DNA of 24,962 nucleotides from Candidatus Adiutrix sp. Its GTDB lineage: Bacteria; Desulfobacterota; Desulfarculia; Adiutricales; Adiutricaceae. A model generated the notes under the pieces. That model saw only the letters and a program-made list of their open reading frames with translations. It searched no databases and had not been told where the DNA came from. Of the stretch, positions 1-24,962 are shown piece after piece. The DNA lies in the NCBI GenBank assembly GCA_031285975.1, contig JAITVE010000311.1:1-24962 (forward strand). The letters are read 5' to 3'. The translations under genes were made by a program, and so were the position numbers. The first letter of the stretch is position 1, and every line of letters starts with the position of its first letter.

Positions 1-87
1 GTTCTCGCTTTGGCCGGATTGGTGGGCGGCCAAAACGAGAACAACGCGGCCAGGGAGATGTACAAGTTGTTTATGGACTGCTCCTAA
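1..87 (+). CDS. C-terminal end of an unidentified protein (partial)
   Basis: An open frame enters from the left edge and ends with TAA at 85-87, giving 28 residues that finish with the residues YKLFMDCS. It converges on the minus-strand MCE gene, whose stop lies only 10 bases further on. Too little is visible to assign a function. The frame has no internal stop and sits exactly where the next gene is expected, but an open frame of this length can arise by chance. Confidence 0.35.
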   Translation, partial: VLALAGLVGGQNENNAAREMYKLFMDCS

Positions 88-97
88 GGGCAATGTT

Positions 98-1012
98 TTA
101 TCGCCCGCTGCGGGCGGGCACGGTCTGCGTTTCCGGCTCCGGGTTCTGGGGGAGGTTGCCGCGGATGAGGAAGTTGCGTTTGACGGATTCGAGGACTTGG
201 TTGGCGTTGTCGAGGCCGCGGCGGGCGTCGCGCATGGCTTCGGGGGCGCGGCGGGTGGTTTGTTCCACTTCGCGGGTGATGGCGCCGATGCGGCCCACAA
301 TGGGCGGGAGCGACTCGCCCAGAGAGCCGGAGACCGAGGAGAAATCGCCGGTGATGGCCTGAACGTCGGTCAGAATTTTTTCAATGACCCGGAAGGCCGC
401 GTCGCTGGCCACCAGTTGGCCCAGGGTGCCTTCGCCCCCGGCTACCGATGAGGTCACGCGGCGCACGTCGCTCAACATGCCCATGAAGGGCCCGGCCGGG
501 TCTTGCAGTTGGGCGGTGAGGCTGTCGATGTTGACCATGATGGCTTCGGCGCGGGCCAGCATCACGTCCAGCCGCAGGTCGCGGAAATAGTCTTCAATGC
601 TTTTGCGCTCCACCGCCGGGATTTGGCCGCCACGGGGGATGACCGTGGTTTTGGGGCTGCCGGGCAAGATGTCCACATATTCGCTGCCAATGAAGGTGGG
701 GCTGCCAATGGCCGCCACGCAGTCGGTTTTGATGCGGTCGGCGTATTCGGCCAGGATGGAGAGGTGAACCTTGACTTTGTTGTTGTCCGTCAGTTCCAGC
801 TTGGTCACCAGGCCGATGTCGGTGCGCCGCAGCTTGACTTTCACCCCCGGCGACAGGCCGTAGCCGTCGTTGTAGAGCGCGTAGTAGGAATAGTAGGAGC
901 GGAACCAGTCGCGGCCGCCGCCCACAATCACCGCCCCCAGGAAAATGAGCCCCAGACCGGCCAGGAAAAAGAGCCCGGCCAGTTTTTCTTTTCTGGTGTA
1001 GGGGGTCGGCAT
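98..1012 (-). CDS. MCE-domain (MlaD-like) phospholipid-transport substrate-binding protein
   Basis: The 304-residue protein has a short basic N-terminus (YTRKEK), one membrane anchor at about residues 11-31, and then an MCE domain at about 37-115 with typical motifs: YGLSPGVKVKLRR, IGLVTKLEL and GSPTFIGSEYVDILPG. The rest is a predicted helical and coiled-coil tail that becomes basic and Pro-rich at the end. MCE proteins of the MlaD type are held in the inner membrane and form rings that bind lipids moving between the inner and outer membranes. The usual partners, the permease MlaE and ATPase MlaF, are not in this window; they could lie elsewhere. It starts 5 bases after the diguanylate cyclase stop, so it is the last gene of the DUF1178-GGDEF-MCE operon. 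The family call is firm; the transported lipid is unknown. Confidence 0.85.
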   Translation of the reverse strand: MPTPYTRKEKLAGLFFLAGLGLIFLGAVIVGGGRDWFRSYYSYYALYNDGYGLSPGVKVKLRRTDIGLVTKLELTDNNKVKVHLSILAEYADRIKTDCVAAIGSPTFIGSEYVDILPGSPKTTVIPRGGQIPAVERKSIEDYFRDLRLDVMLARAEAIMVNIDSLTAQLQDPAGPFMGMLSDVRRVTSSVAGGEGTLGQLVASDAAFRVIEKILTDVQAITGDFSSVSGSLGESLPPIVGRIGAITREVEQTTRRAPEAMRDARRGLDNANQVLESVKRNFLIRGNLPQNPEPETQTVPARSGR

Positions 1013-1017
1013 GAACC

Positions 1018-2442
1018 TCAGGCCTGGGCTTCGCCGGAGCTGACCTGGTTGCGCCCGGCGCTTTTCGCCTGGTACATGGCCTGGTCGGCGCGGGCGAAAA
1101 ATTCCGCCGGGCCGTCGCCGGGCCGCAGCTCGGCCACGCCCACGGAAATGGTCACGGCCACGGTCAGTTCGTTATTTTTAAACAACTTGAATTCCACGGA
1201 GGTAATGCTTTTCCGCACCTTTTCCGCCACGCCGAGGGCGGCCTGGATGGTGACGTTGGGCATCAGGATGACGAATTCGTCGCCGCCGTAACGGAACACC
1301 AGGTCGTCGCTCCGCAGGGTTTCGCGGGTCAAGCGGGCCACATAGGCCAGCACCCGGTCGCCGGCCAGGTGGCCGTAAGCGTTGTTGAAATCGCGGAAAT
1401 AGTCAATGTCGAAAACCGCCAGGGCGCAGGTGCGCAGGCTACCGGAGCTCACCGCCTCCAGGGCTTTGACGATCTGGCTGTCGTAGGCCCGGCGGTTGTA
1501 GATGCCGGTTAAGGGGTCGCGCAGGGACACGGCCCGCAGATTTTCAATTTCCTGAATCATTTCAGAGCTTTGCTTGGTGAAGGCTTCATAGTCGCGGCGG
1601 CTTTTTTCCAGCTTCTGTTCTGCCTGAACCCGTACCGCGTCCAGGGTCTCCAGGCGGGTCTGATCCGCCGCTTTTTTGCGCTGCACGCAGTCGTTGAGTT
1701 TCATCACTTTTTCGGACAGGCGGCCGCACAGATGCTCCAGGTCGGCGGGGCCGTTTTCCACCATGGAGCCGATTTCGCGCAGGCCGGTTTCCATGGCCGT
1801 GGTGAAGCTCTGTTCGCTGGCCGTGAGGTGGGACTGGCTGGCGCTGACCGAGCCGATGAAGGCCTCTTCCGCGTTTTCCAGGTTTTTCAGAATTTCGCCG
1901 ATCTGCTTATAGGCGCGGGAGCGTTCCTCCCACAGGTCGTCACGGATTTTTATAATAAAATCCAACAGATTGCGGATAATATCTTCCAGCGGAGTATCAG
2001 TTTTGATAAGGGCGATCAGCCCCTGGGCCGCGTCGTCATACTGCTTGGGGCGGATGGAGGAAACCTGGTTGATGGCGGAAATCAGCAAATCGGCCAGGGG
2101 GGCGGTGATGAGGCACACCTCCTGGGCCGGGGCCGCTTTTTCTTCGCTGCGGACATCCAGGCCGCCGCCATCCCGGACTTCCAGGGAGCGGCCCTCCTTA
2201 ACTTCCAGGGAAGCGCCGCCGCCGCGCCGCCCGATTTCATCCACCACGTTGGAGAGGGCGTAGGCGCTGCGTTTCAGCGCGTCCGGCTCGATGACTTTGG
2301 ACGAGGCGATGAGGCGTTCCAACTCCTGCCGGGCCGCCTCAAAGGACGGGCCCCCGGCGGCCAGGATGTCGCCCAGGGACTCCAGCAGGTAGGTGGCGGA
2401 TTTTTCAAGCTCGATATTATTGAGATTCTCTTTGGCTGCCAT
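1018..2442 (-). CDS. GGDEF diguanylate cyclase with helical N-terminal region
   Basis: The 474-residue protein ends in a complete GGDEF domain (about residues 305-470). It opens with RDPLTGIYNRRAYD, continues with FDIDYFRDFNNAYGHLAGD, and has an intact GGDEF active site at residues 386-390. An RxxD inhibitory I-site (RSDD) lies five residues before the active site, so product feedback by c-di-GMP is expected. The enzyme makes c-di-GMP from two GTP. No membrane segment is apparent. The N-terminal 300 residues are mostly helical with a coiled coil just before the catalytic domain, and are probably a signal-input and dimerisation region. Residues 78-101 contain three 8-residue repeats (SLEVKEGR, SLEVRDGG, GLDVRSEE). 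The start has GAGGA about 10 bases upstream. It lies between the DUF1178 gene and the MCE gene in one operon. Confidence 0.93.
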   Translation of the reverse strand: MAAKENLNNIELEKSATYLLESLGDILAAGGPSFEAARQELERLIASSKVIEPDALKRSAYALSNVVDEIGRRGGGASLEVKEGRSLEVRDGGGLDVRSEEKAAPAQEVCLITAPLADLLISAINQVSSIRPKQYDDAAQGLIALIKTDTPLEDIIRNLLDFIIKIRDDLWEERSRAYKQIGEILKNLENAEEAFIGSVSASQSHLTASEQSFTTAMETGLREIGSMVENGPADLEHLCGRLSEKVMKLNDCVQRKKAADQTRLETLDAVRVQAEQKLEKSRRDYEAFTKQSSEMIQEIENLRAVSLRDPLTGIYNRRAYDSQIVKALEAVSSGSLRTCALAVFDIDYFRDFNNAYGHLAGDRVLAYVARLTRETLRSDDLVFRYGGDEFVILMPNVTIQAALGVAEKVRKSITSVEFKLFKNNELTVAVTISVGVAELRPGDGPAEFFARADQAMYQAKSAGRNQVSSGEAQA

Positions 2443-2464
2443 AGTGAATTCGTCCTCAAGGCCG

Positions 2465-2917
2465 TCAGTTGCCGCCCGGGGAGGTGTTTTTGCGGGAGAG
2501 CACGGGAAATTTAAAAAATTCGACCCCTTCTTTGCGGAGCATTTCGTCCTGCCCCTCGGTGGACATGCCCCGGATGTTGCGGCGCTCGCTCACGCCGTAG
2601 TGCATTTTCAGGGCTTCGTCCGCGAAACCGGCGCCCACGTCGTCGAACTCGCGGTCAAGCTTGTGGGAAAAATCCTCCCAGCGGCGCATGAATTCGCGGG
2701 CTTGCCCGGCGGCGGCTTCGGGCTGGGGCGCGGCCGGGGGTTCCGGGCGGCCGGACTTGACCAGGCCGAAGGTTGAGGGCAGGCGGCTGATATTTTCATC
2801 GGCGCAGATGGGGCAGGCGAGGAGTTTTTGTTCAAGCTGCGCGCTCAGGTCATCCAAGTCCTGAAACCAGCCTTCAAAGTGGTGGCCCTGGGAGCACATG
2901 AGATCGTAAATTACCAT
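2465..2917 (-). CDS. DUF1178 family protein
   Basis: The 150-residue protein matches DUF1178. It begins with MVIYDLMCSQGHHFEGWF, has a CPIC pair near residue 36, then STFGLVKSG, and ends with the family's conserved C-terminal segment (residues ~100-135, including KMHYGVSERRNIRGM and EGVEFFKFP). With Cys8, the CxxC pair suggests a small zinc-ribbon-like fold at the N-terminus. The middle (about residues 60-80) is Pro/Ala-rich. No biochemical role is established for the family as far as I know. It is the first gene of the operon with the diguanylate cyclase and MCE protein. Its start is preceded by only a weak Shine-Dalgarno sequence (CAGGT), but the family N-terminus supports it. Confidence 0.88.
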   Translation of the reverse strand: MVIYDLMCSQGHHFEGWFQDLDDLSAQLEQKLLACPICADENISRLPSTFGLVKSGRPEPPAAPQPEAAAGQAREFMRRWEDFSHKLDREFDDVGAGFADEALKMHYGVSERRNIRGMSTEGQDEMLRKEGVEFFKFPVLSRKNTSPGGN

Positions 2918-2967
2918 ACCTGCATCCGGCGTGAAATTCGTCCGGCGGAGCCGCGCAGACTTTTCTC

Positions 2968-2996
2968 ATGATAGTCGGATATGGGGCTATTGTCAA
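2968..2996 (-). promoter_or_regulatory. sigma70-type promoter of the DUF1178-GGDEF-MCE operon
   Basis: On the minus strand TTGACA (2991-2996) is followed after exactly 17 bases by TATCAT (2968-2973). This is a perfect -35 box and a good -10 box with ideal spacing. The predicted start of transcription is about 45 bases before the DUF1178 ATG. The promoter lies just downstream of the stop codon of the MocR-type gene on the same strand, so the operon can be transcribed independently of that gene. Confidence 0.7.
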
Positions 2997-3001
2997 TGTT
3001 C

Positions 3002-4444
3002 TTACCGACGCAGAAAATCCAGGCTCTTCCCACACTGGCGGCAGCAATCGCGTAATATCGCCGCCCCCCGGGACATTTCCGCCTCGCTCAAATGGGCGTA
3101 GCCCAGGATGACTTCGTGAGCGTGAGCCCCGTCCCGGCACAGGGAATATGATTCCACGGGAACGACTTTGAGGCCGCGCGCGTACAGCTCGCCCACAACG
3201 TTTTCAGTAAAGGCGACTCCCGGGAACCCCGCCACCAGATGCAAACCCGCCGCCTGCCCCCTGATTTCAACATGACCGCCAAAGTTCTGCGACAAACAGC
3301 GCATCATGTGCTCACGTTTGCGCTTATACAGCTTTTTCATCTTCCAGGTATGCCGCTCAAGCCCGCCGCTGTTGATGAAGGCGGCCAGGGTGTGCTGCGA
3401 GAGCGCATCCGTGTGCACGTCAGTGTACATCTTTTCCGGCCTCCAGGCTGCCAGCATTCCCTCCGGTATTATGGCGAAACCAAGGCGTATGGCCGGGGCG
3501 AGAATTTTGCTGAAGGAGCCGAGGTAAATCACCGTATCCGGGGCGAGCTCATACAGCGAACTGACGGGCGGCCCTTCATAGCGGAACTCGCTGTCGTAGT
3601 CGTCTTCAACAATAAAACATTCCGTCTCATGGGCGAAGCGGATCAGAGTCTGCCGCCGCTGCACAGGAAGGATGCCGCCCAAGGGATACTGATGCGACGG
3701 GGTAACGTAGACGAACGCGACAGGCTGCCCCGCCTCAAGGCCCGCAGGCAGAGCGGCGCAGTCCATGCCAGAGGCGTCGGCCCGTATTCCCCGGACAGTG
3801 TGCCCGGCCCTGGCCACAACTTCCACAAGCCCGCGATGCACGGGGTCTTCCACCAGCACCAGGGAATTTTCCCGGCGCAGCAGTTGGGAAACAAGCCGCA
3901 GCCCCTGCGTGGAGCCGGAAGTGATCATGATGCGCTCAGGCATCGCGCGAATTCCGCGAACCCGGAAAAGGTAGGCGCTAAGCGCCTCCCGCAATTCCCA
4001 AACCCCAGCCGGTTCACAATACCGAAACGCGGAGGCGGGCAGCGCCTCACAAACCCGCTGGTACAACCGGCCCCATTCCTTTCGCGGAAACACGTCCATA
4101 TCCGGCATCCCGGAACGGAAATTGATAACCCGCCCGTCCGCTGTTTTGGAGGAAGAGGCCGCAACGGCTATTTGCGTCGGCCTCGCGGACAAGGCGCTGG
4201 CGGCGATGCCCCCGGCCACAGTTGTTCCAGACCCACGCCTCGCTTCCAGATAGCCCTCGGCCAGGAGCTGCTCATAGGCTTCAAGCACGGTGTTGCGGGC
4301 CACCCCCAGTTCTTTGCTGAACGCCCGGCTGGAAGGGAGCTTTTCCCCAGCCGCAAGGCCGCCAGAGAGGATGAGCGCCTTGACGCGCTCATAAATCTGC
4401 CTGTTCAGCGGCAAGCCGCTTTCCGCTTTCAGTTCAAGCCACAT
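3002..4444 (-). CDS. MocR/PdxR-type GntR regulator with aminotransferase-like domain
   Basis: The protein of about 480 residues has an N-terminal GntR winged helix (residues ~2-76: LPLNRQIYERVKALIL, GEKLPSSRAFSKELGVARNTV, YLEARRGSGT). A fold-type I aminotransferase domain follows, with the PLP lysine in YLGSFSKILAPAIRLGF (Lys ~313) and the Asp-containing VEDDYDSEFRYEG segment. MocR regulators bind PLP or a PLP adduct and usually control a divergent neighbour. Here that neighbour is the B3/B4-domain gene. I chose ATG at 4444 because GTGGGG lies 4-5 bases upstream; a TTG four codons earlier is possible. The ligand is unknown, and a vitamin B6 or amino-acid-derived signal is only a family-level expectation. 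Confidence 0.9.
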   Translation of the reverse strand: MWLELKAESGLPLNRQIYERVKALILSGGLAAGEKLPSSRAFSKELGVARNTVLEAYEQLLAEGYLEARRGSGTTVAGGIAASALSARPTQIAVAASSSKTADGRVINFRSGMPDMDVFPRKEWGRLYQRVCEALPASAFRYCEPAGVWELREALSAYLFRVRGIRAMPERIMITSGSTQGLRLVSQLLRRENSLVLVEDPVHRGLVEVVARAGHTVRGIRADASGMDCAALPAGLEAGQPVAFVYVTPSHQYPLGGILPVQRRQTLIRFAHETECFIVEDDYDSEFRYEGPPVSSLYELAPDTVIYLGSFSKILAPAIRLGFAIIPEGMLAAWRPEKMYTDVHTDALSQHTLAAFINSGGLERHTWKMKKLYKRKREHMMRCLSQNFGGHVEIRGQAAGLHLVAGFPGVAFTENVVGELYARGLKVVPVESYSLCRDGAHAHEVILGYAHLSEAEMSRGAAILRDCCRQCGKSLDFLRR

Positions 4445-4454
4445 GAAGCCCCAC

Positions 4455-4515
4455 AAGTGGTATAGTTAAAATTTTGAAAAAGTGGCTCTTTTAAAACCAC
4501 TTCACATACTATACA
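4455..4515. promoter_or_regulatory. Divergent operator region between the MocR-type regulator and B3/B4 gene
   Basis: This AT-rich spacer contains AAGTGG at 4455-4460 and again at 4480-4485 (a direct repeat, 25 bases apart), with the inverted copy CCACTT at 4497-4502. Around these lie GTATAGT (4460-4466) and its inverse ACTATAC (4509-4515). MocR-family regulators typically bind direct repeats with a conserved spacing plus an inverted half-site near the promoter, and the arrangement fits. The ACTATAC and GTATAGT elements could serve as -10 regions for the two divergent genes. The binding role is inferred from position and symmetry. Confidence 0.55.
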
Positions 4516-4573
4516 GTCAGGCCCATGGGAGTGCAAGCCGTTCCTCACCAAAAACCTTATGGAGAAAGAATCA

Positions 4574-5245
4574 ATGCGTATAACACATGAAGCCGCGCAA
4601 AGGCACCCGGGGACAATTTTTGGGCTTATGGCCGTCACCGGCCTGAACACCCCGCCCGACCGGGCTGGCTGGCAGGCCCTGCGCGAGGAAGAAACCAGCG
4701 CTTTTCGCTCTGCCTGGGCGCTCTATGACCGGAAAAACGCCGTCTTGCGGCCGCCGCTCAATGCGTATGCCGGGTACTACAGGCAGTTCAAAAAGACATA
4801 TCCGGTTCTGCTGCAAATGGAATCTGTGCTGCTGAAGGGCAGAAGCATCCAATCTTCAAGCCTGGCTGTTGAAACCATGTTTATGGCGGAAGTCAAGCAT
4901 GGCCTGTTGGTGGCCGGGCACGACCTGGAAAAGCTCTCGGGCGGCTACACGCTGAACCTGGCCAGGGGCGGCGAAAATTTTACCATGGTTGCGGGCCAGG
5001 CGCGCACTTTGAAAACGGACGACCTGTATATGGCCGATGGAGACAGGATTCTTTCCAGTATTCTGGAAGGGCAGGATTATTACACCAGGCTGACGGAGCA
5101 CAGCGCGGGCGCGTTATATTGCGTGTATGGCGTTGGCGGCGTTACCGCCGCGCACATGGAAGACTTTTTTATGGATCTGGCCCGCTACACCCAGAGCGCT
5201 TTTCCCGCGGCTCAGGTAGAGGCCGGGCGGGTTTTTACAGCCTGA
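4574..5245 (+). CDS. B3/B4 tRNA-binding-domain protein (phenylalanyl-tRNA synthetase beta-like)
   Basis: The protein of about 223 residues resembles stand-alone B3/B4-domain proteins (COG3382), related to the editing-domain fold of the phenylalanyl-tRNA synthetase beta chain. Recognisable features are the helical N-terminus, the segment RPPLNAYAGYYRQFKKTYPVLLQ, a segment with SSLAVETMFMAEVKHGLLVAGHD, and a C-terminal ALYCVYGVGG strand. Such proteins may act on mischarged aminoacyl-tRNA or other aminoacyl compounds, but the function is not settled. I chose ATG 4574 because GGAGAAAG is correctly spaced upstream; an ATG at 4559 is in frame but has no such site. It is divergent from the MocR-type regulator and is probably its target. 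Confidence 0.75.
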   Translation: MRITHEAAQRHPGTIFGLMAVTGLNTPPDRAGWQALREEETSAFRSAWALYDRKNAVLRPPLNAYAGYYRQFKKTYPVLLQMESVLLKGRSIQSSSLAVETMFMAEVKHGLLVAGHDLEKLSGGYTLNLARGGENFTMVAGQARTLKTDDLYMADGDRILSSILEGQDYYTRLTEHSAGALYCVYGVGGVTAAHMEDFFMDLARYTQSAFPAAQVEAGRVFTA

Positions 5246-5280
5246 CGCCCGGCTATTATGTAACTGCAAACTGATGGTTT

Positions 5281-5320
5281 TGCCCGGCGGCACAGGCTTT
5301 GACGTGGTGCCGCCGGGGCA
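5281..5320. other. Imperfect hairpin between convergent genes
   Basis: TGCCCGGCGGCA (5281-5292) and TGCCGCCGGGGCA (5308-5320) are inverted and nearly perfect, with one extra base in the right arm and a 15-base loop. It lies between the ends of the B3/B4 gene and the large repeat-protein gene. No U-tract follows on either strand, so it is at best an atypical or bidirectional transcription end. Confidence 0.3.
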
Positions 5321-5374
5321 GATCACTCCCCTGCCCCAGCTTCCGTTTTTCAACCGCCGCCGAATTCGAAGCCA

Positions 5375-8251
5375 TCACTCTTCGCCGTCTTTTTCGTCAT
5401 CACCCGCCAGAATGCGGATTTTGCGGCGCTGTTCGAAGGTGGCCATGCGGCTTTCCAGGGGCGCGGCCGACTCGGGGCTGTGCTTGGGACGTTTGAGGAA
5501 GAGCTTGAAACCGCCCGACTGTTCCTCGGGCTGCGGGGGCTCGTCTTCGTCGTCTTCGTCCATGGTTTGGAGCAGTTCCAGCGGCTCGTCGTCTTCATCG
5601 TCGGCCATGGGCTGGAGGAGCTCCAGCGGCTCGTCATCGTCATCATCATCCATGGTTTGGAGCAGTTCCAGCGGTTCCTCGTCGTCGTCATCGTCCATGG
5701 GCTGAAGGAGTTCCAGCGGCTCGTCGTCGTCTTCGTCAGCATCGTCGACCGGGCTGCCCAGGGTGATGACCGTTTCCGTCAGTTCCACAACCCCGTCGCC
5801 ATCGTCTTCGGCAAACTGGACGAGTTCCACCATGGCTTCGTCGTCGTCGTCATCTTCATCGTCGCCGAGGGGGGTGAGTTCCGGGAAATCGCCGTCGTCG
5901 TCGTCGCTGTCGTCGTCCGCCGTTTGCTGAAGCAGTTCCAGCGCCGTTTCATCAGGGCCGTCTTCGGGGAAGAGCGGCGCTGATGCAGGGGGAGCCGCCG
6001 GAGTGTCGGCGGGCTCATCCGCAGCCGCGTCCGCATAGCTGACAAAGCTGAGGGGCGGTTCTTCGGCTTTTTCCTCAGCCGCAGGGGGCGCGGCGGGGGT
6101 GAAGGTTGCGATGGGTTCCGGGGCCGGTTCCGGCTGGGGCGCGGGAGCCGCCGCCGGGGCCGGGGGGATGGGGGTCTCGCTCGTCCAGGCGATTTTCTGG
6201 TCGGCAGGGCGGCCTTCGTTGATGGTCTCCACAGTCAGGGCCATGACTTCCGGCAGACGGGCCTCCACGGCCTTTTCCAGGGCCGCGTCCACCTGCTCGG
6301 CCACAGCCTGGGCCAGAGCCGCCGGGAGGCGCTCGGCCACTTCGGCATTCAGGACGGGCGGCAGTTCGGCTTCCACGCGGGCCGCCAGGGCCTCGGGAAG
6401 CTGCACAGCCACGGCCTCGTCCAGGGCATGATCAAGGCGGGAGGAGACTTCCTCCATCAGCTTTTCAGGCAGCTGAATTTCCAGGGCCGTGTTCATGGCG
6501 TCCGGCAGGCGGTTTTCTATTTCCGTGGCCAAAGCCTTGGGGAGGCGGGCCTCCACTTCCTCGCGCAGGGTTTCGTCAATGCGGCGGGCCACCTCGGCCG
6601 CCAGGGCCTCGGGCAGGGCTTTTTGCACGGCGGCTTCCAGGGCCTCGGCCCGGTGCTCGCGCACGGCGACTTCCAGGGCGGCGGGCAATTCCTTTTCCAC
6701 GGCCACGGCCAGCACTTCTTCCTGCCGCCGCCGCAGTTCCTCGCGGGAGCCGGGGAATTCTTTTTCCACGGCCTCTTCCAGAGCCGCAGGCAGGCGCGTT
6801 GCCACTTCGGAGGCCAACAGGGGCGGAATCCGCAGTTCCACCTCGCCGCTCAAAATGCCGGGGAGGCGTTTATTGACCTCAATTTCCAGGGCGCGGGGAT
6901 AGTTTTCGGCCACGCGGCGCACCAGGAGTTCCGGCAATTTGGCCCGCACTTCGTCATTCAAAGCGTCCTGCAAATGGGCCTGCACTTCGGCCTTGAGGGC
7001 GGCGGGAGCACGTTTTTCCACCTCGGCCTTGAGCATATCCGGGATGCGCTTTTCCACCTCGGCGGACAGAATGTCCGGGAGTTTCAAATTCACTTCTTTG
7101 GCTAAAGCCTCGGGGAAGCGGGCCCAGACTTCGGTTTTCAGGGCTTCGGGCAGTTTGGCTTCCACCTTGGGGGCCAGGGCCGCCGGGAGTTCCTCGGTGA
7201 CGCGGGCGGCCAGGGCCTCGGGCAGGTGCTTTTCCACGGCCTCGGCCAGGGCCCCGGCGAATTTCGCGTCCACTTCCTTCAAAAGGGCCTGGGGCAGATA
7301 TTTTTCCACTTCCACGGCCAGGGCTTCGGGCAGCTTGTTGTCCACCGCCGAGGCCAGGGCGTAGGGCAGCCGGGTTTCCACCTTGATGGCCAGTTGCACC
7401 GGGAATTTGGCCTCCACCTTGGCGGCCAGGGCGGCCGGAAGGCGGGTCTCTATTTCCTGGGCCAGGGCTTTGTCCAACTCCTGGCGCAGGCTGTCGGCCA
7501 GCACTTGCGGGAGGCGGGCTTCCACTTCCTGGGCCAGGCGTTCGGGCAGGCGTTTTTTCACTTCCACGCCCAGCACTTCCGGCAATTTTTCCCGCACCGT
7601 GGCCCCCAGGGCCATGGGTAAACGCTCCTGCACGGCGGCGTTGAGGGCCGCCGGGAGTTCCAGGGCCACGGCCTGTTTGAGGGCCGCTTTTTTCTCGAAA
7701 TTATTCTTGATGGTTTCGCCCTCGGCCTTCTCCGGCAAGGAAAAACGGTTTTCTTCATCAAGAATCAAGTCAAAGAAGCGGCCGCGCAGGATGAGGCTCC
7801 GCACCATGCCGAGGATGAGCTGGCGGTAGGTGTCGGTGGTGAAGTCAAAGGTGAAATTGAGGGAGTCGAGGCTTTCAGCGGTCAGGTCGCCGCCGCCTTC
7901 GGGCTCAATGAACATCGGCAGGCCGTCCGTGTCCTTGAACATGCGCCGCCAGGCGGATGCGGGCAGCACCCCGCTGCGGACGGCCCCTTCCAGCATGGCG
8001 CGAAGCTCGGCCTGGAAGGCGGTGAGGTCGTCGAAGAGGTCGGCGTCGGGCAGGTGCTTTTGATAACGCTCAAAGAGGGGGCGGTCTTTGATATCGTGCT
8101 TCAAATTCAGGGAGGCCAGCACTTCCTGGTATTCGCGCCAGTTGATGAGGTAGCGCGGCACTTCCACCATAATGTCGCCGCTCACCGATTTGATGATGAC
8201 CTGGCTCAGTTCGAATTTGAAGTTTAGAAAGGCAATCAATTCTTTAGTCAT
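5375..8251 (-). CDS. Giant tandem-repeat protein with acidic tail, function unknown
   Basis: A protein of about 958 residues with four regions. Residues 1-198 form a domain I do not recognise (starts MTKELIAFLNFKFELSQ). Residues 199-677 are about 40 tandem 12-residue repeats with consensus LPxALxxxVxxR/K. Residues ~680-780 are a Pro/Ala/Glu-rich linker. Residues ~780-903 are strongly acidic and include four 15-residue EPLELLQ repeats. A short basic end with FKLFLKRPK and EQRRKIRIL follows. No signal peptide or membrane helix is apparent, so it is probably cytosolic. The repeats look like short amphipathic helices broken by proline and could form a long filament, scaffold or surface-binding rod. 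ATG 8251 was chosen because the translation before it is an unlikely basic stretch from GTG 8314; neither start has a strong Shine-Dalgarno sequence. It faces the B3/B4 gene and follows proA with a 0.2 kb gap. Confidence 0.85.
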   Translation of the reverse strand: MTKELIAFLNFKFELSQVIIKSVSGDIMVEVPRYLINWREYQEVLASLNLKHDIKDRPLFERYQKHLPDADLFDDLTAFQAELRAMLEGAVRSGVLPASAWRRMFKDTDGLPMFIEPEGGGDLTAESLDSLNFTFDFTTDTYRQLILGMVRSLILRGRFFDLILDEENRFSLPEKAEGETIKNNFEKKAALKQAVALELPAALNAAVQERLPMALGATVREKLPEVLGVEVKKRLPERLAQEVEARLPQVLADSLRQELDKALAQEIETRLPAALAAKVEAKFPVQLAIKVETRLPYALASAVDNKLPEALAVEVEKYLPQALLKEVDAKFAGALAEAVEKHLPEALAARVTEELPAALAPKVEAKLPEALKTEVWARFPEALAKEVNLKLPDILSAEVEKRIPDMLKAEVEKRAPAALKAEVQAHLQDALNDEVRAKLPELLVRRVAENYPRALEIEVNKRLPGILSGEVELRIPPLLASEVATRLPAALEEAVEKEFPGSREELRRRQEEVLAVAVEKELPAALEVAVREHRAEALEAAVQKALPEALAAEVARRIDETLREEVEARLPKALATEIENRLPDAMNTALEIQLPEKLMEEVSSRLDHALDEAVAVQLPEALAARVEAELPPVLNAEVAERLPAALAQAVAEQVDAALEKAVEARLPEVMALTVETINEGRPADQKIAWTSETPIPPAPAAAPAPQPEPAPEPIATFTPAAPPAAEEKAEEPPLSFVSYADAAADEPADTPAAPPASAPLFPEDGPDETALELLQQTADDDSDDDDGDFPELTPLGDDEDDDDDEAMVELVQFAEDDGDGVVELTETVITLGSPVDDADEDDDEPLELLQPMDDDDDEEPLELLQTMDDDDDDEPLELLQPMADDEDDEPLELLQTMDEDDEDEPPQPEEQSGGFKLFLKRPKHSPESAAPLESRMATFEQRRKIRILAGDDEKDGEE
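5543..5722 (-). repeat. Four tandem 45-bp units encoding acidic EPLELLQ repeats
   Basis: Four consecutive 15-residue units (residues 844-903 of the repeat protein) each read EPLELLQ, then P or T, M, and six acidic or near-acidic residues. P and T alternate at position 8 (P, T, P, T), which suggests that a two-unit block was duplicated. Two decayed relatives lie just upstream: ETALELLQQTADDDS and EAMVELVQFAEDDGD. In DNA the array appears as repeated tcgtcgtc tracts with ccatgg inside each unit. Confidence 0.9.
6221..7657 (-). repeat. About 40 tandem 36-bp units encoding the 12-residue LPxALxxxVxxx repeat
   Basis: Reading the translation in steps of 12 from residue 199 gives an almost unbroken register, for example LPEALAVEVEKY, LPEALAARVTEE, LPAALAPKVEAK, LPDILSAEVEKR. 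I count 40 units. The single register slip is at units 26-27, which include FPGSREELRRRQ and total 23 instead of 24 residues. Position 1 is mostly Leu (or Phe/Ile), position 2 mostly Pro, position 5 Leu, position 9 Val, and positions 10-12 charged. Units differ a good deal at the DNA level, so the array is old or under selection rather than a recent slippage product. Confidence 0.93.
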
Positions 8252-8329
8252 AACCGTGCTCGCTTCGCGGGGGAAGGTGGCGGGACGTTTCCGCAACCGC
8301 CGGATAAACCACACTGTATCACGCTTATT

Positions 8330-8363
8330 TAAGCATAATTATGCTTAGATGACTATCATTATT
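8330..8363 (-). promoter_or_regulatory. Perfect 18-bp palindrome overlapping a Fur-box-like site upstream of the repeat-protein gene
   Basis: TAAGCATAATTATGCTTA (8330-8347) is a perfect palindrome. Immediately beside it, and overlapping its end, the minus strand at 8345-8363 matches 13 of 19 positions of the classical Fur consensus, including an unbroken ATAATGATA. The AT-rich block is the only likely promoter region for the repeat-protein gene. A dimeric repressor site at the promoter is a reasonable inference; iron control through Fur is tentative because 13/19 is a borderline match. The rest of the gap up to 8460 shows only a small CTGTT/AACAG inverted repeat (about 8418-8433). Confidence 0.45.
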
Positions 8364-8460
8364 TTTCGGCCCCAACTCTGGTGTTTTTACGAGTACAAGG
8401 CAACAAGATGCTGTACCTGTTGCGGGGAACAGATTGGGAAGGCCTCCAACAAAGTAAAAT

Positions 8461-9711
8461 TTAACGAAGATGCCCATCGCCGCTGACGATGAAGCGGGTG
8501 GTGGTCAGTTCCCGCAAACCCATCGGCCCGTAAGCGTGGAGGCGGGTGGTGCTGATGCCGATTTCGGCCCCCAGGCCCAGGGCCCCGCCGTCGTTGAGGC
8601 GGGAGGAGGCGTTGACCATGACGCAGCCCGCCTCCACCTGGCGCAGGAAGCGGCCGGCGCGGCCTTTGTCCCGCGTGGCAATAACTTCAGTGTGGCGGGA
8701 GCCGCAGCGGGCAATATGCTCCAGGGCCGCGTCAAAATCCGCCACAACTTTAACCGCCAGGGTTAAGGCCAAAAACTCGCGGCCCCAGTCGTCGGCGGCG
8801 GCCGCCTCGGCCTGGGGCAGGAACTCTAGCGCGGCAGGGTCGGCTTTCAAGGTCACGCCCAGTTCGCGCAAACGCTCCCCGGCCAGGGGCAGGAAAGCCG
8901 GGGCTTCGTCCTGGTGGACGAGCAGGCACTCCAGGCTGTTGCAGGTGGAGGGCCGCTGGGTTTTGCCGTTGACGAGCAGGTTCAGGGCCATGTCCACATC
9001 CGCGCCCTGGTCTACGTAGAGGTGGCAGACCCCGCGAAAATGTTTCAGCACCGGGATGCGGCTGTGCTCGCTGACAAAGCGGATCAGCCCCTCCCCTCCC
9101 CTGGGGATGACCAGGTCAATGGTTTCGCTGAGGGTCAAGAGTTCTTTCAACTCGTCCTGTCCCAGGCTGGGGAGGACGGTGACAGCCTCGGGCCTCACCT
9201 CCGCCTCTGCCAGGGCTTCGGCGAAGATTTTTTGCAGCACGGCGGACGTTTGGGCCATTTCCTTGCCGCCCTTGACGATGAGGCCGTTGCCGCTTTTCAG
9301 GCATAAAGCCCCGGCCTCCACCACCGCGCCCGGGCGGGCCTCGCAGATAAAGGCTATGAGCCCCAGGGGGATGCGGAGGCGGCTCACTTCCAGACCGCTG
9401 TCCAGCACCCGTTCGTCTGAAATTTCCCCCACCGGGTCGGGCAAAGCCCGCACCTGGGCCACGGCCCGTGCCAGTTCGGCCACCCGGCTTTCGTTCAGGC
9501 TCAGGCGGTCGATCATATGCTCGGCCATGCCGCCCGCCCGCGCCGCCTCCGCATCGCGCCCGTTGGCCGCGAGAAGCTCCGCCGTGCTGGCCACGAGCCC
9601 GCTTTCCAGAGCCAACAGCAGGCGGTTTTTGAGTTCGGTATCAGCCAGGGCCACATCGCGGGAGGCTTGGGCTGCCCGCTCGGCCACGGTTTTGATGGAA
9701 AGAGTGTTCAT
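8461..9711 (-). CDS. proA: Glutamate-5-semialdehyde dehydrogenase (gamma-glutamyl phosphate reductase)
   Basis: Counted from ATG 9711, the protein has 416 residues, the usual ProA length. It reduces gamma-glutamyl phosphate to glutamate-5-semialdehyde with NADPH, the second step of proline synthesis in the cytosol. Visible family marks are PLGLIAFICEARPGAVVEAGALCLKSGN, the catalytic cysteine in QRPSTCNSLECLL (Cys257), and GLGAEIGISTTRLHAYGPMGL near the C-terminus. The partner kinase gene proB is not in this window. The gene follows rnj on the same strand. The frame stays open upstream for 64 more codons that encode two membrane helices (described separately), so a longer membrane-anchored form from GTG 9903 is possible. 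The Shine-Dalgarno before ATG 9711 (AGAGA) is moderate. Confidence 0.95.
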   Translation of the reverse strand: MNTLSIKTVAERAAQASRDVALADTELKNRLLLALESGLVASTAELLAANGRDAEAARAGGMAEHMIDRLSLNESRVAELARAVAQVRALPDPVGEISDERVLDSGLEVSRLRIPLGLIAFICEARPGAVVEAGALCLKSGNGLIVKGGKEMAQTSAVLQKIFAEALAEAEVRPEAVTVLPSLGQDELKELLTLSETIDLVIPRGGEGLIRFVSEHSRIPVLKHFRGVCHLYVDQGADVDMALNLLVNGKTQRPSTCNSLECLLVHQDEAPAFLPLAGERLRELGVTLKADPAALEFLPQAEAAAADDWGREFLALTLAVKVVADFDAALEHIARCGSRHTEVIATRDKGRAGRFLRQVEAGCVMVNASSRLNDGGALGLGAEIGISTTRLHAYGPMGLRELTTTRFIVSGDGHLR

Positions 9712-9903
9712 GGTTTTTCTCTGATGAAAAAATTCAAGCACTATGAAGGTTACAAAAACGGTCAGCAAACAGGCCCCAAAACGGACTAAAAAGGCAAGAT
9801 CAGTATACGATGCCAGCAACCCTCCAACAAGAGCGCCGGCTATGACGCTAAAAAAGAACTGAGCAGATTCCCGCTCTTCTGTTTTATCTCTTTGCAACGC
9901 CAC
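9712..9903 (-). other. In-frame N-terminal extension of proA encoding two membrane helices
   Basis: From GTG 9901-9903 an open frame of 64 codons runs straight into proA without a stop. AGAGG (complement of 9911-9915) lies 7 bases before the GTG, a better ribosome site than that of proA itself. The translation has a charged start (QRDKTEERES), two hydrophobic segments (FFFSVIAGALVGGLLASY and FGACLLTVFVTFIVLEFF) and then HQRKT before the ProA methionine. Base composition is lower in GC than in the surrounding genes. It could be a small two-helix membrane protein fused to ProA, an upstream small gene that has lost its stop, or a chance open frame. Confidence 0.5.
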
Positions 9904-9939
9904 AATGAGACCTCTTGACGCTTTCTCGCAATAGACAGT

Positions 9940-11664
9940 TTACAAGGGAAACAGCGTCTCCTGCGCGCCATTGGCTTCCGACGGCGAAACGAACACCACC
10001 TGGGGCCAGACCGTGGGTTTGCGGCTGATGGAGTTGCGGAACAGGGCCCGCACTTCCCGCTGAATGGCGGCGGTCAGTTCCCCGGCGTTCGGGGTTTCGC
10101 GCCAGGCTTCGGGGGAGCGGGCGTTCTGCCAGTCGCGCACGGCCTTTTCGGCCACGGCTTCGGCTTCCAGGCTCAGGTCAAGGTCGCTTTCGTAATGCAC
10201 GCCGCTCAGGGCCGCTTTGGGCGGGGCCAACAACTCCCGGCCGTCGGCGGAAAGCACCACGGTGATGACCACCAGGCCGCCCCCGGCCAGTTTCAGGCGG
10301 CTTTGCAGCACCGGGTCGCCGGGCTCGCCCAAGCGGTTGCCATCCACCAAACGGCGGCCGCTTTCCACGGGGTCGCCGCGCTGGGCGCCGCTGTCGTTTA
10401 AAATCAAGGGCTGGCCGTTGCCCAGAATCCACACCTGCTCCTCTGTCCAGCCCAGGTTCAGGGCCAGTTCGCCGTGGCGCACCAGCTTGCGCGTTTCGCC
10501 GTGGACGGGCACCAGGTATTTCGGCCGGGTGAGGTTGAGCATCATCTTCAAGTCCTCGGCCTGGGCGTGCCCCGAGGAGTGCACCAGGGTGCGGCGGCTG
10601 TCGGCCACCGTGGCCCCCTGGCGGTAAAACAGGTCGATGAGCTCGGCAATGGCCTTTTCGTGGCCGGGGATGGAGCGGGCCGAGAGGATGACGCTATCCC
10701 CGCTTTGGATGCGAATCTGCTTGTGGTCGCCGTGAGCCATGCGGTAGAGGGCGCTCATGGGCTCGCCCTGGCTGCCGGTGGCCACGATGACCAGTTCGTC
10801 GTCCTTGACGTTGGCGGAGTCGGCCAGGGGGACTTCGTCCTCGTCCTCAATGTGCAGATATCCCAAGCTTTTGGCCAGCTTGACGATGTTCAGCATCCCC
10901 CGCCCGGCGAAGGCCACCTTGCGGCCCACGGCCTGGGCGGCCCGCGTCACCTGCCGGATGCGGGCCAGGGAGGAGGCGAAGCAGGCCAGGATAACCCGGC
11001 CCGGCGCTTCCTCGAAAATTTTCTCCAAATTGCGGCCCACCATGGTTTCGCTGTCGGTGCAGCCGGGGGAGTCGGCATTGGTGGAGTCGGACAAAAGGGC
11101 CAAAACGCCCCGCTCGCCGTATTCGGCGAATTTGTAGAGGTCGATGCGGTCTTCGGAATTGGCCTGGTCGATTTTGAAATCGCCGGTGTGAATAATGGCC
11201 CCCAGGGGCGTATTCACGGCCACGGCCAGGCCATCGACAATACTGTGGTTGACCTGGATGAATTCCAGGTCAAAGGGCCCCACGTCCAGCTTTTGCCGGG
11301 GGGCGATTTCCACCAGGTGGGTGGAGCCCAGGCGGGCGTCCTTAAACTTTTCAGCGGCCAGGGCCAGGGTGAGGCGGCTGCCGTAGACGGGCACGTCGTG
11401 CCCCAGTTCGCGCATCAGATACCCGGCGGCGCCGATGTGATCCTCATGGCCGTGGGTCAGCACCAGGCCGCGCACCCTGTCGGCCCGCTCGATAAGCCAG
11501 GAAAAATCAGGGATGACCAGATCCACGCCAGGCATACTGGCCGCGTCCGGGAACATGAGCCCCGCGTCAATGACCAGGATGTGATCCCGGTATTCCAGGG
11601 CCATGCAGTTTAAGCCGATTTCGCCCAAACCGCCCAGGGGCACTATTTTAATTTCAGTAGGCAA
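9940..11664 (-). CDS. rnj: Ribonuclease J
   Basis: The 574-residue protein is a beta-CASP metallo-beta-lactamase nuclease, close to the usual 550-560 residues plus a slightly longer C-terminal domain. It starts with KIVPLGGLGEIGLNCMALEY and has the zinc motif HGHEDH at residues 71-76, then a GAIIHTGDFKID motif, LLSDSTNADSPGCTDSE, VATGSQGEPMSAL, and HSSGHAQAEDLKMMLNLTRPKYLVPVHGE in the beta-CASP part. RNase J combines endonuclease and 5'-to-3' exonuclease activity in mRNA decay and rRNA maturation. It is the third gene behind the lepA promoter (lepA, QueG-like, rnj), with a 29-base gap to the preceding gene. Confidence 0.95.
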   Translation of the reverse strand: MPTEIKIVPLGGLGEIGLNCMALEYRDHILVIDAGLMFPDAASMPGVDLVIPDFSWLIERADRVRGLVLTHGHEDHIGAAGYLMRELGHDVPVYGSRLTLALAAEKFKDARLGSTHLVEIAPRQKLDVGPFDLEFIQVNHSIVDGLAVAVNTPLGAIIHTGDFKIDQANSEDRIDLYKFAEYGERGVLALLSDSTNADSPGCTDSETMVGRNLEKIFEEAPGRVILACFASSLARIRQVTRAAQAVGRKVAFAGRGMLNIVKLAKSLGYLHIEDEDEVPLADSANVKDDELVIVATGSQGEPMSALYRMAHGDHKQIRIQSGDSVILSARSIPGHEKAIAELIDLFYRQGATVADSRRTLVHSSGHAQAEDLKMMLNLTRPKYLVPVHGETRKLVRHGELALNLGWTEEQVWILGNGQPLILNDSGAQRGDPVESGRRLVDGNRLGEPGDPVLQSRLKLAGGGLVVITVVLSADGRELLAPPKAALSGVHYESDLDLSLEAEAVAEKAVRDWQNARSPEAWRETPNAGELTAAIQREVRALFRNSISRKPTVWPQVVFVSPSEANGAQETLFPL

Positions 11665-11693
11665 GATTCATTAATCCTTATTTTCACAAAACG

Positions 11694-12371
11694 TCAGCCG
11701 CGTTCCAGGCCGGACGACAGCGGGCAAACCACGCGGCAAATATTGCAATTCACCACCCCGAAGCCCCGCGAGTTGGTTTCATAGGTGTTGGGGCGGCAGC
11801 GTTTCTGGTCGGCGGTTTCCCCGTTCAAAGCTTTGGTGGGGCAGGCTTCCAGGCAGCGGCGGCAGTTTTTCAGGCACACATGTTCGGCGGGCGGCGAAGT
11901 GGCCAGTTCCAGGTCGGTCAATATCCCGCCAATGGTCAGCATGTTGCCGAATTTTTTATTGAGCAGCAGGGTGTTGCGGCCCAGCGTCCCCAGCCCGGCC
12001 AGCACGGCGGCGTGGCGCATGGACATGAGGCCCTGGCCGCGCAGCGCGTCCTCGTCCCAGTAATCATAGGGCGAATCGGCCGGGAGCGGCACGGCCAGGC
12101 CGCCCAGGTCTTCAATGGCCAAGGCGGCCTGAGAGGCTATGCGGTCAACCTCAAAGACGTTGATTTCAATGGCCCGGTTATAGACAATGCGGGGGCTGAC
12201 CAAGGCGGCGCCCTGGGGCATCCGCTTGGCAAAAATCACCGCTGACCGGCAGCCGCTGAAAATATCCAACGGATGAAAACCCTCCGGGGCCTCGCCGAAA
12301 GCGTCCACATGGGCCAGGCCGCACACGTCGGCCCCCAGGCGGAGCAGTATTTCCTGAATTTTCGCTTCCAT
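11694..12371 (-). CDS. QueG-like iron-sulfur protein, short form
   Basis: The 225-residue protein resembles epoxyqueuosine reductase (QueG, COG1600). The core contains YNRAIEINVFEVDRIA, RHAAVLAGLGTLGRNTLLLN and GGILTD, followed by a ferredoxin-like region with Cys166, 170, 173, 177 and 192, then Cys209, 212 and 216. This is enough for two [4Fe-4S] clusters (motifs CRRCLEACP and CNICRVVCP). True QueG proteins are about 300-380 residues long with C-terminal HEAT-like repeats and reduce epoxyqueuosine in tRNA using cobalamin. This one stops right after the second cluster, so it is probably a shorter relative with a different substrate. Its start lies 5 bases after the lepA stop. Confidence 0.8.
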   Translation of the reverse strand: MEAKIQEILLRLGADVCGLAHVDAFGEAPEGFHPLDIFSGCRSAVIFAKRMPQGAALVSPRIVYNRAIEINVFEVDRIASQAALAIEDLGGLAVPLPADSPYDYWDEDALRGQGLMSMRHAAVLAGLGTLGRNTLLLNKKFGNMLTIGGILTDLELATSPPAEHVCLKNCRRCLEACPTKALNGETADQKRCRPNTYETNSRGFGVVNCNICRVVCPLSSGLERG

Positions 12372-12376
12372 GGGGC

Positions 12377-14173
12377 TCAGTCTTCATCCGTTTTCAAGAC
12401 GGCCACAAAAGCGCTCTGGGGCACTTCAATCTGGCCGACCATTTTCATGCGCTTTTTGCCCTTCTTCTGCTTTTCCAGCAGTTTGCGCTTGCGGCTGATG
12501 TCGCCGCCGTAACACTTGGCGGTCACGTCCTTGCGGAAGGCGCTGATGGTGGTGCGGGCGATAATCTGCCCGCCGATGGCCCCCTGGATGGCGATTTTGA
12601 ACTGCTGGCGCGGCAACTCGTCTTCCAGGCGTTCGCACATGTTCAGGGCGCGCTGGCGGGCCCGCTCCCGGTGGACGATGACGGAGAGTGCGTCCACCTT
12701 GTCGCCGTTTAAGAGGATATCCACCTTCACCAGGTCGTTCTGCCTATAATCCAGCATCTCGTAGTCAAAGCTGCCATAGCCCTGGGTGACGCTTTTGAGG
12801 CGGTCGTAAAAATCGTAAATCACTTCGGCCAGGGGCAGTTCAAAAGAAATTTCCACGCGCCCCGGAGTGGGATAGTGCATCTGGGAATTTTCGCCCCGCC
12901 TATCGAGGCCCAGCTTCATAATGGCCCCGATGTACCGTTCCGGGGCCATGATGGAGGCCCGGATGTAGGGCTCGTAGGCTTTGTCGATGTAAATCGGATC
13001 GGGGTAATCCTGCGGGTTGTCGATCATCAATTCCTCGCCGTCTTTGAGCAGGAATTTGTAGCGCACCGAGGGCGCGGTCATGATGATGGACTGGTCGAAT
13101 TCCCGCTCCAGCCGCTCCTGCACGATCTCCAGGTGCAAGAGGCCCAAAAAGCCGCAGCGGAAGCCCAGGCCCAGGGCCGCCGAACTGTCCTTTTGATAAA
13201 CCAGGGCCGCGTCGTTGAGTTTATATTTTTCCAAGGCTTCGGCCAGGGCCGGGAAATCGTCCGAGGCCACCGGGTAGATGGAGGAAAACACCACCGGCAG
13301 CACTTCTTTAAAGCCCGGCAAACGCTCGGTGGCCCGGCGGTCGGCCAGGGTGATGGTGTCGCCAATGGCCACGTCGGACACGGTTTTGATGCCCGCGATG
13401 ATGTAGCCCACCATGCCCGCCGAAAGCTCTTTCACCGGCTCGCGGTCGAGGCGGAACAGGCCCACTTCCTCCACCTTGTGCTCGGCGGAGTTGGACATGA
13501 GCATGATAATATCCCCGGCCCGGAAGCGGCCGTCCATAACCCGCACGGCCACGATGGTGCCCCGGAAGGGGTCGTAGTGCGCGTCGAAAATGAGGGCCTT
13601 CAGCGGGGCCTCCGGGTCGCCGATAGGCGCGGGGATGCGGTCGATGACGGCCTTGAAAACATCCGCCAGGCCCTGCCCGGTTTTGGCCGAGGCCAGCACG
13701 GCCTCCTCAGGGTCCAGCCCCAGGTCGCGCTCAATCTGCTCTTTGGCCATGTCAATGTCAGCGGCCGGGAGGTCGATTTTGTTGATGACCGGGACGATGG
13801 TGAGGTCGTGCTCCATAGCCGCGTAGAGGTTGGCCAGGGTTTGGGCCTCCACGCCCTGGGCCGCGTCCACCAACAGCAGCACGCCCTCGCAGGAGGCCAG
13901 GGCCCGTGAGACTTCGTAGGAAAAGTCCACATGCCCGGGAGTATCAATCAGGTTGAATTCATATTTCTGCCCGTCCGCCCCCACCACCGGGAGGGTGACG
14001 GCGCTGGATTTTATGGTGATGCCGCGCTCGCGCTCCAGATCCATGCTGTCGAGAATCTGGCTGCGGAACTGGCGGTCATCCACCAGCCCGGCCTCCTGAA
14101 TAAGCCGGTCGGCCAGGGTGGACTTGCCGTGGTCGATATGGGCCACAATGGAAAAATTTCGTAAATGCTTCAT
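12377..14173 (-). CDS. lepA: Elongation factor 4 (LepA) ribosomal GTPase
   Basis: Counted from ATG 14173, the protein has 598 residues, almost exactly the family length. GTP-binding motifs are AHIDHGKS (residues 11-18), the switch region ERGITIKSSAV, DTPGHVDF (78-84) and NKID (131-134). The C-terminus carries the LepA-specific ISRKRKLLEKQKKGKKRMK region that contacts the ribosome. LepA acts on the ribosome in translation and subunit biogenesis. An earlier in-frame start at 14257 exists, but that stretch contains the promoter and leader hairpin, so 14173 is the start. Downstream genes in the same unit are the QueG-like gene and rnj. Confidence 0.97.
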   Translation of the reverse strand: MKHLRNFSIVAHIDHGKSTLADRLIQEAGLVDDRQFRSQILDSMDLERERGITIKSSAVTLPVVGADGQKYEFNLIDTPGHVDFSYEVSRALASCEGVLLLVDAAQGVEAQTLANLYAAMEHDLTIVPVINKIDLPAADIDMAKEQIERDLGLDPEEAVLASAKTGQGLADVFKAVIDRIPAPIGDPEAPLKALIFDAHYDPFRGTIVAVRVMDGRFRAGDIIMLMSNSAEHKVEEVGLFRLDREPVKELSAGMVGYIIAGIKTVSDVAIGDTITLADRRATERLPGFKEVLPVVFSSIYPVASDDFPALAEALEKYKLNDAALVYQKDSSAALGLGFRCGFLGLLHLEIVQERLEREFDQSIIMTAPSVRYKFLLKDGEELMIDNPQDYPDPIYIDKAYEPYIRASIMAPERYIGAIMKLGLDRRGENSQMHYPTPGRVEISFELPLAEVIYDFYDRLKSVTQGYGSFDYEMLDYRQNDLVKVDILLNGDKVDALSVIVHRERARQRALNMCERLEDELPRQQFKIAIQGAIGGQIIARTTISAFRKDVTAKCYGGDISRKRKLLEKQKKGKKRMKMVGQIEVPQSAFVAVLKTDED

Positions 14174-14200
14174 TAAGATAAGGCCTTTTATAAAATGTAC

Positions 14201-14221
14201 GGCCAGTTGGGATAACTGGCC
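14201..14221 (-). ncRNA. Predicted 5'-terminal stem-loop of the lepA leader
   Basis: GGCCAGTT (14201-14208) and AACTGGCC (14214-14221) form a perfect 8-bp stem with a 5-base loop. The -10 box of the lepA promoter ends at 14229, so transcription should begin at about 14222, placing the hairpin at the very 5' end of the mRNA. Such caps slow 5'-end-dependent decay. On the plus strand the stem is followed by TTTTA, so a weak terminator for plus-strand transcripts is an alternative, although no plus-strand gene is nearby. Confidence 0.55.
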
Positions 14222-14228
14222 TTTTACC

Positions 14229-14257
14229 ATTATAGCGTATCCGGCGGGTTTAGGCAA
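14229..14257 (-). promoter_or_regulatory. sigma70-type promoter of lepA-queG-like-rnj
   Basis: On the minus strand TTGCCT (14252-14257) and TATAAT (14229-14234) are separated by 17 bases. The -10 box is perfect and the -35 matches four of six positions. It lies between the end of the EcfT-like gene (14276) and the lepA start (14173), leaving a leader of about 50 bases. Confidence 0.65.
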
Positions 14258-14275
14258 TGATTGAGAAAAACGCGT

Positions 14276-14866
14276 TCACCACGGCCAGCGTTTGACCAGG
14301 GCGCGGGCCAGTTCTTCGCTTTGGGACATGGCGTCGCGGATGGCGGCGCGGCCCCAGAGGGTGAGGCGGGCGGTGAAGGGGAGATGGGCGGCGCGGCGGC
14401 CCACGACGGTTTTGATGTCCAGGCTGGCGGACAGAAGGCGCGGGATGAGGCGGGCCAGGAGGGCCAGGCTGAGGGCCAGCTTTTGGCCGTTGCGTCGGCC
14501 GAGAACCGGGGTCAGGATGCGCCCGGCGGAGAGGGCCAGCTCCAGGGGAGTCTTGGCCAGCATGAGGTTCAGGCCCAGGGCCAGCCACACGGCCAGGTTG
14601 ACCACCGGCTTGAGTGTGGACGGCTGCACCAGGTGAATCAGGCTGAGGAAGGCGGCCCAGAAGGCCAGGAACGCGGCGGCCAGCTTCACCAGCCGCCGCC
14701 CGTGGAAACGTTCAGGCGCGAGAATGGCGGCGGAGAGCCAGCCCAGGGCCGCCGCCGGAACCAGCCAGCGGGCCTCCACAAAGGGCACGGCCAGGGCCGT
14801 CAGCCAGACGGCCGCCCACAGGGGCACGCCCCCGGCCCCGCGCATAAATCTACGCCAGCCCGCCAT
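14276..14866 (-). CDS. EcfT-like energy-coupling transmembrane protein
   Basis: A protein of about 196 residues with four or five hydrophobic segments in its first 110 residues (WAAVWLTALAVPFV, WLVPAAALGWLSAAIL, LAAAFLAFWAAFLSLIHL, AVWLALGLNLMLA). A C-terminal cytosolic part then resembles EcfT/CbiQ coupling helices: TPLELALSAGRIL, LALSLALLARLIPRLLSASLDIK, and a final SEELARALVKRW. EcfT links the two ATPases of an ECF vitamin or metal transporter to the substrate-binding subunit. No ATPase or S-component is encoded nearby, so it is an orphan here. It is shorter than many EcfT proteins. The ATG at 14866 is preceded by a GTG in the same frame; no strong ribosome site is visible. It follows kdsB by 15 bases. 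Confidence 0.6.
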   Translation of the reverse strand: MAGWRRFMRGAGGVPLWAAVWLTALAVPFVEARWLVPAAALGWLSAAILAPERFHGRRLVKLAAAFLAFWAAFLSLIHLVQPSTLKPVVNLAVWLALGLNLMLAKTPLELALSAGRILTPVLGRRNGQKLALSLALLARLIPRLLSASLDIKTVVGRRAAHLPFTARLTLWGRAAIRDAMSQSEELARALVKRWPW

Positions 14867-14881
14867 CACAATATTAACAAC

Positions 14882-15619
14882 TCAATTATCGGCCAGGCGC
14901 AGGGCGTCTTCGGCGGCCTGCACGTCGGCGGGCACGTCCACTTCCGGGGAGAGCCCGGCGGCGATGACCACTTTGATGCGGGCCCCGTTTTCCAAGGCCC
15001 GCAACTGTTCCAGCCGCTCAATGCGCTCCAGGCGGCCCTCGGGCAGGGTCACGAAGCGGCGGAGAAAGCCGGAGCGGTAGGCGTAAATGCCGATGTGCTT
15101 ATAATATTCCTCTTCCCCATCGCGGGGCCAGGGGATGGGAGCCCTTGAAAAATAAAGGGCCTCGTAATCGCGGTTGAAAACGACCTTGACGTGGTTGGGG
15201 TTGTTGATGTCCTCATGGCTGGTGAGGGGCAGGGCCAGGGTGGCCATTTCCAAAGCGGGGTCGGCCTGGAGCGGCCCGGCGGCCAGGGCAGCCTGTTCCG
15301 GGTCGAAGGCGGGCTGGTCGCCCTGGATGTTGAGGATGATGTCCTCGTCGGCCAGGCCCAGAATTTCGGCGGCCTCGGCCAAGCGGTCGGAGCCGGAAAT
15401 GTGGTTGTCGGCGGTCATGACCACCCGGCCGCCAAAGCCCAGCACGGTGCGCTGAATTTCGGCGCTGTCGGTGGCCACCAGCACATCGTCAATGCCCGCA
15501 ATAGCCTGGGCCCGGCGGTAGACGTGCTCTATCATGGGTTTACCCAGAATGGGCACCAGGGCCTTGCCCGGAAAGCGGGTCGAGCCCCAGCGGGTCGGAA
15601 TGAGCGCGATGAGTTTCAT
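14882..15619 (-). CDS. kdsB: 3-deoxy-manno-octulosonate cytidylyltransferase (CMP-Kdo synthetase)
   Basis: Counted from ATG 15619, the protein has 245 residues, matching KdsB. It activates Kdo with CTP to CMP-Kdo for the inner core of lipopolysaccharide. Visible motifs are PTRWGSTRFPGKAL (8-21), ATDSAEI, SGSDRLAEAAE, NIQGDQP (97-103) and FSRAPIPWPRD, with HIGIYAYRSGFL following. ATG 15619 has GAGGAAGG at good spacing; the frame extends 32 codons further but without family similarity. Together with kdsD upstream in the same direction it gives two steps of the Kdo pathway. A separate promoter cannot be placed with confidence in the 160-base gap before it. Confidence 0.95.
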   Translation of the reverse strand: MKLIALIPTRWGSTRFPGKALVPILGKPMIEHVYRRAQAIAGIDDVLVATDSAEIQRTVLGFGGRVVMTADNHISGSDRLAEAAEILGLADEDIILNIQGDQPAFDPEQAALAAGPLQADPALEMATLALPLTSHEDINNPNHVKVVFNRDYEALYFSRAPIPWPRDGEEEYYKHIGIYAYRSGFLRRFVTLPEGRLERIERLEQLRALENGARIKVVIAAGLSPEVDVPADVQAAEDALRLADN

Positions 15620-15778
15620 GGGCAGCCTTCCTCTTTTTTTGTAACCGTTCACGTATATATTAAGGATCAGGTCGGCCAGGCTTCCGTTTTCCAGCCGCTG
15701 TCCCAGAACATCCATTCAATTTTGGTGGCACCAGGGCGCGGGCCTTTCCCGCCATGCCTGGTCTTCCGGGCCAAATTT

Positions 15779-16846
15779 CTAGGCCGGATAGCGGCCTCGA
15801 AACGGTTCCCCCGTTTCATATTCAATGCTGGATGCAATTTTGTCCCGAGTAAAACTCCTCCCCTCCAAACGTCTCCCAAGAGGCCCGAAGCGAGGCGCCG
15901 GGGCCAGCCTCAGGGCCTTATCTATATTTTTTAAAACTATCCCCTTTTTTTGCAGGAGGAATAAAAGCATTTTTAAAGACAATGTGGACTCTCTCTCGGT
16001 ATTTTCATCAATAACGGTGTAATAATGAGAGCCGACGATGTTTAAGGCGCTAAAAAACATTTTCCCCAAGGCGGTATGTTCAATGCCCAGTTCGTCGACA
16101 ATCGCCGCCGGCTCGCCCCAAGCATATTCAAATTTTTCATTACCGGCCAGATCATTCCACAAACGCGGCAAAATTTGGCTGACGAGATCCGCTTCGCTGG
16201 AATTATTTTCGGCCAGATAAATTTCCAACCCGCGCAGGGCCACCGCCGCCCGGCCCCTGACAGACAGCCGGCAGCTCTCGTAAGCGACCGTCGGCAGACC
16301 GGCAAAACTGAAGCTGAAAATTGGCTCCCCGAAAGAAGTTTGCCGCCCCCAACCTAAATGGCGAGAGCCGAACAGTCGGCGCGCCATAGCCATCAGCAAG
16401 TTCAGGCGGGGAGGCCGCAGGTCGACAAGAATAATTTCGTTATCTTTCAGGAAAGCCAAAATTTTTTTAAAAATATCGATTTTTTCATTGCGGACAGCCA
16501 GGCTGATCGGCTGACCACAGTGAGACGCGGCCAGGTCAAAAGCGAGTTCCAATATTGACTTGAATTGCGGTTCTTTTATGGCGTCAAAAGCTGAACCGCA
16601 GGTCACTTTCCAGCGGTGGCGGTCATTGTGGAGCCCCCAGTAATAAAAACAACTCAATTCCCAAAAAATTTGCGACAGATGCTGTTGCTCGACTTGGCCG
16701 TCGTCATACAGGAATTGAAAAATGCGCAAACCCTCAGCGGCGACATGAGCGAGTTGACTTATTGACAGCGCACGGAACCATCGCCGGCACCCCTCGGCCT
16801 CCAGTTCAAGGATATGGGCATATGCGCCCATCATGCTCATGGACAT
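15779..16846 (-). CDS. Unknown protein of 355 residues
   Basis: I do not recognise this protein. It has no signal peptide or clear membrane helix and is rich in aromatic and Trp residues (CRRWFRAL, FWELSCFYYWGLHNDRHRW). It reads as a mostly helical globular protein with a Pro/Arg-rich C-terminus (LAPAPRFGPLGRRLEGR). Segments that could help a search are DNEIILVDLRPPRLNLL, SFSFAGLPTVAYESCRL and NIVGSHYYTVIDE. GC content looks somewhat lower than that of the neighbours. It lies between psd and kdsB, so an envelope-related role is possible but unproven. TATAAT on the minus strand at 16875-16880 may be its own -10 box, with no good -35 box. The first ATG has no clear ribosome site; three more Met codons follow within six residues. 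Confidence 0.8.
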   Translation of the reverse strand: MSMSMMGAYAHILELEAEGCRRWFRALSISQLAHVAAEGLRIFQFLYDDGQVEQQHLSQIFWELSCFYYWGLHNDRHRWKVTCGSAFDAIKEPQFKSILELAFDLAASHCGQPISLAVRNEKIDIFKKILAFLKDNEIILVDLRPPRLNLLMAMARRLFGSRHLGWGRQTSFGEPIFSFSFAGLPTVAYESCRLSVRGRAAVALRGLEIYLAENNSSEADLVSQILPRLWNDLAGNEKFEYAWGEPAAIVDELGIEHTALGKMFFSALNIVGSHYYTVIDENTERESTLSLKMLLFLLQKKGIVLKNIDKALRLAPAPRFGPLGRRLEGRSFTRDKIASSIEYETGEPFRGRYPA

Positions 16847-16909
16847 ACTATATCAGACTGCCTGCCATATTCAAATTATATTTCTTCATTGCCCCTGAAC
16901 GCGCACGTT

Positions 16910-17593
16910 TTAATTCGACCGCGGCCGCCTCCACACCGGCGACCAGCCGGCGGAAACTTTTTGGCCGATGGCCACCATGATTTCGGAATCCGGCGGCAGG
17001 TATAAATCCACGCGGGAGCCGAAGCGGATCATGCCGAAGCGTTGCCCCCGGCGGAGTTCCTCGCCCTCCCCCACCCATGAGACAATGCGGCGGGCCACCA
17101 GACCGGCAATCTGCACCAGGGCCACGCGGCCCTCGGCGGTGTCCAGCACCAGGGCGTTGCGCTCGTTGTGCTCGCTGGCTTTGTCGAAGCTGGCGTTGAC
17201 GAAGAGGCCGGGGTAATAGTTCTGCTCCGCCAGCCGCCCGTCCAGGGGAATGCGGTTGACGTGGACGTTGAAAACGTTCATGAAGATGCTGACTTTTTTG
17301 GCCGGGCCATGGGTATAGGGGTTATCGGCCACGTTTTCAACGCGGATGACGCGGCCGTCAGCCGGGGACAGGCCAAAACCCTCCGGCGGCGTGGGCCGTT
17401 CCGGGTCGCGGAAAAACCAGACTACGAAGGCGGTCAGAAGGAAAAACACCGTGGCCCCGAAGCACATGTCCGCCAGCGCGAAGATGAGGAAACACAAGGC
17501 TGTGCCGATGATGAACACCAGCCCCGGCCGGGCCACCGGCAGCGAGTTGTTGATATTGACGGCCGGAACCCTGACCTGGAAATAATCTTTCAT
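16910..17593 (-). CDS. psd: Phosphatidylserine decarboxylase, short form
   Basis: The 227-residue protein (from ATG 17593, with GGTGAGGAG about six bases upstream) is the short Psd type. Two hydrophobic segments near residues 22-62 anchor it in the inner membrane. They are followed by FFRDPERP, SPADGRVI and the catalytic NVFNVHVNRIP region (His111). RFGSRVDLYLP contains the Gly192-Ser193 self-cleavage site that generates the pyruvoyl group. It converts phosphatidylserine to phosphatidylethanolamine. The usual neighbour pssA is not next to it; instead an unknown gene follows. An earlier in-frame start at 17626 overlaps the hairpin downstream of kdsD and has no ribosome site. Confidence 0.95.
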   Translation of the reverse strand: MKDYFQVRVPAVNINNSLPVARPGLVFIIGTALCFLIFALADMCFGATVFFLLTAFVVWFFRDPERPTPPEGFGLSPADGRVIRVENVADNPYTHGPAKKVSIFMNVFNVHVNRIPLDGRLAEQNYYPGLFVNASFDKASEHNERNALVLDTAEGRVALVQIAGLVARRIVSWVGEGEELRRGQRFGMIRFGSRVDLYLPPDSEIMVAIGQKVSAGWSPVWRRPRSN

Positions 17594-17620
17594 GCTTCTC
17601 CTCACCTTCTGTATGTAGAG

Positions 17621-17645
17621 CCGCAACGCGGGGAAAGCGTTGCGG
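17621..17645 (-). other. Perfect 9-bp hairpin between kdsD and psd
   Basis: CCGCAACGC (17621-17629) and GCGTTGCGG (17637-17645) are perfect inverted arms with a 7-base loop. No T-run follows on the minus strand, so it is not a standard terminator. In the message it sits between the kdsD stop and the psd ribosome site, where it may act as a processing or partial attenuation element that sets different levels for the two genes. Confidence 0.5.
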
Positions 17646-17653
17646 CGTAAGCC

Positions 17654-18640
17654 TTAGGCCAACCCTGCCCGCAGGCAGTCGTGAATGTGCAAAATGCCCG
17701 CCGGTGCGCCCGCGCCCTCTTCCACCACAAAAACGGTGGTGATGGCGCGGCGCTGCATCATCCCCAAAGCTTTGGCGGACAAGGTGTCCGGCTGAATGGT
17801 GACCGGGTTGGGGGTCATGATGTCCCCGGCGGTCAGGGTTAGAAAATCCGCTTTCATGTGGCGGCGCAAATCGCCGTCGGTGATGACGCCGATGAGCGCG
17901 CCGCTTTCGTCCACCACCCCGGTGCAGCCGAAACTCTTGCCGGTGATGGTGTACAGCACTTCCGGCATGGCCTGGGCGCGGGTCACCAGGGGAATTTCGT
18001 CGCCGCTGTGCATAATGTCCCGCACGGACATGAGCTTGCGGCCCAAATGCCCGCCGGGGTGGTAGAGGTGGAACTGCTCCTCGGAAAAGCCCTTGGCCTG
18101 TATGAGGCCCAGGGCCAGGGCGTCGCCGAGAGCCATCATCATGGTGGTGGAAGTGGTGGGCGCGCTGTCGAAGGGGCAGGCCTCGGGGAGGTTCGGCAGA
18201 ATCAGGGCCACCGCAGACTGGGCGGCCAGGGTGCTGTGCGGGTTTTTGGTCACGCCGATGACCGGGAGGCCGCCCCTGGCGCAGAAATCCAGCAAACTGC
18301 CCAACTCGGCGGTTTCCCCGGAGTTGGAATAGGCCAGCAGTACATCGCGGAGCGACAGCATCCCCAAATCGCCGTGGGCGGCCTCGGCGGGGTGGATGAA
18401 ATAGGCCGGGGTGCCGGTGGAGGCCATGGTGGCGGCCACTTTCCGGGCCACGTGCCCGCTTTTGCCCATGCCGGTCACGGCCACGCGGCCCTCGGCTCCG
18501 CCCAGCAGTTCCACGGCACGCACAAAGTTTTCGCCCAGCGTCCCGGCCAGGGCCTCAAGCCCCTGAGCCTCGCCCTTCAACACGCGAACGCCTTCCGCCA
18601 GAAGCGCGTCGGCCGATATTTTCAAAATTCCCTGCGCCAC
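17654..18640 (-). CDS. kdsD: Arabinose-5-phosphate isomerase (KdsD/KpsF family)
   Basis: The 328-residue protein has a SIS sugar-isomerase domain (TGMGKSGHVARKVAATMASTG at about 56-76, AAHGDLGM with His89, and SNSGET at 105-110), followed by two CBS domains (about 205-328). This is the standard layout of KdsD/KpsF/GutQ. The enzyme interconverts ribulose-5-phosphate and arabinose-5-phosphate, the first committed step to Kdo and LPS core. The start is GTG at 18640 with GGAG six bases upstream. It follows the TSCPD gene by 16 bases. With kdsB downstream, this operon holds the first and an activating step of the Kdo branch; kdsA and kdsC are not here. Confidence 0.95.
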   Translation of the reverse strand: MAQGILKISADALLAEGVRVLKGEAQGLEALAGTLGENFVRAVELLGGAEGRVAVTGMGKSGHVARKVAATMASTGTPAYFIHPAEAAHGDLGMLSLRDVLLAYSNSGETAELGSLLDFCARGGLPVIGVTKNPHSTLAAQSAVALILPNLPEACPFDSAPTTSTTMMMALGDALALGLIQAKGFSEEQFHLYHPGGHLGRKLMSVRDIMHSGDEIPLVTRAQAMPEVLYTITGKSFGCTGVVDESGALIGVITDGDLRRHMKADFLTLTAGDIMTPNPVTIQPDTLSAKALGMMQRRAITTVFVVEEGAGAPAGILHIHDCLRAGLA

Positions 18641-18656
18641 AAACGTCTCCGATGCT

Positions 18657-18902
18657 TCACACTTGAATGGTCTTCAGGCCCCGCGCCAGCTGGTCGGGGC
18701 AGGAAGTGCCCTTGTCTTCGCACATAATGCCCGACAGAATCCCGATCACTTCGGCAATTTCGCGGCCCTCGGCCAGCCGGGCCACGCCCTGCAAATTGCC
18801 GTGGCAGCCGTCCTCAACGTCTATCCGGCGGATGACGCTGCCCTCCGTCTCCACGGTCATGCGGGTGGAACACACCCCCTGCGGAATAAAAACGTGCTTC
18901 AT
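18657..18902 (-). CDS. TSCPD domain protein
   Basis: The protein of about 81 residues carries the signature GTSCPDQLARGL near its end and conserved cysteines in GVCS, DGCHGNLQG and IMCEDKGTSC. It matches small stand-alone TSCPD proteins, whose domain also occurs at the C-terminus of class II ribonucleotide reductases. The family's role is unclear; a metal- or redox-linked function is suggested by the cysteines. Its ATG overlaps the TGA of the preceding hydrolase gene (TGATG), with AAAGGA upstream, which indicates coupled translation. A GTG one codon earlier is also possible. Confidence 0.85.
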   Translation of the reverse strand: MKHVFIPQGVCSTRMTVETEGSVIRRIDVEDGCHGNLQGVARLAEGREIAEVIGILSGIMCEDKGTSCPDQLARGLKTIQV

Positions 18903-19441
18903 CACGAGTTCCTTTCAGCGGCTTGCAAAAATTCGGCCCAGACCGCGTAGGCCTCGGGCAGCAGGTGGAGGCCGTCACTGGTGTAGTCCAGCCGCAGCTG
19001 GCGGTTTTCATCGGCCAGGGCCTCGAAAAGGTCGATAAACACCAGGCCGCGCTGGGCCGCTTCGTCCGCCAGCCGCCTATTGAGCCACACCAGTTCCAGC
19101 GTGGGCGGGAGGCCCGGAAAGGACGCTTCCAAAAAGGGCAGCATGGAGACCACCCGCAACGCGGTCTGCGGCGACCGTTCCCGGATTTCGTCCCAGATGC
19201 GCAGGTGGATATCGCCGATTTCATCCGGCGTGGCCCCGCGCAGAAAATCATTAATGCCGATCTGCACAAAAATTTTATCCGGCGTCGGGGTTAACGCGTC
19301 GTCCAGCCTCCCCCAGACCCCGGCCACAGTGTCGCCGTTGATGCCCAAATTCCGCACCCGCGCCCCCGGAAAAACGCGGCTCCAATCGTGCCCGGCAGTG
19401 AGGCTGTCGCCGAGCATGACGATGCGTTTTTCGGCGGTCAT
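18902..19441 (-). CDS. SGNH (GDSL-type) hydrolase, cytosolic copy
   Basis: The 179-residue protein has all four SGNH blocks: GDSLTAG with nucleophile Ser13, the NLGINGD block (31-37), QIGIND with Asn64, and DGLHL with Asp156 and His159. It belongs to the esterase/acyl-hydrolase group related to TesA and similar lysophospholipase-type enzymes. There is no signal peptide. The substrate is unknown; an acyl group of a lipid or sugar is likely. The ATG overlaps the stop of the upstream SGNH gene by four bases (ATGA), and its own stop overlaps the TSCPD start. It is a clear paralogue of the upstream hydrolase. Confidence 0.88.
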   Translation of the reverse strand: MTAEKRIVMLGDSLTAGHDWSRVFPGARVRNLGINGDTVAGVWGRLDDALTPTPDKIFVQIGINDFLRGATPDEIGDIHLRIWDEIRERSPQTALRVVSMLPFLEASFPGLPPTLELVWLNRRLADEAAQRGLVFIDLFEALADENRQLRLDYTSDGLHLLPEAYAVWAEFLQAAERNS

Positions 19442-20136
19442 TGGACGGCCCTGGGAGCGATGGTTCCGGCGGCGTGGGCGGCGCCGGTTTCAGCCTTTAT
19501 GGGCATCACGACAAACGATTCCCCGGCGGCCGCTTGCTCCGCCGCCCGGCTGATGGCGGGCTTCAGCGCCGCCACCCAGGGGTCATAGGCTTTGGGCCGC
19601 AGGTGCAAACCGTCGTAGGACAATTCCTTCGACAAACTGCCCGCCGCGTCGCTCAGGCTGGAATACACATCGATGTAGCGCAGGCCGCGCTCTTTGGCCG
19701 CCGCCCGCAAGAGGTCGTTGGTTCGTGCCACGGGCTGGCCCCAGCGCGGGTAGCGCTTGGCCGAGACGGGCAAAAGCGAGACTATGTGCAGCTCGGCCTC
19801 CGGCAGCCGTTCCCGCAGGGTCTGCCAAATTTTGAGGTGGCGTGACACAATGCCTTCCGGGTTGGGTTTCTTTCCCATGTCGTTAATGCCCGCCTGAAGG
19901 AAAATTATCTCCGGCTGGGCGGTCACCACGTCATCCAGGCGGGCGGCGATGCTCCAGGTGCTGTCGCCGCTGACGCCCAGGTTCAGCACCTCGGCTTCGG
20001 GCAAACGCGCCTGCCAGTCGCACCCGGCGGTCAAACTGTCGCCGAGCATGACCACGCGGGGCCGCTCCCCGGCCCAGGCCACGGCGGCCGCCAGGCAGAG
20101 CGCCGCCGCAATCACTATGCACAAACGCTTACGCAT
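19438..20136 (-). CDS. SGNH (GDSL-type) hydrolase, exported copy
   Basis: Counted from ATG 20136, the 232-residue protein begins with a signal peptide (RKR, then a hydrophobic run, likely cleavage after AVAWA near residue 22). The SGNH catalytic set follows: GDSLTAG with Ser35, NLGVSGD with Gly57, QAGIND with Asn85, and DGLHL with Asp175 and His178. After the domain an Ala-rich tail of about 40 residues appears that the cytosolic copy lacks. It should act in the periplasm. The ATG lies inside the end of the permease gene (8-base overlap, GGAG seven bases upstream), so translation is coupled. A start 12 codons earlier is open but would put extra arginines before the signal peptide. Confidence 0.88.
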   Translation of the reverse strand: MRKRLCIVIAAALCLAAAVAWAGERPRVVMLGDSLTAGCDWQARLPEAEVLNLGVSGDSTWSIAARLDDVVTAQPEIIFLQAGINDMGKKPNPEGIVSRHLKIWQTLRERLPEAELHIVSLLPVSAKRYPRWGQPVARTNDLLRAAAKERGLRYIDVYSSLSDAAGSLSKELSYDGLHLRPKAYDPWVAALKPAISRAAEQAAAGESFVVMPIKAETGAAHAAGTIAPRAVQ

Positions 20137-21250
20137 CGCCGCTCTCCGCTTCCTCAAAGGCTTCCGGGCCAATCTCCTCCACCGGGGCTTCCGTCAAAGG
20201 CCGGGCCTGAAGGGCGGGCGAGGCCTTGGGCAGGCCCACTACCAATTGGCGGTAGATGTACACCGAGATGGGCACCCCCAGCAGCATCCCCCACATGCCG
20301 ATGAGGCTGTGGGCGATGTAGAGGATAATCAGGGTCATGACCGGGTTGATGTGCATCACCGCCGACACGATGCGGGGGTTCAGCACGTAGGCCTCGACCA
20401 AATGGATGACCACAATCATCACCGCCGCCCACAGCCCCAGGCTCACGCCGCCGGTGTTTACGGCCATGAGCGCGATGGGCACCGAGGAAATGAACACCCC
20501 CAGCACGGGAATCAGCCCGCAGAAAAACACCACCGTGCACAAAAGCACCGTGCCGCCGACGCCCAGGATTTGGAGGCCAATAAAAGTCAGCGTGGTGTTG
20601 ATGGCCGAGATGAAAATCTGGGCCCGAAAATTTTCCCCCACCACCTTGGCGAAGAGCATCACGCTGTCCGCCGTCTCCTCATACACCGCCGAAAGCCGGG
20701 TGAAGCGCAGGGCCCGCACGCCCATGGTCAGGCGCGGCAAGTCCAGCATTATCAAAAAGCTGAACAACAGGCCCAGGAAAAACCAGCTCACGTAATGCAC
20801 CCCCCGCTCCAGCCCCCTGAAGCCCATGTTCCAGCCCCGCAAAATCATCTGGTCAGGGGTGAGCATGGTTTTGATGCGCCCGGCCACCGAGGCCAGACTT
20901 TCGTTTTCCGAAAGGTTGGAATCCACCCAGGTGTTGATGGTGGTGAGGGTTTCCGGCAGTTGGTCGGTAAAGCTTTTGGCCTCGCTGAACAGCCGGGGCA
21001 TCACGAAAAAAATGAAGCAGACAATGGCGATTAAAAACAGCACGTAGATGAGCACCACCGTGAAGCGGCGGCGCAACTTGGCGCTGCTGCGGTGCAGCCG
21101 GTGGGTCAGCCCGCCGGTGATGAAGCACATGACGTAGGTGATGAACACCAGCCCGAACATGTCCCTGAACAGGTACATGAGGGCCGCGAAAGCTGTCCAG
21201 ATAAGGAAGACTTTATTGGTGCGGGCAAAGCGGGCCAGACTGAAACTCAT
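20129..21250 (-). CDS. AI-2E/PerM family membrane transporter
   Basis: The protein of about 373 residues has the AI-2E exporter family layout. Hydrophobic helices lie near the N-terminus (VFLIWTAFAALMYLF, FGLVFITYVMCFITGG, FTVVLIYVLFLIAIVCFIFFV), followed by a soluble segment rich in charged residues. A C-terminal group of helices includes GLIPVLGVFISSVPIALMAV, NPRIVSAVMHINPVMTLIILYIA and GMWGMLLGVPISVYIYRQL, the typical family ending. Members export various small molecules or ions, and the substrate cannot be told from sequence. ATG 21250 has AGAGG four bases upstream. The frame remains open for 28 codons before it without family similarity. It lies between the epimerase and the exported SGNH hydrolase. 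Confidence 0.88.
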   Translation of the reverse strand: MSFSLARFARTNKVFLIWTAFAALMYLFRDMFGLVFITYVMCFITGGLTHRLHRSSAKLRRRFTVVLIYVLFLIAIVCFIFFVMPRLFSEAKSFTDQLPETLTTINTWVDSNLSENESLASVAGRIKTMLTPDQMILRGWNMGFRGLERGVHYVSWFFLGLLFSFLIMLDLPRLTMGVRALRFTRLSAVYEETADSVMLFAKVVGENFRAQIFISAINTTLTFIGLQILGVGGTVLLCTVVFFCGLIPVLGVFISSVPIALMAVNTGGVSLGLWAAVMIVVIHLVEAYVLNPRIVSAVMHINPVMTLIILYIAHSLIGMWGMLLGVPISVYIYRQLVVGLPKASPALQARPLTEAPVEEIGPEAFEEAESGDA

Positions 21251-21303
21251 GGTGCCTCTGAGCGACGGATCGCGGTGCGGGTGATACATCTTCGACTCGA
21301 AAA

Positions 21304-22257
21304 TTACGCGGGCTGGCGGCTGAACCAGTCCCAAGTTCCGCCTAAACCCTCCCGGAGCCCCACCCTGGGCGCGTAGCCCAAGAGGCGGGCGGCCCTGTCA
21401 ATGGGCCCGGAGGAATGGCGGATGTCGCCGGGGCGCGGCGGCGCGAATTCAGGGGCGTTCTCGCGCCCGGCCAAAGCGGCCAGGTGCCCGTATAACTCCC
21501 CAATGGTCACGCTCCGCCCGCTGCCGATATTAAAGGCCAGGCTGGACACGCCCGGACGGACGGCGGCGGCCAGGTTGGCCCGCACCACGTCGTCCACATG
21601 CACAAAGTCGCGGGTCTGTTGGCCATCGTCAAAAATGAGCCCGGGCCGCCCCTCTTTCAGCCGGGCCATGAACAGGGAAATAACCCCGGAATACGGCGAG
21701 TCCGGCAGCTGGCGCGGCCCGTAGACATTGAAATACCGCAGATACACGGATTCCAGCCCCCGGTGCCGGTCAAAAAACAGGCCGTAATGCTCCCCCAGCA
21801 GCTTGTGCAGCGCGTAAGGCGTGTCGGGCCGGGGCGCCAAATCTTCATGCTGGGGCACGGCCGCCTCGCCATACCCCGCCGATCTCGAGGAAAACACCAG
21901 CCGCCGCGCCCCGGCAGCGGAGGCCGCCTGATAGGTGTTGAAAACCCCTAAATCGTTCAACTCAATGCACTTGCGCGGATTTTCAACGCTCTCCGGCACG
22001 GCCACCAGCCCGGCCAGGTGGAACACCGTGTCCACGCCCTCCATGGCTGCGGCCAGGAGCTTGGCATCGCTGATAGAGCCTTCCAGAAACTCGAACCGCC
22101 CGCCCGCAGGGGGCAGGTTTTCCCGCCGCCCGGACGACAAATCGTCCAGCACCCGCACTTCGCCCCCTTGCGCCAAAAGGGCTTCCGCCAGGTGGGAGCC
22201 GATGAACCCGGCCCCGCCGGTGACCAGGCTTCTGGGAAAATTCCGCGCCGGGGACAT
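21304..22257 (-). CDS. NAD-dependent epimerase/dehydratase (GalE-like SDR)
   Basis: The 317-residue protein is an extended short-chain dehydrogenase acting on nucleotide sugars. It has the NAD-binding TGGAGFIGSHL (13-23), FHLAGLVAVPESVENP, a catalytic Ser126 in FSSRSAGYG, Tyr148 and Lys152 in TPYALHK, and RYFNVYGPRQ after it. The later FVHVDDVVRAN and FNIGSG motifs are also family-typical. It most resembles UDP-glucose/UDP-glucuronate 4-epimerase-type enzymes, but the exact sugar is uncertain. The glycine in SAGYG is unusual where most relatives have SAVYG. Its ATG overlaps the stop of the small upstream gene (TGATG). A role in LPS or surface sugars fits the operon. Confidence 0.9.
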   Translation of the reverse strand: MSPARNFPRSLVTGGAGFIGSHLAEALLAQGGEVRVLDDLSSGRRENLPPAGGRFEFLEGSISDAKLLAAAMEGVDTVFHLAGLVAVPESVENPRKCIELNDLGVFNTYQAASAAGARRLVFSSRSAGYGEAAVPQHEDLAPRPDTPYALHKLLGEHYGLFFDRHRGLESVYLRYFNVYGPRQLPDSPYSGVISLFMARLKEGRPGLIFDDGQQTRDFVHVDDVVRANLAAAVRPGVSSLAFNIGSGRSVTIGELYGHLAALAGRENAPEFAPPRPGDIRHSSGPIDRAARLLGYAPRVGLREGLGGTWDWFSRQPA

Positions 22258-22499
22258 CAGTCGGTTTCGTCTTCCCGCTCGGCCTGATAGATCATTTCCA
22301 TGGTCAGGTCGGTTTTTATGGCCTCAAGATAGCCGATAAGTTCGGGGATGCTGTCGGTGTTGGTCATGAACGAGAAGCGGGAGCCGCTTTTGCGGCGGCC
22401 AATGACCAGGGCCTCTTCCAGGGGGTCGTCCGTGGGTTTGGTCAGGGCCTCCAGCACCTCGTCGAGCACCGAATAGCGTTTAAATTCCAATATCTTCAT
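22257..22499 (-). CDS. Small unknown acidic protein, first gene of the envelope operon
   Basis: The 80-residue protein is not recognised. It begins MKILEFKRYSVLDEVLEAL, has IGRRKSGSRFSFMTNTDS in the middle and ends in an acidic tail (EREDETD). It looks like a small helix-strand-helix soluble protein. The stop overlaps the epimerase ATG, which strongly supports translation. The start is preceded by a G-rich stretch that could serve as a ribosome site. It is the first gene downstream of the promoter at 22645-22673. Confidence 0.75.
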   Translation of the reverse strand: MKILEFKRYSVLDEVLEALTKPTDDPLEEALVIGRRKSGSRFSFMTNTDSIPELIGYLEAIKTDLTMEMIYQAEREDETD

Positions 22500-22644
22500 A
22501 ACCCAGCCCCCAAGGGATTCATGGCCTCAAAGGGCCCTGTCGCGCCGCCGCCGGGGAAGGCCCCGCCAGCCCGGCCAGGCGCGGGCCGCCCCGCGCCCCG
22601 GATGCCGCCCCAACCGAGGCCGCACCCGTTATCAATAACTGCTT
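22500..22644 (-). other. GC-rich leader of the envelope operon with an inverted repeat near the transcription start
   Basis: Between the predicted promoter and the ATG at 22499 lies a leader of about 140 bases with very high GC content and many possible stems (for example, repeats of ggcc and gcgg around 22545-22600). Near its start GTTAT and ATAAC form an inverted repeat (22628-22639) that could be an operator. No convincing gene is seen in it; a 61-codon frame on this strand is made of low-complexity Gly/Ala/Pro. I cannot match it to a known riboswitch. Confidence 0.35.
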
Positions 22645-22673
22645 ATCATGCCATTGAGCCCCTGCCCTGTCAA
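22645..22673 (-). promoter_or_regulatory. sigma70-type promoter of the envelope operon
   Basis: On the minus strand TTGACA (22668-22673) is followed after 17 bases by CATGAT (22645-22650), a perfect -35 box and a four-of-six -10 box. It would drive the 80-residue protein gene, the epimerase and the following tightly packed genes. It is the only convincing promoter I see upstream of this operon. Confidence 0.6.
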
Positions 22674-22766
22674 CAGTAATATTTTCGACAAATTCTCCCC
22701 GCACGCGCCTCCCGGAACCTCCCTCCGCTGACGATATCCCCCGCCCGCCGCCCCTGTGCCGCGCCC

Positions 22767-22795
22767 TGGAAATTAGCCGCGAAAAATGCTATGCT
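22767..22795 (+). promoter_or_regulatory. Possible promoter of the AT-rich membrane-protein gene
   Basis: TGGAAA (22767-22772) and TATGCT (22790-22795) are 17 bases apart and each match four of six consensus positions. The site lies at the sharp change from GC-rich to AT-rich DNA, about 40 bases before the preferred ATG at 22834. Confidence 0.35.
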
Positions 22796-22833
22796 GTCCG
22801 CATACCGCACATCAGAAATGGCGAAAAAAGCGT

Positions 22834-23733
22834 ATGCAACGATCAGCTTATTGTCAAGATTGCCACAACTGCAAAGACTTCAACTCAAAGGAAGCCTATA
22901 ATTGGGAACGCAAGCCAAGCCGTTATGTGCCGTCAGGCAGGTATCCGCAATATGGGTTGGCGGGCCTTGTTTTTGCCAGTTTTTGCATCGGACTAGTTAC
23001 AACATTTTTATATAGTATTGCCTCTCCGCTCACAAACATAGGTAATGAGCTAGTAGATGTCCTTACAGGTTGCTGGATTCTTGTGAGCATAATTATTTGG
23101 ATTTTTTTGTCTTATAAGTTTTACCGAGTGGCTGTCAAGGTTCTTAAAATAAGATGGCCTTTAATGGCTGGCATCTGTACCTTTGCAGGCCTTATCGTTG
23201 GGTATTTAACAGCGTGGGGTTTAACAAAATATGTAAATAAATCCCCACTGGACTTTTGGTCTTTTTTGATGAATGCTCATAAAACTACTGCATGGACTTA
23301 TATAGAGGTGATTTTATATTCAATTATCGTCATCTATGGTGCAGTCACACAAAGCCAGTTGCCTTTTAGTGAAGATAGAAACAGATGGTATAAGAGAATC
23401 GGCTTACTGCCTGTTTTTGTGCCGTATAAATATGTGTGGGCAATGAATACTGTCATTTTTACTGGAGACTACCGAAAATTGCTCTATTGCTCAATTTATA
23501 AGTATTGGAACCATTCAGCATTTTACAAATATATAAGCAATATCACCGTTTTCATACATTTTGCACTGGGTTGGTCACTGTATAAAATATTCATTTATCA
23601 TGATCGGGATAGCGACTCATGTTATTTAGCATATTGGAAAAGTGATATTATGGGGGAATTTGTCTCATTTAACAATTATACCGTTCCCAGAAAGTATGCC
23701 AAGGCTTTATATAAAAAGCTGAGGCAATATTGA
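22834..23733 (+). CDS. Unknown multi-pass membrane protein, AT-rich
   Basis: From ATG 22834 the protein has about 299 residues. It starts with a Cys motif (CQDCHNC) that may bind metal. Four or five hydrophobic helices follow (GLAGLVFASFCIGLVTTF, CWILVSIIIWIFLSY, MAGICTFAGLIVGYL, YIEVILYSIIVIYGAV, ITVFIHFALGW). The second half is Tyr/Lys/Trp-rich. I recognise no family. Base composition is strikingly AT-rich compared with everything to its left, and it stands next to tRNA genes and an integrase, which suggests horizontal origin. The start is uncertain: an ATG at 22786 is in frame but overlaps the possible -10 box, and neither start has a strong ribosome site. Confidence 0.75.
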   Translation: MQRSAYCQDCHNCKDFNSKEAYNWERKPSRYVPSGRYPQYGLAGLVFASFCIGLVTTFLYSIASPLTNIGNELVDVLTGCWILVSIIIWIFLSYKFYRVAVKVLKIRWPLMAGICTFAGLIVGYLTAWGLTKYVNKSPLDFWSFLMNAHKTTAWTYIEVILYSIIVIYGAVTQSQLPFSEDRNRWYKRIGLLPVFVPYKYVWAMNTVIFTGDYRKLLYCSIYKYWNHSAFYKYISNITVFIHFALGWSLYKIFIYHDRDSDSCYLAYWKSDIMGEFVSFNNYTVPRKYAKALYKKLRQY

Positions 23734-23834
23734 GGAAGAACACGGCAGCCGCTAACTACATTTGCTACAAGGGGTGCCTTGGGGCTTACGTTCAGGGCAA
23801 GGCCAGCCGCCAGCAAAGAAGTTGCGAATAATGC
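23734..23834. other. Non-coding gap before the tRNA promoter
   Basis: The 100 bases between the AT-rich gene and the tRNA promoter return to mixed GC content. I see no clear terminator hairpin or gene. A 63-codon minus-strand frame crosses it and the tRNA promoter but lacks a ribosome site and family similarity. Confidence 0.4.
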
Positions 23835-23862
23835 TTGACTTTCAGACGAAATGGTATATACT
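23835..23862 (+). promoter_or_regulatory. Promoter of the tandem tRNA-Ser genes
   Basis: TTGACT (23835-23840) and TATACT (23857-23862) are 16 bases apart, both matching five of six consensus positions. Transcription should begin about 40 bases before the first tRNA, and one transcript can cover both tRNAs up to the terminator at 24155-24192. Confidence 0.75.
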
Positions 23863-23909
23863 TTCAAAGTTAATTTGCCATCTCAAGCAATCTGGGGTGC
23901 ATGACAACC

Positions 23910-23995
23910 GGAGGGATGGCCGAGTGGCTTAAGGCGGCGGTCTTGAAAACCGTTGAACGAAAGTTCCGTGGGTTCAAATCCTACTCCCTCCGCCA
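23910..23995 (+). tRNA. tRNA-Ser (anticodon UGA)
   Basis: The acceptor arms GGAGGGA (23910-23916) and TCCCTCC (23985-23991) pair fully, followed by G and an encoded CCA (23993-23995). The anticodon loop CTTGAAA places TGA at 23944-23946, reading UCA and related serine codons. A long variable arm and the GTTCAAATC T-loop fit a class II serine tRNA. Confidence 0.96.
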
Positions 23996-24021
23996 TAGAT
24001 TAGCTGTTCACAACCAAAGTC

Positions 24022-24114
24022 GGAGAGATGACCGAGAGGCCGAAGGTGCTCGCCTGCTAAGCGAGTGTGGGGCGTAAAACTCCACCGAGGGTTCGAATCC
24101 CTCTCTCTCCGCCA
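24022..24114 (+). tRNA. tRNA-Ser (anticodon GCU)
   Basis: The acceptor arms GGAGAGA (24022-24028) and TCTCTCC (24104-24110) pair, with G and an encoded CCA at 24112-24114. The anticodon stem CTCGC/GCGAG encloses CTGCTAA, giving GCT at 24056-24058 for AGC/AGU codons. It has a long variable arm and a GTTCGAATC T-loop. Its 3' end borders the integrase-bearing element, so it is the probable integration site. Confidence 0.96.
24096..24114 (+). other. Probable left attachment site in the tRNA-Ser 3' end
   Basis: P4-type integrases usually insert into the 3' half of a tRNA gene and leave that end intact next to the integrase gene. The first integrase codon is about 200 bases after this tRNA and points away from it, the expected arrangement. 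The second copy of the site, which would prove it, lies outside the window, so the exact core and its length are unknown. Confidence 0.4.
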
Positions 24115-24154
24115 GATTATTTTTATTTATCGTCCCATACTATCCATTTTAAAG

Positions 24155-24192
24155 CCTGCAAAGCCATATAAATCAAAGCTTTGCGGGTTTTT
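24155..24192 (+). terminator. Rho-independent terminator after the tRNA-Ser pair
   Basis: CCTGCAAAGC (24155-24164) pairs with GCTTTGCGGG (24178-24187), with one G-U pair and a 13-base loop, followed by TTTTTC. It ends the tandem tRNA transcript. Being to the right of the tRNA 3' end, it may belong to the integrated element. Confidence 0.75.
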
Positions 24193-24220
24193 CTTTACCT
24201 GTATCGTCACATTCCGCCCC

Positions 24221-24249
24221 TTGACATCACGATAAAAAAGAGGTAACAA
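24221..24249 (+). promoter_or_regulatory. Integrase promoter
   Basis: A perfect TTGACA (24221-24226) is followed after 17 bases by TAACAA (24244-24249). The -10 region overlaps the first GAGGTAAC repeat (24240-24247), so a protein bound to the repeats would block transcription. The leader to the integrase ATG is about 60 bases. Confidence 0.55.
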
Positions 24250-24297
24250 AAGAGGTGTCAGCCTTTGCTGTGGAGGTAACAGTATTTTGGAGGTAAC
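24240..24297 (+). repeat. Direct repeats GAGGTAAC upstream of the integrase
   Basis: GAGGTAAC occurs at 24240-24247, 24273-24280 and 24290-24297, with a variant GAGGTGTC at 24252-24259. Start-to-start distances are 12, 21 and 17 bases. Short direct repeats between the attachment site and the integrase gene are typical arm-type integrase binding sites; the placement also covers the integrase promoter and leader. The role is inferred from position. Confidence 0.6.
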
Positions 24298-24312
24298 GGA
24301 AGGGGGCTTTTT

Positions 24313-24962
24313 ATGAACAAAGACTCAAACCCGGCCAGCCGCAGAAAGAAAAACGGTCACGGCCTGACAGACGTTGAAATCCGGGCTTTGAAACCCACCA
24401 GCGGCGCAAAAGGCGAACTGGTCAGAAAACGCTATCCTGACGGCAACGGTCTCTTTTTGGTGGTTGGCCCCACCGGGTCAAAGTGGTGGGAATACCGCTT
24501 CGCCTTTGAAGGGAAAAAGACCGGCATTGGCCTTGGAACCTATCCAGTTATTACCCTGGCGGTGGCCCGTGAAAAACACCTTGCGGCCAGGCGGGAACTT
24601 GCGGAGGGGCGCAACCCGGCCGCCACGGGGAAAAAGGCTCTATTGGGAGCCGCCAAGGAGAAAGCCGCTTCTGAAGCCGCCGAAGCCTCAGCCGGGGCTC
24701 TGACCTTCGCCAGTTTGGCCGAGTCCTGGCTTGAGAGCCGAGATAAAAACGGCATAAAGCGTGTAGAGGAAACGCGGGGTCGACTTAAAAATCATGTTTT
24801 CCCCACCTTGGGCAATGTTCCCATAAAAGATATTTCAGCCGCTAAGGTATTGGAAGCCATTCTGGCGATTAAAGCCAAGGGGCTGGAAGAAATGGCCAAA
24901 CGCTGTCTTTCCTGTATTCGGCAGATTTTTAATTACGCCATAATCCGGGAGTGGGCCGACCG
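24313..24962 (+). CDS. P4-type tyrosine integrase, N-terminal part
   Basis: The frame starts at ATG 24313 behind GGAAGGGGG and runs off the right edge after 216 codons. Residues ~18-105 form the arm DNA-binding domain (DUF4102-like: LTDVEIRALKP, YPDGNGLFLVV, WWEYRFAF, IGLGTYPVITLAVAREK). An Ala/Lys-rich linker follows, then the SAM-like core-binding domain from about residue 130 (TFASLAESWLESR, RLKNHVFPTLGNVPIKDI, RQIFNYAI). The catalytic tyrosine-recombinase domain lies outside the window. It should integrate and, with a directionality factor, excise the element at tRNA-Ser. The nearby repeats may let it control its own promoter. Whether the gene is intact cannot be seen. Confidence 0.93.
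   Translation, partial: MNKDSNPASRRKKNGHGLTDVEIRALKPTSGAKGELVRKRYPDGNGLFLVVGPTGSKWWEYRFAFEGKKTGIGLGTYPVITLAVAREKHLAARRELAEGRNPAATGKKALLGAAKEKAASEAAEASAGALTFASLAESWLESRDKNGIKRVEETRGRLKNHVFPTLGNVPIKDISAAKVLEAILAIKAKGLEEMAKRCLSCIRQIFNYAIIREWAD

What the first reader, a model, noticed from the sequence alone, without database searches (positions are those of the whole stretch)
5375..8251. Giant protein built from about 40 tandem 12-residue LPxALxxxVxxx repeats
The sequence directly shows an unbroken 12-residue register over about 480 residues with a single slip, behind an unrecognised 200-residue domain. Hydrophobic positions 1, 5 and 9 are spaced by four, and a proline sits at position 2 of most units. 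This is unlike the common heptad coiled coil or the 34-residue helical repeats. The closest idea I can offer is a proline-punctuated amphipathic helix such as in apolipoproteins, but those use 11- or 22-residue units. A cytosolic filament, ruler or membrane-surface scaffold would fit. I know of no named family with this layout.
Basis: partly seen in the sequence, partly recalled or inferred. Interest (0 to 1): 0.8.

Follow-up and report, generated by a model that had tools for sequence, protein, structure and literature searches.

The report
Symbiont protein with 12-residue helical repeats
In a group of insect-gut bacteria a long protein pairs the head of a zinc-finger-type regulator, without its finger, with a conserved tail motif, and in one genus the stretch between them was filled with about 40 copies of a 12-residue repeat that probably forms a long helical spacer.

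Summary
Window 5375-8251 (minus strand) encodes 958 aa with 40 units of LPxALxxxVxxx (residues 188-678) and one register slip. The context is the surprise. The first ~175 residues are a domain found in 26 of 37 genomes of the window's family. In the sister family f3 (2 of 2 genomes) the same domain carries a CGNR zinc finger; in the window's family the finger is absent (0 of 37) and acidic tails follow. All 14 complete proteins read here end in a motif like ExxLATLEQR. Only the genus of Candidatus Adiutrix has the 12-residue array (6 of 7 genomes, one gene each). In 5 of those 6 proteins two landmarks lie exactly 205 residues apart and the same slip recurs, which argues against freely slipping low-complexity sequence. 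AlphaFold gives a confident head (pLDDT 89) and, at low confidence, a nearly continuous helix for the array. Best reading, function inferred: a cytoplasmic tether or scaffold whose array is an amphipathic helical spacer. Membership of ABATE, PopZ, DUF445 or apolipoproteins is not established.

The parts
5375..8251 (-). whole coding sequence, 958 aa
   Evidence: translation; homologues start at the same ATG-type position
7736..8251 (-). N-terminal head domain, residues 1-172, shared with CGNR zinc-finger proteins of the sister family
   Evidence: 26 of 37 family genomes; f3 homologues with PF11706; model pLDDT 89.1
7739..7765 (-). residues 163-171, short hairpin where the f3 homologues have the zinc knuckle; no cysteines here
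   Evidence: alignment A1 (no Cys at these two columns in 13 of 13 family rows); DSSP string of the model
6218..7690 (-). 12-residue repeat array, residues 188-678, 40 units
   Evidence: present in 6 of 7 genomes of the genus
7355..7369 (-). landmark LPYAL, residues 295-299
   Evidence: 205 residues before the slip unit in 5 of 6 array-bearing proteins
6722..6754 (-). slip unit, residues 500-510, 11 residues instead of 12
   Evidence: same slip in the window and 4 relatives; one of the helix breaks of the model lies at 499-501
5378..6217 (-). acidic, proline-containing tail, residues 679-958
   Evidence: 33% Asp+Glu, 14% Pro and net charge per residue -0.28
5561..5728 (-). four acidic DDEPLELLQ-type motifs spaced 15 residues apart
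5426..5455 (-). C-terminal motif ESRMATFEQR, residues 933-942
   Evidence: pattern found in 14 of 14 complete family proteins read

Best explanation
A cytoplasmic tether or scaffold with two constant ends and a variable middle. Shown: the head is homologous to the N-terminal domain of CGNR zinc-finger proteins of the sister family, and the finger is not found in the window's family; all complete members read here end in a conserved ExxLATLEQR-like motif; between the ends lie 172 to 1428 residues of acidic sequence; in the genus of Candidatus Adiutrix a regular 12-residue array was added, with a 205-residue spacing between landmarks and a shared one-residue slip in 5 of 6. Inferred: an ancestral regulator lost its finger and with it DNA binding, and kept its head as a dimerising or ligand-binding unit; the C-terminal motif and the DDEPLLL-like motifs dock partners; the array forms a long amphipathic helix (up to about 74 nm if straight: 492 residues x 0.15 nm), kinked at the slip, whose leucine-valine stripe pairs with itself or with another helix and makes the spacer stiffer and multivalent.
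For: Head in 26 of 37 family genomes, always in frames of 406 aa or more, some cut by contig ends. Same head with PF11706 finger in f3; finger in 0 of 37 family genomes. C-terminal motif in 14 of 14 complete proteins, never in 200 shuffles of each tail. Tails acidic in 20 of 20 measured, net charge per residue -0.07 to -0.30. Array only in this genus, 6 of 7 genomes (3 of 297 in a phylum sample, same genus). Landmark spacing 205 and shared slip in 5 of 6. Codon agreement between units at the level of usage for unit lags 2, 3, 5 and 10, so most duplications are old. Helix predicted over 177-678.
Against: No partner, location or phenotype is known; tethering is read from layout alone. Array model is low confidence (mean pLDDT 60.2, pTM 0.31) and has breaks elsewhere than at the slip; strict four-residue spacing drifts around an ideal alpha helix. 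Smac51 lacks both landmarks and Kf353 lacks the array. Exposed positions support unit-by-unit orthology only weakly: in-register identity 0.332 against 0.22-0.30, best of 15 registers in 4 of 10 pairs. Neighbouring units share codons a little more than expected (112 against 98.7 of 179).
Confidence: 0.45

Rival explanations
1. Membrane-surface coat: the array works like an apolipoprotein, 12-residue amphipathic helices lying on a membrane and prolines letting the chain bend.
For: Amphipathic, proline in most units; hydrophobic moment peaks near 90 degrees in 18-residue stretches within the helical range.
Against: Unit is 12, not 11 or 22. Array net charge is slightly negative, -0.03 to -0.09 in five arrays, not the positive charge expected for binding anionic bacterial membranes (recalled rule). 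No apolipoprotein family among Pfam matches at E up to 1.
Confidence: 0.2
2. Tolerated filler: the middle of the protein is free to change, and the array is one of several repeat expansions with no function beyond length.
For: Tails vary from 172 to 1428 residues; other tails carry their own short repeats, e.g. 13-residue spacing in L033 and 19-residue in L039; Kf353 lacks the array.
Against: Landmark spacing and slip shared by 5 of 6; core residues kept while codon memory is mostly gone.
Confidence: 0.15
3. Condensate hub that works like PopZ: acidic proline-bearing disordered part sets fluidity, helical part drives self-association.
For: Tail net charge per residue -0.28 with 14% Pro; PopZ linker -0.28 with 29% Pro (PMC9512792, passages). 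A short acidic motif in a PopZ relative (L086) resembles the family's.
Against: 12-mer score of three PopZ relatives not above shuffles (99, 361 and 213 of 500 shuffles as high); DUF2497 not among Pfam matches; order of parts is reversed.
Confidence: 0.12
4. Type III secreted effector of an insect-gut symbiont.
For: In one genus (L030, L032, L034) two genes upstream, one matching the CesT chaperone family (E 9.2e-10, tested in L034 only).
Against: No association with type III secretins over the cut-off: gene and secretin 7, gene only 19, secretin only 3, neither 8, of 37 genomes, some incomplete; the three genomes with the CesT-like neighbour have none over the cut-off.
Confidence: 0.03

Closest known systems
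ABATE-CGNR proteins (PF07336 + PF11706; Jann_2411, PDB 3h0n, PMC2954205)
   Same: The f3 homologues of this head carry the CGNR finger; whole f3 proteins align with eight ABATE-CGNR proteins at 97.9% probability over 153 columns. Order of helices and strands in the head model equals the order described for 3h0n.
   Different: No finger in the window's family; head alone not recognised as ABATE by Pfam, by profile comparison (0.7%) or, in the 50 rows shown, by Foldseek. Long tail and array absent from ABATE proteins of about 180 residues.
Apolipoprotein-type proline-punctuated amphipathic repeats
   Same: Amphipathic, helical prediction, proline at a fixed place in most units.
   Different: 12-residue unit, hydrophobic every fourth residue; no sequence match.
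PopZ (DUF2497)
   Same: Acidic proline-containing disordered part plus helical part.
   Different: No detectable homology, reversed order of parts, 12-mer similarity not above chance.
DUF445 (PF04286)
   Same: One of three arrays searched (L024) scores over Pfam's cut-off (43.8 against 33.8 bits); weak four-residue hydrophobic spacing in some true members.
   Different: Six true members read have no strong 12-residue identity (highest self-identity 0.11, in one of them at lag 12, against 0.385 here).

Membership tests
ABATE domain (PF07336) | match to the Pfam or profile model | tested here: not met
   head alone: 0 families at E up to 10; head profile against 8 ABATE domains 0.7%
ABATE domain (PF07336) | fold: helix-hairpin-helix twice with two linking helices | tested here: inconclusive
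   same order of elements in a model of pLDDT 89.1 as described in PMC2954205, but Foldseek best E 0.61 and 3h0n not in the 50 rows shown of 209; the second aligner was not available
CGNR zinc-finger proteins | CGNR treble-clef finger after the head | tested here: not met
   0 of 37 family genomes; met in the two f3 homologues
Apolipoprotein-type repeat | 11- or 22-residue unit | tested here: not met
   lag 11 0.074, lag 22 0.083, lag 12 0.375
Apolipoprotein-type repeat | lipid binding | not testable with these tools
   needs a liposome assay
PopZ (DUF2497) | DUF2497 C-terminal domain | tested here: not met
   not among Pfam matches; 12-mer score in three relatives at shuffle level
PopZ (DUF2497) | acidic, proline-rich disordered linker | tested here: inconclusive
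   net charge -0.28 equal to PopZ's, proline 14% against 29%; disorder itself not measured
DUF445 (PF04286) | match over the curated cut-off | tested here: inconclusive
   L024 array over (43.8), L022 under (30.5), window array not listed; whole L025 under (22.2)
Type III effector | occurs together with a type III secretion system | tested here: not met
   7/19/3/8 of 37 genomes

The most novel reading that the evidence does not exclude
A new kind of structural repeat: a 12-residue, four-spaced, proline-punctuated helix with one conserved skip that builds a rod of set length (tens of nanometres) between a head taken from a zinc-finger regulator and a conserved docking motif, acting as a molecular spacer or ruler in insect-gut symbionts.
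Probability: 0.3. Interest if true: 0.75.

Novelty: new variant of a known kind. Interest (0 to 1): 0.5.

Why it matters
It suggests a DNA-binding-type regulator turned, within one bacterial order, into a long tethering protein: finger lost, tail gained, both ends kept. It also offers a natural, very regular helical repeat that fits neither the heptad nor the 11-residue rule and has a shared skip. If it folds as a rod, it would be a simple design for spacers of defined length and a direct test of how proline-bearing helices with four-residue spacing pack.

Tried and rejected
Pfam matches on the array were judged composition matches: POTRA_1 (window array E 1.5e-7, 32.0 bits; L022 36.6 bits; both over the cut-off of 23; L024 under) covers only half of the model and three or four units; DUF445 is over its cut-off in one of three arrays, and six genuine DUF445 proteins lack the repeat (in one search my script picked the wrong frame for L080, L071 and L074, so these three are not counted). 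PopZ likeness was followed because a PopZ sequence recalled from memory ends in a similar LP-type helix; real family members scored at shuffle level. A type III effector was set aside on co-occurrence. Phage origin: no match in the phage collection. PDB by sequence: window head none at E up to 10, head profile best E 0.13, a designed protein, array profile best E 0.4; the CGNR-bearing homologue reaches 3h0n only at E 0.054, through the finger, equal with an unrelated zinc finger. PDB by fold: best E 0.86 (array plus head) and 0.61 (head). Literature, search listings only: 12-residue, 12-mer, dodecapeptide and dodecad repeats (23 papers), Adiutrix (15 of 39 papers listed), CGNR zinc finger (4 papers), apolipoprotein-like bacterial repeats (1 paper), Adiutrix with repeat or scaffold words (terms too common to inform). 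No title or abstract beginning described this protein; only open-licence PubMed Central papers are held, so this is no proof of absence. Read: PMC2954205 in three of four parts, PMC9512792 in passages.

Full report
What is there. Window 5375-8251, minus strand, encodes one 958-residue protein. Residues 188-678 are 40 units of twelve residues, L-P-x-A-L-x-x-x-V-x-x-x, in blocks of 26 and 14 separated by an 11-residue unit. Self-identity peaks at multiples of 12 (0.375, 0.357, 0.343), far above 1000 shuffles (maximum 0.167). Every fourth residue tends to be hydrophobic (autocorrelation 0.63-0.70 at lags 4 to 24). After the array come 280 residues with 33% Asp+Glu and 14% Pro, including four acidic motifs 15 residues apart, and near the end ESRMATFEQR.

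Whose it is. That Adiutrix lives in termite guts and flagellates is recalled. Gene order in the six relatives: lepA and RNase J lie on one side in five (L021-L025), proA between them and the gene in three (L022, L024, L025), DUF1178 on the other side in five (L021, L022, L024-L026), a GGDEF gene beyond it in four (L022, L024-L026); Kf353 (L026) has 7 kb upstream without lepA, RNase J or proA, and L023 ends inside the gene.

The head. A profile of 15 heads finds 26 of 37 genomes of the family (11 of 12 of good quality), always in frames of 406 aa or more, some cut by contig ends. In the class it finds besides only the two genomes of family f3 (28 of 63 in all); in a sample of 395 genomes of the phylum, at E up to 1e-5, only members of the window's family (7). 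In f3 the frame is 232-238 aa and the head is followed by a CGNR zinc finger (PF11706, E 4e-12 and 6e-11); none of the 37 family genomes has this finger. At the columns of the two knuckle cysteines of f3, none of 13 family rows has cysteine. A tree of 15 heads separates the two f3 heads from the family at 100/100 and joins the genus at 91/85, with Kf353 (no array) beside Smac51 at 95/96, so one gain of the array in the genus and one loss is the simplest story (midpoint root). The 178-residue model is confident (pLDDT 89.1, pTM 0.83), and its elements, including a short helix and a two-residue hairpin at the end, follow the order described for the ABATE-CGNR structure 3h0n (PMC2954205, parts 1-3 of 4). 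Against ABATE membership: no Pfam match, profile-profile probability 0.7% for the head alone (with the finger included the f3 proteins reach 97.9%), no significant Foldseek match (best E 0.61). I therefore call it the head of a CGNR-type protein, not an ABATE domain.

The constant end. Of the 26 family proteins located, 21 were read (including the window's); 5 were not fetched. Fourteen of the 21 end inside their contig and all 14 carry the C-terminal motif, 19-55 residues from the end; the 7 cut by contig ends lack it; it never arose in 200 shuffles of each tail (the pattern was written after looking at these ends). A second, looser motif, DDEPLLLTE or alike, matched a strict pattern in 11 of 21 and a looser one in 14 of 21. 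Among open frames of 120 aa or more in 22 loci and the window a related pattern turned up only in this family; it did not match the window's own variant. The tails are acidic in 20 of 20 measured.

The array. It is present in 6 of 37 genomes of the family, all of this genus and each in this gene, and in 3 of 297 of a phylum sample, the same genus (both at E up to 1e-6). Counts: window 40, L022 40, L024 43, L021 33, L023 25 (cut by contig end), Smac51 25, Kf353 none; 0-2 in the other 16 proteins, the shuffle level. LPYAL and the slip unit lie 205 residues apart in the window protein and four relatives (L021-L024), and the block structure shows the same slip there, 11 residues (in L023 an 11 plus 12 gap); Smac51 has neither landmark; L021 has a further slip behind. 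After the slip the numbers of units differ. With the first two units and the slip left out, exposed positions agree 0.332 in register and 0.22-0.30 when shifted by one to seven units; the true register is the best of 15 in only 4 of 10 pairs and core positions do not discriminate, so orthology of single units is suggestive only. Codon agreement between units is as expected from usage except between neighbours (112 against 98.7 of 179). AlphaFold draws helix over 177-678 with five breaks, one at 499-501, at low confidence (mean pLDDT 60.2).

How it may work. Two constant ends and a free middle are the mark of a tether: a folded head, a short docking motif at the far end, and a spacer that sets reach, charge and stiffness. 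Losing the finger argues against DNA binding. In Adiutrix the array would add a semi-rigid helical part, about 74 nm if straight. Whether its leucine-valine stripe meets another helix, itself or a membrane cannot be decided from sequence. Neighbouring genes do not help: other genera have a convergent group with two radical-SAM enzymes, an M99 peptidase and an L,D-transpeptidase, one genus has a CesT-like gene upstream, and type III secretion does not follow the gene.

Verdict. Real, regular, conserved in most of the genus, and without a trustworthy match in the Pfam, NCBIfam and PDB searches made here, although POTRA_1 and DUF445 exceed Pfam's cut-offs on parts of some arrays. The protein family is a new variant of a known kind (CGNR-type head without its finger); the repeat itself may be new. 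Function is inferred.

Noticed in passing
L034:2711-3142 and 3666-4139 (same gene groups in L030 and L032): Two genes upstream of the homologue in one genus; the first matches the CesT (type III chaperone) family at E 9.2e-10, the second has no Pfam match; the three genomes have no type III secretin over the cut-off.
   Followed up: partly
L034:8835-15841; related groups in L027, L029, L030, L031, L037, L041: A convergent group beside the homologue in several other genera: SPASM and UPF0004 radical-SAM enzymes, an M99 (helical cell shape) peptidase and a YkuD/Cds6-type L,D-transpeptidase.
   Followed up: partly
window 22786-24962: GC falls to 0.395 at 23001-24000, with two tRNA-Ser genes (23910-24114) followed by an integrase start (24313-24960): the edge of an integrated element.
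   Followed up: no
L033:12988-14595, L039:2011-3228, L035:13872-16835: Tails of other genera carry their own short acidic repeats, at 13-residue spacing in L033 and 19-residue in L039, so repeat growth in this tail seems recurrent.
   Followed up: partly
window 8461-9903: The proA frame has 68 residues before the family match starts, including a hydrophobic stretch; either a mis-set start or a membrane extension.
   Followed up: no
family genomes: Type III secretins over the curated cut-off occur in 10 of 37 genomes of this family, scattered over several genera.
   Followed up: no
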